A stretch of DNA of 64,000 bases from an uncultured Flavobacteriales bacterium (GTDB lineage: Bacteria > Bacteroidota > Bacteroidia > CAIKAF01): assembly GCA_903837495.1 (NCBI GenBank), contig CAILUT010000009.1, positions 1 through 64,000 of the forward strand, written 5' to 3'. The notes beneath the pieces were generated by a model. That model had not been told where the DNA came from. It made no database searches and worked only from the letters and a program-made list of their open reading frames with translations. Within the stretch, counting starts at the first letter, position 1; each line of letters starts with the position of its first letter. The position numbers were made by a program, and so were the translations under genes. This document shows, piece after piece, positions 1-64,000 of the stretch.

Positions 1-169
1 TCCTGGGCGGAGGCGCCTTCTTTCCCTAAAATTAGGTTTCTTTAAAAACGGATTTGGCTTGCCTTCCCTTGCCGAAAGCCAATGCAGATGCATCTGGGCC
101 GCATCGGCAAGATGTTTCCTCCTGGGCGGAGGCGCCTTCTTTCCCTAAAATTAGGTTTCTTTAAAAACG
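1..169. repeat. Tandem direct repeat: 50-bp unit at 1-50 and 120-169, period 119 bp
   Basis: tcctgggcggaggcgccttctttccctaaaattaggtttctttaaaaacg appears identically at 1-50 and 120-169; the first copy is cut by the window edge. Confidence 0.9.
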
Positions 170-670
170 TATTTGGATTGCTTTCCTTGCTGCCTCCTTT
201 CCTCATGCCTTTCCAAATACCTTTTCAAAATCCCACTTCGACCATGGATGACCTGCCACTTCACCCAGTCTCATTCCCGAAACTCCGGCTTCCCAACTCA
301 ACAAAGTCGCCTTTATTGAACTAGAAAGCATTTCTGAGACCCCCTTGCGAGCCATTGAAATGCTTTTAAGCTTTTCTACGACGCACAAACATACTTCACG
401 ACCAAAAAAAACCCTAAGTGTTCTTCGCAGCCCCAACGTGTGGGGAAGCAAATAAAAAACGTTTCACCGATGAACCACGAAATTACGAACGGCATTTTTA
501 TTTGTCAAGTGAAAAGCGGTTTTTTATTTATTTCTACATCTGGTTTTGGTGTTCTGAACGCTTTTTCGCCTTGTTTTTAGGCGATGATGGGTAAAGAAGG
601 GACATCATTGAGCATGGAAGTGAGAAGGAAATCCGGTTTGTTTTCTTTACCGGGCTTGTTTTTTAAACGC

Positions 671-820
671 GGCCTTGCGCCCCCGACAGAGGCGGCAGTA
701 TGCACGCAGGCGCCCGGTTGTACCCGGTTGAGGAGGCGACTTTAGGAGCCACCGCAAACCGCAGGTACAACCAGGGCGGCGCGGGCATGCTAGAGCCGAT
801 GGCGGGAAATGGCGCCCCAA
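671..820 (+). repeat. Structured intergenic repeat, copy A
   Basis: Core gaggcgactttaggagccaccgc; inverted repeats GGTTGTACC(716-724)/GGTACAACC(764-772), CGCCC(711-715)/GGGCG(774-778), CGGTT(725-729)/AACCG(757-761). Confidence 0.8.
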
Positions 821-883
821 TACACCTTCACAAACCCCGCATTTTACCTACAATTAGGTATAAAATTACCCCTGACGTGGGAT

Positions 884-912
884 TGCCGAACCTGTTTGCA
901 GCCCTACCTTTG
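884..912 (+). promoter_or_regulatory. Putative Bacteroidota-type promoter (TTG-N18-TACCTTTG)
   Basis: TACCTTTG at 905-912, TTG at 884-886, 18 nt before ATG at 931. Confidence 0.5.
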
Positions 913-930
913 TACCGAAATAATTTCAAC

Positions 931-2184
931 ATGAAAACAACTGTACTTTTTTTTGGTTTGATGCTTAGTCTGAATGCCCTGGCTCAGGTGGCCGATTCGG
1001 TCATAATTGGCCCAGCCTACCCCAATAAGGGTTTTTATTCGTTGAGCAATGGCAACGTTGGGCAAATGCCAAATACCAATTGGGATTTGCAGTTTGCCTC
1101 CCATTCTTCTATGTCGTCGACTTTGCGGCTGAACGGTGGATTTAATGTTCGTGCATGGGAATATACCGCTGGCGATTCAAGCCAATGGGCCCAATTGGAT
1201 ACCGCCGGACTTGGAACCTCGAACGGATGGCTACCCATTTATGATGCCATGAATTCCTTTGACCCTGGGGCATTTGAAATGACCGCTACCGGATTTCCGA
1301 ACTACGGTTGGGGTACTTACAATCAGATTTCGCACGACATTGTGGGCAGCAAATTGTTTGTGGTGCAAACCCGTTCTGGTGCATACAAAAAGCTCTTTAT
1401 TAAAGCCTTGCGGGCAGGAACCCAAGAATTGGAACTGCGGATTGCCAATTTGAATGGAAGTGCTGAAAGCAATTTTTCTGCCTCCAGGGCGGGTTTGGTG
1501 GCCAAATCATGGATTTATATTGATTTAGACAATGCAAGTGTAAGTGATCCGGAGCCTTTGGGCGCCGCGTACGATTTGACTTTTGAAAAATATTTGGGAT
1601 TGGCTTCGCCGGGCGTATATTACCCTGTTACCGGTGTGCGTTTGAACCGAAATGTACAGGCTGTGCGTGTGGTCAATACCCATGTGGACGATGTGGATGC
1701 CTCGGGATTGACCTTGGGCGGCGATCTTGTTGCTGTGGGCCACGATTGGAAAACGTTTGCAGGAACGGCCTTTGTATTGGCAGACTCTATGTCGTTTTTT
1801 GTTGAAGACCAACAGGGGGATTTGTGGCAACTTTGGTTTACTGGATTTGTGGGCAGCTCGGCCGGAAAATTTGTCTTCAACAAACGCAAAATCGGAACGG
1901 CATCTGTTGATGGGGCGCAGCAAAATCAATCGGGATTAAGCGTACAACCGAATCCTGTTGCACAGATTGGCCATTGGTTGGTTCGATTGCCTGCGGGCGT
2001 TCAGCAAGCTTGTTTGTATGTTCGAAACCTACAAGGGCAAACGGTGCATCAGGTGGCCTTAAGTGGTCAAGGCTGGCAAGACCTTGCATTTAGCCCCGAA
2101 GCCCTTGGATTAACGTCGGGCATTTATTTAGTGAGTTTAGAAGCTGGACTGCATTCGCGTACAGAACGCATGGTGGTTCGGTAA
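931..2184 (+). CDS. HmuY-like secreted protein with C-terminal T9SS sorting domain
   Basis: Signal peptide MKTTVLFFGLMLSLNALAQ at ATG 931 (the 700 start runs through a repeat); C-term LSVQPNPV...GIYLVSLEAGLHSRTERMVVR; next to a TonB receptor and a second HmuY-like protein. Confidence 0.7.
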   Translation: MKTTVLFFGLMLSLNALAQVADSVIIGPAYPNKGFYSLSNGNVGQMPNTNWDLQFASHSSMSSTLRLNGGFNVRAWEYTAGDSSQWAQLDTAGLGTSNGWLPIYDAMNSFDPGAFEMTATGFPNYGWGTYNQISHDIVGSKLFVVQTRSGAYKKLFIKALRAGTQELELRIANLNGSAESNFSASRAGLVAKSWIYIDLDNASVSDPEPLGAAYDLTFEKYLGLASPGVYYPVTGVRLNRNVQAVRVVNTHVDDVDASGLTLGGDLVAVGHDWKTFAGTAFVLADSMSFFVEDQQGDLWQLWFTGFVGSSAGKFVFNKRKIGTASVDGAQQNQSGLSVQPNPVAQIGHWLVRLPAGVQQACLYVRNLQGQTVHQVALSGQGWQDLAFSPEALGLTSGIYLVSLEAGLHSRTERMVVR

Positions 2185-2194
2185 ACTCAGGCAG

Positions 2195-4540
2195 ATGCGT
2201 TTGGGAATCAATTTTTGCATGGCCTTAGTCCTTGCTCCGATGGTTTCGGGGCAAGGCGCTTTGGTTTTGAAAGTAGTTGATTCCAAGTTTGATCCGCTAT
2301 ATGGGGCGCATGTTCGGGTGTATTCCGACACCAATTCGGCGGCCGTATTGATGGGGGGAGGTACAACGGATTTTAAAGGAAACTGGCCGATTTCTTCCGA
2401 TATTTCAAGCTGTTTGGGCTGTTTTGCTCAGGTTCGGTACATGGGCATGCAGACGCGGTGGGTATCGCTATGGTCGGGAAGTGTTCCGGCGCAAGTGGTT
2501 TTGTATCCTTCGACGTTTTCTGCTCCCGAGTATGTGGTATCGGCTTTAAGCGGGTCAACCCGGATTCGGGAATCGGTGTATCAGGCCCGAGCCATTGGCC
2601 GAGAGCGGATTGAGGGCCAAGGGGCTCAAAACCTGCGGGACGTGTTGAGCAACGATTTAAACATCCGCATTGGGCAGGATGCGGTTTTGGGTAGTGGCAT
2701 ATCCATGCAGGGATTGGGGGGCGAGAATGTGCAAATAATGATTGATGGGGTACCGGTGATTGGCCGTTTAGATGGGAACATTGATTTAAGCCAATTGCCC
2801 CTGCAAAACGTGGAAAAGATTGAAATAATAGAGGGTCCGATGTCGGTGCAATTTGGGTCATCGGCCATTGGGGGTATAATCAACTTAATCTCGAAAAAGG
2901 AACAAACGCATCCATATACAGGCGGGTTTACCTTGTATGGTGAAAGTGTTGGGCAGTACAATGCCGATTTTCGGTTTGGGATTCAGCGGAACCGACATAG
3001 ATTGGCGGTATCGGGCGGGCGGTATTTTTTTGATGGTTTTAGCTCTACCGATTCCCTGCCGCGTTGGCAGGCCTGGAAACCCCGTGAGCAGTATTTTGGA
3101 AATTTGATGTATGGGTATTCCCTAAAGCGTTTGCACCTGAGCAGCAACAGCCAGGTTTTTCATGAAATCCTGCAGTTTAAAGGAGCCCCAGAAGCCCCAT
3201 TCTTTGTGGCGGCTGTGGACCAGTATTTTTATACACGACGGCTAGACCAGACCTTCCAATTGAGTGGATTTACTGGAAAATCTTGGCACCTAAATGTTAC
3301 GGCTGCGTTTAATTACTACGAACGGCAACGGCAATCCTATCGAAAGGATTTAGTTAGCTTGGAGCAATTTCCGATAGACAGCAATGTAGATGTGTTTAAT
3401 CGGGCCATGAGCCGGGGCGTTTTTCATTGGTCGCCCGGGGCCGATAGCACCCGCCTAAAATGGCAAATGGGATACGATGTTTCTTGGGATTATGGGGAAG
3501 GCCCCCGCATTGCCGAGGGCAGCCAATATTTTGCTGAAGCCTCGGGATTTAGCAGCGTGGAATATAGACCAGGAAAGCAATGGGCCTTTACTCCCGGGAT
3601 TCGGTATGGCTACCATTCGGCCTTTAACATGCTGCCCATTCCATCTTTTCATGCCCTGTGGAAAAATGACCGGGGATTGCGCATTCGGGCATCGTACGCC
3701 CAAGGTTTTCGGGCCCCTTCGCTCAAGGAATTGTATTTTGAATTTGTGGACGTCAACCACAATTTGTTGGGAAACCCGGATTTGCTGCCTGAACAATCGC
3801 AGCAAGTACAATGGGGGGTTCAGTGGCAGCGTTCTTGGGTGGCGTTGTCAAAATCCAAACCCAGGCAATGGACCGAATTGCCCGAATCGGCAGAAGGCAT
3901 TTGCCCCAGCAAGAAAACCCAAATTCGATTTGGCATGAATGGATTTTACAACCGGGTAAACAACCAAATTCGGCAGGTTTTGCAATCCAACAGTTCGGAA
4001 GGCATGCTGTATAGGTCTGAAAATATTTCGACGGTAAATACCTTGGGCGGTCGGGTAGAGGCAGGTTTTCAGTGGAATCGGTTTGTGCTGGATGTAGGAT
4101 TTAGCTTGACGGGCATACAGCAGGCCTTGGATTACAATTACCAGGCAGAGCAACCTTTTGTTTGGGCTCAGGAGTATAGAGCTCAAGCCATGGTGGTGTT
4201 GCATGAATGGCAGGGACGTTTTCAGGTTTTTGCAAAATATACGGGTGAACAGCCTTTTTTGTATTCTGAAATTGACCCAATTAGCGGTCAGGCCTCGGTA
4301 AGGCAGGGGCAAATTGGGGGCTTCCCTTCTTTGGACGTTTCGTATTCCCAGCGCTTCATGAAAAACAAATGCATGATTGCTGTTTTGGGAAAGAACCTGT
4401 TTGATGTAGCCAATGTGCTGCAATCGGGTGGGGGAGGTGGTTCGGCCCACAGCCAAGGCAGCGGTAGTTTGCCTACCTTGTGGGGTAGAACCCTGGGAAT
4501 TTCGCTTAGTTATCAATTTTCAGCTGGAAACGAACGATGA
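2195..4540 (+). CDS. TonB-dependent outer-membrane receptor
   Basis: Plug motif GENVQIMIDGVPVIGRLDGNIDLSQLPLQNVEKIEIIEGPMSVQFGSSAIGGIINLISKK; beta-barrel C-terminus. Confidence 0.9.
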   Translation: MRLGINFCMALVLAPMVSGQGALVLKVVDSKFDPLYGAHVRVYSDTNSAAVLMGGGTTDFKGNWPISSDISSCLGCFAQVRYMGMQTRWVSLWSGSVPAQVVLYPSTFSAPEYVVSALSGSTRIRESVYQARAIGRERIEGQGAQNLRDVLSNDLNIRIGQDAVLGSGISMQGLGGENVQIMIDGVPVIGRLDGNIDLSQLPLQNVEKIEIIEGPMSVQFGSSAIGGIINLISKKEQTHPYTGGFTLYGESVGQYNADFRFGIQRNRHRLAVSGGRYFFDGFSSTDSLPRWQAWKPREQYFGNLMYGYSLKRLHLSSNSQVFHEILQFKGAPEAPFFVAAVDQYFYTRRLDQTFQLSGFTGKSWHLNVTAAFNYYERQRQSYRKDLVSLEQFPIDSNVDVFNRAMSRGVFHWSPGADSTRLKWQMGYDVSWDYGEGPRIAEGSQYFAEASGFSSVEYRPGKQWAFTPGIRYGYHSAFNMLPIPSFHALWKNDRGLRIRASYAQGFRAPSLKELYFEFVDVNHNLLGNPDLLPEQSQQVQWGVQWQRSWVALSKSKPRQWTELPESAEGICPSKKTQIRFGMNGFYNRVNNQIRQVLQSNSSEGMLYRSENISTVNTLGGRVEAGFQWNRFVLDVGFSLTGIQQALDYNYQAEQPFVWAQEYRAQAMVVLHEWQGRFQVFAKYTGEQPFLYSEIDPISGQASVRQGQIGGFPSLDVSYSQRFMKNKCMIAVLGKNLFDVANVLQSGGGGGSAHSQGSGSLPTLWGRTLGISLSYQFSAGNER

Positions 4541-5544
4541 AAACGAGGCATTCTTTTTTTGCATTATGGGTTGTATTGTTGACCGGCTGCTTTGCCGAAG
4601 ACGAGCCGGTTCCTCCCTATGTTTCCCCGCCGGGAGTGGTATCGCGGGTGATTGAAATGGGACCCAGTTATGGAACCCAGCATTTTTACGATTTGGAAAC
4701 CGATTCGGTGGTCGCCGTGGTGAACCGGAATTCCTGGGATTTGGCTTTTGGCAGCAGCAATTTAAATCGGGCTATTTACTTGAACCATTCCAAACTTATG
4801 AAGGTTTGCGATTTGGGGTCGGTTGATTTTGAAACGGCTCTTTTGCCGCAACAGCCGGTTTGGACTATCGATGCCAGCAGTGGAGATCCTGATTCTACCG
4901 GCATTGGTATTTGGGCAGAGGGAACAGCGGGCAATTTGAGTTCGAAAAATCATGTGTATGTATTGGATTTAGGCTTTTCGACCTTGGGTGAGGCCTTGGG
5001 CAGAAAGAAACTGCAGTTTTTGGGATTTCAAAATGGAGCCTATCGCATTCGCTTTTCGAGTTATCCCAGCGGACCAATACAGGAATTAAGCATTCCCATC
5101 GATGTGAATTATTCCTTTATGTATGCCTCTATTGCAGGGTTAGGAGCGGTAGTTTCGGTGGCACCCCCAAGCGATTCCTGGGACTTGTTGTTTACGCAGT
5201 ACACGACCATGGTGCCAAATCCCGACAATGGCGTTCTAGAGGCCTATTCGGTAAATGGAACCCTTTTGAATCCGCAAGGGGTTGCAGCAGTCCGTGCTTA
5301 TGGAGGAGAATATGATTCTTTGGGGATTTCTGATTTGCCTTTTTATCCGCTAAGCAACCGCTGGGATGCGATTGGCTACGGTTGGAAAAGGTATGATTTC
5401 AATACGGCCTCGTACCTGATTGAGCCCCAAAATCGCTACATTGTTCGGAACCGATTGGGTAACTTTTTTAACCTTCGATTCACGGGTTTTGTGAATGAAT
5501 TTGGGCAGTCGGGCTATATAGGTCTTGAGTACAAAAAAATATAA
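4537..5544 (+). CDS. HmuY family lipoprotein
   Basis: Lipobox VVLLTGCFAED; SWDLAFGSSNLN.. and WDLLFTQYTT motifs; ATGA overlap with TonB receptor. Confidence 0.7.
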   Translation: MKTRHSFFALWVVLLTGCFAEDEPVPPYVSPPGVVSRVIEMGPSYGTQHFYDLETDSVVAVVNRNSWDLAFGSSNLNRAIYLNHSKLMKVCDLGSVDFETALLPQQPVWTIDASSGDPDSTGIGIWAEGTAGNLSSKNHVYVLDLGFSTLGEALGRKKLQFLGFQNGAYRIRFSSYPSGPIQELSIPIDVNYSFMYASIAGLGAVVSVAPPSDSWDLLFTQYTTMVPNPDNGVLEAYSVNGTLLNPQGVAAVRAYGGEYDSLGISDLPFYPLSNRWDAIGYGWKRYDFNTASYLIEPQNRYIVRNRLGNFFNLRFTGFVNEFGQSGYIGLEYKKI

Positions 5545-5556
5545 GTGTAGAAAAAA

Positions 5557-5976
5557 CTAGGATGCCAAGTAGGTGTTAATCAGGTTCGCACAATAGGACT
5601 TTATTGAATCGCGCACCCGCCTAAATTCTGCATCCAGTTCTTCGGGACTTCCTGTTGCTTTGGCGGGATCAGGAAAATTGCAATGAAGTCGGATGGCTTG
5701 GCTTGGGAAGTAGGGGCAATTTTCTTGGGCATGGTCGCACACCGTCAACACCAAATCTACCTCCAACTGCCTGTATTCGTCTATGTGGTTTGAGGTATGG
5801 GCAGAAATATCAATGCCGTCTTGGGCCATGGTACGAACGGCCCCAGGATTCAAGCCATGGGTTTCAATTCCGGCACTAAAAATTTGGGCTTTATTTCCAG
5901 AAAAATGCCTCAGGTAGCCTTCGGCAATTTGGCTTCGGCAGCTGTTACCCGTGCATAAAACTAAAATGGTAAACAT
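5557..5976 (-). CDS. Low-molecular-weight phosphatase / arsenate reductase family protein
   Basis: N-term MFTILVLCTGNSCRSQIAEGYLRHF (CxGNSCRS P-loop); in arsR operon. Confidence 0.85.
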   Translation of the reverse strand: MFTILVLCTGNSCRSQIAEGYLRHFSGNKAQIFSAGIETHGLNPGAVRTMAQDGIDISAHTSNHIDEYRQLEVDLVLTVCDHAQENCPYFPSQAIRLHCNFPDPAKATGSPEELDAEFRRVRDSIKSYCANLINTYLAS

Positions 5977-5988
5977 GTTCAGAAAAAT

Positions 5989-6114
5989 TCAAACCAACAA
6001 CCAAATCAGGTTGATAATGAAAAATTTCGGATCAAAGCCAAAAATCAATTGAAGAACAATCACCGAGCTGGTGATGAGAATGGCTTTTTTGTATTTTAAA
6101 ACAAAAGACTTCAT
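5989..6114 (-). CDS. Small single-pass membrane peptide (41 aa)
   Basis: Manual translation MKSFVLKYKKAILITSSVIVLQLIFGFDPKFFIINLIWLLV; fills the gap between DUF6428-like and arsC-like genes, same strand; not in the ORF track. Confidence 0.55.
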   Translation of the reverse strand: MKSFVLKYKKAILITSSVIVLQLIFGFDPKFFIINLIWLLV

Positions 6115-6123
6115 AGCATGGGT

Positions 6124-6612
6124 TTAACAGCATCCAGAATCGGGATTGCAGGCATTGTCTGCGTTGCGTTGAAAATCTGCCAATCGAATTCTTGGTTTGG
6201 CAGGAATGCCGCACTGGTCTTCGGCTAGGCAGGCTGTTTTTTTATTCAACAAAATAAACGAAGTTCCATCAAATGCCAATCCAAATTTACCAATGGTTTC
6301 TTGTTGGTATTCTACTTCCAGTTCTTGATCTTGCATTCCCAATTCCTGTTCGAATTGCTCGATGATTCGCATCCATTTTAAGGGGTGGAATCGGTGGTCG
6401 GTGTCATCGGCGGTCCACAACTGCAAACTGATTGTTTTTTCCTGACGCAGGGTACCTCCACAATCCACAAACCGTTTGTCAACGACGCCTATTTCTGTCA
6501 AGTGAAAATGCGCGGGTACGGGCATGCCGTTTTCCAGTTTAAATGCCAAGGAATCTAGGGTTGGCAGAAGGGCTTTGATTTGGGTTAAGGTCATCGGATT
6601 TTGTTTTAGCAA
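6124..6612 (-). CDS. DUF6428-like protein of arsenic-type operon
   Basis: MTLTQIKALLPTLDSLAFKLENGMPVPAHFHLTEIGVVDKRFVDCGGTLR...; C-terminal CNPDSGCC; located between arsR and arsC-like gene. Confidence 0.7.
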   Translation of the reverse strand: MLKQNPMTLTQIKALLPTLDSLAFKLENGMPVPAHFHLTEIGVVDKRFVDCGGTLRQEKTISLQLWTADDTDHRFHPLKWMRIIEQFEQELGMQDQELEVEYQQETIGKFGLAFDGTSFILLNKKTACLAEDQCGIPAKPRIRLADFQRNADNACNPDSGCC

Positions 6613-6938
6613 CAGGGGTTTGGATTTGCTTGCTTGGAAGCAACTAGAGATTGAATAAAGCCAAGTAAGGCCTGAATTTTATCGGTATCAATGCAATAGC
6701 AAATGGAGTTGCCTTCGATGTTTCCTTTAACGATGCCGGCCAACTTCAGTTCTTTTAGGTGTTGAGAAACGGTGGGTTGAGCTAGAGGAAGTTCATTGAC
6801 AATATCGCCACAAATGCAGCTGTCTACATTCATTAGATATTGAATAATGGCAATGCGGGCGGGGTGGGCCAAGGCTTTTGAAAGGGAAGCCAAGTCCTGC
6901 TGCTCAACGGAAAACGCATCTGCTTTTGAAGCTCCCAT
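6606..6938 (-). CDS. ArsR family transcriptional regulator
   Basis: wHTH: ALAHPARIAIIQYLMNVDSCICGDIVNELPLAQPTVSQHLKELKLAGIV; C-terminal NPNPCC. Confidence 0.9.
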   Translation of the reverse strand: MGASKADAFSVEQQDLASLSKALAHPARIAIIQYLMNVDSCICGDIVNELPLAQPTVSQHLKELKLAGIVKGNIEGNSICYCIDTDKIQALLGFIQSLVASKQANPNPCC

Positions 6939-6949
6939 GTCTTATTTTG

Positions 6950-6969
6950 TTATTGCAATATTACGATAA
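6950..6969. promoter_or_regulatory. Putative ArsR operator (imperfect palindrome)
   Basis: TTATTGCAATATTACGATAA is 16/20 self-complementary; 11 nt upstream of arsR ATG. Confidence 0.5.
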
Positions 6970-6985
6970 ATAAATGAATGGGCTG

Positions 6986-7005
6986 GATTTTTTTACAAAA
7001 AAATC
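6986..7005. terminator. AT-rich hairpin, possible terminator
   Basis: GATTTTTTT-AC-AAAAAAATC between DUF3089 gene stop (7100) and arsR start (6938). Confidence 0.3.
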
Positions 7006-7099
7006 AGAAAAGGCCCATTTGAATGGGGCGCAACCATGTTGATTTCCAAAAAAATCGGAGGGCCCAGAGGGGCATTTTTTTCCTGAAATTGGGTATTGA

Positions 7100-8194
7100 T
7101 TACCGATGGGTGTCCCACCATTTCTTAACGCGAAGTTTAGCGTTGTTGCGGACACTGAGGTAAAAGAAATTTAAATCGGCCACGTGGTAGTTTTTCATTC
7201 GGATCAGCCAAGCCAAGGGGTGTCTGGGTTTATGGACACGCAGAGCATGGTCTTTGATTTGGGCATCGATGAGTCGGGGGCGCAGGCGAAAGTCCCAAAG
7301 GGTGCCTCCGGGATTGTACTTGGCTTTTACATGGTCATTTGCGGTGGTCCAACTCAAAGGATTAACCATGATGCATTTATCGAAATTCCAGTTGGGTTCG
7401 GTATCTGGGGCATAGGTTGCCCAGGAGGCGATGCATTCTAGGTCTGTGGGCTGCTGGCATGGCCTCAGGGTTTTAAAACTATCAATGGGCAGGGCCATTC
7501 CCGGCAAATAGGCTGCCACAAAACGGTGTTGCAGTTCTTTGCCGTCGATGTATTTTTTTAGCAAATAGGCTCCATGCAAAGAACCTTGGGAATGGCCGGC
7601 GATGATAAATGGGCGTCCTTGGTTGAAGTATTTGAGGTAGTATTCAAAGGCCTGGCAAACATCGTAAAAAGCGGTATCGAACGCGCGTTTGGCACTGAGG
7701 GCATCGGTGGTAAAAAACGATTTTAAGTGCGCTTGACGGTATCGGGGGGCAAATATTCTGCCGGCAGCGTTAAAAATACTGGCCTGAAAGCGCAGGGTAC
7801 TTTCGCCAATTTCCTGATTTAAGCTGTCGTCTTCAATGTCAGCATTCCAAAAATAGGGCGCTTTGCCCTCTTTTTTATACAGGGTTGGATAGATAAAAAA
7901 AACATCGGCCTGGGTGGTGTCGGCAGGAAGAACCGACAGGTTTTTGCCTTTTCTTTTCGGGGTTGGAACGGTATCTGAATGGTCTTTTTTAAAGGGGTGA
8001 GCAGCCCAGTGCGAAAGCTTTGAATAATTGGGCGGGGTAGGGGTAGTTGAGGCAAAGAAATCAGGCCATTCGCCTTGGGGTAAATGTTGGTCGAACTGGG
8101 CAGATGCATTGATTAAAAGGAGTAGAAAACAGAGCAGAGAAATTCCATTGTAAGCAAAGGAAGTCGATTTAAAGGATTGATTTTTATTTGTCAT
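7100..8194 (-). CDS. DUF3089-like alpha/beta-hydrolase-fold protein
   Basis: DVFFIYPTLY..., FIIAGHSQGSLHGAYLL nucleophile elbow. Confidence 0.75.
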   Translation of the reverse strand: MTNKNQSFKSTSFAYNGISLLCFLLLLINASAQFDQHLPQGEWPDFFASTTPTPPNYSKLSHWAAHPFKKDHSDTVPTPKRKGKNLSVLPADTTQADVFFIYPTLYKKEGKAPYFWNADIEDDSLNQEIGESTLRFQASIFNAAGRIFAPRYRQAHLKSFFTTDALSAKRAFDTAFYDVCQAFEYYLKYFNQGRPFIIAGHSQGSLHGAYLLKKYIDGKELQHRFVAAYLPGMALPIDSFKTLRPCQQPTDLECIASWATYAPDTEPNWNFDKCIMVNPLSWTTANDHVKAKYNPGGTLWDFRLRPRLIDAQIKDHALRVHKPRHPLAWLIRMKNYHVADLNFFYLSVRNNAKLRVKKWWDTHR

Positions 8195-8305
8195 TTAAAT
8201 TGGTTTGGCAGGTTCTCCAGCAACAATGGCCCTTTGGCCATTTTTATATGAAGTACAGCCGAAAAAGAGGAAAAAAAGTCCTAAGACTGAAATTGCTTTA
8301 TTCAT
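8195..8305 (-). CDS. Tiny putative lipoprotein (36 aa)
   Basis: Manual translation MNKAISVLGLFFLFFGCTSYKNGQRAIVAGEPAKPI; lipobox FFGC; exactly fills the gap between two same-strand genes. Confidence 0.5.
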   Translation of the reverse strand: MNKAISVLGLFFLFFGCTSYKNGQRAIVAGEPAKPI

Positions 8306-8308
8306 TTT

Positions 8309-8866
8309 TTAAGGTTTGAGTTCTACATCACGAAAACAAGTGCAAAGATGCCGGGCACGAAGTTTTAAGCCAGACTCGGGGTTCTCTTTGATTCCAAGGG
8401 GCTCAGCCCAAGTGCGCAAAATCAACCTATTCCCCATGTTCAGGCGCACATCCATCACCCATGTGTTTTTAGGAATTTTATTCCATGGAATAGCTCCGCT
8501 AAATTTTTCTAAATAATCGGGTTCAGGCCCATCCGACCGCAGCAGTTTTAATTCCAGAATATGTCCCCGCCCCTCATCAATCAGGCTTCGGCCCTGCAAT
8601 GCCATTTCATGGCTAATGGATTCCATAAAACGAATAGAATCAGGCCGAAACTGGACTTTTTCGGTGGGTGCATAAAACTCAAATTCATCCAATGGATTCC
8701 CAGCCCAATTGTATAAAGTCATGATCCCCCAGTTTACCTCAGGGTCTTTGCTGCAATATTCCATGCGGGTACTGCACCCACTTATTGCAAGAATCATCAA
8801 TAAAATCCCTAATGAACGGCCCAAATTTATTAGTTTTGCCCAAAGATAGGCAGTGCCTGTAAACAA
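8309..8866 (-). CDS. Putative lipoprotein, unknown function (start uncertain, probably about 8797-8824)
   Basis: LGILLMILAISGCSTRMEYC lipobox; TATCTTTG box on minus strand at 8848-8841 lies inside the track's N-terminus. Confidence 0.55.
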   Translation of the reverse strand: MFTGTAYLWAKLINLGRSLGILLMILAISGCSTRMEYCSKDPEVNWGIMTLYNWAGNPLDEFEFYAPTEKVQFRPDSIRFMESISHEMALQGRSLIDEGRGHILELKLLRSDGPEPDYLEKFSGAIPWNKIPKNTWVMDVRLNMGNRLILRTWAEPLGIKENPESGLKLRARHLCTCFRDVELKP

Positions 8867-8888
8867 GTGGTCATTTTAACTCATTTTT

Positions 8889-9332
8889 ATGAACGCCAAC
8901 ATTGAAACCAAGTATGGAGTAATGAAGTTTGAATTGTTTGTGGAGGAGGCTCCAGGAACTGCCCAGAACTTTATCAAATTGATTAAAGAAGGATTTTACG
9001 ATGGACTCACCTTTCATCGGGTTATTCCGGGCTTTGTAGTCCAAGGCGGATGCCCTAGGGGCGACGGAACGGGAGGTCCAGGTTACCGGATTAAATGTGA
9101 AACATCGGCGCCACGGCAGCTGCACGATCGGGGTGTTTTAAGCATGGCCCATGCCGGAAAAGACACCGGAGGCTCTCAGTTTTTTATTGTGCATAGCCGA
9201 AACACCACAGCCCATTTAGATGGAGTGCATACCTGTTTTGGTAAAATGACGGAAGGCGATGAAATTTTGAGCCAAATTAAGGGAGGAGATCAAATGATTT
9301 CCGTAACCATAGAAGAAACTACTGCCCCATGA
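8889..9332 (+). CDS. Cyclophilin-type peptidyl-prolyl cis-trans isomerase
   Basis: [39 protein letters not shown]. Confidence 0.93.
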
Positions 9333-9817
9333 ACGGCCTTATGAGTACCAATCCCTGTGTGGTTGTAAAGCGCAAAAACATGCAGGAGGTATTGGAATAT
9401 TGTTTGGACCAACGAATGGCGATTCGTGCTTTGCCTAGAGGCACTGGAGATGAATGGGAGTTGGAGCTTTTTCCTGACAATCACCTTCAAGCTGTGGCTT
9501 TGGGTATGTTTTTAAGGGAACATAAACTGGAATTGCTTGGCTTTGGAACGCCCAGTTCAGCCCCAATTCAAAAAACCAAGCCCAAGCGAAACGAAAAAAA
9601 GGCAGAACAGCCGGTTGATATTCAAACGAAATCCGATCCGATTCAGGTTGCTTCCAATTCTATTTCCGTTCAGGAAGCCACCATAAACAGCCTGCCTGCT
9701 TTTGCGGCGACGCCCTCTGAATCGGTTTTTCAAATTGAAACTACCCCAACGTTAGAAGGAAAGCCTTCTGGCCTTGGTCTGTTTGAAGGCGACAATGAAG
9801 AAGCGCCCTTTTCCTGA
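9329..9817 (+). CDS. Hypothetical protein
   Basis: ATGA overlap with cyclophilin gene; ends just before lysS start. Confidence 0.65.
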
Positions 9818-9845
9818 AATTTGGTTTGAAGAACACCGTTTTTTT

Positions 9846-11372
9846 ATGAGTACAGAATTACCCTTAAGTGAGCAGGAAGCAATTCGCAGGCAGTCTTTAG
9901 AACAGATTCGAGCCGCTGGAATAGACCCGTATCCGGCCGATTTGTATCCGGTTAATGCAGCGGCCAAAGACATTTTAGCGCAATTCACAGATGAATCGGC
10001 TGGGATTTGGACCGAAATTTGCCTGGCCGGACGTTTGATGAGCAAACGCATTCAGGGGAAAGCCAGTTTCGCTGTTTTAATGCAAGACGGCGTACGCATT
10101 CAGCTCTATGTAAACCGCGATGAAATTTGCCCAGGCGAAAACAAAGAGGGGTACAACCAATTGTTTAAAAAATGGTTGGATATTGGCGACATTATCGGGG
10201 TGAAAGGGTATGTATTTAGAACCATGGTGGGCGAAATAACCCTGCATGTTCAGGAGTTAACTTTGCTGAGCAAATGCCTAAGGCCTTTACCCATAGTAAA
10301 AACCGATGCCGAAGGAAACGTGTACGACGCGTTCTCCGATCCAGAGTTAAGGCACCGCATGCGGTATGTGGATTTAATTGTGAATCCGGAGATTCGAGCT
10401 ACTTTTATTGCACGCAGCCGCATTGTTTCGGCCATGCGGTCTTTTTTTGATGCCAAAGGTTGGCTTGAAGTAGAAACCCCCATATTGCAATCGGTACATG
10501 GTGGAGCGGCCGCCCGGCCTTTTAAATCGCACCACCAGGCCTTAGACGTCCCTCTGTTTTTGCGCATTGCGAACGAATTGTACTTGAAGCGCTTGTTGGT
10601 TGGTGGGTTAGACGGAGTATATGAAATCGGCAAAATGTTCCGCAACGAGGGTATGGATAAAACCCACAACCCGGAATTTACCTCGATGGAAATTTACGTG
10701 GCGTACAAAGATTACGAATGGATGATGAATATGGTGGAGGAATGCCTGGCATACATTTCTGTGAGCGTTTTTGGCAGCACTCAGGCTGAATATGGTGCGC
10801 ACCGCATCAATTTTCAGGGGCCGTATGCCCGTATTCCTTTGTTTGACGCCATTATGCAACAAACAGGGGTCGATGTGTCGGGCATGAACGAACAGGAATT
10901 GCGGGAACAATGCCGGCAGTGGAACATCTCAACCAGTCCCGAAATGGGCAAAGGAAAGTTGATTGATCAAATTTTTGGGGAAAAGGTGGAAAAGTCCTTG
11001 ATTCAACCCACCTACATTACCGATTATCCAATTGAAATGACCCCCTTAGCCAAAAAGCACCGCAGCAAGGAAGGTTTGGTTGAACGTTTTGAATTGTTCA
11101 TTTGCGGCAAAGAAGTAGCCAATGCCTACTCGGAATTGAACGATCCCATTGATCAGCGGCAGCGTTTTGAAGAGCAATTGGCCTTAGCCAATCGGGGCGA
11201 TGCAGATGCTATGGCATTGGACGAGGATTTTTTGAAAAGCATGGAATTTGCTATGCCACCCGCCTCGGGTTTGGGGATTGGCATTGACCGGCTTGTGATG
11301 ATGATGACCAACCAAACCTCTATACAGGAAGTCTTGTTTTTTCCACAAATGCGGCCTGAAGGAGGAAAATGA
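9846..11372 (+). CDS. lysS: Lysyl-tRNA synthetase (class II)
   Basis: FRNEGMDKTHNPEFTSMEIYVAY; GLGIGIDRLVMMMTNQTSIQEVLFFPQMRPE; start MSTELPLSEQEAIRRQ. Confidence 0.95.
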   Translation: MSTELPLSEQEAIRRQSLEQIRAAGIDPYPADLYPVNAAAKDILAQFTDESAGIWTEICLAGRLMSKRIQGKASFAVLMQDGVRIQLYVNRDEICPGENKEGYNQLFKKWLDIGDIIGVKGYVFRTMVGEITLHVQELTLLSKCLRPLPIVKTDAEGNVYDAFSDPELRHRMRYVDLIVNPEIRATFIARSRIVSAMRSFFDAKGWLEVETPILQSVHGGAAARPFKSHHQALDVPLFLRIANELYLKRLLVGGLDGVYEIGKMFRNEGMDKTHNPEFTSMEIYVAYKDYEWMMNMVEECLAYISVSVFGSTQAEYGAHRINFQGPYARIPLFDAIMQQTGVDVSGMNEQELREQCRQWNISTSPEMGKGKLIDQIFGEKVEKSLIQPTYITDYPIEMTPLAKKHRSKEGLVERFELFICGKEVANAYSELNDPIDQRQRFEEQLALANRGDADAMALDEDFLKSMEFAMPPASGLGIGIDRLVMMMTNQTSIQEVLFFPQMRPEGGK

Positions 11373-12220
11373 AACAGCCTTTTCTGTTTTTGATCTTGGG
11401 TCTTGCCCTGGTGTTTTCCGTTGGATTGCCCGCTCAAAAGCTTTGGCCCATTGAAGGACAGGAAGGAACCTTGATGGTGCAAGCTGGCCCAAATCACTCT
11501 GAAGCCTGGCTGGGAAATAGCCCCAGCGAAGGTTTCATTCCTTTTGCTTCAGGGGCACTCCCCTTGCCCTTTTCGCACAACCGCTTTTTGGCCTTGACTT
11601 GGGTGGACGTCCGAAATTTAGTTCGGGTATATCAAACCCATTCAGAAACAACCCAGTCCGATGCTTTTATTTGCCTAGAGTCCTTGGCCGATTGGCAGTT
11701 TAAAACCGAGTGTTTTGACCTTGAAACAGGAAAATGGGCGTATTCTATGAGTCGAGATGCACGTCCCTCCATTTTACTAAGACCTGCAGGGTTCAACTCG
11801 GAATCCGATACCAGGTCGTTTCTGCAATCTCTGCCATGCGCAGCCCAAGATTCTGTTTGCCGCCGCTTGGCCATGCCCGCCTTAATGGCCCTGTTGAGTG
11901 AAATGGATTCGGTGGCTTTGCTTCATACCCATACCAATGCAACAGAGGTTTTGACTTTGCAGCATGAATTGCAAACCTTTTTGGAGCGGGGTGCGGGCAA
12001 AACCTTGATGGATTTTAGACGAACCACCCAGGCTCAGGCTTTTTTTTCTGAACCCCATGAAACAGCCGCCCTGTGGAAGGCCTACGACCGCCTTGCCAAC
12101 CACTACATCGAAACACGAAATTGGGGGCCGGCCTTACTGCTTTTGAATACCCTAAAGCGGGTTTACCCTGGAGATTTGACAATTCAATCTCGAATTAAAC
12201 AGGCGGAGCAAGTTCAATAA
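11369..12220 (+). CDS. Hypothetical secreted protein
   Basis: Signal peptide MKQPFLFLILGLALVFSVGLPAQ; ATGA overlap with lysS. Confidence 0.6.
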   Translation: MKQPFLFLILGLALVFSVGLPAQKLWPIEGQEGTLMVQAGPNHSEAWLGNSPSEGFIPFASGALPLPFSHNRFLALTWVDVRNLVRVYQTHSETTQSDAFICLESLADWQFKTECFDLETGKWAYSMSRDARPSILLRPAGFNSESDTRSFLQSLPCAAQDSVCRRLAMPALMALLSEMDSVALLHTHTNATEVLTLQHELQTFLERGAGKTLMDFRRTTQAQAFFSEPHETAALWKAYDRLANHYIETRNWGPALLLLNTLKRVYPGDLTIQSRIKQAEQVQ

Positions 12221-12262
12221 ACCTATTTGCCGCCTTTAGGGCACAGAATTCCCTGAAAGACC

Positions 12263-12270
12263 TATCTTTG
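12263..12270 (+). promoter_or_regulatory. TATCTTTG -7-like box
   Basis: 22 nt before ATG 12292. Confidence 0.4.
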
Positions 12271-12291
12271 CACCTTAGTTGCAAAAAACAG

Positions 12292-13029
12292 ATGAACCCT
12301 TGGTATGCTTCTTGGTTCGATTCTCCATTCTATCCGTTGCTGTACAAGCATAGAGATGAACAAGAGGCGGCCGATTTTTTAGACCTTTTGCTGCAAAAAC
12401 TAAAATTGCCTCAAAAAAGCCGCATCCTTGACCTGGCTTGTGGTCGGGGCCGGCATTCCCGATTTTTGCATTCCAGGGGCATGCAGGTGCATGGAGTTGA
12501 CCTGTCGCCCAGCAGCATTTCCGATGCCAATTTACTGGCTACCCAGGGGCTAAGTTTCGAAATAAGGGACATGCGCATGCCCTGGCCTAATCCTACCTTT
12601 GATTTGGCGCTAAGCCTATTTACCAGTTTTGGCTATTTCGACAGCGATGAAGAAAACGGGAAGGTTTTAAAGGCCCTAAGAACGGCCATACACCCGGGCG
12701 GTTTTGTGCTGCTTGATTTTTTTAACAGCCAAAAAGTACTCGCAGGATTGGGGCAGGTGGAGCAACAGCAACAGCAAATTGGGGGCTACACTTTTTTTAC
12801 CCAAAAACGGGCAGATAAAGGCAGTATTGTAAAAGACATTCAGGTGAAATCGGCCGACAAAGAATGGGAGTTTACCGAACGCGTTCGGGCCTATTCCAAA
12901 CAAGAATTGATTTTATTGTGCACAGCAGCAGGGCTAGAGCCCATTCAAATTTGGGGCAGTTATACCCTAGATGATTTTGACCCCAACCATTCGGAGCGTA
13001 CTATTTTGTTGATGAAACCCCAATTATGA
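12292..13029 (+). CDS. Class I SAM-dependent methyltransferase
   Basis: RILDLACGRGRHSRFLHSRGMQVHGVDLS. Confidence 0.85.
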   Translation: MNPWYASWFDSPFYPLLYKHRDEQEAADFLDLLLQKLKLPQKSRILDLACGRGRHSRFLHSRGMQVHGVDLSPSSISDANLLATQGLSFEIRDMRMPWPNPTFDLALSLFTSFGYFDSDEENGKVLKALRTAIHPGGFVLLDFFNSQKVLAGLGQVEQQQQQIGGYTFFTQKRADKGSIVKDIQVKSADKEWEFTERVRAYSKQELILLCTAAGLEPIQIWGSYTLDDFDPNHSERTILLMKPQL

Positions 13030-13760
13030 GCTCATTTCTGTTGATTTCTGCTTTGCTTTTTTTTCCGGCATTTTTGGTAGGTATCTTTGTCTTAAAGCGT
13101 CCGCTGAAAAAACCTTCCCTAGGCTTTATGCTCGCCTTTTCGGGTTCTTTTTTATTGAGCATCACCATTACCCATTTGTTGCCTGAGGTTTTTCATGGGC
13201 ATCAGCATTGGTTGGGAGCCGTGGTGTTGGCTGGATTTTTTGTGCAGATTGTTTTTGATGTGTTTTCGGGTGGGGTAGATCATGGGCATGAAGAAATGGC
13301 ACATCAGCACCAAGGTCATACCCATGGCGGGAAGACTACTTTGTCGCTTTGGGGAGTTTTGCCGGCCGTTTTCTTGCACGGTTTGATTGAGGGTATTCCC
13401 TTGTTTTATATACAGCAGTTTAACCACCCACTCGTTCTTGCCATTGCCTTTCACAGTGTGCCTGTGGTGGCGGTTTTTGCTAATTTGTTAAGGGGGCACG
13501 GATTGGGCATACGGCAACGGTTTATGCTGATTGTTCTGTTTTCGGTCATGCCTATTTTAGGGATGTTGCTGGGCGGAGTCCTTTCTGCCAGCAATCAATC
13601 CGTTTGGGCCTTGCTTTTTCCGGCTCTTGCAGCGGGTGTCTTTTTAAACATGGCTACTACAATTTTGTTGGAGTCGGGCCATGAACACCATTACAAATGG
13701 AGGCGGTTGTTGTTCATTTTGCTGGGCCTGATTTTGGGTTTGTCGTTTCACTTGAATTAA
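13026..13760 (+). CDS. ZIP family metal transporter
   Basis: His-rich loop HGHEEMAHQHQGHTHGG; HGLIEGIPLFY..AIAFHSVPVV. Confidence 0.85.
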   Translation: MSSFLLISALLFFPAFLVGIFVLKRPLKKPSLGFMLAFSGSFLLSITITHLLPEVFHGHQHWLGAVVLAGFFVQIVFDVFSGGVDHGHEEMAHQHQGHTHGGKTTLSLWGVLPAVFLHGLIEGIPLFYIQQFNHPLVLAIAFHSVPVVAVFANLLRGHGLGIRQRFMLIVLFSVMPILGMLLGGVLSASNQSVWALLFPALAAGVFLNMATTILLESGHEHHYKWRRLLFILLGLILGLSFHLN

Positions 13761-13791
13761 ACCATTTGGCGGCTTTTGATGTTTAATAAGC

Positions 13792-14289
13792 GTGAATTCA
13801 AATGCATTGCTTTTTCTCATCACGTTTTTAGTGATTCCGCTGTGCTCCTGTGCTCAATCAAACCCCCAAGCCATGAAATTCCCCCTGCAGAAGACCGATG
13901 AGGATTGGAAAAAACAACTCAGCCCCGAGCAATACAAAGTACTTCGGCTAAAGGGCACGGAGCGTCCGTATTCGGGTGCATTGTACACCTTAAATGAGCC
14001 AGGTATTTACCGGTGTGGCGGCTGCGGAAATCCGCTGTTCGAAGCCGATACCAAATTCGATGCGCATTGTGGTTGGCCCAGTTTTTACGCCCCAGTAAAG
14101 AATGAAGCGATAGCGGAAGAATCCGATTACAGCCATGGAATGCTGCGCACTGAGGTGATGTGCAGCAATTGCGGAAGCCACCTAGGGCACGTATTTCCAG
14201 ACGGACCTGCACCCACCGGATTGCGGTATTGCATCAATTCGATTTCGTTGGATTTTAAGCCCTTGAAATCAGAGCTTCCAGTAGAATAG
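13792..14289 (+). CDS. msrB: Peptide-methionine (R)-S-oxide reductase, exported/lipoprotein form (GTG start)
   Basis: [59 protein letters not shown] at 13792; VIPLCSC signal. Confidence 0.93.
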
Positions 14290-14341
14290 AACTTAAGTAA
14301 GCCGGACATTTTATTACATTTGTTGAATATAATCAACAGGT

Positions 14342-17300
14342 ATGTCCCTCAATAAACAGTTTGCCCTTTTAAATCATGGATTAGGTTGGTTGGTCACCTT
14401 AATCGCGTTGGTGGTATATGGTTTAACCATGGAAGACACCGTTAGTTTTTGGGATTGCGGCGAGTTTATTGCCTCGGCCCAAAAATTGCAGGTGGGGCAC
14501 CCCCCCGGGGCCCCTTTGTTCGCCTTGTTGGGCCGCCTGTTCATTGTATTGGGCGGAGACAATCCGGAGACGGCAGCCCTTATGGTCAACTGGCTTTCGG
14601 TTGCTGCAAGTGCATTGACCATCGGATTCTTATTTTGGACCATTACTGGTTTGGTTCAAAAGATTTATAAAGTACAAGACAAAAGCAAGGAGCTGAACTG
14701 GACAATGGTACGGGTGGTTGAAACCATGGGTGCCGGCTTGGTGGGCGCATTGGCTTATACATTTAGCGACACGTTTTGGTTTTCGGCCGTAGAGGGCGAA
14801 GTATATGCCACCTCTAGCTTGTTTACCGCTGCGGTATTTTGGGCCATGTTGAAATGGGATGCAGAAGTAGATCGAGGTGAAGCTTCGGCAGATCGGTGGA
14901 TTATTTTGATTGCCTATTTGATGGGTTTGTCGATTGGGGTCCACTTGTTGAACTTATTGACCATTCCGGCCATCGGACTTTTGTATTACTACAAAAAGTA
15001 CAAAGTTAGCCAGCAAGGTTTGGTGTATGCCTTAGGTATTTCGGTGGCCGTGTTGGTCTTTGTACAGTACGGAATCATACCCGGTACCATAAAATACACA
15101 GCTACCTTTGAACGGTTCTTTACCAACTCCCTTCAGCTTAGCTTCGGCACCGGTTTTTTGTTCTCCCTTTTGGTTCTAGTTTTGGGGCTGGCGGCCAGCA
15201 TTTATTATACCCAAATTAAAGGAAAAACCTTAGCCAATTTAGGTCTATGGGTTGTTGCGGTTATCATTGTGGGGTATTCCTCTTACGGGGTTATCTTTAT
15301 TCGTTCCATGGCCAATACACCAATGGATGAAAACAACCCTGAGGATGTATATTCTATGATTTCGTATTTGAATCGAGATCAATATGGAGACCGGCCCCTG
15401 TTTTATGGGCAGTATTTCGATGCCAGGTTGATTGGGATTTCGGATGGCAATCCCGTTCGAATGAAGTTGTATGTAGTTAAAGACGAATCGGGCAAAGAGG
15501 TTGGCAGTTTTGGGTTGAAGCACGATGCGGAATCCTTTCTTGCCGCTCAAAAAGGCAGTGCTTCAATGAAGATTGACCACGAATATCAAATCATTGAATA
15601 CAAGCCCAAGTACAGTTACGAGAAAAGCCGGCAAACGGTGTTTCCGCGCATGTACAGTGCCCAAGGCTCGCATGTGAATGCATACAAAGATTGGACAGGC
15701 TTGGCAGAGGGCCAAAAGGCAGGAGGCAAAGAAAACTTATCGTTTTTCTTCAACTATCAAATGCGTTGGATGTACTTCCGTTATTTCTTCTGGAACTTTG
15801 TTGGCCGAGAAAACGACAGCCAAGGGCATGGTGAGCAGGGCAGTGGGCATTGGATTTCAGGAATTTCATTCATCGATGAAATGATTACAGGCATACCCCA
15901 GGACAATCAGCCGGACAAATGGGCCAAGAACCCCGGCAGAAATACGTATTACTTTTTGCCCCTGATTTTGGGCTTGCTGGGCTTAGCCTTTCAGATTTAC
16001 AAAGATCCCCGCGGTTCGGCAGTGGTGGGGATGTTGTTTTTCTTAACCGGCTTGGCCATTGTTATTTATTTAAACCAAACTCCGTATCAACCCCGGGAGC
16101 GGGATTATGCCTATGCTGGCTCTTTCTATGCCTTTTGCATTTGGGTGGGAATGGGCGTTTTGGCCTTGGTGCATGGAGCTCAAAAGTACTTGAATAAAAC
16201 AGGAGTGCCGGTGGCTTTGGCTTCGACGCTGGTTGCCTTAGGTATGGCGCCTGTGCTGTTTGGTTTGCAAAACTGGGACGACCACGACCGGTCAAACCGC
16301 TACACCGCCAGGGATTTTGCATACAACTACCTGAACAGCTGTGAGAAAGATGCGGTGTTGTTTACCAATGGCGACAACGATACCTTCCCGCTTTGGTATT
16401 TGCAAGAGGTAGAAGGAGAGCGGAGGGACGTACGCGTAGTGAATTTAAGTTTGTTGAATACCGATTGGTACATCAATCAAATGAAACGCAAAGCCTACGA
16501 CGGGGTTCCTGTGCAGTTTTCTTTGACCGAACCGGAATACAGGGGCAGTACGCGGGACCAGGTATTGATGGACAAATCCAACGACAAATACTACACCGTT
16601 CAAGAACATTTGGATTGGCTTCGCCGCTCGGATGGCAAAAACATGACCTCGATTCAAGGGGGTGAATTGCTGTACTATTTGCGTTCAAACAAATTTATTT
16701 TGCCCATTGATTCGGCCAAAGTAGTTCAGGCTGGATTGGTTACTGCCGAAGAAATGGCGGGATTGCCTAAGGAACTGCGCTGGGAGATTCCCAAATCCTA
16801 CGTTTTGAAAAGCGAAGTAATGCTGTTGGACTTGTTGGCCTCCTTTAAATGGGACCGCCCCATGTCCTTCTCGGTAACCGTAGGAACGGAGAACTACCTA
16901 GGTTTGGATAAATTCTTCCGTCTTGATGGCTTGGCCTACCGCTTGATGCCCAAAGAAATGAACCCAGAGGTGAAAGGGCAAACGGGGGGAGTCGGCATTG
17001 AAACCACCTACAAGAGCTTCATGGAAACCTTTAAATGGGGCAACATGAATGGGGAAGGGGTGTATTTAGATGAGACGAATCTACGCATGACCATGAATTT
17101 TAGGAGCAATTTTGTGCGCTTGGCCACCGCCTTGTTGAACAAAGGCGACAAGGTTCGGGCAGAAAAAGTGTTGGACCGTGCCCAAGAATTGATGCCCGAC
17201 CATAAAATGGCCTACGATTACTTTAACGTATTGATGGCGGATTTGTACAGGCAAATGGGTCAAAAAGAAAAGGCGTTGAAGTTGGCCACCGAATTGGAAG

Positions 17301-17437
17301 CCAAGTTTAGTGAAGAACAAACCTACCTGCGGCGCGTGCGTGTTCGCGATTCCGGACTAAATCAGGAACTGCAGCGGGCCGATTACTTTGTGCAGGCCGT
17401 TGCCAGTTTGAAAAAGCAACTGGAGTCGGCCTCTTAA
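14342..17437 (+). CDS. DUF2723 family multi-pass membrane protein (GT-like)
   Basis: N-term YGLTMEDTVSFWDCGEFIASAQKLQVGHPPGAPLFALLGRLF. Confidence 0.88.
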   Translation: MSLNKQFALLNHGLGWLVTLIALVVYGLTMEDTVSFWDCGEFIASAQKLQVGHPPGAPLFALLGRLFIVLGGDNPETAALMVNWLSVAASALTIGFLFWTITGLVQKIYKVQDKSKELNWTMVRVVETMGAGLVGALAYTFSDTFWFSAVEGEVYATSSLFTAAVFWAMLKWDAEVDRGEASADRWIILIAYLMGLSIGVHLLNLLTIPAIGLLYYYKKYKVSQQGLVYALGISVAVLVFVQYGIIPGTIKYTATFERFFTNSLQLSFGTGFLFSLLVLVLGLAASIYYTQIKGKTLANLGLWVVAVIIVGYSSYGVIFIRSMANTPMDENNPEDVYSMISYLNRDQYGDRPLFYGQYFDARLIGISDGNPVRMKLYVVKDESGKEVGSFGLKHDAESFLAAQKGSASMKIDHEYQIIEYKPKYSYEKSRQTVFPRMYSAQGSHVNAYKDWTGLAEGQKAGGKENLSFFFNYQMRWMYFRYFFWNFVGRENDSQGHGEQGSGHWISGISFIDEMITGIPQDNQPDKWAKNPGRNTYYFLPLILGLLGLAFQIYKDPRGSAVVGMLFFLTGLAIVIYLNQTPYQPRERDYAYAGSFYAFCIWVGMGVLALVHGAQKYLNKTGVPVALASTLVALGMAPVLFGLQNWDDHDRSNRYTARDFAYNYLNSCEKDAVLFTNGDNDTFPLWYLQEVEGERRDVRVVNLSLLNTDWYINQMKRKAYDGVPVQFSLTEPEYRGSTRDQVLMDKSNDKYYTVQEHLDWLRRSDGKNMTSIQGGELLYYLRSNKFILPIDSAKVVQAGLVTAEEMAGLPKELRWEIPKSYVLKSEVMLLDLLASFKWDRPMSFSVTVGTENYLGLDKFFRLDGLAYRLMPKEMNPEVKGQTGGVGIETTYKSFMETFKWGNMNGEGVYLDETNLRMTMNFRSNFVRLATALLNKGDKVRAEKVLDRAQELMPDHKMAYDYFNVLMADLYRQMGQKEKALKLATELEAKFSEEQTYLRRVRVRDSGLNQELQRADYFVQAVASLKKQLESAS

Positions 17438-17460
17438 AGAAAGGCAAGCCTTCGCTATTG

Positions 17461-17612
17461 CGGGGCTGCGCCCCCGATTGAACCGGCATTGGCTGAACGG
17501 GAAAGCCAGCCGGCCTTTGCCGAGGAGGCGACCAGGGGGAGCCACCGCAGGCAAACAGGCCGGCAGCTTGACCGAAAGCCAATACAGGTGAAAGCGGGAA
17601 TTGGCGCCCAAA
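17461..17612 (+). repeat. Structured intergenic repeat, copy B
   Basis: gaggcgaccagggggagccaccgc core; GCCGGCCT(17509-17516)/AGGCCGGC(17557-17564), TTTGCC/GGCAAA, ATTGGCT(17488-17494)/AGCCAAT(17577-17583). Confidence 0.8.
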
Positions 17613-17622
17613 TTCCTTGCTA

Positions 17623-17653
17623 TTTGCAAAACCGAAAATTAGGTTTACCTTTG
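17623..17653 (+). promoter_or_regulatory. Putative promoter TTTG-N19-TACCTTTG
   Basis: TTTG 17623-17626; TACCTTTG 17646-17653; about 90-nt leader before ATG 17752. Confidence 0.55.
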
Positions 17654-17751
17654 TCTCAATTCAATAAGGTGTAAAGGTTCTGATCCAGTAGTCCTTAAAT
17701 TTTATTACGCAGCACCGTTTGCCTTACTGAAATCACTTCTTATTTTTTTCC

Positions 17752-18060
17752 ATGAACATTTTTGTAGCAAAGTTGAGTGACCAAACCACCAGCGAAGACC
17801 TAAACCAACTTTTCGCTGAGTACGGCGAAGTAACGTCGGCCAAGGTAATTATGGACCGCGAAACCGGTCAATCTAAGCGTTTTGGATTTGTCGAAATGCC
17901 CAATGACGATGAGGCCAAAAAAGCCATCAAAGAATTGGACCAAGCTGAATACGACAGCCGTCGAATCGTTGTCAAAGAAGCACGCCCAAAAGAAGAACGT
18001 CCGCGTTCTAATTACGGCGGCGGTGGCGGCGGCGGCGGTGGATACCGCGGCGGATATTAA
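17752..18060 (+). CDS. RRM-domain RNA-binding protein with Gly-rich tail
   Basis: MNIFVAKLSDQTTSEDLNQLFAEYGEV..RFGFVEMPNDDEAKKAI; GGGGGGGGYRGGY. Confidence 0.93.
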   Translation: MNIFVAKLSDQTTSEDLNQLFAEYGEVTSAKVIMDRETGQSKRFGFVEMPNDDEAKKAIKELDQAEYDSRRIVVKEARPKEERPRSNYGGGGGGGGGYRGGY

Positions 18061-18077
18061 TTCAATCTGTAAACAGA

Positions 18078-18109
18078 TTTGGATTAATCCAAGGCATTTA
18101 TTATCTTTG
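18078..18109 (+). promoter_or_regulatory. Putative promoter TTTG-N20-TATCTTTG upstream of rimP
   Basis: TTTG 18078-18081; TATCTTTG 18102-18109. Confidence 0.55.
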
Positions 18110-18133
18110 CCTGACGTAAGAGAAAATTGATGG

Positions 18134-18151
18134 AAGGGCCTACAGGCCCTT
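18134..18151 (+). promoter_or_regulatory. Leader hairpin upstream of rimP
   Basis: AAGGGCC-TACA-GGCCCTT followed by T-containing tail ttcgtcattatt; between promoter and ATG 18169. Confidence 0.5.
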
Positions 18152-18168
18152 TCGTCATTATTAAGACC

Positions 18169-18636
18169 ATGAGTGTACGAACTATTTTAGACGAAATTTT
18201 GCCCGAACTGCTGAACGAACACAGTTTGGAGTTGATTGAGCTGAATATACCGGCCGAGCACCGCATTGAAATCTATGTGGACGGGGAAAACAACGTGAGC
18301 ATTGAGCAATGTGCAGCCATCATGCGTCAACTGCGCGGACGTACCGCCGAAGCCTTAGACCCCTTTCACATCATTATCTCTTCCCCAGGTTTAGATAAAC
18401 CCCTTAGGCACCCTCTGCAATTTAAAAAAGCCCTGAATAAATCAATCGAAGTGTTAATGAACAGCGGCGAAAAACATTTGGGCATTTTGACAGAGCACCA
18501 TACAGATTTTTTAAAATTGAACCTGTTTCGCAACACGAAAACCAAATCTGGAGCCAAACCACCCCTCAGCGAAATTGTTCTTGAATTGCCGCTGGCCGAC
18601 ATAAAAAAAACAACAAAACTCATCTTTTTCTCCTAA
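18169..18636 (+). CDS. rimP: Ribosome maturation factor RimP
   Basis: Gene order before nusA-infB; EIYVDGENNVSIEQCAAIMRQLR...ISSPGLDKPL. Confidence 0.9.
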   Translation: MSVRTILDEILPELLNEHSLELIELNIPAEHRIEIYVDGENNVSIEQCAAIMRQLRGRTAEALDPFHIIISSPGLDKPLRHPLQFKKALNKSIEVLMNSGEKHLGILTEHHTDFLKLNLFRNTKTKSGAKPPLSEIVLELPLADIKKTTKLIFFS

Positions 18637-18659
18637 CCTTAGTTAATCTTTTACATCCC

Positions 18660-19898
18660 ATGAATACCATCTCTTTGATAGATTCTTTTGCCGATTTTAA
18701 AGAGCAAAAAAACATTGACAGAGTAACCATGATGCACATCTTGGAAGAAGTCATCCAGGGTATGATTGTGCGTAAATATGGCGAAGTAGAAAACTTTGAC
18801 CTGATTGTTAACGTAGACAAAGGCGACCTTGAAATTTTTCAAAACCTGTCGATCGTTGAAGACGGACAGGTGGCCGACCCCGTTACCGAAATAGCGTTGT
18901 CGGATGCCCTAAAAATAGAACCTGATTTCGAGGTTGGCGAAGAAGTGTCGGTGGCCGTTCCCTTTTCAAACTTTGGACGCCGAGCCATTACTTCTATGCG
19001 TCAAAATCTGCATGCCCGCATTCAGGATTTAGAAAAAGACGCGGTGTATAAAAAATACAAAGACCGGGTGGGCGAAATTCTGGCCGGCGAAGTATATCAG
19101 GTGTGGAGAAAAGAACTGCTGGTGCTGGACGACGAGGGAAATGAATTGATTTTACCCAAGTCGGAAATGATTCCCAGCGATTTCTTCAAAAAAGGAGAAA
19201 CCATTCGGGCCGTTGTTTTAAAGGTGGACTTAAGAAACAATTCTCCCCTAATTATTTTGTCTCGCACCGCACCCGAATTCCTCGAAAAACTGTTTGAGCA
19301 AGAAGTGCCCGAAGTGTTTGATGGCTTGATTACCATCAAAAAGATTGTGCGCATTCCGGGCGAGCGTGCCAAAGTGGCGGTTGAAAGTTTTGACGACCGG
19401 ATTGACCCTGTTGGAGCCTGCGTAGGAATGAAGGGCAGCCGCATTCACGGTATTGTGCGTGAATTGCGCAACGAAAATATTGACGTGATTAACTTTACCA
19501 ACAATACCTCGCTGTACATTCAGCGGGCCTTAAGTCCGGCTAAAGTTGTAACCATGGAACTGAACGATGCAGATCGCCGGGCCCGGGTCTTTTTAAAACC
19601 AGACCAAGTAAGTCTAGCCATTGGCAAAGGCGGTATGAACATCAAACTGGCCAGCCGCTTGACCGGCTACGAAATCGATGTGTACCGCGACGATGAACCC
19701 GATATGGAAGACGTCGCTCTGGATGATTTCCGCGACGAAATCCAAGACTGGGTCATCGATACCTTGAAGTCCATAGGCTGTGATACCGCTAAGTCTGTAT
19801 TGGAATTAACCAAAGAAGATTTGCTGAGCCGCACCGACTTAGAAGAAGAAACCATCGATGATGTGCTTCGAATTTTTAAGGCTGAATTTGAAAAGTAA
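18660..19898 (+). CDS. nusA: Transcription termination/antitermination protein NusA
   Basis: DPVGACVGMKGSRIHGIVRELRNENIDVI; KH region SLAIGKGGMNIKLASRLTGYEIDVY. Confidence 0.95.
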   Translation: MNTISLIDSFADFKEQKNIDRVTMMHILEEVIQGMIVRKYGEVENFDLIVNVDKGDLEIFQNLSIVEDGQVADPVTEIALSDALKIEPDFEVGEEVSVAVPFSNFGRRAITSMRQNLHARIQDLEKDAVYKKYKDRVGEILAGEVYQVWRKELLVLDDEGNELILPKSEMIPSDFFKKGETIRAVVLKVDLRNNSPLIILSRTAPEFLEKLFEQEVPEVFDGLITIKKIVRIPGERAKVAVESFDDRIDPVGACVGMKGSRIHGIVRELRNENIDVINFTNNTSLYIQRALSPAKVVTMELNDADRRARVFLKPDQVSLAIGKGGMNIKLASRLTGYEIDVYRDDEPDMEDVALDDFRDEIQDWVIDTLKSIGCDTAKSVLELTKEDLLSRTDLEEETIDDVLRIFKAEFEK

Positions 19899-19965
19899 CC
19901 ATTTGTCCGAATTCCCTACCTTTGTGGTCTTCCACCCAAGGGTCGTTTGATGTTTAATTCTATCT

Positions 19966-22950
19966 ATGTCTGAAGTCAAAACACCGAGATTAAGTAAAGT
20001 TGCCAAAGATTTGAATGTTGGAGTCGCCACTTTGGTGGAAACCCTCAACAAACTTGGACACTCTATTGAGTCCAATCCCAACACAAAAATTTCGGAAGAA
20101 CTTTATTTAATTCTGTGCAAAGAACACCAATCGGATGTTCAAGCAAAGGAGAAGTCTCGCCAAATGAGCGGAAGTCCAGCTCCTAGGGAAACCGTTACCA
20201 TCGAGGATGTCAAAAGGACAGAGCCTCAGCATGTGTACGATGAGCCTCAGCAGGAAATGCTGATTAAAGACATTAGCCTTTCAACGCCGATGATTCCTGA
20301 GCCCGAACCGGCCAAGGAAAAAACCGCCGTTGTTCCTACTCCTCCGCCTGCTCCTGAGGTCCCCGCGGCACCTTCTGTTTCCGCAGCCCCGGTTGTTCCC
20401 CTTGAGGTTGTTGGTTCTACAGAACCCGCTGCCCCTGCTGCAATCGAGGTGCCTGCGCCCGCTCCCGAGGAGAAACCCCAGGTAGCCGGATTTAAGGTGT
20501 TAGGAAAAATTGATTTGGCTCCCAAAAAGCCGGCTAAAAAGGCCGAACCACAGCCCCTTGTACCCACGCCGGCCCCCGTTCAAAAAGAAGAACCTAAGGT
20601 TGCCGAACAAGCAAAACCACTGGACCAATCTGCTCCTGAAGATCCAGAAACACCCGCCGTCCTAGCCCCCGCCGCGGAAGTCCCTACCGTTCCGCAGCCC
20701 GATGCTGCCCCCGAAGTGTACCGTGCCGCTGCCAGCAAGTTAGATGGCCCGACCATTATCGGGAAAATTCAGCTTCCTGCGGCCGGAGACCGCCGTTCAG
20801 ACGACAAAACCAAACGGAAACGAATTACCAAAGAAGGCATTAAAAGGCCTACTCTTTTGGGCGGGCAAACCCCAGGTCAAGGACAATCCAGCCCAGGGCA
20901 AGGCGGCCCCGGACAAGGCGGTCCCGGACAACGCGGTCCCGGTCAATTTCAACGCGGTCCCGGCCAACCCGGACAGCCCGGCCAACGCGGCCCTTCTGGC
21001 GCACAACGCGGACCCCGAAAAGACATTCGTCCCGATATTAAGGTTGAACTTACCGAAGAGGAAATCCAAAAGCAAATTAAGGAGACCTTGGCTCGCCTCA
21101 GCGAACGAGGAAAGTCCAAATCGGTAAAAATGCGACGCCAAAAGAGGGACGGCATCCGCGAAAAAATTCAAAACCAAGCCGAAGCCACCGAACGCGAAAG
21201 CAAAATCCTGAAGGTAACCGAATTCGTTTCAGCAAACGAACTCTCCCAAATGATGGACGTTCCAGTAACCGAAATTATTTCGGCCTGCATGAGCCTAGGT
21301 CTCTTTGTTTCCATTAACCAACGGTTGGACGCCGAAACCATTCAAATTATTGCCGAAGAATTCGGACATGAAATCAAATTCGTTTCGGCCGATACCGAAG
21401 ACGCGGAGGAAGAAGAAGTAGATAGCCCAGAATCCCTGAGCGACCGCCCCCCCATTATTACGGTGATGGGACACGTTGACCACGGTAAAACCTCGCTGCT
21501 CGATTACATTCGAAAAGCCAATGTTATTGCCGGAGAAGCCGGTGGCATTACACAGCACATCGGAGCTTACGGCGTTACCTTAGAAAGCGGAAAACAAATT
21601 ACTTTTATTGATACCCCCGGACACGAAGCTTTTACCGCTATGCGTGCCCGAGGTGCCCAATTGACCGATGTAGCCATTATTGTGATTGCTGCCGACGACT
21701 CGGTGATGCCCCAAACTATCGAAGCCATTAACCATGCCAAGGCCGCCAACGTGCCCATGGTTTTTGCCATCAATAAAATGGACAAACCCGGAGCAAATCC
21801 CGAAAAAATTCGAGAAGCCCTGGCCAACATGAACCTGTTGGTCGAAGATTGGGGGGGGAAATACCAGTGCCAAGAAATTTCGGCCAAACAAGGCATGAAC
21901 ATCGACGCGTTGTTAGATAAAGTACTGCTGGAGGCCGAAATCCTAGAACTGAAGTCCAATCCCGATAAAAACGCCCAAGGGGTAGTTATTGAAGCTCAAC
22001 TTGATAAAGGTCGAGGATACGTGGCCACCCTGCTGGTGCAGTCTGGTAGTTTGTCTATGGGCGATGTGGTGCTGGCTGGTCAATACAGCGGGCGCGTTAA
22101 AGCCATGTTCAACGAGCGCGGTGTACCCATCAAAAAGGCTGGCCCTGCCATGCCCGTGCGGGTCTTGGGCTTGAACGGTGCGCCACAAGCCGGCGATAAA
22201 TTTAAGGTCATGGACGACGAACGCGAAGCCCGTGAAATTGCTACAAAACGCCAGCAATTGCAACGCGAACAAGGCCTTAGAACCCGCAAACACATTACCC
22301 TTGACGAAATTGGACGACGCATTGCCATCGGTGATTTCCAACAACTCAACATCATCATCAAAGCCGATACCGACGGTTCTGCCGAGGCCCTCACCGATTC
22401 GCTGCTCAAACTCAGCACCGACAGCATTCAGGTTAATATCATCCATAAATCAGTGGGTGCAATCAGCGAAAGCGATGTGATGCTTGCCTCTGCCTCTGAC
22501 GCCATTATTCTTGGATTCCAAGTACGCCCAAGCCCTGCGGTTCGACGTCTAGCCGAAGCCGAAGAAATCGACATTCGAACATACTCCATTATCTATCAGG
22601 CAATTGACGAGGTTAAAGCCGCCATGGAAGGCATGCTTGCGCCCGAGTTTGAAGAAAAAGTAATGGCCACCGTCGAAGTACGCGATGTCTTCAGCATCAC
22701 CAAAGTAGGCACCGTTGCCGGCTGTTACGTGACCGATGGTAAAATCAGCAGAAACCACAAAGTCCGAATTATTCGCGACGGAATCGTTATGCATACCGGC
22801 AAACTCAGCAGCCTAAAACGCTTCAAAGACGACGTCAAAGAAGTCGCAACCAGCTACGAGTGCGGCCTTACCATCGACCGCTTCAACGACATCAAAGTGG
22901 GCGATATCATCGAAGCCTTCGATGAGGTTGAAATCAAGCGCAAGCTCTAA
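19966..22950 (+). CDS. infB: Translation initiation factor IF-2
   Basis: [44 protein letters not shown]; Pro/Ala-rich N-terminus. Confidence 0.96.
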
Positions 22951-22963
22951 TTCCCTTTTTTTG

Positions 22964-23113
22964 GGGCGGGATACCGGGCTTTCTCCGGTAGTCCGCGGTG
23001 CTCAGTGGCAGGTCCAGCGGCCTTGCGGTGGCTCCTGAAGTCGCCTCCGCGGCACGCGGAACCTGGCACTTCGCCCCTTGCGGGCTACCGGTTCAATCCC
23101 GCCCGCGGGCGGC
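22964..23113 (-). repeat. Structured intergenic repeat, copy C (reverse orientation)
   Basis: ggggcgggataccgggctttctccggtagtccgc...gcggtggctcctgaagtcgcctccgc...gggctaccggttcaatcccgcc. Confidence 0.8.
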
Positions 23114-23143
23114 AATGTTGCTTTTATGGGTTTGCATTTCCCT

Positions 23144-24514
23144 TTACCTCAACCAAACATACCCCGGTAGGGTGTTGGTCGATGAACCTAGGTTCCATTC
23201 TGAATACCCACAACTGGTCGTTTTTGAAAGGTTTCCGCCGGATGTGCCAAAACCAAAACCGGAATCAGAACCCCCATTGCTGGGTTGATTGAAGCTGTTG
23301 CTGTTGTCGTCCAACGGACAGCCAATCCAAGCTCCAGCACGGCCTGTGTTGGTAAACCCTTCTCCGATGTTTGTATTTGAAGAGTTAAACGCCCACATGC
23401 CAATTCCATACGATTGTATAAATTGTTCCTGTCCATTCGCATTTGAAAAGGCAGCTCCAGCCTTCATGGGCAAATTCCAATACCTGCTTCCGGGCGGTAT
23501 GGCTGGGTCGGTGGCATCGCAGCGAACGGTCGAGTTGAAATTGCTGGGGGCATTCACGCCTCCCGCCAACGCAATCGCTTGGGCAAAGGTCCTGGCTGTG
23601 TTGTAAATTTGAATGGGAGGCACCTTTGATTGCCCACCTTGCCGCATTTCCATCGCCAATCGGGTGAAAGGAAAACGGTTCCATGTGGCATATTTTGACC
23701 AATTGCCTGAATTTATATTGAAATCGCTGGCGTTGTGCAATAAGGTGTCGGTCCAGCGGACGCTGCCCGATGGCATATCGCCTTGGTTGAACACCTTTAG
23801 CATCAACACCCAATCTCCACCGTCCAGGTAATTAAATCGGCAATACGCCTGAATTGCTGGGCCGCTGTTTGGCGCTTGTATCCAATAAACCCCATCTGCA
23901 ATCTGGGGATTGGCCTGACGGATGGCCGAGGGATGCACAGCCGGGCAACCGCTTCGTTGACCGGGGTACGCGCAAGGATTTACTGACATTTGGCTTGCAA
24001 GCCCAACACCACAGCTGTTTTTGTCGCTTACCGATACCTGGCCGGTATCCGATCCCACCTGAACCAAAACGGTCGGTGTCAATTGACCACTCAAAACACT
24101 CCAGTTCGAGGGCAGGCTCCATTGTGCTTGGGTTAATCCTATGTTTGAAACCGAATAGGTGGCTTGGCCGCCTGCAGTGGGATCGCTGGGCCCATTAAGT
24201 TGGGTTGGCGGAGCCGGTGGTCCGGTGCAGGTGTCGTCGCACACCGATTTCCATATTCTACCCACCCAAATTTCCAAGCAATGGTTGCTCAGGTTGTAAA
24301 TGGTCAAGCCCTCCAGTCCCAGATTTTGAACTCCGGGCGTGGCAATGCTGTCGCGTTGAACCGTGGTTAACCTTGGAGGAAAAAAGCCCTTGTTCGTACT
24401 TTCCAATTCTAGAACTGCACTGGGACTCAAAAGTTGGGGGTTGTCCCCAATTTTTACTTGTGCCTGAAGAACAACAGCAAAGCACAAACAACACAACAAA
24501 AAGAAATTACGCAT
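23144..24514 (-). CDS. Secreted protein with fibrinogen C-terminal-like domain
   Basis: Signal peptide; N-term SPSAVLELESTNKGFFPPRLTTVQRD; GVYWIQAPNSGPAIQAYCRFNYLDGGDWVLMLKV. Confidence 0.65.
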   Translation of the reverse strand: MRNFFLLCCLCFAVVLQAQVKIGDNPQLLSPSAVLELESTNKGFFPPRLTTVQRDSIATPGVQNLGLEGLTIYNLSNHCLEIWVGRIWKSVCDDTCTGPPAPPTQLNGPSDPTAGGQATYSVSNIGLTQAQWSLPSNWSVLSGQLTPTVLVQVGSDTGQVSVSDKNSCGVGLASQMSVNPCAYPGQRSGCPAVHPSAIRQANPQIADGVYWIQAPNSGPAIQAYCRFNYLDGGDWVLMLKVFNQGDMPSGSVRWTDTLLHNASDFNINSGNWSKYATWNRFPFTRLAMEMRQGGQSKVPPIQIYNTARTFAQAIALAGGVNAPSNFNSTVRCDATDPAIPPGSRYWNLPMKAGAAFSNANGQEQFIQSYGIGMWAFNSSNTNIGEGFTNTGRAGAWIGCPLDDNSNSFNQPSNGGSDSGFGFGTSGGNLSKTTSCGYSEWNLGSSTNTLPGYVWLR

Positions 24515-24626
24515 TTGAATGGGGTTTCTTACCTCCCCTAAAGTATCATTCCCTGTTGAGTTGTCAAAATTTCAGGTCCTATTTTAAAAAAAGGCAACTT
24601 TATTATAACAGATAAGGCCTGTAAGA

Positions 24627-25205
24627 TTAACCTTTCAGTCCTTTAAAACTCATTCTATGCAAAGGGCTTGGCCCAAATTGCTGAATGGCCCCTTTGTGGA
24701 ATGGGGTAGGGTAGCCTTTGTTTTTCTTCCAACCGTACTGAGGAAATTGGGCATCTGCTTGGAGCATAAAGGCATCTCGATGCGTTTTGGCCAAAATACT
24801 GGCGGCAGCAATGCAGGCAAAACGGGCATCTCCTTTAATTTCACACCGGTGTAAGATGCCGTTATACGCCTTAAAGCGGTTTCCGTCGATCAACAATCCT
24901 TCTGGGCGTATGCTGAGTCCGTCAATGGCTCGGTGCATGGCCAGTATGGCAGCATTTAGCACATTTATCTTGTCCACTTCTTCATGGCTGCATGAACCTA
25001 TGGCATAGGCGAAGGCTTTTTCTTCAATTTCGATTTTCAACCGATTTCGGTCTTGCAGATTCAGCACTTTTGAATCGTTTAGTCCCTGAATGGGGCGATC
25101 GGGATTTAAAACAACGGCGGCCGCAAAAACCGGCCCAGCCAGGCAGCCCCTTCCGGCTTCATCGCAACCGGCCCAAAGCCTTGAATCTGCCTGTGGATAA
25201 ATCAC
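24627..25205 (-). CDS. rnhB: Ribonuclease HII
   Basis: LWAGCDEAGRGCLAGPVFAAAVVL...SILAKTHRD. Confidence 0.93.
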   Translation of the reverse strand: MIYPQADSRLWAGCDEAGRGCLAGPVFAAAVVLNPDRPIQGLNDSKVLNLQDRNRLKIEIEEKAFAYAIGSCSHEEVDKINVLNAAILAMHRAIDGLSIRPEGLLIDGNRFKAYNGILHRCEIKGDARFACIAAASILAKTHRDAFMLQADAQFPQYGWKKNKGYPTPFHKGAIQQFGPSPLHRMSFKGLKG

Positions 25206-25894
25206 AAAGGCAAATGGTCGTTGTCCGATTCAAAACGAAAGCCCAAGCGTTTTCCGGTGCGGCCCATTGCCAGTTTGGTGTAGGCCTGTACTTGCTCAAC
25301 AGTAGCTACTTTAACCTGCTCATAAGGTGGCAGCAACATGTCAAAATCTAAGCTGTACAGCAAACAGGTATGCAGCACTTTTTCAAAGGCCTCAATGCTG
25401 ATTTCTTCTTCGCTAAACCGGTTGTATAAAAAGCCGAGCTGCCGTTTCCCTTCCACCATAAAATGATTTTCTTTATTGATGAAAATACGGGCAATTAAAT
25501 ATCCGTAATCTTCTTGACGTTGAAAGGCCAAACTGTCGTGCAAGAAATTGTACACATGAATAACTCCAAAAAAACTGCGTTGTTCGTCTGCTTTCAAATA
25601 GCTGGTTTGCCATTGAGGGTGGCTGCGCTCAAACTGAAATACATTGGAGTGGTGGTTAAGGATCATGACATCTGAGCCAAAGGTCAGGCTAAATTCATGG
25701 CTATTCACATCTTGAAGTTTCCAGCGTGCAGCCGGGGCGGTCCAGGCTTCTACTTCGGGTTTTAAATCGGCAAATACGGCATTCATGGCTTGCCGAAGCA
25801 AGTTAAACCCGTTCAGGGTATTCGCATACACCTGCTGTTTCAGGCGGTTTTTTTCTTTCAGGGTTTCAAGAATCAGCGATCGGGTATCGGCCAT
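25202..25894 (-). CDS. Conserved-looking hypothetical protein
   Basis: 4-bp overlap with rnhB; 230 aa with no competing frame. Confidence 0.65.
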   Translation of the reverse strand: MADTRSLILETLKEKNRLKQQVYANTLNGFNLLRQAMNAVFADLKPEVEAWTAPAARWKLQDVNSHEFSLTFGSDVMILNHHSNVFQFERSHPQWQTSYLKADEQRSFFGVIHVYNFLHDSLAFQRQEDYGYLIARIFINKENHFMVEGKRQLGFLYNRFSEEEISIEAFEKVLHTCLLYSLDFDMLLPPYEQVKVATVEQVQAYTKLAMGRTGKRLGFRFESDNDHLPL

Positions 25895-25905
25895 AGTGCT
25901 TTTAT

Positions 25906-27378
25906 TTAATAGGCTAAAGCAAAATAAACCCTTTGCGAAGAGGGTTTGCCCGAGAAAATACAGGCTCCAGCTTCTGGCTTATTGTTCAGTGGAATGCAGC
26001 GAATGCTGGCTTTGGTTGCTTCTTTTATTTTTTCTTCTGTTTCGGTGCTGCCATCCCAATGGGCCGAAATAAACCCACCTTTGTTTTTCAAAACCGATTG
26101 GAATTCCTCCCATGTTTCAACGGGAGTAATGTGTTGATTTCGGAATTCGAGTGCACGTTCAAACAAAGATTGTTGTATTTCTTCCAACAAAAGGGGTAGG
26201 CGTTCGCTTAGCCCATTTATTGAAACACTTTCTTTGGTCAGGGTATCTCTGCGGCTTAATTCTACGGTTCCAGATTCCAAATCACGAGGCCCTATGGCCA
26301 ATCGAATAGGCACCCCTTTGAATTCATACTCAGCAAACTTCCATCCGGGTTTCTTTTTGTCGTCGTTGTCGAGTTTTACTCGAATGCCCACCGCTTTCAG
26401 TTCGACAACCAATTTTTGGCAAGCATCTACCATCGCTGTACGCTCCTCTTCCTTGCGGTAAATAGGCACCAAAACCACTTGAATTGGGGCCAGCCGGGGT
26501 GGCAGCACCAAGCCATTGTCATCCGAATGGCACATAATTAAGGCACCCATCAGCCGAGTTGAAACTCCCCAGCTGCTCGCCCATACATATTCTTGTTTTC
26601 CTGCTGCATTGGTAAATTTAACGTCAAAGGCTTTGGCAAAATTTTGCCCTAAAAAGTGCGATGTTCCTGTTTGCAATGCTTTTCCGTCTTGCATCAAAGC
26701 TTCAATGCAATAGGTGTCTATGGCTCCAGCAAACCGTTCGCTTTCTGTTTTAACTCCTTTAATAACGGGAATGGCCAAAATATCCTGTACAAAATCAGAA
26801 TAGACATCCAACATCAATTTGGTTTCAACTTCGGCTTCTTCTCGGGTGGCATGGGCGGTATGGCCCTCTTGCCATAAAAATTCGGCTGTACGCAAAAACA
26901 AACGTGTTCGCATCTCCCAACGTACCACATTGGCCCATTGATTAATAAGCAAAGGCAAATCGCGGTAGCTGTTGATCCAATTTTTGTACGTGTTCCAAAT
27001 AATGGTCTCTGAGGTAGGCCTTACAATAAGCTCCTCTTCCAGTTTGGCTTCGGGATCTACAATTACGCTTTTTCCATCTTCTGAGGTTTTTAGCCGGTAA
27101 TGGGTTACCACAGCACATTCTTTGGCAAACCCTTCGATGTGTGCGGCTTCTTTGCTCAAGAACGATTTGGGAATAAACAACGGAAAATAGGCGTTCTCAT
27201 GCCCAGTTTCTTTGAACCGCCGGTCTAAGTCATCCCGCATCCGTTCCCAGATGCTAAAGCCATATGGCTTGATAACCATACAACCGCGAACCGCAGAATG
27301 CTCTGCCAATCCTGCCTTTAATACTAAGTCGTTATACCACTGGGCATAATTGGTACTTCTGGGTGTCAACTGTTCCAC
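25906..27378 (-). CDS. proS: Prolyl-tRNA synthetase
   Basis: [104 protein letters not shown]. Confidence 0.95.
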
Positions 27379-27424
27379 TTCCGATCTGTGTTATTATTGG
27401 TATAATATTTGCAATACTCTCGCT

Positions 27425-28585
27425 ATGCTTCAAAAGTACAAATTGCCATTCATTGTTCGTCCTTCTAAGGCTTCTTTGATGCATTTGTTTGCTATTGGCT
27501 TTTTTTTGATGGGATTTCAAGGCTGCCGAGTCGCCGATATTCAGTCTTATGCCACCGATGACGCTTATTTTTCCCTGTCTGATTTTCCTCCATCCGACTA
27601 CGTTCCGCTGTACAGCCCTTCTTTCGGTCTTTTATCCGATACGATGCTTGACGCAGAAATGCGGGCATCGCCCGGTTATACCTGCGATGCCTTTGGCAAT
27701 TTGATTATTTCTTCGGGCGAGCCAGGCCTGTATTACGAGGATTATTACGATTTTTCGTACAGCGCTCGGATTCGCCGATTTAGTTCTGGCCCTGCCTTTC
27801 CCGATTATTTTTCGCCCTGGTACACGGAGCATTACTGGTTTTCGAACGAAACGCCCTATTGGGGAACCAGCATCTACGAAACGGTGCCATGGAATTGGTA
27901 CGGCTACGGTTCCCCACATCATTTCGCTCCGCAATCGTGGTGGTTAAATTCCGTTTTCTCCCCTTTTGCTTGGCCCAATTCTTTTGGGTATTTCGGTTTT
28001 TCAGGCCATTCTGGCTCCGGTTGGAACGGGAACTCTGGATCCATTGCCAATCCGGTTCTTTTTCGCAAAAGAATGACGCCGCCTACCCTTCAGTCCTCTT
28101 TTTCAGGTTTTTCCTATTCTGGAAGACCCGCCTTCGCACCGGGCAAGGCCTCGAGTTCTGACCCTGAGGTGCGTCCAGCTCGGTCCATTCCCCCCGCTAC
28201 CCGAAGCAGTAGCGAGCCAGCCCCTGTAATCCCCATCACCCGCCCAGCTTCAACAACCAGGCCCCCCCTGCGCGGTGAATCCACCCCGGTTAATTCAGCC
28301 AGCCGCTTTGACAACCGCAAAGAAAATGGCCTTATTAAAGAGGACTTCCCCGCCTCAAACCCAAGGCGTGTGCCTGCTGCACCGGCTACCAATACCGGCC
28401 GAAAAGTTACCTTTGGAGAGGGGAGTCGGTCGGTTCCGCGTTCCTCGCCCCCTCCAATGCGCTCAACCACCCCAAGCTATTCCCCGCCCCCCAGAAGCAA
28501 TCCCGTCCCTCGGCCTTCAGGTTCTTCCCCACAGCGGCAAGCCGCCCCTGTTCGTTCAACGCCTTCAGGCCAACGCCCACGTTAA
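27425..28585 (+). CDS. Putative lipoprotein with Tyr/Ser/Phe-rich body and Pro/Ser/Arg-rich tail
   Basis: FAIGFFLMGFQGCRVADIQ lipobox; C-term RSSPPPMRSTTPSYSPPPRSNPVPRPSGSSPQRQ. Confidence 0.65.
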   Translation: MLQKYKLPFIVRPSKASLMHLFAIGFFLMGFQGCRVADIQSYATDDAYFSLSDFPPSDYVPLYSPSFGLLSDTMLDAEMRASPGYTCDAFGNLIISSGEPGLYYEDYYDFSYSARIRRFSSGPAFPDYFSPWYTEHYWFSNETPYWGTSIYETVPWNWYGYGSPHHFAPQSWWLNSVFSPFAWPNSFGYFGFSGHSGSGWNGNSGSIANPVLFRKRMTPPTLQSSFSGFSYSGRPAFAPGKASSSDPEVRPARSIPPATRSSSEPAPVIPITRPASTTRPPLRGESTPVNSASRFDNRKENGLIKEDFPASNPRRVPAAPATNTGRKVTFGEGSRSVPRSSPPPMRSTTPSYSPPPRSNPVPRPSGSSPQRQAAPVRSTPSGQRPR

Positions 28586-28587
28586 AG

Positions 28588-30084
28588 ATGGACTGTCGTA
28601 CAAAGTTTGTTTTTTTTAAAGTCCTGAGGTTTGGAAACCGGATGTCTTTCCTGTTTTTCTTTTTAAGCCCGTTCGCTTCGGTGCTTCAGGCACAATACGC
28701 TCAAGATGCACTGCGGTTTTCTATGTATAATCTGCAAGGCAGCAGCCGTTTTGTTGGAATGGGTGGAGCCATGGGGGCGGTAGGAGCCGATTTCACCACA
28801 GCCTCCTACAATCCGGCCGGTATTGGTTTTTTCCAAAGGCAGGCCTTAAGTTTAAGCCCCGGATTAAACTGGGCCAGCACGGAATCCAATTGGCTAACGC
28901 GTCAAAGCGATACGAAATCTCTGTTTCAATTTGGAAGCGCGGGCCTGGTTCTTACCCGCCGCAGCAACCACGACAGCCATCAAGGCTTGCAGTTTTTTAA
29001 TTTCAGTATTGGCTACAACCGTTTGGCCTCTTTTAATCAACGCATTTTGGTGAGCGGAGAACAAGCCATTCATGGATTGGGCTCCTACTTTACTGCAATA
29101 TCCAATGGCTCTTCGCCCAATGATTTAGACCCTTTTTCTTCAAGGTTGGCCTTTCAAACGTATCTGATTGATTCTGTTCCAGGCTTAGGCGGCCTTGCCT
29201 ACGAACCCCTAGGTGCTGCCGACGGAACCCAAGTTCAAATTTCACGGCAAATAAGCCGGTCGGGGTCTCATGGCGAAGTGGTGATCAACAGTGCAATCAA
29301 TTACGCCCACCGTTTTTACGTTGGAGCCACGGTGGGCGTACACCGCATCGATTTTGAACAGGAATCCATCGTACAAGAACGCGATGTTCAGGGAACGGTT
29401 CCTTTTTATCAATCTGTTGATTGGCGCGACAATTTACAGGTCAGCGGAACAGGGTTCTCTTTTAAAATAGGTGCTATTTATCGAATCACCGATGCCTGGA
29501 GGCTTGGATTGTCTATACATACCCCCGTTTTTTTAAGCTTGGACGAACAGTTTAGCAGCAGAATGCAAACCCAATTTGACGGGGCAACCTACTCCGCCCT
29601 AAGTCCAACCCTTCAATTTGCCTACGATGTAAATCTTCCCTGGCGTTGGCAACTCTCCTCGGCTTACGTAATAAAAAAGAAGGCGATTCTGGGCTTGGAA
29701 TACGAACAGGTCGATTACGCTGGAATCTCTTTTGCTCCTGCTTTGGTTTTTAGTCAAGATAACGCCTTTGTTGACACCGCTTTTGGCCTAAGCCACATTG
29801 CAAAACTGGGATTTGAATACCGCTTCGAAGGGGTGTATGCCCGACTGGGATATCAGTTTCAAAGTTCGCCCTTCCATAGTTCCGTTCAATCCTCTTTTCA
29901 CAACCATACCTTTTCAGGGGGCTTGGGTTGGCAGTTGCGCAAATGGATAACCATAGACGGAGCTTTTGCCCTCCACCATCGGGAAGGGCGGCAGTCGGTT
30001 TTTGAAGGCTATGGTGATTTATCTACTGCCCGCGTTCTTCAGCAAAACCTGCTGTTTCAGGTTTCAGCAACCTTGTTTTTTTAG
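28588..30084 (+). CDS. OmpP1/FadL-like outer-membrane beta-barrel protein
   Basis: QDALRFSMYNLQGSSRFVGMGGAMGAVGADFTTASYNPAGIGFF. Confidence 0.8.
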   Translation: MDCRTKFVFFKVLRFGNRMSFLFFFLSPFASVLQAQYAQDALRFSMYNLQGSSRFVGMGGAMGAVGADFTTASYNPAGIGFFQRQALSLSPGLNWASTESNWLTRQSDTKSLFQFGSAGLVLTRRSNHDSHQGLQFFNFSIGYNRLASFNQRILVSGEQAIHGLGSYFTAISNGSSPNDLDPFSSRLAFQTYLIDSVPGLGGLAYEPLGAADGTQVQISRQISRSGSHGEVVINSAINYAHRFYVGATVGVHRIDFEQESIVQERDVQGTVPFYQSVDWRDNLQVSGTGFSFKIGAIYRITDAWRLGLSIHTPVFLSLDEQFSSRMQTQFDGATYSALSPTLQFAYDVNLPWRWQLSSAYVIKKKAILGLEYEQVDYAGISFAPALVFSQDNAFVDTAFGLSHIAKLGFEYRFEGVYARLGYQFQSSPFHSSVQSSFHNHTFSGGLGWQLRKWITIDGAFALHHREGRQSVFEGYGDLSTARVLQQNLLFQVSATLFF

Positions 30085-30190
30085 CGTTTTAAGCACAACC
30101 GCTCCACTTTATAAAACGAATGGAGCCGGAATCAAGACAAAAAACGAAAGCCAGCTTTTCCTGTTTAGAAAGAAAGCGAACCTTTCAGGT

Positions 30191-31381
30191 TTAGGCAAGA
30201 ACTTCGGCCACTTTTTGTGCCGCTTCTTCCAGCTGAATGACGGAAAATACCTTAAGGCCTGATTCGTCGATTAGGATTTTGGCTTCTTTGGCGTTGGTTC
30301 CTTGCAATCGAACAATGATGGGTACAGAAATTGTGCCCATGTTTCGGTAGGCATCTACCACGCCCTGGGCAACCCGGTCGCAGCGTACAATTCCTCCAAA
30401 TATATTCACCAGAATGGCTTTTACATTGGGGTCTTTCAAAATAATGCGAAAGGCTTGTTCTACCCGTGCGGCATCGGCGGTTCCTCCTACGTCCAAGAAG
30501 TTGGCAGGCTCTCCTCCGCTTAATTTAATGATATCCATGGTGGCCATAGCCAAACCGGCACCGTTCACCATGCAACCGACGTTCCCGTCTAATTTCACAT
30601 AATTCAACTGGAACTGAGCGGCCTCGACCTCGGTGGGATCCTCTTCGCGTTCGTCGCGCAATGCAGCCAAGGTAGGGTGGCGAAATAAGGCGTTGTCGTC
30701 TAGGTTGACTTTGGCATCTACGGCTACAATTTTATCGTCGCTGGTTTTAAAAACAGGATTGATTTCAAACATGGAGGCATCTACGCCTTCGTAGGCCGCA
30801 TACAAGGCCTGAACAAATTTCACCATTTCTTTAAGCGCCTTGCCACTCAATCCAAGATTAAAGGCAATTTTTCGTGCTTGAAAGGCTTGCAAACCAATGC
30901 CTGGGTGAATTTCCTCTTGGTATATTTTTTCGGGCGATTTCTCGGCAACTTCTTCAATGTCCATGCCTCCTTCCGGTGAATATACGATGATGTTTCTGCC
31001 GGAACTCCGGTCTAGCAAAACCGACATGTAATATTCAGCAGTAGGAGCAGGGCCAGGATAGTACACATCTTGAGAAACCAAAACCATGTGCACATGTTTT
31101 CCCTGTTCGCCGGTTTGCTTGGTTACTAAATTCATGCCAATAATAGCTGCCGATTTTTCACGAACTTCTTCTAAGGTTTTAGCCAACTTTACACCCCCAC
31201 CTTTGCCGCGGCCACCCGCATGCACTTGTGCTTTTATTACCCACCATTCTGTCCCAGTTTGGGCTTGTAAGTCTTTAGCAGCCTGCACCGCCTCTTCGGG
31301 GGTATGTGCTAAAATGCCCTCTTGTATGGCGACTCCGAAGGATTTTAAAATGTCTTTTGCCTGATATTCGTGAATGTTCAT
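30191..31381 (-). CDS. sucC: Succinate-CoA ligase (ADP-forming) subunit beta
   Basis: MNIHEYQAKDILKSFGVAIQEG; VKAILVNIFGGIVRCDRVAQGVVDA. Confidence 0.95.
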   Translation of the reverse strand: MNIHEYQAKDILKSFGVAIQEGILAHTPEEAVQAAKDLQAQTGTEWWVIKAQVHAGGRGKGGGVKLAKTLEEVREKSAAIIGMNLVTKQTGEQGKHVHMVLVSQDVYYPGPAPTAEYYMSVLLDRSSGRNIIVYSPEGGMDIEEVAEKSPEKIYQEEIHPGIGLQAFQARKIAFNLGLSGKALKEMVKFVQALYAAYEGVDASMFEINPVFKTSDDKIVAVDAKVNLDDNALFRHPTLAALRDEREEDPTEVEAAQFQLNYVKLDGNVGCMVNGAGLAMATMDIIKLSGGEPANFLDVGGTADAARVEQAFRIILKDPNVKAILVNIFGGIVRCDRVAQGVVDAYRNMGTISVPIIVRLQGTNAKEAKILIDESGLKVFSVIQLEEAAQKVAEVLA

Positions 31382-31511
31382 GGAAAGTCTGTTAATGTGC
31401 CCACAAAAATAGAAGAAATGCCCTAGGCTAAGTTGGCTTTTTCTTAATTTAATGCAGAAAGTTTATCTGCTACCCTATAGGCATGGGTGTAAGCCTATTC
31501 TAAGTTGGCAG

Positions 31512-32621
31512 TCAAACGGCGGTTTGATTGGGATTTCGGGCAATAAATCCCCCTCCAATTACATCTTCGCCTTCATACATTACTGCCGATTGGCCGGGGG
31601 CAATAGCTTCAACCGGGTGCTCAAAAACCACCTCTAACAGTTCCGGTCCTGGATACAGGGTGGCTAATGTTCCCCGGTCTTTATACCGAATCTTGACAAC
31701 AGCTTGTTGACCCTCTTGAATTTGCTCGTATTTTAACAGGTTTAGGTTGCGAACAAACATGGTTTGCTGCAACAAATCTTCTCGGCTTCCAAGCACGACC
31801 TCGTTGGTTTCAGGTCGAATTCCAGTAACAAATGCGGGTTCACCTAGAGCAATGCCCAATCCTTTGCGTTGGCCAACCGTAAAAAAAGGATAGCCAGAAT
31901 GGGTTCCAAGTATTTTGCCGCTTTTATCTACAAACTGACCGTTCTGCATGCGGTTGGTTTCTTCCGGTTTTTTTCGCTGCAAAAAGCCCCTGTAATCGTT
32001 GTCGGGTATAAAGCAAATTTCGTAGCTCTCTGCCTTTTTTGACAAACGTTCGAACCCAGCTTTTGAGGCCAATTCTCGGATTTCGGTTTTTTTGAACCCC
32101 CCAATGGGGAAAAGCGTCTTGGCTAAAGCCGACTGACTCAGCCCCCACAGCACATAGCTTTGGTCTTTTTGAACGTCCAAACCCGCACTTACCACATACC
32201 GCTGCCCTTCTTTTCGAACGCGGGCATAGTGTCCGGTTGCAATAAATTCGCAATCCAATTGTTCGGCTCGCTTCACCAAGGCATCCCACTTGATGTGGGT
32301 ATTGCACAAAACACAGGGGTTGGGCGTTCTGCCCGCCAAATATTCTTCAACAAAATTTTCGATGATGGCCTCACCAAATTCCGAGCGAATATCTAAAATG
32401 TAATGCGGGAAACCCAATTCAACAGCCATGGCTCTGGCATCGTTGATGTCGTCTAAACTGCAGCAGCCCGTCGTTTTTTTGCCCCCTCCGCTTTGGGCAT
32501 AATCCCAAGTTTTCATGGTTACCCCAATGACCTCGTACCCTTGATGATGCAGCAGCATAGCGGCCACCGAACTGTCAATGCCGCCGCTCATCGCAACCAA
32601 AACCCTTCCTTTTTTACTCAT
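31512..32621 (-). CDS. mnmA: tRNA-specific 2-thiouridylase MnmA
   Basis: RVLVAMSGGIDSSVAAMLLHHQGYEVIGVTMKTWD; RTPNPCVLCNTHIKW. Confidence 0.95.
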   Translation of the reverse strand: MSKKGRVLVAMSGGIDSSVAAMLLHHQGYEVIGVTMKTWDYAQSGGGKKTTGCCSLDDINDARAMAVELGFPHYILDIRSEFGEAIIENFVEEYLAGRTPNPCVLCNTHIKWDALVKRAEQLDCEFIATGHYARVRKEGQRYVVSAGLDVQKDQSYVLWGLSQSALAKTLFPIGGFKKTEIRELASKAGFERLSKKAESYEICFIPDNDYRGFLQRKKPEETNRMQNGQFVDKSGKILGTHSGYPFFTVGQRKGLGIALGEPAFVTGIRPETNEVVLGSREDLLQQTMFVRNLNLLKYEQIQEGQQAVVKIRYKDRGTLATLYPGPELLEVVFEHPVEAIAPGQSAVMYEGEDVIGGGFIARNPNQTAV

Positions 32622-32628
32622 TTTATGC

Positions 32629-33408
32629 TTACCAATCCGAATAGCCCTTTTGGCGAAATTGCTGCTTTAGTTGCTCTTCAGGTATGTACTCTTTTTGTTC
32701 GGGTATGGCTACTTTCGACCGGTCTGATGGGTGTAAATCTCCCTTCATGTATCTTAAGGTCATTCGCATGCGGCCATCTTCATGAAAATGGGTAAAGGTT
32801 CCATTTCGAAGGTCATTCTCATACACGCCGGTCATGGCTACCCTTCCATTTGAATGAAAAAAGGCCACATGTCCATGCAGTTTGTTTTTCACATAAACCC
32901 CTCGGGCTTTCAGGACCCCAGAATCAAAGTATTGCTCCCACAAGCCCTCTTTCACTCCATTTTTATACACCCATTTTTCATACAACTTCCCATTAAAATG
33001 AAAATGCTTTATCGTGTCGTTTAGCAATCCATGCAAGTAGCGCTCTTCAGATATTCCTGTTCCATCGCTGTCGTAAAAATACCAAGTTCCCGTTCGTTTT
33101 TTGCTCTTATACATTCCCTCTCCGGCTACTTTCCCATTGGGATGATAAAATTTGGCGTTGGTATAAGCCGTATCGGTTAGGAACTCCATTTCTGACTTAA
33201 GCTTACCCTGTTCATTAAAAAACACCCAGCGTCCAATTTGCCTTCCATCCTTAAAAAGACCTTCGGATTTTTTTTCTCCATTGTCGTACCGATTTACCCA
33301 TGCCCCCTGTTTGCGTCCTTTGGAATCTATTGCATTCCCAATTTGCGCATGCATTAAGCCCCCTATTGCAATGCCCAAGAACAGAAATACACGTGAAGAC
33401 CATTTCAT
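32629..33408 (-). CDS. YwqK/MORN-like repeat protein (exported)
   Basis: Repeated FHPNGKVAGEGMYKSKKRTGTWYFYD / FHFNGKLYEKWVYKNGVKEGLWEQYFDSGVLKARGVY modules; signal peptide at MKWSSRVFLFLGIAIGGLMHAQ. Confidence 0.8.
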   Translation of the reverse strand: MKWSSRVFLFLGIAIGGLMHAQIGNAIDSKGRKQGAWVNRYDNGEKKSEGLFKDGRQIGRWVFFNEQGKLKSEMEFLTDTAYTNAKFYHPNGKVAGEGMYKSKKRTGTWYFYDSDGTGISEERYLHGLLNDTIKHFHFNGKLYEKWVYKNGVKEGLWEQYFDSGVLKARGVYVKNKLHGHVAFFHSNGRVAMTGVYENDLRNGTFTHFHEDGRMRMTLRYMKGDLHPSDRSKVAIPEQKEYIPEEQLKQQFRQKGYSDW

Positions 33409-33671
33409 ACGACAAAGGTACAAAGCACCCGCTTGCTTTTCAAGTAATTTCAAATTCCGTTCAACTTTATTGGTGTTCACTTTTGCAGCAATCCTTTTTT
33501 GTTCCCAATGCATGTTATAATCTTAAAGGCTGTGGGGTGTATGCTTTAAAAAACAGAGTCGTTCGTCGTTTTCCTTTTCCCCTGTGGGGCCTAGGTGGTT
33601 TATTCCAGTTAACCTTTTCATTTTTTATCCGTTTTTAAACAGATGCATTAGCTTTGTGGCAATTCTTCGGC

Positions 33672-34445
33672 ATGAAATTTATCATCAGCATTGTAACGAG
33701 ATTGGTGCCCCGTTCGTATTTGCACCATGTTAGCCATTTTTTCCTGAAAATCATTGGTCTTTTTTACTTTGGAAATCGGGTAGAAGACCCCATTACGGGC
33801 GATACTTTCGGCCGATTTTTGCCCTATGGCCGTATGGTTTCTCGAAAAAACGCGCTCAGCCCCTCTACCTTAAGCCTAGAAAGGCATCGATTGATGTGGC
33901 TTTACTTGCAGCGGGAAACCGATTTTTTTACCGCAGCCCTTAAAGTCCTTCATATTGCTCCGGAATACTGCTTTTTAAAACGGTTTAAATCCATGAAAAA
34001 TCTGGATTATTTGTCCGGAGATCTGCTCTCGCCGTGGGCCGACATAAAAATGGACATTCTGGCTATGCCCTTTGAATCCAATTCCTTCGATGTTGTTTTT
34101 TGCAACCATGTATTAGAGCACATCCCCGACGATGTGCATGCGATGAAAGAAATATGCCGAGTTATGAAGCCCGGGGCTTGGGCCATATTGCAGGTGCCGA
34201 TGCGCCCCGGTGCCGAAAAGACCGACGAGGACATCAGCATCACAGATCCGCGCGAACGGGAGCGCCGTTTTTTGCAGGCCGACCATTTTCGGCTGTACGG
34301 CAACGATTACGCCGACCGACTCGCTTTGGCGGGCTTTGAGGTCGAAATCAACGATTTGGCACTGCGCCTCAGCCAAATCGAACGCGAACGCTATGCGGTG
34401 CCCGCCGCCGAAATGCTCTACATAGCACGAAAACCCTTCGCATGA
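33672..34445 (+). CDS. Class I SAM-dependent methyltransferase
   Basis: VLHIAPEYCF...FDVVFCNHVLEHIPDDVHAMKEICRVMKPGAWAILQVPM. Confidence 0.85.
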   Translation: MKFIISIVTRLVPRSYLHHVSHFFLKIIGLFYFGNRVEDPITGDTFGRFLPYGRMVSRKNALSPSTLSLERHRLMWLYLQRETDFFTAALKVLHIAPEYCFLKRFKSMKNLDYLSGDLLSPWADIKMDILAMPFESNSFDVVFCNHVLEHIPDDVHAMKEICRVMKPGAWAILQVPMRPGAEKTDEDISITDPRERERRFLQADHFRLYGNDYADRLALAGFEVEINDLALRLSQIERERYAVPAAEMLYIARKPFA

Positions 34446-36322
34446 TTGCCATTGTTTTAGCCGGAGGAAAGGGAACCCGCTTGGGCCAAGCTACCGCGCT
34501 GAAGCCTAAACCTATGGTCGAAATCAATTCCAAACCCCTTTTGGAATACACCCTGATCTGGCTTAAGCAACAGGGTGTTGCAAAGGCCATTCTGACCTTA
34601 AATTACCTGCCCAATTGCATCATTCAATATTTTGGAAACGGCGGCGGCGATTTCCCCGCCATTGAATACATTACCGAATCAAGCCCCCTTGGAACGGCCG
34701 GTTGCCTCGCTGGCCGTGCACATCAATTTTCTGAGCCGGTTTGGATTGTTTATGGAGACGTATTTATGGATTTGGATTTGACCCGAATCTGGGACTCACA
34801 CTGCCAAAACCATGCCGATTTAACCTTGGTTGTGCACCCCAACGACCACCCCCACGATTCAGATTTGGTGCAGGTCGATGCCAACAACAAGGTGCTTCAT
34901 TTTCACTCCAAACCCCGAATCGGAAATCCTTGGTTGCCCAATTTGGTCAACGCCGGTTTGTACCTCTTGAACCCTGCTCTGCTCAATGCCATTCCCAACA
35001 AGGCCTGCGATTTTGGCCGCGATTTAATTCCTGCTTGGCTAAATCAATATTCCGTTTACGCCTACAGTACCCCCGAATACATGAAGGACATGGGAACCCC
35101 AGACCGGCTAAAAAAGGTGGAAAACGATTGGATTCGCGGCTTTACAAAAAACAGAAACTTGGCACGCAGGCAAAGTGCTCTTTTTTTAGACCGCGATGGG
35201 GTTATTAACGACGATACCCATTTTATTTCTAAAGCCGAAGATTTTCGGATTTTCCCTTTTGCACACAAAGCCATTTCTGAAATCAACCGATCTGGTTTCT
35301 TAGCCGTGGTTGCAACCAACCAATCTGTGTTGGCACGAAATATGACCACCCAAGAGGGATTGCAGCGCATTCACCACCGCATGGAAACGGAATTGGGCGA
35401 GCATGGAGCCTATCTGGATGCCATTTATTATTGTCCCCACCACCCCGACAAAGGCTTTCCCGAAGAAAATCCAGACCTTAAAATAGATTGCGATTGCCGA
35501 AAGCCAAAACCTGGCATGCTTTTTCAAGCCGCTCAACGGTTTAACATCGACCTGAACTCTAGTTTTATGGTGGGCGACAACGAGCGAGATATTTTGGCCG
35601 GTAGGGCAGCCGGTTGCACTACGGTGGGGGTCGCCACAGGAAAAGGCCTGAAATCAGGAAGCACACAACCCGATTTGTTCTTTCCGAATTTGCTGGAAGC
35701 CGTACATTTTATTCTAAATCCCCCTTTTCTACCTTCTGTTTCGTCGTTGTGTAGCCTAATTTTAGCCAAGGCCACCCAGCCTTTAACCTTTATCCGCATT
35801 GGCGGAAATACCGGCAGCGGCAAATCTTCGCTCGCCGCATTGATAAAACGTGAATTGAATTTGATCCAGCAATCTTGCCACACGGTTCGCCTTGACGATT
35901 GGATTCTGCCTTCCAGCGAACGCAAAAATCAACCCCACGATTGGAAAGCCGCTTTTCAACTTTCAATCCTGCAAACCCAACTCAACCAACTCTTGCTCGG
36001 CCATCAGGTTCAGGCCCCCGGGTATGCCCGGCACCCCAATCAACACGTTCAACACGTTGTTTATGGCCCATTTCAAAGCGGAATTGTTCTGGTCGAAGGA
36101 ATTCCCTCTTTTTCAGATGAACTCGATTCCTTGCCCTGGAGCCTGAGTCTGTTTATTGAACAATCTGAACAAGAACGCAAACAGCATGTGCTGCAATTGT
36201 ATGCTTGGAAAGGGTGCACGGAAGAACAAGCTCAGCACCTTTATTTGCAGCGAAACAACACCGAATACCAACAAATAAACGCCTTGAAATCAAAGGCCGA
36301 CATCTGCATTCTACGTTCCTAA
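34442..36322 (+). CDS. Three-domain fusion: sugar nucleotidyltransferase + HAD-IIIA (GmhB-like) phosphatase + P-loop kinase (uridine-kinase-like)
   Basis: LAGGKGTRLGQATALKPKPMVEINSKPLLEYTL; LFLDRDGVINDDTHFI..CDCRKPKPGMLFQAAQRFNID; RIGGNTGSGKSSLAALIKREL in one uninterrupted 626-aa frame. Confidence 0.85.
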   Translation: MIAIVLAGGKGTRLGQATALKPKPMVEINSKPLLEYTLIWLKQQGVAKAILTLNYLPNCIIQYFGNGGGDFPAIEYITESSPLGTAGCLAGRAHQFSEPVWIVYGDVFMDLDLTRIWDSHCQNHADLTLVVHPNDHPHDSDLVQVDANNKVLHFHSKPRIGNPWLPNLVNAGLYLLNPALLNAIPNKACDFGRDLIPAWLNQYSVYAYSTPEYMKDMGTPDRLKKVENDWIRGFTKNRNLARRQSALFLDRDGVINDDTHFISKAEDFRIFPFAHKAISEINRSGFLAVVATNQSVLARNMTTQEGLQRIHHRMETELGEHGAYLDAIYYCPHHPDKGFPEENPDLKIDCDCRKPKPGMLFQAAQRFNIDLNSSFMVGDNERDILAGRAAGCTTVGVATGKGLKSGSTQPDLFFPNLLEAVHFILNPPFLPSVSSLCSLILAKATQPLTFIRIGGNTGSGKSSLAALIKRELNLIQQSCHTVRLDDWILPSSERKNQPHDWKAAFQLSILQTQLNQLLLGHQVQAPGYARHPNQHVQHVVYGPFQSGIVLVEGIPSFSDELDSLPWSLSLFIEQSEQERKQHVLQLYAWKGCTEEQAQHLYLQRNNTEYQQINALKSKADICILRS

Positions 36323-36354
36323 TTTAAGTGAGATGATTACGTATTATTTTTCCC

Positions 36355-36362
36355 TACCTTTG
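36355..36362 (+). promoter_or_regulatory. TACCTTTG -7-like box
   Basis: 26 nt before ATG 36388. Confidence 0.4.
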
Positions 36363-36387
36363 AACACCAAAACAATTCCATAAAGGA

Positions 36388-37152
36388 ATGGAACTGAAGG
36401 TCAAAAAAGAAGGAAGTTTCGAGTATGTGGAGGAAGGACAGGGGCCTGTTCTGATTATTCTTCACGGTCTTTTCGGTGCTCTAAGCAACTTTAAAGAGGT
36501 CGTTGCGCATTTCAGTGCGAACTACACCTTAATTATTCCCATTATGCCCATTTATACCATGCCCATGTTGGACACCAACGTGAAACGGCTGGCTGATTTT
36601 TTGGCAGATTTTATCGACTTTAAAGGATATAAGCAAGTTTCGCTCTTGGGCAATTCTTTGGGTGGCCATGTGGGCCTAATCTATACCGCAGCCCACCCCA
36701 GCAAAGTGCAGCGCTTAATTCTAACCGGATCTTCAGGATTGTATGAAAACGCCTTCGGAGGTTCCTATCCCCGTAAATCCGATTACAATTTCATTCGGTC
36801 TAGGGTTGAATTTACCTTTTACGAGCCCGCTACCGCCAGTAAGGAACTGGTGGACGAGGTATTCGAAATTGTGAACAACAAACTGAAAGCCATTCGCATT
36901 ATTTCGCTAGCCAAATCGGCCATTCGCCACAATATGGCCAACGAATTGCCGAACATGAACATTCCAGTTTGCCTGATTTGGGGAACAAACGACCACATTA
37001 CTCCGCCCGAAGTGGCCAAGGACTTCCATGCTCTGTTGCCCAACAGCACCCTGTTTTGGGTCGAAAAATGTGGACACGCACCCATGATGGAACGCCCTGC
37101 CCAATTTAATGCCCTGTTGCAAGGTTGGCTTGAATCAACCCAAACGGCATAA
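36388..37152 (+). CDS. Alpha/beta hydrolase
   Basis: VLIILHGLFGALSNF; SLLGNSLGGHVGLIYTAAHP; CGHAPMMERP. Confidence 0.88.
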   Translation: MELKVKKEGSFEYVEEGQGPVLIILHGLFGALSNFKEVVAHFSANYTLIIPIMPIYTMPMLDTNVKRLADFLADFIDFKGYKQVSLLGNSLGGHVGLIYTAAHPSKVQRLILTGSSGLYENAFGGSYPRKSDYNFIRSRVEFTFYEPATASKELVDEVFEIVNNKLKAIRIISLAKSAIRHNMANELPNMNIPVCLIWGTNDHITPPEVAKDFHALLPNSTLFWVEKCGHAPMMERPAQFNALLQGWLESTQTA

Positions 37153-37772
37153 TGGGGCATAGAACCGTTGAATTTATTGCCTCCTCGGCCAAGGTTTCTC
37201 AATGCCCAAGTTCCGGCATGCCTGAATATGCCTTTATTGGCCGGTCTAACGTAGGCAAATCTTCTTTGCTAAACCTGCTGGCCGGTGGAAAGGGCCCAGC
37301 AAAAACTTCTTCTACCCCCGGAAAAACTCGACTCATCAACCATTTTTTGGTTAACAATCGCTTTTATTTGGTCGATTTGCCCGGCTACGGTTATGCAAAA
37401 GTGAGCAAAAGCCTGCGCCGCGATTTTGACCAACTCATTCATGGATATTTAGCAAAAACCCAAACCCTTCTCGCTGCCTTGGTTTTAATCGATTGCCGGC
37501 TTCCCCTTCAAAATCTGGATAGGGAAATGCTGCTCTGGCTTGCAAAAAACAACATTCCCTGCGCCATCGTTTACACTAAAATTGATAAACTCTCTAAACT
37601 TCAAGGCCAAAGGCAAATTCAAACCATTCAGGCGGAACTTAAAAAAGATTGGGGCATGCTGCCGCCCGAATTTATGACCAGCGCATTTAAAAAAACAGGA
37701 CAAGATTCCCTGTGGGACTGGATGGAAACCCACATCCCCATTTCCCAATCGGTTTCTCTAAACAGCCCTTAA
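37152..37772 (+). CDS. engB: Ribosome biogenesis GTPase YihA/EngB
   Basis: EYAFIGRSNVGKSSLLNLLAGGKGPAKTSSTPGKTRLINHFLVN..YLVDLPGYGYAKVSK. Confidence 0.94.
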   Translation: MGHRTVEFIASSAKVSQCPSSGMPEYAFIGRSNVGKSSLLNLLAGGKGPAKTSSTPGKTRLINHFLVNNRFYLVDLPGYGYAKVSKSLRRDFDQLIHGYLAKTQTLLAALVLIDCRLPLQNLDREMLLWLAKNNIPCAIVYTKIDKLSKLQGQRQIQTIQAELKKDWGMLPPEFMTSAFKKTGQDSLWDWMETHIPISQSVSLNSP

Positions 37773-38414
37773 GCGGGCAATGGTTTCAGGGGGATTCGCC
37801 GAACCAAAAACGCTGCTGCCAGCCACCAATACGTTGGCCCCCGCTTTCACTATGGCTCCCGCATTTTCCAACCCAACCCCACCGTCAACCTCAATGTATA
37901 TGTCGGGGTAGCCTGCATCCTCTATCATTTTACGCGCTTCTGAAACCCGCTCCAGCGCCTCGGGAATAAACCGCTGTCCTCCAAATCCGGGATTGACACT
38001 CATAATTAAAATCAGGTCGGTTGACGATAAAATACTCCGCAATCCTTTTACCGGAGTGTGCGGATTGATGGCCACCCCAGCTTTTTTTCCCTGTCCGCGA
38101 ATCTGTTGCAAGGTCCGATGCAAGTGCCTACACGCTTCCCAATGCACCGTAATGAGGTCGGAACCCGCCTGGGCAAACCGTTCAACATACAAGTCCGGCT
38201 GCTCAATCATTAAATGAACGTCCAAAAACTTTTTGCTTTGACGCCGAACCGCTTCAATCACCGGAAACCCGAACGAAATATTTGGAACAAATCGCCCGTC
38301 CATTACATCTAAATGCAACCATTCGCATTCGCTCGACTCCAACATGCTGAGCTCTGCATTCAAATGACCAAAGTCGGCCGATAGCAGGGAAGGTGCAACT
38401 AGGTGCGTTTTCAT
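37758..38414 (-). CDS. rpe: Ribulose-phosphate 3-epimerase
   Basis: APSLLSADFGHLNAEL..WLHLDVMDGRFVPNISFG; MSVNPGFGGQRFIPEALERV; VDGGVG. Confidence 0.95.
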   Translation of the reverse strand: MKTHLVAPSLLSADFGHLNAELSMLESSECEWLHLDVMDGRFVPNISFGFPVIEAVRRQSKKFLDVHLMIEQPDLYVERFAQAGSDLITVHWEACRHLHRTLQQIRGQGKKAGVAINPHTPVKGLRSILSSTDLILIMSVNPGFGGQRFIPEALERVSEARKMIEDAGYPDIYIEVDGGVGLENAGAIVKAGANVLVAGSSVFGSANPPETIARLRAV

Positions 38415-39138
38415 GCCCGAAAGGTACTATTTTGTTCTGAACTACCCAGCCAATCCAGTACGCTTGGCTGGGGCTTCGAACTGCATACCTGCTTGGGTTG
38501 GCCTTCTTCCTTCTCCGGCTCCATCTATTTTTTATTCAGCTCCCAACGGCTTTCTTTTCGGTCTTTCTTTTCCTGTCCTCTTTGCAGCTTTCAAACCAAA
38601 GGCGAAATCCCGTCCGTTTTTCGCCTCCATTCCCCAACCGAAACAGAGGTGGGCCTTGTTTTTAAACCGCTCTTACATCCGGTTTTACTTGATGGCTTGG
38701 TGTGGTTTTTTTGCACGCTGTTTTTTGTTCCCATCCACTTTGCATGGAATCAACCTTGCACATGTTCCCCAACTTGCCTCTACGTTATGTGCCTTGGGTT
38801 TATGGTTTTTAACCCTACTTTTCGAATTCCATGTTTCTACTGCAACCCAATCCCCATGCCTAAAATGCCTGTTAGGCCTTGTCCACACCGGGCTTGTAAA
38901 TCTGCTCACCAAGGCAGGACGTTTTTTGTCTTTTTTTCAAAAAAAGCTTCCACACCGATGGGCTGTCAATCCATGGCACCGCAAGGTGGACGTTCGGCGC
39001 TCGCAGCCCTCCACGCTATGGCGATACATGGGTTTTGCCCCCGTTTTACAAATAGCTGCGCAAGGCCGTCAAATTCGAGCGTTGTTTTATACGCCGAAGG
39101 GAGTGCTCTTTGATTTGCCGTACCCGCTCTCGGGTTAA
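38413..39138 (+). CDS. Questionable ORF, possible membrane protein
   Basis: 241-aa frame filling the 630-bp gap between rpe and the sigma gene; overlaps the sigma gene 3' end antisense by 93 bp; competing frame at 38403. Confidence 0.25.
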   Translation: MPERYYFVLNYPANPVRLAGASNCIPAWVGLLPSPAPSIFYSAPNGFLFGLSFPVLFAAFKPKAKSRPFFASIPQPKQRWALFLNRSYIRFYLMAWCGFFARCFLFPSTLHGINLAHVPQLASTLCALGLWFLTLLFEFHVSTATQSPCLKCLLGLVHTGLVNLLTKAGRFLSFFQKKLPHRWAVNPWHRKVDVRRSQPSTLWRYMGFAPVLQIAAQGRQIRALFYTPKGVLFDLPYPLSG

Positions 39139-39906
39139 ATGCAGCCGAAAACTGATTTCCTCTAAATTCATCGGCTGGTCGCCCGTTAATCCAAAATACA
39201 TATTTATTACCTGACGCTCCCGGTCGTTGAGCGCATCCAACCCACCCATCAATTCCAATTTTAATCCACTGTCAATCAGTGCGGTGTCTGGTTTTTCCAT
39301 GTTCGGGTCCGAATACATATCCAAAAAACTGCCTTCTTCCCCTTCCTGCATGGGAGCATCTACCGAATGGTGCTTCGAGGGTGCATTCAAGGCCTCAACC
39401 ACTTCGCTGTGGGTCATGTCCAAGGCATCTCCCAATTCCTCAACCGAGGGTTCCCTGCCATACAATTGCTCCAATTCCCCAAAAATACGGTACACTTTTT
39501 GGGCCGATCCAATTCGGTTGGACGGCAAACGCACCAACCGGGCATTCTCGGCCAGCGATGCCAATATAGATTGCCGTATCCACCAAACGGCATACGAAAT
39601 AAACTTAAACCCCCGGGTTTCATCAAAGCGACGGGCTGCTTTTATTAAGCCCATGTTTCCCTCATTTATTAGGTCGGGCAAGGTCAAACCTTGGTTTTGA
39701 TACTGCTTGGCTACCGATACCACAAAACGCAAATTGGCACTCACTAGGCGTTTCAGGGCCTCTTCATCTCCTTCCCGAATCCGCCGTGCCAACTCCACCT
39801 CTTCTTCCATCACAACCATGGCTTCCCGGCTAATTTCGCTTAAATATTTGTCCAGCGAGGGGTAATCTCGGTTGGTTACTTGCTTGCTTATTTTTAGTTG
39901 CCTCAT
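39046..39906 (-). CDS. rpoD: Primary-type RNA polymerase sigma-70 factor (short, lacks region 1.1)
   Basis: LRFVVSVAKQYQNQGLTLPDLINEGNMGLIKAARRFDETRGFKFISYAVWWIRQSI; LHLTRERVRQIKEHSLRRIK. Confidence 0.93.
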   Translation of the reverse strand: MRQLKISKQVTNRDYPSLDKYLSEISREAMVVMEEEVELARRIREGDEEALKRLVSANLRFVVSVAKQYQNQGLTLPDLINEGNMGLIKAARRFDETRGFKFISYAVWWIRQSILASLAENARLVRLPSNRIGSAQKVYRIFGELEQLYGREPSVEELGDALDMTHSEVVEALNAPSKHHSVDAPMQEGEEGSFLDMYSDPNMEKPDTALIDSGLKLELMGGLDALNDRERQVINMYFGLTGDQPMNLEEISFRLHLTRERVRQIKEHSLRRIKQRSNLTALRSYL

Positions 39907-40080
39907 CTTTTTTTGTTTTCCGTTTTCTTATACGATTTCGGCATACCCTCGGTTGCAGCCAATGCCGAATCATTTGTTTAATTATGTTAAACCCTATGGC
40001 GAACAAACTCAGCCCCCCCCCCTCTCAATTTCTTTCGATTTTTTCTCTTTCTGCTCAGCCCTTTGGCCTATTTTTGTGCC

Positions 40081-41268
40081 ATGAAGTATTGCTTGATCCG
40101 CGAACGAAAATCCCCACCCGATTTCCGATGTCCTTTAAATCCTGAGCAGGCAATGGCTTTCGCTAAAAGCAACTCCAACGTCTCAATTTGGGCCGAATCT
40201 TCGGCCCACCGCTGCTTTTCCGATGCCGAGTTTTTGCAACAAGGCATAGCCTTGGCCGAAGGAAAGCCCGCCCAGGTCTATTTGGGCATTAAAGAGGTCC
40301 CACCCTCTGCACTGATTCCCAATTCTACCTATTTCTTTTTTTCGCACACCATCAAACGGCAACCGCAAAATCGGGAACTTCTGCAAGCTGTGCTGCAAAA
40401 CAACATTCGCCTTATCGATTACGAATGCCTGCGCGATCCCCAAGGGCAACGCCTCATCGGCTTTGGGTTTTATGCCGGGGTGGTGGGGGCCTACAATACC
40501 CTGCGCACGTTTTCCTTAAAAACCCAACAGCAGCCACTGCCGCATTCTGCCCAGCTGCAAAGTCGAACGCACATGGATCAAGTTCTATCCGATTGGTCGG
40601 TTCCAGACCTGCGCATTGTACTTACCGGGCAAGGGAAGGTGGCTCAGGGCGCGCTGTCTATTTTAAAGCAATTGAATTTTATCCAGCTTGAACCCCATCA
40701 GGATTTCCCAGAAACGGGACGCTGGGTTAAAATCATCGATTACCATCAATACAATGTTCGCATTCAAGACGGGGGCTTCGATGCGGCCGAGTTTTATGCC
40801 CAGCCACAGCTGTACCAAGCCCGTTTTTTGCCTTTTTTATCCAACGCTCAAATTCTTCTCACAGGGCATTTCTGGTCTGCCGATTCTCCCCGCTTTTTAA
40901 GCCCAGAACAGCTCGGCAGCACTCAGATTTTGGTTGTGGGCGACATCAGCTGCGATGTCAACGGCCCTTTGCCCTGCACGCTGCGGCCCTCTACTTTACA
41001 GGAACCCGCCTATGGTTGGGACAAAATCAGCTTTCAGGAAACCGATTTGATTAAGCCTTCCGCCATCGCGGTTATGGCGGTCGATAACCTGCCTGCGGCA
41101 TTGCCGGCCGATGCTTCCAATCATTTTGGTACAGCACTGCTCCCCATTCTTCAAGCCTTTGAAAAACAGCCCAATGCCCCCGTTTTTGAGCATGCTACCA
41201 TTGCCCAAAATGGAGCACTTATGCCCAAATACGCGTATTTACAGGCCTGGGTTGATGGGTTGGAGTAG
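40081..41268 (+). CDS. Alanine dehydrogenase/saccharopine dehydrogenase-like NAD-dependent oxidoreductase
   Basis: N-term LIRERKSPPDFRCPLNPEQA; YLGIKEVPPSALIPNSTYFFFSHTIKRQPQNRELLQ; GVVGAYNTLRTF. Confidence 0.75.
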   Translation: MKYCLIRERKSPPDFRCPLNPEQAMAFAKSNSNVSIWAESSAHRCFSDAEFLQQGIALAEGKPAQVYLGIKEVPPSALIPNSTYFFFSHTIKRQPQNRELLQAVLQNNIRLIDYECLRDPQGQRLIGFGFYAGVVGAYNTLRTFSLKTQQQPLPHSAQLQSRTHMDQVLSDWSVPDLRIVLTGQGKVAQGALSILKQLNFIQLEPHQDFPETGRWVKIIDYHQYNVRIQDGGFDAAEFYAQPQLYQARFLPFLSNAQILLTGHFWSADSPRFLSPEQLGSTQILVVGDISCDVNGPLPCTLRPSTLQEPAYGWDKISFQETDLIKPSAIAVMAVDNLPAALPADASNHFGTALLPILQAFEKQPNAPVFEHATIAQNGALMPKYAYLQAWVDGLE

Positions 41269-41410
41269 GGCGGCTGCGGGCTTTCGCAGGTAGTCCTCGG
41301 TGCTCGGCTCCGCCGGCAGCCGGCTGCGGGTAGCTCCCAAGGTCGCTCCCACAGCCCCGCGCCGGCAGGGCCTTGCCCCTGTGGGCTACCTTGCTCTATC
41401 CCTGCCGCTC
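41267..41410 (-). repeat. Structured intergenic repeat, copy D (reverse orientation, abuts upstream stop codon)
   Basis: gggcggctgcgggctttcgcaggtagtcctcgg...gggtagctcccaaggtcgctccc...gggctaccttgctctatccctgccgc. Confidence 0.7.
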
Positions 41411-41589
41411 TCATTCCTTACCCCTTTGCATTAAAAAAAGAACCCAGTCAAAGCCGCTGTGTTTATAAATTCACACCCAAGGCTTTGATGTTGAGTGCAA
41501 AAGAGCAGTAAAAAGGGTGAAACGCTTTTTGTTTGAAGGTATTTCTTTTTACAAACTAAACATTTTGAAGGTCTTGGGGTTATACCCAC

Positions 41590-42258
41590 ATGACCCCTAG
41601 GCCAACTTCCTTTTTTTTGCCCCTTTTTCCCTTAAATGCAGTGGTTTTTCCCAAAGAGAAATTCAACCTGCACATTTTTGAGCCCCGCTATAAAGAGCTG
41701 ATTCAACACATTAAAAATGGGGATTCTCGATTTGGCTTGGTACCTGTTTTAAATGGAACTCCCGCCGAATGGGCTACCATTTTAGAGATCGACCTTATCG
41801 ATACAACTTATCCGGACGGCTCTATGGACATCAAAACCACCGGCCAACATTGTGTACGAATTTTGGAGTTTTTTAAAACGGCCCCCAATGCCTCTTGGCC
41901 TGCTGGAATTGTAACCGAAAACCACGAACTGCATACCTTCCACAGCCAAGCCGAAGCCGATTCTACCGTTTGGGAAGTTTTTAGAGAAAGCCTCATTAAG
42001 TTGGCCCACGTTCTAAACATTCCCGAACGCTTTGTGCCCAACAGCAATAATTTCGCATCCTTTCAGGTGGCTCATTACCTCAATTTACCCATCGAACGCG
42101 AATTTAAATTGCTTACCCTGCCCAGCGAAACCGTACGGCAAACCGAAATTTTAAGCCATTTGCGCGAATTTCTTCCTAATTTAGTCCACCGCGAAGAAAT
42201 TAGAAAACGGGTCGCTCTAAATGGTCACTTTAAACACATTCCCCCTGCCAAATGGTAA
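41590..42258 (+). CDS. LON peptidase N-terminal (substrate-binding) domain protein
   Basis: LPLFPLNAVVFPKEKFNLHIFEPRYKELIQ. Confidence 0.85.
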   Translation: MTPRPTSFFLPLFPLNAVVFPKEKFNLHIFEPRYKELIQHIKNGDSRFGLVPVLNGTPAEWATILEIDLIDTTYPDGSMDIKTTGQHCVRILEFFKTAPNASWPAGIVTENHELHTFHSQAEADSTVWEVFRESLIKLAHVLNIPERFVPNSNNFASFQVAHYLNLPIEREFKLLTLPSETVRQTEILSHLREFLPNLVHREEIRKRVALNGHFKHIPPAKW

Positions 42259-44125
42259 ATCCATTTTAACGGCTTTTTTCCTTTTCGTTTTTTTTGCAAG
42301 CTCCAAAGCCAATCCCGATTCCCTTCAAGTTCGCCTGCAATTAAACCGGGTTGAAAACGATCGAATTCAAGTGCATTTTCGTTGGACGGCTGCCCTTAAA
42401 CCCCCTTTTCAATTCCGCATGCCCCGAATGGTTCCCGGCACCTATGCCGTGTACGATTTCGGACGTTTTGTCGATTCTTTGTTTTACTGGCAAAAGGCCC
42501 AACGGTATTTTCTAGCCCCAACCGATGCCAATACTTGGAATATTCCAGCCCAAGCCGATTCCTTGGATTATTGGGTGCAGGATAGTTTTGACGACAGCCA
42601 AATTTTAAACCGGGTTTTTGAACCTGCGGCCACATCTTTTGAAGAAGGAAAGGTTTTTCTGCTGAATACCCACGGCATTGTAGGCTATATTGCCGGACAA
42701 GAGGGCCGCCTGCCTTATGCCCTTCACCTTCAATTGCCCACAGGTTTTTTGCTGAGCAGCGGCAACGATGCTCAGCAGCATGGCAATTCGGCTTTTCTGA
42801 AATACCGGAATTACCACCAACTTATTGATCAACCCTTGCTTGCAGCCCAGCTCGACACAGCCTATCTGACCGTGGGCAATTGCCAAATTGAAATTGCCGT
42901 TTACCACGAAAAGAAAGAAATTACAGCCCAAGAAATTAAAGAGGTGCTGCAACCGCTTATGAATGGAATTCATTCTTATTTAGGTGGACAGCTGCCGGTG
43001 AATAAATACAGTTTTTTGTTTTACATCAGTTCCGAATTACGCCCCTCGGCCGGTGCCCTAGAACATGGAAACTCTTCGGTGTATTTTTTGCCGCTCATTA
43101 CCCGCGAGTACCTTCTGAACATGATTCGCGACGTGGCCTCCCATGAATTTTTTCATATTCTAACCCCATTAAACTTACATTCAGAGCAAATCCATCAGTT
43201 CGATTACCACAATCCCAGCATGTCGCGGCATTTGTGGTTGTACGAAGGCGCCACCGAATACACCAGTGCCTTGGTTCAGGTGCGGGCTGGAATGATGAGC
43301 CCCGACGCCTTTTTGGAATGGATTGCAGAGAAAATTCGAGGAGCCGCACCCTACGGTGACAACCTTTCCTTCACCGAACTTTCTTTAAACTGCCTCGGAA
43401 AAACAAAGGCCCAATATGGGAATGTGTACCAAAAGGGAGCCTTGCTGGCCTTGGGATTGGATTTGTGGCTTCGCCAGTTGAATCCAGACCGGGGCTTCCC
43501 TGAATTGATGCAGGAGTTAATGCAGCGCTATGGGCCAGAACGGCCTTTTGCCGATTCGGCCTTAATTTCTGAAATAGCAACCTTACACCCCGGGGGGGGC
43601 CTGCCCACGTTTTTTAAAAACCACGTTGAAGGCAGTCTGCCTTATGGGGTACTTAGCACGGCGGGCTTGCCTTTAGACGGAGCCCATTTAAAATCGGCCT
43701 TGGCCTTGGCCGGAATTTCCTACCGAAACCGCGATACCTTGTTGTGCATCGACCCGGGTTTTTTGCCCTCTGAGTTGGGTTGGAATGGCCGGGAACAACA
43801 TGCCTATATTCCAAGCAGGCAGGTTTTAACCAAAATTGGAAAGAAGGCCGGCTTGCGCATGGGCGACAACATCTTTTCGGTTGGCGGAATTTCTATTCCC
43901 TCGGCCAAAGAGCTTAAAAAGTTCCCCCAAGCCCTTTGCGCCCTTCAACCGGCTGAATTTGTAGAATTGCGAATTGGGCGACTTAAAAAAAGAGGTATTA
44001 AAGAAAAGCGGGTTCGACTTCCCCTGCACCGAATTCCATGGGTGAGCGGGCTAGAACTGAATTGGATGGATAATCAGAACAGCGAACAACAAAAGATTAA
44101 ATCAGCATGGCTCAATCAACCCTAA
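42221..44125 (+). CDS. M61-family peptidase-like protein with C-terminal PDZ-like segment
   Basis: RDVASHEFFHILTPLNLHSEQI; LWLYEGATEYTSALVQVRAG; GLRMGDNIFSVGGI. Confidence 0.85.
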   Translation: MVTLNTFPLPNGKSILTAFFLFVFFASSKANPDSLQVRLQLNRVENDRIQVHFRWTAALKPPFQFRMPRMVPGTYAVYDFGRFVDSLFYWQKAQRYFLAPTDANTWNIPAQADSLDYWVQDSFDDSQILNRVFEPAATSFEEGKVFLLNTHGIVGYIAGQEGRLPYALHLQLPTGFLLSSGNDAQQHGNSAFLKYRNYHQLIDQPLLAAQLDTAYLTVGNCQIEIAVYHEKKEITAQEIKEVLQPLMNGIHSYLGGQLPVNKYSFLFYISSELRPSAGALEHGNSSVYFLPLITREYLLNMIRDVASHEFFHILTPLNLHSEQIHQFDYHNPSMSRHLWLYEGATEYTSALVQVRAGMMSPDAFLEWIAEKIRGAAPYGDNLSFTELSLNCLGKTKAQYGNVYQKGALLALGLDLWLRQLNPDRGFPELMQELMQRYGPERPFADSALISEIATLHPGGGLPTFFKNHVEGSLPYGVLSTAGLPLDGAHLKSALALAGISYRNRDTLLCIDPGFLPSELGWNGREQHAYIPSRQVLTKIGKKAGLRMGDNIFSVGGISIPSAKELKKFPQALCALQPAEFVELRIGRLKKRGIKEKRVRLPLHRIPWVSGLELNWMDNQNSEQQKIKSAWLNQP

Positions 44126-44520
44126 CCGACTTGGCGGCGTGCGTGGCCGAATTTCACGATGCCTTTCAAATTGGAAACAACCACAGTCCGAATCGGCTTG
44201 GTGCCGAGGAGCAAGTGCTGCGCTACTCGTTGATGCGCGAGGAAAACGAAGAGTATTTGGAGGCAGCTCAACAGGGCAACCTGATTGAAATTGCAGACGC
44301 TTTGGGCGATCAATTGTACATCTTGTTGGGAACGGCCTTGAGGCATGGATTGATGGACAAGATGGAAGCCGTTTTCTTAGAAATTCACAGGTCAAACATG
44401 TCGAAGTTGGATGCCGAAGGAAAGCCCATTTTTCGGGAAGATGGAAAGGTGTTGAAAAGCGACAGGTACTTTCGACCCAACATTGCCGCCTTTTTTAAGG
44501 AAGAAGAGTTGGGTTTGTGA
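44107..44520 (+). CDS. MazG-like / phosphoribosyl-ATP pyrophosphohydrolase-like protein
   Basis: LREENEEYLEAAQQGNLIEIADALGDQLYILLGTALRHGL. Confidence 0.8.
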   Translation: MAQSTLTDLAACVAEFHDAFQIGNNHSPNRLGAEEQVLRYSLMREENEEYLEAAQQGNLIEIADALGDQLYILLGTALRHGLMDKMEAVFLEIHRSNMSKLDAEGKPIFREDGKVLKSDRYFRPNIAAFFKEEELGL

Positions 44521-44877
44521 GGATTTCGGTAAAACCCATTCGCCAATAAAGACCTGCGTTTTTTGCTGGAATTCTGGGTGCAGGATATCGGACATGGTTT
44601 TATTCTTTTGATGCCAATTCTTGCTCGATCTCTTTGATGGTCTGATAATATAATTGTACGCTTCAGAAAGTGTTTTTGATTTAGTACGAATTTCAACAAG
44701 GCTATTTTAACACGGGCAATTTTTATCCGATCATTGACCTCTTTAAGCCATGTGAATTGGGGTAGTTCAAAATAGGTTTTATTTAAAACGACCTACAAAC
44801 GGAGCCATCTATTTGTTGGTTGTTGGCGGTTTTGGCCGAAACTGAAATAAGATTTCAGGGGCATTTTTTATTGTGAT

Positions 44878-45027
44878 GGCCTGCGGTAGGGATTGAACCG
44901 AGTAGCCCGTAAAGGCCTGGGGCCTGCGTGCGCGCGACAGGCAGGGCGACCTTGGGAGCCCCTGCCTGGCCGCTGCACGCAAGCCCCAGGACTGCGGACT
45001 ACCGGTGAAAGCCCGGCAACCGCCCCC
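44878..45027 (+). repeat. Structured intergenic repeat, copy E
   Basis: CCTGGGG(44916-44922)/CCCCAGG(44984-44990), GCGTGC(44926-44931)/GCACGC(44975-44980), AGGCAGGG(44939-44946)/CCCTGCCT(44960-44967); conserved ends. Confidence 0.85.
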
Positions 45028-45035
45028 AAAAACCC

Positions 45036-46982
45036 CTATCTTTTTTGCAAGATGATGCGTTGAATTATTCTGAAATCGTCTTTGAACAGAGCCAAATAGT
45101 ACATTCCAGAGGGCAAGTGGCTGATGTCGGGGCGGAAATCGCTGCCGCGTTCGATGCTCCAGGTTTGCACCACGCGGCCGCCCAGGTCGAGCAGATGCAT
45201 GGTGCTGCCTTGAAGGTTGCCGCCCTCTAAGCGCAATTGAAATGGGCCGGTGCTGGGATTTGGGAATACGGTAAGGCGGATGCCGTCGGGGTTGCTGTTG
45301 TTGGGCTGGTCTTGCAGTTGCTCGAACCATTTTTCAACGTAGCGAACTTGATTGCTGTCGATGCTGGGGTTTTCAGGTTTGCTGCAATCGGGCATCCATG
45401 TAAATCGGTAAAGGATGTCGGCCAACAGGGCATTCAGCTTTTGCACGTTGAGCGAAGCGGCGACGGGTGCGCGGTGGCTGCCGCCCACTTTGCTGTCGTC
45501 GGTTAAGCTGGTATAGGTTCCGTTGGTGGCCAGGGCGATGGACCGCATTAAGAATTCGGCGCTGGCGTCCATGCCGCTGCAAGCCAAGGTAACGATGCGA
45601 ATGCCTCTGGCGGCAGCTTCGGCTGTAAGGGTTTGCATGCGGATTTTAACCAATTCATCTTGGTGGGGAGGGGCGTCCAAGGCAATGAACAGGATGCGGG
45701 TGCGTGCTTCGGGGTTCCAGCTCAGTCTGCGAAGGGCTACTTCAAGGGCCTCGTCAACGGCTTCGGGAAAATCGCCTCCGCCGCCGGCGGCTTGTGCACT
45801 GAGGAAAGAACGGGCGGCCGAGCCTTTTTCAAAATCTTGAAAGCGCGTTAGGTACTCATCGCCATGGTCGCGGTACACCACGGCAGCGGTTCTGAATTCT
45901 AGGGTTGAGTTGCGGGCAATGGCTTTTTGAATCACGTCGTCGAGTTCCGATTTTAGGTAGTTTAGTTCATCGCCCATGGAACCGGTGGCGTCCACCACAA
46001 ATGCGACATCTACTTTGTTTGAGTTTCGGCAGGGTAGATTTAAGGTAAATTCCAATTGCCTTGTTCTCCAACCTTTGGCTGGGGCGTCGAAGTTCTGGCG
46101 GGTTTGGGTTCCGGGTTTTCCGGCCACAAGGGTCCATTTTCCTTTTACCTGAGCTGAATCGCGGAACAAATGGGCCCACAATTCGGCGTGGCCTTGGTTG
46201 TCGGTTAGGGCGCTCCACATTAAATTTCCGGAAGGGCCAATCAAGTCAACGGGAACGTTGGCAAGAGGCTGGCCTTCGCTGCCTTGCACATACACCGCAG
46301 TGCGGAAACGGGGGAAAAGGCTCCAGGCCTTGCCGCCCGACAAAAGGGTAGGCAGGGCGCTTTTTTCCCAAAAGCTCCATTGCAAAAAATCATTGACTTC
46401 GCCGGCAGTCAGCGTTCCTGCCCCCGGGGCAACGGGGCTTGGACTGTCAGTGGCAACCGAACCACTGCGCGATTCCATCCGTTCAGATTCTGCCGCCATG
46501 GGTATGGCATCGTAGGCAACCGAGCGGCTGGCTTCCCGTTTGTATTTGGTTGAAGGCTTGCCTTCGGTTGTTGAGCTGCTTAATTTTCGGGAATCAAATT
46601 CGTGGTTGGAATGTGTGGGCAAGTCGGGAGGGGCTTGGGCAAAAAAGCCGGGTTTTAAATCGAGGGCATGCAATTGGGGGTTGCTGTCCACCGTTAGGAA
46701 CCAGCGTCCGAAGGACTGCATGCCGGTGCTTTGGATGTCGAGGCGGTAAAGGCCTGGTCTTAAATCAATCCAAAGGGTGTCTCCGGGCAAGCGTTCTCCG
46801 CCAAAAACAAGGCTGTCGTTGTGGTATAAGGTGAAAATATGGGCTTGGTCGGAAAACCGTGGACTTGCTTTTGTGCTGAAAACGATGCCTGAAAGGGGCA
46901 GGCGTTCTTTTGGAGTTTTAATTCCTGCAAGGGCCCAAAGGGTTGCAAGGAATGCGGTGGTAAGAACAAGGTAATTTCTCAT
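45036..46982 (-). CDS. VWA-domain secreted protein with T9SS C-terminal sorting domain
   Basis: KVDVAFVVDATGSMGDELNYLKSEL (MIDAS-like DxTxS variant); TVFPNPSTGPFQLRLEGG..GMYYLALFKDDFRIIQRIILQKR. Confidence 0.85.
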   Translation of the reverse strand: MRNYLVLTTAFLATLWALAGIKTPKERLPLSGIVFSTKASPRFSDQAHIFTLYHNDSLVFGGERLPGDTLWIDLRPGLYRLDIQSTGMQSFGRWFLTVDSNPQLHALDLKPGFFAQAPPDLPTHSNHEFDSRKLSSSTTEGKPSTKYKREASRSVAYDAIPMAAESERMESRSGSVATDSPSPVAPGAGTLTAGEVNDFLQWSFWEKSALPTLLSGGKAWSLFPRFRTAVYVQGSEGQPLANVPVDLIGPSGNLMWSALTDNQGHAELWAHLFRDSAQVKGKWTLVAGKPGTQTRQNFDAPAKGWRTRQLEFTLNLPCRNSNKVDVAFVVDATGSMGDELNYLKSELDDVIQKAIARNSTLEFRTAAVVYRDHGDEYLTRFQDFEKGSAARSFLSAQAAGGGGDFPEAVDEALEVALRRLSWNPEARTRILFIALDAPPHQDELVKIRMQTLTAEAAARGIRIVTLACSGMDASAEFLMRSIALATNGTYTSLTDDSKVGGSHRAPVAASLNVQKLNALLADILYRFTWMPDCSKPENPSIDSNQVRYVEKWFEQLQDQPNNSNPDGIRLTVFPNPSTGPFQLRLEGGNLQGSTMHLLDLGGRVVQTWSIERGSDFRPDISHLPSGMYYLALFKDDFRIIQRIILQKR

Positions 46983-47166
46983 GGGTTGGATTTTTTATAC
47001 CCTGTTATACTCTTCAAAGCGAAGTAGGTTCACCTGGGGTTCAACTTATTTTAAGGCCTAGGCAAAAGGCCTTTGGTACCTATGAAAATTGCATAAAATA
47101 GAAGGGGAAATGGGTGCAAGGGGCAGTTAAATAGCCATCTAAGCTAAACGGAGGGGGCTAATTGCT

Positions 47167-48189
47167 TCAAATAAAATCGATGTCTTCTCGCACGGGGACC
47201 TTCATTAAAACATCGATGGCTTCGCGGGCTGGGAAGCCGTCGTACAAGACCTTGTACACCATTTTGGTTATGGGGGCTTTAAGGCCGTTTGCTTCCAGAA
47301 TTTTGAAGATAACGCGGGTAGTTTCAACGCCTTCGGCGGTTTCTTCCATCAGGTTTTGAATTTCTTCTAAGGATTTGCCTTTAGAAAGCCACATGCCCAC
47401 GGTAAAGTTTCGGCTGTTGACGCTGCTGCAGGTAGCCATTAAATCGCCAAGGCCGGCAGCTCCAAGGAAACTGGCTAGGGTTCCGCCTAAGTGCCGTCCG
47501 ATGTGAATCATTTCGACCATAGCGCGGTTTATCAGGAGCGCTTTGGCGTTTTCGCCGAGTTCAAAGCCATGCAGGGCGCCGGCGGCAATGGCCATGATGT
47601 TTTTTAGGACGCCGGCCAATTCGATGCCGCGTAAATCTTCGGCCACCAAAACTTGAAAGCGAGGGCTTCGAAGCAGGCCGGGGATGTACTCTAAGACCTC
47701 GTGGTTTTGCGATGCAACGACGGTGGCGGCGGGTTTTCCTTCGGCGATTTCGCGGGCCAAATTGGGACCGGCCAGGCAACCGATTTTAGTGGATCCTGTA
47801 AGGTCGTGAATGAGTTCGCTCATAGTTCGAACGCCGGGTCCGTTGTATTGAGCGTCAAGGCCTTTCACTCCGTGCACCAAAAAATGAGCATTGGTAATCA
47901 TGGGAGCAAAGCGTTTGAACACCTCGGCCATGTTTTGGCTGGGAACCACAGGGAAAATGGCTTTCGCTTGGCACAGTTCTTCGGGGTTTCCGGTTAGAAC
48001 GATGTCGGGGTGCAAGGATTGTCCGGCGCAGGTTCGGGTATTCATTGCCGCCTGAAGAACCTCTGCATTGCGAATAAAAAGACAGGTAGGTTGATTTTCT
48101 ACCAGCAGATTGGCGATGGCAGTACCAAAGCTTCCACCACCAATTACTCCGGCCACAGGGTTCATGGGTTCAAAAGTACTAAAAACCAA
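47167..48189 (-). CDS. gpsA: Glycerol-3-phosphate dehydrogenase [NAD(P)+]
   Basis: GVIGGGSFGTAIANLL; GCLAGPNLAREIAEGKPAATVVAS; GLGDLMATCSSVNSRNFTVG. Confidence 0.93.
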   Translation of the reverse strand: MVFSTFEPMNPVAGVIGGGSFGTAIANLLVENQPTCLFIRNAEVLQAAMNTRTCAGQSLHPDIVLTGNPEELCQAKAIFPVVPSQNMAEVFKRFAPMITNAHFLVHGVKGLDAQYNGPGVRTMSELIHDLTGSTKIGCLAGPNLAREIAEGKPAATVVASQNHEVLEYIPGLLRSPRFQVLVAEDLRGIELAGVLKNIMAIAAGALHGFELGENAKALLINRAMVEMIHIGRHLGGTLASFLGAAGLGDLMATCSSVNSRNFTVGMWLSKGKSLEEIQNLMEETAEGVETTRVIFKILEANGLKAPITKMVYKVLYDGFPAREAIDVLMKVPVREDIDFI

Positions 48190-48248
48190 GGCCTGACCAA
48201 CAAAAGGTATGAAGTGTTCAATCGGATTGCTGGGATTTGTCTTCTTGA

Positions 48249-50426
48249 TTATTTCAGGAAGAGCAGTTCCCGGTATTTAGGGAGGGGCCAATCGGCGTCG
48301 TCGATCATCAATTCCAGTTTATCAACATGGTATCGTATTTGGTCTAAGAAAGGCCGAACTTGATGGCAATAGGCTTTGGCTTTTTCTCGGGTATCTTCAA
48401 GCGCGTTGGCGGTTTTTCGGGCCTCGGTCATCTGTTCCACCAAAATTTGAACCTGTTGAATGTGCAGGGACATTTCGCGGATGTATTCTAGGGGGCCTAG
48501 TTCGGTCATGCCAAGGTTTTGCAACCCTTGTTGGTGTTGAACCAAGAGGTGTTGGTATTTGATGGCGGTGGGCACCACGTGGTTTCTGGCCAAATCGCCT
48601 GCAATACGGGCCTCAATTTGAATTTTCAAGATGTATTCTTCCAGCAGAATCAGGGTTCTGGCTTCCAGTTCTTCGGCACTAAAAATTCCGAGCTTTCCAA
48701 ACAGGTTTTTGGCCTTTTTGCTCAGCAAGGCATCTAAGGCTTCGGGGGTAGTGGGGGTGTTGGGGAGTTTTCTTTTTTCGGCCTCTTTTTTCCAGGCTTC
48801 GGCGTAATTGTCTCCTTCAAAAAGAATGGCTTTGGATTCTTTGAGCATAGAGCGCAGCAATTTGAGTACCACCTCTTCGCGCTTCAGGCCTTTTTCAAGT
48901 TGTTTTTCGGCGGTTTCCGCAAAATCGTGGAGAACTTCTGCCACGGCAGCATTCAGGGTAGTCATGGGATCAGAGCAAATTCCGAGGGAGCCCACGGCCC
49001 TGAATTCGAATTTATTGCCCGTAAAGGCAAAGGGAGAGGTTCGGTTTCGGTCGGTATTGTCGAGCAGGATTTCGGGCAATTTTGAGATACCAAGTTTTAG
49101 GTACACATTGTCGCCTTTTTGCACGTTGAGTTCTTCGTTTTTTTCGAGTTCCGATAAAAATCGGGTTAATTCTTGGCCTAAGAACACGCTCATAATGGCT
49201 GGGGGCGCTTCGTGGGCTCCCAGGCGCAGGTCGTTCGAGGCCGAAGCGATGCTGGCCCGAAGCAAATCTGCATGCCGGTGAACGGCTTGAATGGTGCAGA
49301 CCAAGAAAGTGAGGAATTGCAGGTTTTCCTTTGGTTTTGACGAGGGGGAGAGCAGGTTTTTGCCTTGGTCGGTGATAAGCGACCAGTTGTTGTGTTTGCC
49401 GCTGCCGTTGATGCCTTTAAAGGGTTTTTCGTGGAAAAGAACCTTAAAGTTGTGTTTTTCGGCCAGGCGTTCCATGATGTCCATCAGAAGCATGTTGTGG
49501 TCAATGGCCAGGTTGGCTTCTTCAAATTGGGGGGCCACTTCGAATTGGCCTGGGGCGACCTCGTTGTGGCGGGTGCGAACGGGAATACCCAGGCGGTGTG
49601 CCTCGGTTTCAAATTCCACCATAAAATTGGTAACGCGCCGGGGAATGCTGCCAAAATAATGGTCGGACAGTTGTTGTCCGCGGGCGGGGGAATGTCCGAA
49701 AACGGTTCTTCCGCACATAACAAGGTCGGGCCGAGCCAGGAACAGGTGGCGGTCAATCAAAAAATATTCTTGTTCAATGCCAAGGCTTGGTTTAACGGAG
49801 TTAACCTGCCGGTCAAAAATTTGGCAAACCCGGGTAGCGGCCTTGTCGATGGCCTCGACCGCTTTAAGTAGGGGAGCTTTGTGGTCGAGAGCTTGGCCTG
49901 TGTAGGCCACAAAAACGGTAGGAATGCACAGAGTTTTGGCCAAAGCTGTTTCGTAGATAAAAGCGGGGCTGGTGGGGTCCCAGGCGGTATAGCCACGGGC
50001 TTCGAAGGTAGAGCGGATTCCCCCGCTGGGAAAAGAAGAGGCATCGGGTTCTTGTTGGACCAAAGCGGTGCCTCTAAAGGTTTCAATGGGGATGTCGCCT
50101 TTAAGTTCGAAGAAGGTATCGTGTTTTTCGGCAGTGGTACCGCGCAGGGGGTGGAACCAGTGGGTAAAGTGGGTAGCGCCGTGGCTCATGGCCCAATTTC
50201 GCATGCCGGTAGCCACAGCATCGGCCAGGTCGGCGTCCATTTTGGCACCTTCGTGGATGCATTTAAGCATTTGTTTGGCTTGAGGAGGAGAAAGCCATTT
50301 TTGCATGGTGGAGTCGTTGAACACCAATTCGGCAAAATAGTCAGAGATGGGGGCCTTAGGTCTGGCATAGGGCTCAAATTTGTGTTGAGCGATGGCTTGA
50401 ACGGCAGAAAAGCGTGGATTTTTCAT
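48249..50426 (-). CDS. glnN: Glutamine synthetase type III
   Basis: 725 aa; HEKPFKGINGSGKHNNWSL; IPVRTRHNEVAPGQFEVAPQFEEANLAIDHN. Confidence 0.95.
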   Translation of the reverse strand: MKNPRFSAVQAIAQHKFEPYARPKAPISDYFAELVFNDSTMQKWLSPPQAKQMLKCIHEGAKMDADLADAVATGMRNWAMSHGATHFTHWFHPLRGTTAEKHDTFFELKGDIPIETFRGTALVQQEPDASSFPSGGIRSTFEARGYTAWDPTSPAFIYETALAKTLCIPTVFVAYTGQALDHKAPLLKAVEAIDKAATRVCQIFDRQVNSVKPSLGIEQEYFLIDRHLFLARPDLVMCGRTVFGHSPARGQQLSDHYFGSIPRRVTNFMVEFETEAHRLGIPVRTRHNEVAPGQFEVAPQFEEANLAIDHNMLLMDIMERLAEKHNFKVLFHEKPFKGINGSGKHNNWSLITDQGKNLLSPSSKPKENLQFLTFLVCTIQAVHRHADLLRASIASASNDLRLGAHEAPPAIMSVFLGQELTRFLSELEKNEELNVQKGDNVYLKLGISKLPEILLDNTDRNRTSPFAFTGNKFEFRAVGSLGICSDPMTTLNAAVAEVLHDFAETAEKQLEKGLKREEVVLKLLRSMLKESKAILFEGDNYAEAWKKEAEKRKLPNTPTTPEALDALLSKKAKNLFGKLGIFSAEELEARTLILLEEYILKIQIEARIAGDLARNHVVPTAIKYQHLLVQHQQGLQNLGMTELGPLEYIREMSLHIQQVQILVEQMTEARKTANALEDTREKAKAYCHQVRPFLDQIRYHVDKLELMIDDADWPLPKYRELLFLK

Positions 50427-50644
50427 TTTACCCTTAAAATTTAGGGGTAAAAGTAAGAAATTGCTTTGTTTTTTTGGGATATGCCTTTAAAAAATGGGGG
50501 TTTTTTGGGGAAATTAAAAAAACAAGGTTGGGGAGTGAGGGGTTGGGTGGCTGCTCGTTTCTGCAGTAGCGAGGTATGCCAATTCAGCCCATTTTTGGGG
50601 ATTGAATTGAATGCAATCGGTTATTGGTCGATGTTGTTTTTTTA

Positions 50645-50794
50645 CGCCGCCTGCGGCAGGGATTGAACCGGATAGCCGGAAAGGTTGCCGGCTTGCTGCC
50701 CGCGTGGCGCGGAGGCGACTTTAGGAGCCACCGCAAGCCCGCTGGGCAGCTGGCCGGCAGCCGCGGACTATCGGTGAAAGCCCGCAGCCGCCCC
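50645..50794 (+). repeat. Structured intergenic repeat, copy F
   Basis: GCCGGC(50687-50692)/GCCGGC(50753-50758), GCTGCCC(50695-50701)/GGGCAGC(50744-50750), GCGG(50709-50712)/CCGC(50731-50734); core gaggcgactttaggagccaccgc. Confidence 0.85.
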
Positions 50795-50835
50795 TAAAAA
50801 AAACATTTTACCTGAGCCGGATTGCCTAGGGCCGT

Positions 50836-50866
50836 AAATAAAAAACCCGGCTCAGTGAACCGGGCT
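50836..50866 (-). terminator. Rho-independent-like terminator after tRNA
   Basis: Minus strand AGCCCGGTTCACTGAGCCGGGTTTTTTATTT. Confidence 0.65.
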
Positions 50867-50881
50867 TGTTTATTGAAGTTG

Positions 50882-50955
50882 TAGCGAGGACGGGAGTTGA
50901 ACCCGTGACCTCAGGGTTATGAATCCTGCGCTCTAACCAACTGAGCTACCTCGCC
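50882..50955 (-). tRNA. tRNA with CAT anticodon (tRNA-Met class); CCA not encoded
   Basis: ggcgaggtagctcagttggttagagcgcaggattCATaaccctgaggtcacgggttcaactcccgtcctcgcta folds as cloverleaf. Confidence 0.93.
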
Positions 50956-51203
50956 AAAAAGGAGTGCAAATATAGGGAACGCAATTTGGTTTTCAAAAAG
51001 GCGGAGCTGCATGCGGCTTAATGGGTTGGTTTTTAGGCATTTGGTTGAAATGTGCTGCAGCAAGCTTAGGTCTTTAACTGTTTGAATCGGTTCTTTTTAG
51101 GCTGATTGGCATTGGGCGTGCCGGGTGGGCAAACCAATGCCGAAAAAGAAGGTCGAGTTAGCAATATTTGATTATCTTGTAGCGTATTAAACCCAATTTC
51201 GCC

Positions 51204-51581
51204 TTGAATTCTACCCTAGAACTGGAATATTTGGTTCGATCGAGCCCCAAGATTTTGTTTAAATTTTTAAGCAATCCTGATTCGTTGCAAGAATGGTTTG
51301 CCGATAAGGTCAACAAAGAGCAAAATGTATTTTCGTTTGTTTGGGACGGAGAGGAAGAGCAGGCGGAGTTGCTGGATTTTAAAGAGGCGGAAGCGATTCG
51401 GTTTCAATGGATAAATGGGGAGCGAGCCGGAGCTAGTTTTGGTTTTCGCATTGAAAAAGACGATTTAACTGGAGGGGTGGCGTTGTGGATCAGCGATGAG
51501 GTGCCAAAGGGGAAAACGCAGGAATACACCCTAATTTGGAATGCGCAAATTGAGGCCTTGATGAAGGTTCTAGGCTCCTGA
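51204..51581 (+). CDS. START/SRPBCC-like domain protein
   Basis: LEYLVRSSPKILFKFLSNPDSLQEWFADKVNKE..FSFVWDGEEEQAELL; precedes LptF-like gene. Confidence 0.8.
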   Translation: MNSTLELEYLVRSSPKILFKFLSNPDSLQEWFADKVNKEQNVFSFVWDGEEEQAELLDFKEAEAIRFQWINGERAGASFGFRIEKDDLTGGVALWISDEVPKGKTQEYTLIWNAQIEALMKVLGS

Positions 51582-51586
51582 TTGCC

Positions 51587-51594
51587 TACCTTTG
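51587..51594 (+). promoter_or_regulatory. TACCTTTG -7-like box
   Basis: 16 nt before ATG 51610. Confidence 0.4.
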
Positions 51595-51609
51595 CCGCAT
51601 AGGTTGAGC

Positions 51610-53079
51610 ATGAAACGTTTAGGTGTCCTGTTGCTGCGCATGTATGTAGGTCCGTTTTTTATGACCTTCTTTATTGCCTTGTTCGTGTTGGTTATGCAGT
51701 TTTTGTGGAAACACATTGATGACTTGGCCGGAAAGGGATTGGATTGGCTGGTTATTTTTCAACTTTTGTTTTATGCCAGTGCCACCTTGGTGCCATTGGC
51801 CTTGCCCTTAGCGGTTTTGCTGTCGTCTATTATGACCATGGGGCAGTTGGGCGAGAACCTGGAGCTGGTGGCGGCGAAGTCGTCGGGGATTTCGTTGTTG
51901 AGGCTGCTGCGGCCTTTGGTGGTGTTTATTTTGGTTGTGGGATTGGGCGCCTTTTTATTTAGCAATTACCTCATGCCGGTGGCCAATTTTAAGGCAAAAA
52001 ACCTGCTGTCGGCTATACGTTCTACTCGACCGACCTTGGAATTGCAGGAGGGGGTGTTTTATCAGGGTTTGTCGGGGGTTTCTGTATTTGTGGGGAAAAA
52101 AGATCCGGACGGAAAAACCATTTACAATGTGATGGTGTACGACCACAGCCGTGGGGGCACAGGAGCTTCAAGGGTAACATTGGCAAAAAAAGGAAGGATT
52201 TATCCCACCACCGACGAAACCTATTTGGTTTTAGAGCTCAACGATGGGATACGCTACGATGATTCGGATTTTTATTTGCAGCAATACGGGAAAATGCGCT
52301 TGTTTACCGAATCCTTTAAAAACCAACAGCTGTGGATTGATATGTCGTCGTTTACGGTAGATACCAAATCGAACCGCGATTATTTGAAACATTCGTACAC
52401 CATGATGAATGTGGTGCAGTTGCAGGAGGTGTACCGAAGCATTCGCAGCGACTTGAAAAAGCAACAGCTGTATGAGGCAAACCAGCAGTTGGGGCAAATG
52501 CAGGGAAGGGATTTTGGTTCGAATCGGGGTCCTGCTGATGCTCCCACCTTTCCCATTGAACAGGTGTCTGCCAGCCCAGAATCGACCAGGCCGGTTGCCG
52601 AAATAGACCTTAAACGGGAGTCGGCCATGGCCGTTTTTTCTAAACCTGAGTACCAAACGGTGATGGCCGAGGCAAAGAATCAATGGGCGGGCTTTCAGCA
52701 GCAAGCCGAGCAGCGGATTCAGAATGCAGAAGCCACCGAGAAGAATTTGGTGATTAATCGGGTAGAATGGCACCGTAAATTTACCCTGGCTTTTGCTTGT
52801 GTGGTGTTCTTTTTTATTGGAGCTCCCTTGGGTGCCATCATTCGAAAAGGGGGATTGGGATTGCCCCTTATTCTGTGTATTCTTATTTTTATTGGGTATT
52901 ACGTGTTTTCAACCTTAACCGAGAAGTCGGCAAAAAACATGAATTTGGATCCGTTTTGGGGGATGTGGTTGAGCAGCCTTGTGTTGCTGCCCATTGGTTT
53001 GTTTTTGACCTTAAAGGTATCAACAGAAAGTCCGTGGTTTCGATTGGAAACCTATTTGCGATGGATGCGTCAGCGGTGA
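51610..53079 (+). CDS. LptF/LptG-family permease (YjgP/YjgQ)
   Basis: LLLRMYVGPFFMTFFIALFVLVMQFLWKHIDDLAGKGL; ASATLVPLALPLAVLLSSIMTMGQLGENLELVAAKSSGISLLRLLRPL. Confidence 0.93.
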   Translation: MKRLGVLLLRMYVGPFFMTFFIALFVLVMQFLWKHIDDLAGKGLDWLVIFQLLFYASATLVPLALPLAVLLSSIMTMGQLGENLELVAAKSSGISLLRLLRPLVVFILVVGLGAFLFSNYLMPVANFKAKNLLSAIRSTRPTLELQEGVFYQGLSGVSVFVGKKDPDGKTIYNVMVYDHSRGGTGASRVTLAKKGRIYPTTDETYLVLELNDGIRYDDSDFYLQQYGKMRLFTESFKNQQLWIDMSSFTVDTKSNRDYLKHSYTMMNVVQLQEVYRSIRSDLKKQQLYEANQQLGQMQGRDFGSNRGPADAPTFPIEQVSASPESTRPVAEIDLKRESAMAVFSKPEYQTVMAEAKNQWAGFQQQAEQRIQNAEATEKNLVINRVEWHRKFTLAFACVVFFFIGAPLGAIIRKGGLGLPLILCILIFIGYYVFSTLTEKSAKNMNLDPFWGMWLSSLVLLPIGLFLTLKVSTESPWFRLETYLRWMRQR

Positions 53080-54254
53080 AAGGTAGGGTCTTGTTGCTGT
53101 GTTCAAAGCCTCCGTTTCCGAGCTTAGACGGGGGCTGCAAGGCAACGGCATCGATGCTTCAACTGCTGTCGGATTGTGGGCTGGAAGTGGATGTATTGAC
53201 CTTTTCAACCTACAAGCATCCGTTTGACCTTGGGGCATTTCCAGCGCCTTGGAATACCGCCGAGCGGTGTTGGGAATTGCCCATGGATACCCGGCCAAGG
53301 GTGCTTGATGTTGTTCCATTTTTGTTTTCGAAGGCGCCTTATCAGGTTCTGCGGTTTACCCGTTTTGCAAAAAGGGAGTTTAAACAGATTCAACAACGGG
53401 TAAGGGGAAATACCTACAGCTTGGTGGTGTGGGACAGCTTGTATTCCCGGTCTATTTGCGGGGAATTGGAATTTACGGGGAGTCCAAAGCAGGTGCTGCG
53501 CATCCACAACGTAGAGCACCGCATTCAGCGGTTTTCAAAGGTTCCGGCTGTTTTGAGCTTTCTTTTTCAGAGAGAAACCGATCGGCTTGCCCGGTTTGAA
53601 GTGATGCACTGGGGGCAGGTTGATGAAATATGGGCAATGACCGAAGCGGATGCTCAGGAGGTTGCGGTGGCAGTATCAAAGCCGGTGCGGACTCTACCTG
53701 TTCCTTTAAAAACAGCATTGCAGGAATGGCCCCAGGGGCCGGTGCGGTTTTTTCATTTGGGGGCCATGGATTGGTTGCCCAATCGGGAAGGCTTGGATTG
53801 GTTGCTGGAACAGGTCTGGCCTATGGTATTGATGGACTGTCCTCAAGCTGAATTGCATTTGGCGGGACGTTCGTTTCCGGCGGGGTACGCTGAGGGAATT
53901 AGGGGGGTCGTGGTTCATGGGGAGGTGGAGGATGCCGAGGCATTTTCGGCTCAGCATCATGTTTTGGTGGTGCCGGTGCGCAGCGGTTCTGGATTGCGCA
54001 TAAAAACAGTGGAGGCGGCTTTGCAGGGACGAATGGTGGTGAGCACAAAGGTAGGGGCGGAAGGGTTGCCGGAATCGGTTAGGATGTATTTGTTGGAAGA
54101 GTCGCACCCTCAATTGTTTGCAAAGGTCATGATTCAATGTTGCCGTCGTGCCGAGGAGCTCAAAGGAATGGGGGAACAACTTCGTGCGGCCATGTTTGCG
54201 TTTGCCGGTTGGGAATCGGCCCGAATAAACTTGAAAAAGGTGCTGCAATCATGA
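53061..54254 (+). CDS. Glycosyltransferase (GT4-like)
   Basis: LLLCSKPPFPSLDGGCKATASMLQLLSDCGLEVDVLTF; VVPVRSGSGLRIKTVEAALQGRMVVSTKVGAEGL; start placed at 53061. Confidence 0.85.
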   Translation: MDASAVKGRVLLLCSKPPFPSLDGGCKATASMLQLLSDCGLEVDVLTFSTYKHPFDLGAFPAPWNTAERCWELPMDTRPRVLDVVPFLFSKAPYQVLRFTRFAKREFKQIQQRVRGNTYSLVVWDSLYSRSICGELEFTGSPKQVLRIHNVEHRIQRFSKVPAVLSFLFQRETDRLARFEVMHWGQVDEIWAMTEADAQEVAVAVSKPVRTLPVPLKTALQEWPQGPVRFFHLGAMDWLPNREGLDWLLEQVWPMVLMDCPQAELHLAGRSFPAGYAEGIRGVVVHGEVEDAEAFSAQHHVLVVPVRSGSGLRIKTVEAALQGRMVVSTKVGAEGLPESVRMYLLEESHPQLFAKVMIQCCRRAEELKGMGEQLRAAMFAFAGWESARINLKKVLQS

Positions 54255-54877
54255 GTATGACCTTTGTTTTAATGGGTTTGATTGCCTTGGTTAGCCTGCT
54301 TGGATTTTGGTTGCCCTGGTTGAAGGCTGCAGGCTGCTTTTCGCCGTACGAAACGGTGCATCAGGGAAAGTGGTGGCAGCTGTTTACCCATGGATTTTTT
54401 CATGCCGATGGCATGCATTTGGCTTTGAATTTATGGGTGTTTTATTTGATGGGAAGTCCGGTAGAATCGTATTTGGGACTTGTTCAGGGTGATCGGGGCT
54501 ATTTGTCTTATTTGGCCTTGTTTGTGGGTGGTTTGCTGTTTTCATCGTTGTGGGCGTTGCTCACCAAATCGAACCGGCCGAATTACCGGGAGTTGGGAGC
54601 CTCGGGGGCAGTTAGTTCAATGTTGTTTGCATTTATACTCATCAATCCCAACCAAAAGCTGTACTTCATATTTTTGCCTGGGATAGGCATACCTTCTGTG
54701 TTTTTTGGTTTGGCTTATTTGGGCTATTCGGCTTGGATGGCTCGGCGAAATTCAGATGGAATTGCCCACGACGCCCATTTTACTGGAGCTCTTTTTGGAA
54801 TTGGGTATATGTTGATGGTGAGGCCAGAACTTGGGGTGTATTTAATGGAATTGGTTCGGTATTATTTGGGAATATGA
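54251..54877 (+). CDS. Rhomboid-family intramembrane serine protease
   Basis: WWQLFTHGFFHADGMHLALNLWVFYLMG; RELGASGAVSSMLFA; HDAHFTGALFGIGY. Confidence 0.9.
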   Translation: MSMTFVLMGLIALVSLLGFWLPWLKAAGCFSPYETVHQGKWWQLFTHGFFHADGMHLALNLWVFYLMGSPVESYLGLVQGDRGYLSYLALFVGGLLFSSLWALLTKSNRPNYRELGASGAVSSMLFAFILINPNQKLYFIFLPGIGIPSVFFGLAYLGYSAWMARRNSDGIAHDAHFTGALFGIGYMLMVRPELGVYLMELVRYYLGI

Positions 54878-55695
54878 GCGAATTGATTTGGTTTGAGGGC
54901 CGGTGGACACGCACCGATTTAATTCCGGCTTCGGCGTTTAAACGGGCCTGGGCCTATGGCGAGTTGATTTTTGAGACCTTCCGGTCGGATTCTGGGGGCA
55001 TCCCATTTTTGAGACGGCATGCGGAACGGATGGAGCAATCTTTGGGGCTAATGAACTCGGCCGGAATTCCGGCTGATTTGGCTGCCTTGTTTCAAGCTTG
55101 GGCGGAGCAGGCTCATGTGCAGTGTCGGGAGCCGCATTTGGCCTTGAGGGTAAACGCGTACAGGAGTGGTTTGGGTTTGTTTGACGGGGCCAAGGAATGG
55201 TCGTTTTTCGTATTGCCCAGGGCCATTGAATCGGCAGAAAGAATGGCCTTATTGCCATTAAAGGTGGAATTGTTGCCTTTTGAGGATGGGCTTGTTCCGG
55301 GGCGGGGAGGAATGAAAACATCGAATTATGTGCCGTATTTGAGGGGGAGTTCAGGCGATTCAAATAGGGAAGGGGTATTGCTTGGGCCCGAGGGGCAGCT
55401 TTTAGATGGGCTTAGGAGCCATTTGGTTTTTCAAATGAAATCGGGGGAATACATTAGTCCAGTAGAGGAGAATGGGATGTTGAGGAGTTTGTCGAGGCAA
55501 CGGGCTTTGGCGTGGTTTAGGGAAAAGGGCTTGGCCTTGACGGAAGGGCGGGTTTATAAAGCGGAGTTGGGGCAGGTTGGGTATGCTTGGGCGGGGAATG
55601 CGGTTTGGGGGTACCGGCCCATTTCGGAGGTAGGGGGTATTTTTTTAGAAATGCGTGAATTGATGCCTGTTGGGGATTTTTGGAACTGGGAATAA
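54874..55695 (+). CDS. Class IV aminotransferase-like protein
   Basis: RAWAYGELIFETFRSDSGGIPFLRRHAERMEQSLGLM; GMKTSNYVPYL; ATGA overlap with rhomboid. Confidence 0.8.
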   Translation: MSELIWFEGRWTRTDLIPASAFKRAWAYGELIFETFRSDSGGIPFLRRHAERMEQSLGLMNSAGIPADLAALFQAWAEQAHVQCREPHLALRVNAYRSGLGLFDGAKEWSFFVLPRAIESAERMALLPLKVELLPFEDGLVPGRGGMKTSNYVPYLRGSSGDSNREGVLLGPEGQLLDGLRSHLVFQMKSGEYISPVEENGMLRSLSRQRALAWFREKGLALTEGRVYKAELGQVGYAWAGNAVWGYRPISEVGGIFLEMRELMPVGDFWNWE

Positions 55696-55756
55696 AGGAA
55701 CTGCAAGGTTGGACATTGGTTCAAGCATGGATGGCAATAAAGTAGCCTTTTCTCTT

Positions 55757-56395
55757 TTAAAGTGGGTAGCGTTCTTCCCAGATTTGGGGGCGAGGGAGTT
55801 CTGAGAGGAAATTGGGATTGGGGGGCCAGCCGGCATTTTTTTTAAGGCTATCAATTTTCAGCAGAGCGGCCAAAGAGATGGCATCGGTAATGGTTCCGTT
55901 TTTAGCCCATTCAATGGCTTGGTCGATGTGGCAATGCTGAAGGGTAAGCTGTTCGGTTTCTTCGGGCAGGGCGGTACCTTGTTCAAGTCCGGTGGCAATA
56001 AAAACCGTAGCGTGTTCATCGGTGACGGAATTGCTGGTGTGCAAATCGAGTAAATAATGGAAATGGGCGGCACTGAGGCCGGTTTCTTCGGCCAGTTCTC
56101 GTTGGGCGCCGAGCAAGAGGGGTTCACCGATTGGGCAACCTCCCTCGATGATTTCCCAGGAATAGGTATTGAGCGGATATCGGTATTGGCCAACCAAATA
56201 GGTGAAACCCTGGGAATCGATGGGCACGATACCGACCGCTACATTTTTAAAGGAAACGACACCATAGATGCCCGGGTTTCCGGCGGGATTGAGTACTTGG
56301 TGTTCTTGTACTTGAATCCAGGGATTGGAATAAACGAGTTTGGTGTGTTGTGTAACCCAGGGGTTTGTTTCCTTCTTATTTTGTCCCTTTGACAT
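55757..56395 (-). CDS. NUDIX hydrolase
   Basis: [26 protein letters not shown] Nudix box variant. Confidence 0.88.
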
Positions 56396-57359
56396 CGGGT
56401 TGAGTTCCTTCCGATTTGCTAATGGCATCACGCATTTGGGTATCGCTTTGCAGGTTTTGCATGCGGTAATAATCCATGATTCCAAGGTTTCCGGAGCGGA
56501 AGGAATCGGCTATAGCTTTTGGAATTTCAGCTTCGGCCTCAATTACTTTAGCACGGGCTTCTTGGGCGGCGGCTTTCATTTCTTGTTCTAGGGCGATGGC
56601 CATAGCGCGGCGTTCTTCGGCTTTTGCTTGGGCGATGTTTTTATCGGCTTCGGCCTGGTCCATTTGCAATTGGGCACCGATGTTTTTTCCAACGTCAATA
56701 TCGGCAATATCGATGGAAAGGATTTCAAAGGCGGTACCGGCATCCAAGCTTCGGGCTAAAACTGTTTTTGAGATGCGGTCGGGATGTTCGAGTACTTCTT
56801 TATGGGAAAGAGCGGCGCCAATGGAGGAAACGACGCCTTCGCCGATTCGGGCAATAATGGTGTCTTCGCCCGCTCCCCCAACCAAACGGCGGATGTTGGC
56901 ACGAACTGTTACCCGGGCTTTTGCAATCAATTGAATTCCGTCTTTCGCTACACCTGCAACGGGCGGAGTATGAATAACCTTTGGATTGACCGACAACTGC
57001 ACGGCTTCAAAAACATCGCGCCCTGCTAAGTCAATGGCGGTTGCTGTTTTAAAGTCAAGGTCAATGTTGGCTTTGTCGGCCGAAATTAGCGCGTTAATAA
57101 CGGGCAGCAGGCGGCCACCGGCTAGAAAGTGTGCTTCGAGTTCGTCTCTATTCACAGTTAAGCCAGCTTTGGTTGCGGTTACCAAAGCTTTTACGATGAT
57201 GCTTGGCGGAACCTTACGGATGCGCATAAAGGCCAGTTGGAATAGGTCAATGCGGACGCCCGCGAACTGGGCAGAAATCCACAGTCCAAAGGGTAAGAAA
57301 TAAAAGAAAACCAAGAAGAAAAGCACTACTGCGCCAAGAATAATAAATACGGAAGCCAT
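56376..57359 (-). CDS. floA: Flotillin-like protein FloA
   Basis: [92 protein letters not shown]. Confidence 0.93.
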
Positions 57360-57361
57360 AA

Positions 57362-57826
57362 TTAGGAATTGGATTTGATGTAAATGTACTGATTTTCGAT
57401 CCGTTCAACTAGGATAGGGGTGCCGGATTCCAAATAATCTCCGTTTGCATAGACTTCGTGCAGTTGATTTAAAATTTCAGCCTGCCCAATGGGATTGCAT
57501 CTGGTTGTAGTTATTCCGGTCATTCCGGCCAGAATTTGACCGGATTGGCTTGGAGCTTTGGAGCCAATAGCTGATTTCACTTCAAATCGATTCCAGGTTT
57601 TGGAGCGCAGCCCCAGGATGCCAAGTCCACCCGAAATTCCAACGGCAGAACCGGTAAACAACCAAGCTTGAAGGCTTTCTAAATAATAAAAAGCGAGACC
57701 AATGGAAAGGACAGAGAGCAGAGCACCGACAACTCCAACAACGGTACTTCCAGGAATTAAAACAATTTCGACTGCAATCAATAGAAGGCCAAGAAGTAGA
57801 ATTAAAACAAGGGAGGTTAGCGTCAT
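57362..57826 (-). CDS. NfeD-like membrane protein
   Basis: [27 protein letters not shown]; upstream of floA. Confidence 0.85.
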
Positions 57827-57831
57827 TGCAA

Positions 57832-58113
57832 TTAGGCTACGGTTGCGCTTAACCCACGCAAATGAAGTTCTTTTTTCATGCGAACCAGCCGGGGCTCTTC
57901 CCCTTCCTTAACAATGCACTTTCCGGTAAAGTGAACCAGATAGGCCGATTGTTCCGCTTGTTCGGTGTCGTGGCCACATACATCGATTAAGGTCTTAATG
58001 ACCCAGTCAAAGGTGTTCACATCGTCGTTGTGTAAAATGAGGGAAGCGTCCTTGCCAGAATCCAATGCCAGGTCAGCTTCTTCAAGGTCTGATTGCCATA
58101 AAGGTGATTGCAT
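57832..58113 (-). CDS. clpS: ATP-dependent Clp protease adaptor ClpS
   Basis: LILHNDDVNTFDWVIKTLIDVCGHDTEQAEQSAYLVHFTGKCIVKEG. Confidence 0.93.
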   Translation of the reverse strand: MQSPLWQSDLEEADLALDSGKDASLILHNDDVNTFDWVIKTLIDVCGHDTEQAEQSAYLVHFTGKCIVKEGEEPRLVRMKKELHLRGLSATVA

Positions 58114-58161
58114 AGGGGAGGGAAAAATTTAGGTCAAAGTTGTAAAAAACAAACCGACTTT

Positions 58162-58395
58162 TCAAGGCTTTTGTTCTACTTCCGATGGATTTTTTAATGG
58201 GCAAGTGGAAATTCCCAGCAGGGTGTACAAGCCACAAAAACCAACCAGGCCAGTTGCGAGCAAGGCTATTGCTCCGACAAGAAGCAACCAAGAAAACGTC
58301 CAATTTGAAGCTAAGGGGCTGAAATACAATCCCAAGAGACCGGCGGCTGCGATCCAACGAATCCACTTATCTATGTTTCCTACGTTTTTTTTCAT
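58162..58395 (-). CDS. DUF2892-like inner membrane protein
   Basis: MKKNVGNIDKWIRWIAAAGLLGLYF..TGLVGFCGLYTLLGISTCPLK. Confidence 0.85.
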   Translation of the reverse strand: MKKNVGNIDKWIRWIAAAGLLGLYFSPLASNWTFSWLLLVGAIALLATGLVGFCGLYTLLGISTCPLKNPSEVEQKP

Positions 58396-58480
58396 GGGGC
58401 AAAATGGTTGATTTTGTTAAATGTACCAAGAAAAGCGCGAGCAACCAAGTTGCAAGGGCAATGAAAAGGTAAAGCTGAGG

Positions 58481-58996
58481 TTATTTTAAGGGTAAGGTAT
58501 ATTCCAGCGATTTAACAAAATTCACCGTAGCTACTACGGTTAAAAAACTTCGGGGTCCTTTTCCAAGCAGCAGCAAACTTCGGTTTCCTCGGTCAATGGA
58601 GTACATGGCGATGGTTTCGGGTTGGTCAAAATAATTCAAAACCAAGTGTTGCCCTTGCAGAAGCAAGCGTTTCCCTTCGGTGGTTTTTACTTTTTGCTCG
58701 TACTGGGTCCATTCCGATAGGTCGGCATTGATGGTTTTTACCCAGCTGCGCATAAATCCAACCAGGTCGTGGGGGGCTTCTTTTTTCCATTCAATCCAGA
58801 GCATTCCACGTTGCAGCGGGCCTGCCAGGGTATCCAATAAAAATTGTGCTTTTGCCTGCTCAGTTTCAAAGGTTTTAGAAACAGGGTAGCTCCAAGGTTT
58901 ATGAACCACCCAGCCGAAAGGGTCTTTTTGCTGGGAAAAAGCGATTTGGCTAAAGGTCCAAACAAATGCTATTCCGAATATGGGGAACAACCTCAT
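58481..58996 (-). CDS. Hypothetical exported protein
   Basis: Signal peptide MRLFPIFGIAFVWTFSQIAFSQ; ATGA overlap with DUF1599 gene. Confidence 0.65.
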   Translation of the reverse strand: MRLFPIFGIAFVWTFSQIAFSQQKDPFGWVVHKPWSYPVSKTFETEQAKAQFLLDTLAGPLQRGMLWIEWKKEAPHDLVGFMRSWVKTINADLSEWTQYEQKVKTTEGKRLLLQGQHLVLNYFDQPETIAMYSIDRGNRSLLLLGKGPRSFLTVVATVNFVKSLEYTLPLK

Positions 58997-59535
58997 TGCC
59001 CTACACCCAATTTGATTAGAGCAAAAAGGGAGTAGTTCACCATGTCCATGTAGTTGGATTCAATTCCTTCGGATACGCTTGTTTTTCCTTGGTTGTCTTC
59101 AATCTGTTTGATGCGGTGAATTCGGTTCAAGAGCATGTCGGTTAAAGAGGATGTACGCATATCGCGCCAGGCTTCGCCATAATCGTTGTTTTTGGCTTTC
59201 ATCAGTTCAAAAATTTCATTGGCTATGCTTTGGTACCAATCCAAAATGGGTTCTGTGTGTTCTGCTGGAGCATCAAGGTGGCCATTTCGGCATTGAATAA
59301 TGGCCATTATGCAGTAGTTTACAATGCCCATGTATTCGGGTTCTACTCCTTCGGCGACTTGGGCTTGGAGTCCGCTCTCCAGGTTGCGGATGCGCCTCGC
59401 CTTAATCAACAATTGGTCGGTGAGGGATGCCGGGCGTAAAATCCGCCAATTGCTTCCATAATCTGCCAATTTAGCCTCAAATATGGATTTGCATACCTTT
59501 GAGGCTGCCTGATATTCCTGTTCTGTTTTTTCCAT
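58993..59535 (-). CDS. DUF1599 domain protein (internally duplicated)
   Basis: KLADYGSNWRILRPASLTDQLLIKARRIRNLE and KNNDYGEAWRDMRTSSLTDMLLNRIHRIKQIE. Confidence 0.82.
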   Translation of the reverse strand: MEKTEQEYQAASKVCKSIFEAKLADYGSNWRILRPASLTDQLLIKARRIRNLESGLQAQVAEGVEPEYMGIVNYCIMAIIQCRNGHLDAPAEHTEPILDWYQSIANEIFELMKAKNNDYGEAWRDMRTSSLTDMLLNRIHRIKQIEDNQGKTSVSEGIESNYMDMVNYSLFALIKLGVGQ

Positions 59536-59548
59536 GCTAAAAACTGCT

Positions 59549-60385
59549 ATGCAAACCTACCAATTTAGATGGAACAATTCCATTGTTTCGTTTCAACGGC
59601 CCTTGATTATGGGGGTCTTAAATGCGACACCCGATTCTTTTTTTTCTGGCAGCCGAAGCACCGAACAGGGCGAATTGGTTCAGCGTGCCAGGGCAATGCA
59701 AGCGGCTGGGGCCGATGTGCTGGATTTGGGTGGCATATCTACCCGCCCGGGGTCCGAAGCGATTTCGGTAGAAGCAGAATGGGAGCGGTTGAAAGGGTGC
59801 TTGGAGGCGCTGGCCGAGGCAGAACTTACCATTCCTTTGTCTTTAGACACCTATCGTAGGCCCGTTGCTGAAAAGGCATTGGCGTATGGGGTTGCCATCA
59901 TCAACGATGTTTATGGGGGCGCATACGACCCAGAACTCCCTAAATTCGCCGCCGAACATTCCCTGGTTTATGTTTTAACTCACAGCCAGGGAACAGCCCA
60001 AACCATGCAGGTGAATCCACATTATTCCGATGTGGTTTCAGAGGTGATGCAGTTTTTTAGTGCCAAGCGGGAAGCCCTTTATGACCTTGGACTTCACGAT
60101 TTGTGGTTGGATCCAGGGTTTGGTTTCGGAAAAACCATGCAACACAATTATGACTTGCTGCGTGCTTTGCCTTCGTTTCAAACGCTTTTTCCAGAACCTA
60201 TTTTGGTGGGCCTTTCCCGGAAACGCATGATTCAAGAGGCCACAGGGCAAGGAGCAGAAGCATGCCTGCCGGGAACCCTGGCGGCTCAAACCCTTGCAAT
60301 GGAATGGGGGGCCGGAATTGTTCGGGTGCACGACGTAGCCGAAGCTGTTCAGTGCCGCGCGGTTTGCTTCGCAGGTTTGGATTGA
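59549..60385 (+). CDS. folP: Dihydropteroate synthase
   Basis: PLIMGVLNATPDSFFSGS; GADVLDLGGISTRPGSEAIS; LWLDPGFGFGKTMQHNYDLLRAL. Confidence 0.95.
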   Translation: MQTYQFRWNNSIVSFQRPLIMGVLNATPDSFFSGSRSTEQGELVQRARAMQAAGADVLDLGGISTRPGSEAISVEAEWERLKGCLEALAEAELTIPLSLDTYRRPVAEKALAYGVAIINDVYGGAYDPELPKFAAEHSLVYVLTHSQGTAQTMQVNPHYSDVVSEVMQFFSAKREALYDLGLHDLWLDPGFGFGKTMQHNYDLLRALPSFQTLFPEPILVGLSRKRMIQEATGQGAEACLPGTLAAQTLAMEWGAGIVRVHDVAEAVQCRAVCFAGLD

Positions 60386-60466
60386 TTTTGACCCATTTAA
60401 GGCCTAGATTTTTTTCGAGCTCCCAACCTCAGATTTATCAAAAAACAAGGAAAAAAGGGGTTTTCC

Positions 60467-63400
60467 TTAGTGGCCAACCAGCAACGGCAGGTTCCAGATG
60501 CGTTGGTTTGTGCTGATGTTCACCATGTAAAATCCAGAATCCCAATTTTCCATTGGAAGTTGTACCGTTTCTCGCTGTCCGCTTTTCCAAGCATAAACCA
60601 CTTTTCCTTGAACATTCATCAATTTAACCTGGGCCTTTTCGTTTGGATTCAGTCCGGGTATTTCTAGGGTTAGGCTTTGCCCGGAACAAATGGGGTTGGG
60701 GTACAGAGCACAGGTGGCGGTACTTGAAATAGTAGGATTTGAGTTTACTTGTCCGGTAATATTCACCTTGTCAATAAAAAGGTTGTTGCCCCAATAGCCC
60801 CAATTTCGGAAGGCAATCATTAATTTGTTTGCCTGCAGGTAGTTTTGAAGCGAAACGGTATCGGTTCTCCATTGGTTGGCATTGGGCACAAAGTAATTTT
60901 GGTCGAAGGGTGCGGTGGAAAGGTCGGCTCCGCCTTTTTTATACAAAGACTGGAAGCTTTGTCCACAATCGCTTGAAATCAATACTTCAAGGGTGTCGGA
61001 ATAATTTGAGGCATACGCCGTATTGGCCACATCAAAGGTTAGGTTCGATTCAATGGCATTGGCCGTTGAAAAAATGAACTGCAGGTCATCGTAGCTGCCT
61101 TGGGAGTCGATGTCAAAGTTGGCAAAGAGGGCGCTGTTTGAAGATTGACCAAAACTTCCCGCTTGGGGGCTTTTGGTCCATTGTCCTGATTGGTTTTGGT
61201 CGATGACGCGCCACGCGGGCGGAGGGAAGCTGCCTTCAAAATTTTCGGATATTTGGGTTGAGGGGCTGAGCCTTGAAACCCCCACAAAAACCGTGTCGCG
61301 GCTTTCGTTGCCCTGGGCATCCCGAATTTTTAAGGTAACCCTGTGGTTCCCGTCTTGAGAAAAAAACACCACCGGGTTTCGTAGGGTTGAGGTAGCGGGT
61401 TGGCCATTTTGAAAGGTCCATTCCCAAGTAGCGTTTTGGTGGTTCAAAAAGGAATAGTCTTCAAAATAGAACGAGTCTGGATCGCAGAGAACAAGCTGGT
61501 CAAGTTTGTCCACAGTAATTCTTGCGATGGGTAGAATGGAGGGCTCATCAAGGTCTTTTTCCCAAATCCCTTTTCCATACGAGGCCAGCCGGATTTTTCC
61601 ATCGCGGTAAAACGGCCTGCCTATGTTTCCGTTGCAGTAGGTTGGAAGTCCGGTGTTGTCGATAATCCAACCCGAGCTGCTGTTGTTTCGGTAGTAGGCA
61701 GAAAATTGGGTAAACAGGTAAACGGCCCCATCGGTTCCGGCAATGTGGACCAAGGCTTGGGGCGATTCGTTGTTTAAAACAGCACTGCTCAGGTTGTTCC
61801 AGCTTGTTCCTCCATTGCTGGTTTTAAAAACCTTGTTTCCGTTTGAGCCATCGGGATAAGCGATCCACAATTCATTTTCGTTGAGGGGATTTAGGCTAAG
61901 GAGCATGCGGCGGCTGTTTCCGGGGGGGAGGCTAAGAGTTGCCCAAGTGGTTCCTCCATCGGTGCTTTTCCATACTTTACCAAGGTTTCCGGAGTTGGGT
62001 TGTTGATTTAAATAAATCACTTTTGGATTTGAGGAAGCGATTTCGATGTAGTGGATTCGGTCAAGGGTGTTGTTGCCAAATTGATGCACAAGGGAATAGG
62101 AGGCCCCGCCGTCCATGGTTTTCCAAAGGCTGTTCTCTTTGCCAATGTAGGCGATGGAATAGCAGTTGGGGTGAAATTCCATTTCACTGGATTCAGCGGC
62201 CCAGTAAGATTGATTGGGGAACATACCCACGGAAAAATAGCTGAGCGGATCGCCAAAGGCGTATGGGATCACCACCCCACCCACATCGGAATGGTAGGTT
62301 TTTCGATTGAAGCCTGGATTTACGTAACCGGTTGGGTCTTCAGCTCCGCCCAAGGACAGAAAATTACCGGCGCCGTAGTTCTCGTGGTGGGCCAAATTGC
62401 CGTTGTGGTAGAGTCCGCCCACCAAAACATCTTCGTTCCAGCCGCTTCCCAAACCCCAATAATCGCTGCCCCGAAGGCCTTGCATTTTAAAATCGGGTTG
62501 GGAGTTGAAAAAGTCGGTGGAACGGTAGATGCCCCCATCCGTGCTAATCCAATAATCGCCGTTTCCAACCCGAAAGTCCTGCATGTCCACGTGCATGTCT
62601 AAGGGGCCGCCCACGTAACCGGCCACCGATGAAAAGCTAGCTCCTCCGTCCTCCGATCGCCATAGGTTGAGTCCCCCAATTAAAAGGTGGTCGGCATTGG
62701 TTTGCGAGGCCATCAAGGCACAGTTGTAAAAACCCTGGTGGTAGGTCCAATTTGGATTGCCGTAGGCCAGATTTGGATGGGATGCGGTATATGGTCCGCC
62801 GGCAGGGCCATTTGGCAAGGTCCAAGATTGCCCGGCATCTGTGCTTTTGAATACGCCAATAAATCCGTAATCGTTGGGCTTTGAATCTCCGATTAGGTAG
62901 GCATATACTCGGTTTGGGTCGGCCGCCGATACGGCAAGTCTAGCCCCTCCGTCGTACCGAGCCGGGTCGGTTGAAGTGTACCAGCCATTGCTTTGCATGG
63001 CCCAAGTTGCTCCCATATCGGTGGAACGGAAAAAAGAACAGATGGATTGGCCCGGATCGTTTTTTAGCAGGTAAACCATGGAAGGATTGCTTGGATTGGC
63101 GGCCAGATCGTAGCTTTTTTCGGTGAACAATTGAACCCAATTGCTTCCGGCATCGGTTGAGCGGTAAAGTCCTTTTTCGGTGGCGGCTAAAACCACCAAA
63201 CCTTGTGCTGGCTCCACCCATATTTCATTTACGCCCAGTTGGTTGTCGGGCAATACGTTTGTCCATTGATTTCCGGCATCGGTGGTTTTAAAAACGCCGA
63301 GGTTGCCACCAGCAAAAGCAATGGAGGGATTGCTGGGGTGCACTGCCAAAGCCGTAACGCCGTATCCAAAAAAATCATCGAGCGAAACACAGTCCCAGGT

Positions 63401-63898
63401 ATTGCCCGCGTTTGAGCTGCGGTAAATTTCGCCCGGCTCGGTGCCGGCGTACATAATTTGGGGGTTTGAGGGGGAAATGGCTAAACTGTAAACGTTGGAC
63501 TGGGTTTTTCCTTGCAAAAACTGGGGATTTGAAACAAAAAAGGGCCCAAGGGCCGACCAGGTGGCCGAACGGCTTCCCGATTGCTTGGACTCATAATTTT
63601 GAAGAAGGTCTGTCCATTCCTCTTGGCTTGGCATTTGCACCTCACCTTGGGGGTTGATGAAATTGGAAATACTTCGGCGCCAACGTTTGTAGTATTGCGT
63701 GTGAAAACTCTTTTGAAAAGGGTGTTGGGCATAGTAGGTTCGAAACAAAGAATCGACCTGAAATACATTGGGCGTAGCGCTGTACATCCGCTGAGCCCAC
63801 TCGGGTAGGCCCGCAATTTCAAAAGAAGAGGGATTTTGCTGGCTCCAAATCGAACCCAGGCCAAGCGAAAAAAGAAAAATAAAAACCAGCCTTTTCAT
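60467..63898 (-). CDS. Large secreted Asp-box (BNR/sortilin-like) protein with PKD-like region and T9SS C-terminal domain
   Basis: Repeated KTTDAGNQW, RSTDAGSNW, RSTDMGATW, KSTDAGQSW, KSTDGGTTW; CALYPNPICSGQSLTLEIPG...GFYMVNISTNQRIWNLPLLVGH. Confidence 0.88.
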   Translation of the reverse strand: MKRLVFIFLFSLGLGSIWSQQNPSSFEIAGLPEWAQRMYSATPNVFQVDSLFRTYYAQHPFQKSFHTQYYKRWRRSISNFINPQGEVQMPSQEEWTDLLQNYESKQSGSRSATWSALGPFFVSNPQFLQGKTQSNVYSLAISPSNPQIMYAGTEPGEIYRSSNAGNTWDCVSLDDFFGYGVTALAVHPSNPSIAFAGGNLGVFKTTDAGNQWTNVLPDNQLGVNEIWVEPAQGLVVLAATEKGLYRSTDAGSNWVQLFTEKSYDLAANPSNPSMVYLLKNDPGQSICSFFRSTDMGATWAMQSNGWYTSTDPARYDGGARLAVSAADPNRVYAYLIGDSKPNDYGFIGVFKSTDAGQSWTLPNGPAGGPYTASHPNLAYGNPNWTYHQGFYNCALMASQTNADHLLIGGLNLWRSEDGGASFSSVAGYVGGPLDMHVDMQDFRVGNGDYWISTDGGIYRSTDFFNSQPDFKMQGLRGSDYWGLGSGWNEDVLVGGLYHNGNLAHHENYGAGNFLSLGGAEDPTGYVNPGFNRKTYHSDVGGVVIPYAFGDPLSYFSVGMFPNQSYWAAESSEMEFHPNCYSIAYIGKENSLWKTMDGGASYSLVHQFGNNTLDRIHYIEIASSNPKVIYLNQQPNSGNLGKVWKSTDGGTTWATLSLPPGNSRRMLLSLNPLNENELWIAYPDGSNGNKVFKTSNGGTSWNNLSSAVLNNESPQALVHIAGTDGAVYLFTQFSAYYRNNSSSGWIIDNTGLPTYCNGNIGRPFYRDGKIRLASYGKGIWEKDLDEPSILPIARITVDKLDQLVLCDPDSFYFEDYSFLNHQNATWEWTFQNGQPATSTLRNPVVFFSQDGNHRVTLKIRDAQGNESRDTVFVGVSRLSPSTQISENFEGSFPPPAWRVIDQNQSGQWTKSPQAGSFGQSSNSALFANFDIDSQGSYDDLQFIFSTANAIESNLTFDVANTAYASNYSDTLEVLISSDCGQSFQSLYKKGGADLSTAPFDQNYFVPNANQWRTDTVSLQNYLQANKLMIAFRNWGYWGNNLFIDKVNITGQVNSNPTISSTATCALYPNPICSGQSLTLEIPGLNPNEKAQVKLMNVQGKVVYAWKSGQRETVQLPMENWDSGFYMVNISTNQRIWNLPLLVGH

Positions 63899-64000
63899 GC
63901 CATTTATATTTAAAACGTTTGAGGCACCTCCATAGGAACCAACTCTGATTTATCGGGCAGAAAGATACGAAAGGAACCCTTGTTTCGTTTGATTTTTAAA

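Follow-up and report, generated by a model that had tools for sequence, protein, structure and literature searches.

The stretch of DNA analysed here, referred to as the window, comprises the first 64 000 nt of contig C9 in the 2.5-Mb genome (G000) of an uncultured, lake-dwelling Flavobacteriales bacterium (Bacteroidota). Using a covariance model built from 32 element copies, with filters off, we found six copies of a hairpin element of ~147 nt in the window. Copies A and B differ from the other window copies in their end sequence, the fold being identical. The features concerned are listed below, with orthologs given for the genomes G002, G003 and G005.

672–817, + strand: copy A, second end type, 60.4 bits; ortholog in G002 (130/146 identical)
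17463–17609, + strand: copy B, second end type, 51.6 bits, with a weak match to Rfam Flavo-1; orthologs in G002 and G005
22965–23111, − strand: copy C, 129.8 bits, 14 nt past the stop of a + strand ORF ending at 22950; orthologs in G002 and G005
41268–41413, − strand: copy D, 106.5 bits, abutting the stop of a + strand ORF ending at 41268; orthologs in G002 and G005
44878–45025, + strand: copy E, one long interrupted hairpin of 148 nt, 143 bits to model R1; orthologs at the same place in G005, G002 and G003
44892–44896, + strand: basal internal loop of copy E, 5' side, ATTGA (A-G, U-A, U-A, tandem G-A)
44946–44959, + strand: apical hairpin of copy E, GCGAC-CTTG-GGAGC, with the second tandem G-A and a YTTR-type loop
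45007–45011, + strand: basal internal loop of copy E, 3' side, GAAAG
45026–45032, + strand: A-rich, G-poor tail between copy E and the convergent stop codon
45036–46982, − strand: convergent ORF of 648 aa, whose stop lies 10 nt past the 3' end of copy E
50648–50793, + strand: copy F, 156 bits, between an ORF (start 50426, − strand) and tRNA-Met (50881–50955, − strand); orthologs in G005 and G002, and in G003 truncated at the contig end

All six window copies are matched in G002 (DNA 69–80% identical) at the same place and in the same orientation, and five were found in G005. The window also contains a 67-nt direct repeat (1–67 and 120–186, 96% identical, spacing 119 nt).

In G000 the element occurs at ~100 copies per Mb, sited just past gene ends. 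Its density, measured on continuously covered stretches of genome, is 94–113 copies per Mb, which extrapolates to about 235–290 (roughly 250) copies per genome. When G000 was scored with the covariance model, 150 of the 897 candidates were evaluated and all were copies of the element, so that at least 150 are present; each of three species has at least 150 copies, and a fourth has 145. Among the matches listed are close relatives, all of them lake Flavobacteriales genomes from metagenomes: VGMT01 (K_DeepCast), CAIKAF (LaPlata bin-1703) and JAQCBQ (casp15). A diverged type, with 32–46 scored matches each, is found in two larger genomes of the same genus (G001 and G004; L063 and L064), where it also forms an outward-pointing pair, with the second end type. 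A short version (GGGATAGGAGCAAGTAGCCCGC...GCGGACTACTGCGGATAGCCCG) in G023, from another family of the class (L067:1501–1585), matches the element's model; the superfamily thus extends past this family. Our search of the literature on intergenic repeats in Bacteroidetes gave nothing matching the element.

The element is a single long hairpin of about 50 pairs. The initial annotation had quoted stem arms for copies E, F, A and B, and every one of them was recovered at its place; in copy E these are the outer arms CCTGGGG (44916) and CCCCAGG (44984), the middle arms GCGTGC (44926) and GCACGC (44975) and the inner arms AGGCAGGG (44939) and CCCTGCCT (44960). The comparison with shuffled controls that it had proposed also came out in favour of the fold, with −90.8 kcal/mol (z = −5.25) for copy E and −91.8 kcal/mol (z = −5.61) for copy F against dinucleotide shuffles. 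We judged covariation by pair counts, shuffles and slid alignments of 50 copies, together with the ortholog test described below. In the 50 aligned copies 96.4% of the pair cells are paired, compared to 80.9 ± 0.4% in the shuffles; 37 of the 50 pairs show two-sided changes (21.5 in shuffles), and the covariation score is 0.382, whereas shuffles give 0.100 ± 0.006 and no slid version exceeds 0.07. Chance is excluded as the source of the pairing. When 295 distinct copies, taken from two species, are compared, Watson–Crick pairs make up 86–99% at most of the variable stem positions, with up to four pair types; the pairs 22-126, 30-119 and 41-110 are less well paired. All these alignments were fitted to the model and are therefore biased towards structure; the ortholog comparisons depend less on the model.

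Several parts of the fold are close to invariant. A15 stands opposite G133 in all 295 copies, the basal tandem G·A (GA/GA) is present in 292 and the one near the tip in 294, and a conserved C-A mismatch (C29 opposite A120) occurs in 276. The tip loop is TTTA in 136, CTTG in 88 and TTCA in 22 of the 295 copies. An A-run of at least 5 within 25 nt 3' of the element was found for 194 of 294 copies regardless of the direction of the next gene, and so looks like part of the element.

Flanking sequence identified 106 orthologous element pairs between G000 and G005, 72 of them by both flanks. For the compensation test we used 76 conserved pairs with an identity of at least 0.88. Changes on both sides of a base pair were counted 73 times (7.2 expected), 55 of them from Watson–Crick to Watson–Crick; changes on a single side numbered 98 and 93. 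The compensated pairs fall into 52 runs (50 of one, one of two and one of three pairs) and, being isolated, look like separate events. The median identity of the element is 92.8%, compared to 71.8% for the preceding 60 nt and 59.6% for unrelated sequence aligned alike, and the element is more conserved than its flank in 65 of the 72 ortholog pairs. Substitution rates are 1.7% in the loops, 4.9% at paired positions, 14% at other unpaired positions and 23% at the outer ends. Selection on the fold, which the initial annotation had read from paralogous copies, is well supported, and on stronger evidence than such copies: isolated compensated changes at orthologous sites, far more than expected. 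It is further backed by an element much more conserved than its flanks, by near-invariant unpaired loop residues and by G-T pairs about twice as frequent as A-C (see below). At some sites, among them L014/L127 and L028/L079, the copy resembles a paralog more than its ortholog, which suggests gene conversion or replacement.

Counts of 1×1 mismatches over the whole element are dominated by fixed C-A and A-C positions, and we therefore limited the comparison of G·T with A·C to variable, well-defined pairs. At 36 such pairs G·T exceeds A·C by ~2:1 (148 vs 70), and single changes between orthologs gave 63 G·T and 29 A·C (p = 5e-4). The asymmetry is graded as moderate because a sign test on the individual pairs falls short of significance (19 pairs favour G-T and 12 A-C, p = 0.28); it rests on cell counts and ortholog changes. 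With this moderate evidence the folding strand is the + strand, i.e. the strand of the initial annotation; the + strand orientation is also that in which Rfam holds Flavo-1. Copies whose two neighbours are both read from the minus strand show the excess too (42 vs 12), so read-through from a neighbour is not needed. In fact, both the structural integrity and the G-T excess are independent of which flanking genes run through the element, and a role that requires read-through from a particular neighbour therefore fits poorly. Tolerance of G·T does not tell RNA from single-stranded DNA.

The orientation of the element is fixed, its 3' end facing a convergent stop codon. With genes called simply as longest ORFs, which adds noise to these counts, 172 of the 276 copies with enough flank have a convergent gene next to their 3' end (median distance 25.5 nt), and a stop codon lies within 30 nt of the 3' end in 96 copies vs 34 for the 5' end. 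Copies at most 300 bp apart point outward (tail-out) in 16 of 16 pairs, as expected if each copy belongs to its own gene end. We saw no replication-strand bias (42 vs 35).

The initial annotation had argued that divergence without selection would break the pairing of copied elements. The selected fold stands; the argument as worded does not, since template switching can copy one hairpin arm onto the other, by which hairpins are made and maintained with compensatory changes (PMC8794818), and it is further weakened by the sites that look replaced by paralogous copies. A functionless palindrome, its pairing maintained by template switching in replication, would suit an element that is long and almost perfectly palindromic. 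If pairing were restored in this way, mismatches should vanish as well, but A15/G133, the two tandem GA motifs and C29/A120 are still there. The loops also accumulate far fewer changes than the remaining unpaired positions, and neither the G-T excess over A-C nor the fixed outward orientation would be expected, which makes this origin improbable. We consider it equally improbable that the element acts as a 3'-UTR hairpin in the mRNA of the adjacent convergent gene (minus strand), protecting the mRNA or slowing translation as some REPs do. The 96 copies with a stop codon no more than 30 nt away would fit such a role, and a REP no more than 15 nt from a stop can lower translation (PMC12306157). 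However, the folded strand opposes that mRNA strand, and a simple 3'-UTR hairpin is therefore disfavoured: the wobble tolerance belongs to the opposite strand, and the conserved loops, if read on the mRNA strand, would turn into C-U mismatches.

A non-autonomous mobile element (MITE- or SINE-like and A-tailed) that favours T-runs after genes, with a fold needed for mobilisation and copies that are recent or still mobile, is a more serious candidate, though in our view a doubtful one. It would account for the high copy number, for the 3' A-run, for the paralog-like copies at some orthologous sites and for one site that is filled in G002 (G002:C20:42615–42761; L088:2615–2761) and empty in G000 (window ~31456–31537) and G005. 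At this one filled/empty site, however, there is no clear target duplication. The same sites are occupied in other species at 72–79% DNA identity, copies that have settled have diverged far less than the sequence around them, and we found no viral contig with the element. A Y1 transposase or reverse transcriptase as mobiliser of the present copies was rejected: the three genomes of the genus that we examined for it (G000, G002 and G005) have no reverse transcriptase, and Y1 transposases, of which G002 has three and G003 two, are missing from G000 and G005. Active mobility is disfavoured because of these absences and the stable positions. A multi-copy family of trans-acting small RNA genes would agree with Rfam, which types RF01705 as 'Gene; sRNA', and with the RNA-like fold of the + strand; we nevertheless regard it as quite unlikely. 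Upstream of the + strand there is no enrichment of the promoter motif TANNTTTG, which speaks against an own promoter; a terminator T-run lies downstream in only 13 of 294 copies, and the stem sequences vary freely, so that there is no common unpaired seed. In the transcriptome of Flavobacterium psychrophilum, Flavo-1 matches are indistinctly sense or antisense, many lie in no transcript, and no functional clue emerged (PMC9723704).

The explanation that we put forward, giving it an even chance of being right, is a high-copy, vertically inherited extragenic element, an enlarged relative of Flavo-1, with REP/BIME-like action in cis at gene 3' ends. Our data show the fold with its covariation, its conservation in place, its orientation and, on moderate evidence, its strand; the mechanism, in which a host protein recognises the G·A loops and the element acts in cis where the gene ends, is inferred. 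The + strand folds into a single long hairpin with two tandem-GA motifs, a C-A mismatch and bulges, followed by the A-rich tail. The conserved GA loops of this folded strand might then be recognised by a host protein. The strand itself could be single-stranded DNA, or RNA that runs into the gene at its 3' end from the opposite direction. As a result, the gene may be insulated from opposing transcription, or supercoiling may be handled there. The copies would have spread in the past and been renewed in part through gene conversion.

A bolder and rather unlikely version is that the element constitutes a genome-wide mark of gene 3' ends, with several hundred single-strand folds that carry invariant tandem-GA loops, point towards the stop codon and keep their positions from species to species; a dedicated host protein would read them as single-stranded DNA or antisense RNA. 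If true, the element would represent a previously undescribed class of gene-end elements and give the Flavo-1 superfamily its first functional interpretation. With roughly 250 copies per genome, several species, conserved positions, a probable strand, a fixed orientation and invariant loops, function is directly testable. The element also offers a clean natural system in which to separate selection from template switching in hairpin evolution.

Flavo-1 (RF01705) entered Rfam in 2010, where it is listed as a 'small RNA' with no assigned function. Of the 149 genomes of the class that we sampled, 56 contain it. In other Bacteroidia genomes such as G079, with 109 matches, it is a high-copy dispersed repeat, which fits poorly with the label of a small RNA gene. 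Flavo-1 and the element have the basal motif GAUUGAAGCGG ... GCGGAAAGC in common, and the basal internal-loop core of Flavo-1 (ccG-A-UU-GA ... GA-AA-G-Cgg) is present in 292–295 of the 295 element copies. Both end types at other Bacteroidia loci, the A-rich 3' tail and the very high copy number are likewise shared. A long element from a sister genus (L068) matches both models, its Flavo-1 score being 33.7 bits. In contrast, the element measures 147 nt whereas Flavo-1 has ~80 nt (~76 positions, with a short apical stem), and it adds a conserved apical half (tandem GA, YTTR loop and fixed bulges). Its 3'-end orientation is strong but that of the 38 Flavo-1 loci examined is weak. The element also stays below the gathering cut-off of 42 bits: the survey of sampled genomes gave no Flavo-1 matches in G000, and the best score in the window is that of copy B, which reached 24.4 bits when 301 bases were searched (E 0.0042). 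A known Rfam family was rejected for the window, where none reaches its gathering threshold.

An intrinsic terminator was rejected for either strand. The element resembles one as a GC-rich hairpin at gene ends, but a T-run follows the hairpin in only 13 of 294 and 11 of 295 copies on the two strands. REPs lie downstream of genes and between convergent genes, tolerate G-T pairing and are suspected of gene conversion (PMC3733652). The element is similarly extragenic, present in hundreds of copies 3' of genes and between convergent ones, tolerant of G-T and suspected of gene conversion. However, REPs have 20–40 bp and an unpaired GTAG or CGTC tag, whereas the element has 147 nt and no such tag, the GTAG that it contains lying inside a stem; also, GTAG REPs come with a proposed Y1 (RAYT) transposase, and G000 and G005 have no Y1. 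The description that fits best is thus an enlarged relative of Flavo-1, specific to the genus and REP/BIME-like in its placement, which by their defining thresholds is a member of neither.

Follow-up and report, generated by a model that had tools for sequence, protein, structure and literature searches.

The six repeats in the window, by which we mean the whole stretch of 64,000 nucleotides analysed here from the genome of an uncultured Flavobacteriales bacterium, are filed, on sequence comparison, as a long (about 145 nt), GC-rich and amplified branch of the Flavo-1 family (RF01705), although they are not members by the Rfam cut-off. The relationship to Flavo-1 is very probable. The evidence points to what we regard as the most useful claim of this work, namely that elements of the Flavo-1 type behave as DNA and not as RNA, in a family that Rfam covers only distantly. 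Constraint probably acts at the DNA level, and a host function of some kind appears reasonably likely. Taken as a whole, the proposal is that of a long Flavo-1 branch whose constrained object would be a DNA hairpin, renewed by copying and kept for a job in the host, and we favour it with moderate confidence.

The initial annotation had described six copies of about 150 bp, and all of them are recovered by a covariance model built from 28 copies (R1), which sets the borders given here, at E values from 1e-10 to 1e-29. The type copy, F (50651-50795, plus strand), scores 145.3 bits (E 1.2e-29), and its fold (50640-50800) reaches -91.8 kcal/mol with a z score of -5.2; the z scores of the six copies lie between -4.5 and -6.5, and no shuffle folds as well. 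In the fold of copy F, the foot GCGGC (50653-50657, +) pairs with GCCGC at 50787-50791. The 5′ loop module GGGATTGAACC (50659-50669, +) faces the 3′ loop module GGTGAAAGCCC (50773-50783, +), both in invariant columns, and the apical module GCGAC-TTTA-GGAGC (50715-50728, +) holds tandem G-A beneath its tetraloop. The 5′ module reads as a tandem G-A internal loop, and the alignment of Flavobacterium homologues identifies it as homologous to the outer module of Flavo-1. A tRNA-Met gene (50881-50955, minus strand) is found about 90 nt downstream of this copy.

Copy C (22964-23108, minus strand; 132.1 bits) has convergent genes on both sides, and 9 nt separate the 3′ end of copy E (44881-45026, plus strand; 126.5 bits) from the stop codon of 45036-46982(-). 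Copy D (41266-41410, minus strand; 102.7 bits) is antisense to the gene that ends at 41268 and covers its final bases at the stop codon. Copies A (675-817, plus strand; GCGCCCCCGACAGA ... GATGGCGGG; 69.4 bits, E 2.6e-13, fold z -5.8) and B (17466-17609, plus strand; 57.2 bits) belong to a swapped-foot subfamily with GCGCCCCCGA..GCGGG in place of GCGGCAGGGA..GCCCG, the swap itself being a paired change. The common ends and core attributed earlier to all six copies are found in C to F, whereas A and B share the loops and the core region with them and differ at the foot. The ORF at 700-2184 has its annotated 5′ end inside copy A, and its true start is probably further downstream. In the relative G002, the sites of copies D, E and F are also occupied, as is the orthologous site of copy B, where the two elements are 86% identical.

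Each element is a single hairpin, 142-148 nt long in 164 of 165 copies. The outermost part is a foot that pairs as GCGGC/GCCGC, or in swapped form as for instance GCGCC/GGCGC, inside which stands GGG/CCC, CCC/GGG or CGG/CCG. Next inward comes the loop module GATTGAAC / GTGAAAGC, which reads as G-A and tandem G-A mismatches around two pairs; these two pairs covary (T-A, G-C, A-T). Another paired block follows, then a long stem whose sequence is free, and at the tip the apical module GC-GA-C-NNNN-G-GA-GC, with TTTA as the tetraloop in 64 copies, CTTG in 54 and mostly GNNA in the remainder. The stem runs through all four Watson–Crick pairs, and double-sided changes occur at 33 of 40 pairs. Covariation, proposed earlier as a check on the family, is present beyond chance: 176 cells show double-sided changes among the 28 copies, where shuffles give 52.5 ± 5.4 (0/500), and the signal is lost when the arms are slid.

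Further copies, for which a search of the genome and of relatives had been suggested, are present far beyond chance in a genome-wide search. The genome of the window (G000) comprises 67 contigs totalling 2.51 Mb. Allowing at most one mismatch, the core GCGACYTTNGGAGC is found in it 214 times, compared with 5 for a reversed control, and the three-part motif GGATNGA..GCGACNNNNGGAGC occurs 212 times, compared with 0 for the control. Full reading of 826 kb of this genome and 761 kb of G002 gave 79 and 86 copies, respectively. In these samples the density is about one copy per 10 kb, or 1.4-1.6% of the DNA, which extrapolates to about 240 copies per genome of 2.5 Mb. Since many contig ends fall inside copies (contigs C12, C22, C24, C25, C35, C44, C52 and C55), the copy number for G000 is a minimum; the repeats probably broke this assembly. 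The family is present in each of the six species sampled from the genus, a group of freshwater relatives of Flavobacterium, with a divergent form in G001 and G004.

A survey of 399 genomes of the phylum with a strict motif returned essentially this genus alone plus two Flavobacterium matches. The motif was too strict and missed AT-rich homologues, which were then found by a broader covariance model (R2) whose training set includes two Flavobacterium copies: it has matches in 18 of 21 Flavobacterium species, with up to 18 per genome. These homologues share the same anatomy at about 147 nt with AT-rich stems, and R1, the window model, detects copies in Flavobacterium with E values of 5e-8 and 1e-5. 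A scan of 15 Flavobacterium loci against Rfam gave 14 whole-model matches to RF01705, with scores of 25.8-41.6 bits (35.4-41.6 for 13 of the loci) where the gathering cut-off is 42 bits; L067, a copy from a different genus within the taxonomic family of the window, likewise matches the full model at 32.3 bits. The aligned module common to Flavo-1 and the long forms of Flavobacterium is GAUUGAAG.GGAAA .. GGAAAGC. None of the window copies reaches the 42-bit cut-off, the best being copy B (24.4 bits, E 0.89), and the link to Flavo-1 therefore rests on the intermediates. The earlier statement that the repeats could not be assigned to a named family needs revision in that they are homologous to an Rfam entry through these intermediates; it stands in that the window copies themselves fall below any threshold.

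Flavo-1 (RF01705) was proposed as a candidate on computational grounds (Weinberg et al. 2010; PMC2864571) and is still listed as an sRNA without function (PMC9029176). It shares with the window family the outer module GAUUGAAG.GGAAA /.GCGGAAAGC with a paired foot, and it is likewise dispersed and from the same phylum. The window family differs in its length of about 145 nt instead of 76, which is fixed, in a conserved apical module GCGA-loop-GGAGC, in its GC-rich composition, in its roughly 240 copies per genome, and in that the evidence favours DNA over RNA. As it lies under the Rfam cut-off, the family is unannotated today.

The initial annotation placed all six between genes, and across the enlarged set of 165 copies from G000 and G002 DNA none is inside a called gene. 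Among the 156 that can be classified by their neighbours, 90 point their 3′ end at the stop codon of an opposite-strand gene, at a median of 14-22 nt and mostly within 50 nt. The others lie about 70 nt past a stop or about 70-110 nt ahead of a start, and the sense strand of the loops is mostly antisense to the adjacent gene. The elements adjoining stop codons could act in mRNA, much as REPs near stop codons affect mRNA in Escherichia coli.

RNA helices tolerate G-U far more than A-C. When the arms were aligned by a symmetric score and pairs inside the helices of the elements were counted, 25 G-U and 25 A-C were found beside 2,033 Watson–Crick pairs, out of 2,263; a stricter count gave 18 G-U and 11 A-C out of 936. 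The tRNA stems of the same genomes, used as a control, contain 15 G-U and 2 A-C out of 221, a difference from the elements that is significant (Fisher p 6e-7). In the AT-rich stems of Flavobacterium, G-U is found 6 times and A-C 21 times (mostly as C-A) out of 258. Between the four gene-orientation classes, differences in G-U are small and inconsistent, and the counts are low. The argument is indirect, and strand-symmetric selection or arm-templated repair could also remove G-U.

Transcription gives a similar picture. A TAnnTTTG box within 60 nt upstream and reading into the element, as expected of an own promoter, was seen at just 6 of 165 copies, and the orientation of the copies does not track transcription. 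Published RNA-seq of F. psychrophilum places Flavo-1 matches sense or antisense alike to transcribed regions, with many outside them (PMC9723704), which agrees with the DNA-like wobble pattern. Stems that are Watson–Crick only, the lack of an own promoter, the orientation of the copies and this RNA-seq together argue for a DNA hairpin rather than an RNA. The constrained form would be a hairpin that is single-stranded or extruded as a cruciform. Sheared G-A pairs and TTTA, CTTG and GNNA loops would also be favourable in DNA hairpins.

A structured RNA, which is how Rfam treats Flavo-1 and one of the natures suggested for the repeats at the outset, would be either an independent ncRNA or a 3′-UTR hairpin that stabilises or processes mRNA. 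The structure and its covariation are real, the RNA fold is strong, CUUG and GNRA tetraloops occur, and a role in 3′ UTRs would suit the 90 of 156 copies that adjoin the stop of an antisense gene. However, wobble is not tolerated, the elements lie in both orientations to genes with the loops mostly antisense to the neighbour, no link to transcription emerges, and the sequence that follows is A-rich rather than U-rich, so that we disfavour this reading and consider it quite improbable. An intrinsic terminator was also rejected, for the 3′ flank, being A-rich with almost no G and no T run, is the wrong way round; a simple terminator finder, itself of low sensitivity, showed no difference.

If the constrained molecule is DNA, the annotation of Flavo-1 as one of the abundant "small RNA" families is wrong, and its function becomes a question of DNA structure; the entry may thus be misclassified as RNA. 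The comparison of G-U with A-C would also be a simple screen for other Rfam candidates that may be DNA motifs.

Paired arms could in principle be kept complementary without any selection, by template switching or hairpin-templated repair (quasi-palindrome correction). Such a self-maintaining palindrome would explain why double-sided changes greatly exceed one-sided ones (176 versus 15 cells) and why G-U and A-C are equally rare. Unbiased correction would, however, erase the tandem G-A mismatches, which are fixed in nearly all copies and in Flavobacterium, and we regard this explanation as very improbable. Comparison of two close species, G002 and G003, in which the element is present in both at all six aligned sites, also speaks against it: the few changes within elements are mostly one-sided, which likewise led us to reject concerted double mutation as the mechanism, and the elements change more slowly than their flanks. 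Divergence is 1.3% within the elements (11/873), compared with 9.8% in flanks, 14.6% in other intergenic DNA and 19.0% at third codon positions, from which strong constraint on the elements follows; at first and second codon positions it is 3.0%.

Over a greater distance, the sites persist while their occupants are exchanged. Between G000 and G002, with a median protein identity of 77%, 12 orthologous intergenic regions are occupied in both genomes and 4 in one only. At 6 of the 12 shared sites, the orthologous elements are 0.62-0.73 identical and the best paralogues within the same genome 0.77-0.94, and identity between paralogues reaches 98%. In close paralogues, identity ends at the hairpin feet with no evident target duplication; the empty G000/G002 sites are too diverged to be read for target-site duplication, and the element ends are palindromic. 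Retention of sites with replacement of occupants points to gene conversion or to hairpin-specific copying. The shared sites contain 72 double, 18 single and 80 broken changes, and these counts are not used as main evidence for covariation because they are blurred by whole-stem replacement at half of the sites. A copy process would accordingly renew the elements as a unit ending at the hairpin feet, either through gene conversion between copies or through ssDNA-hairpin transposition by a putative enzyme.

The second of these routes recalls REP, BIME and REPIN elements with RAYT (TnpA-REP), which are also high-copy intergenic palindromes in both orientations, often near the 3′ ends of genes, with a hairpin presumed to be recognised as DNA. 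The window family is several times longer (142-148 versus 21-65 nt), has no GT[AG]G foot, is not the cognate REP of the resident RAYTs and is present in a genome without detectable RAYT. Other hairpin systems offer more distant parallels. ERIC is an imperfect intergenic palindrome of about 127 bp for which we know of no mobiliser; it resembles the window family in form and position but is from another phylum and has another sequence, the window family having sequence-free stems with fixed loops and length. The attC site of integrons is a folded ssDNA hairpin in which pairing outweighs sequence and unpaired positions serve as landmarks. It is alike in principle, whereas the window elements are about 10 kb apart and not in cassette arrays.

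A REP-like non-autonomous mobile element, a hairpin that a Y1 (HUH) transposase would cut and paste or copy as ssDNA in trans, would owe its conservation to recognition by the enzyme and not to a host job. The REP/MITE-like nature put forward earlier is borne out as far as the repeats are dispersed, intergenic, palindromic and found in both orientations; it fails on the foot, the flank logo of the elements showing no GTAG, and on the resident RAYTs, which have other REPs. High copy number and near-identity of paralogues up to the feet would suit such an element, and recognition of an ssDNA hairpin would account for Watson–Crick-only stems. Moreover, RAYT genes of the Bacteroidetes subclass 2.6 are reported to have atypical, genome-repeated secondary structures on their flanks (PMC6006769), and in G001, G002 and G004 an element is found no more than about 300 nt from several Y1 genes, which keeps the mobile-element reading alive. 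On the other hand, G005 and G014 are rich in elements, and no Y1 gene was found in G005 or in G009 even with a sensitive profile, nor in G014 at the Pfam level. Retention at 12 of 16 informative orthologous sites, at a rate of change slower than that of first and second codon positions, is likewise unexpected for a parasite. We therefore consider mobility of this kind an unlikely explanation.

Two RAYT genes were identified in G000, both outside the window (G000:C5:48464-49183 and G000:C47:127004-127990); sensitive profiles were needed, as Pfam Y1_Tnp at 1e-3 missed them. In each, copies of its own canonical GTAG REP interrupt the gene in frame (GTAGAGACGCA..TGCGTCTC, with 18 in the sampled DNA, and GTAGGGGCAGG..), an arrangement described for RAYT subclass 2.4 (PMC6006769). 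For this reason they are not obvious partners of the 145-nt hairpin, and RAYT/REP was rejected as the sole explanation. Among 30 Flavobacterium Y1 loci, none has a full-length element within about 1.5 kb. One 64-nt match (L277:645-708, Flavobacterium G435), a GC-rich hairpin matching R2 about 0.8 kb from the Y1 gene, may be a different REP. In G001 (L188, L189) and G004 (L190, L193), an element lies 40-280 nt downstream of single-copy Y1 genes of the IS200-related type. At locus L183 of G002, an element (1981-2125) and a RAYT gene with a YIHQNP motif (2281-2913) are 156 nt apart; this RAYT resembles the subclass of Bacteroidetes for which flanking "atypical secondary structures" are reported. 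No RVT_1 match to a reverse transcriptase was obtained in G000, and hence no support for a group II intron, retron or DGR-type retroelement. The search for related transposons covered Y1 and reverse transcriptase genes.

Returning to a DNA hairpin kept by the host, the distribution of the copies along the chromosome is relevant. Measured over about 1.6 Mb of two genomes, with genes called by a home-made program, spacing is more even than chance, with a coefficient of variation (CV) of 0.675 compared with 0.879 ± 0.064 for random intergenic gaps (0/2000). After merging of close pairs and weighting of gaps by their length, the CV is 0.633 versus 0.885 ± 0.063 (0/1000), and the evenness remains for spacings beyond 4 kb (p 0.006). 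The six close pairs all have the "-+" arrangement. No bias with respect to the replication strand is detectable, the skew being too weak.

The third nature originally envisaged, a nucleoid or DNA element, is the best fit to Watson–Crick-only stems and even spacing; the rest is what we infer. A protein would recognise the hairpin by its loops and fixed length, and insertions would be kept because of a host job at the borders of transcription units. The search for a protein that binds the hairpin found none. The preferred job would be that of a structural site in the DNA, placed roughly once in 10 kb between transcription units, at which superhelical stress is absorbed or marked, with a transcript or 3′-end boundary role as second choice; a role in chromosome topology specifically is a tentative suggestion, and doubtful as it stands. 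More speculative still, Flavo-1 and the long form might together constitute a selected DNA-hairpin (cruciform) system across the Flavobacteriales, in which a dedicated protein would read G-A loops set a constant distance apart and the roughly 240 evenly spaced sites of this genus would organise superhelical domains or chromosome folding. Some 240 evenly spaced, strongly conserved hairpins at transcription-unit borders are a natural test system for the functions of cruciforms and ssDNA hairpins in bacterial chromosomes.

Short canonical Flavo-1 gave no match in plasmid and phage collections. Short forms of about 78-91 nt match R2 in other genera of the family or class (L068, L069, L071, L079 and L080), with a size like that of canonical Flavo-1 and not of the long form. 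In five IMG/VR viral or prophage contigs (L314-L318), a Flavo-1-like or long-form motif was seen by pattern, and L314 alone also scored with R2.
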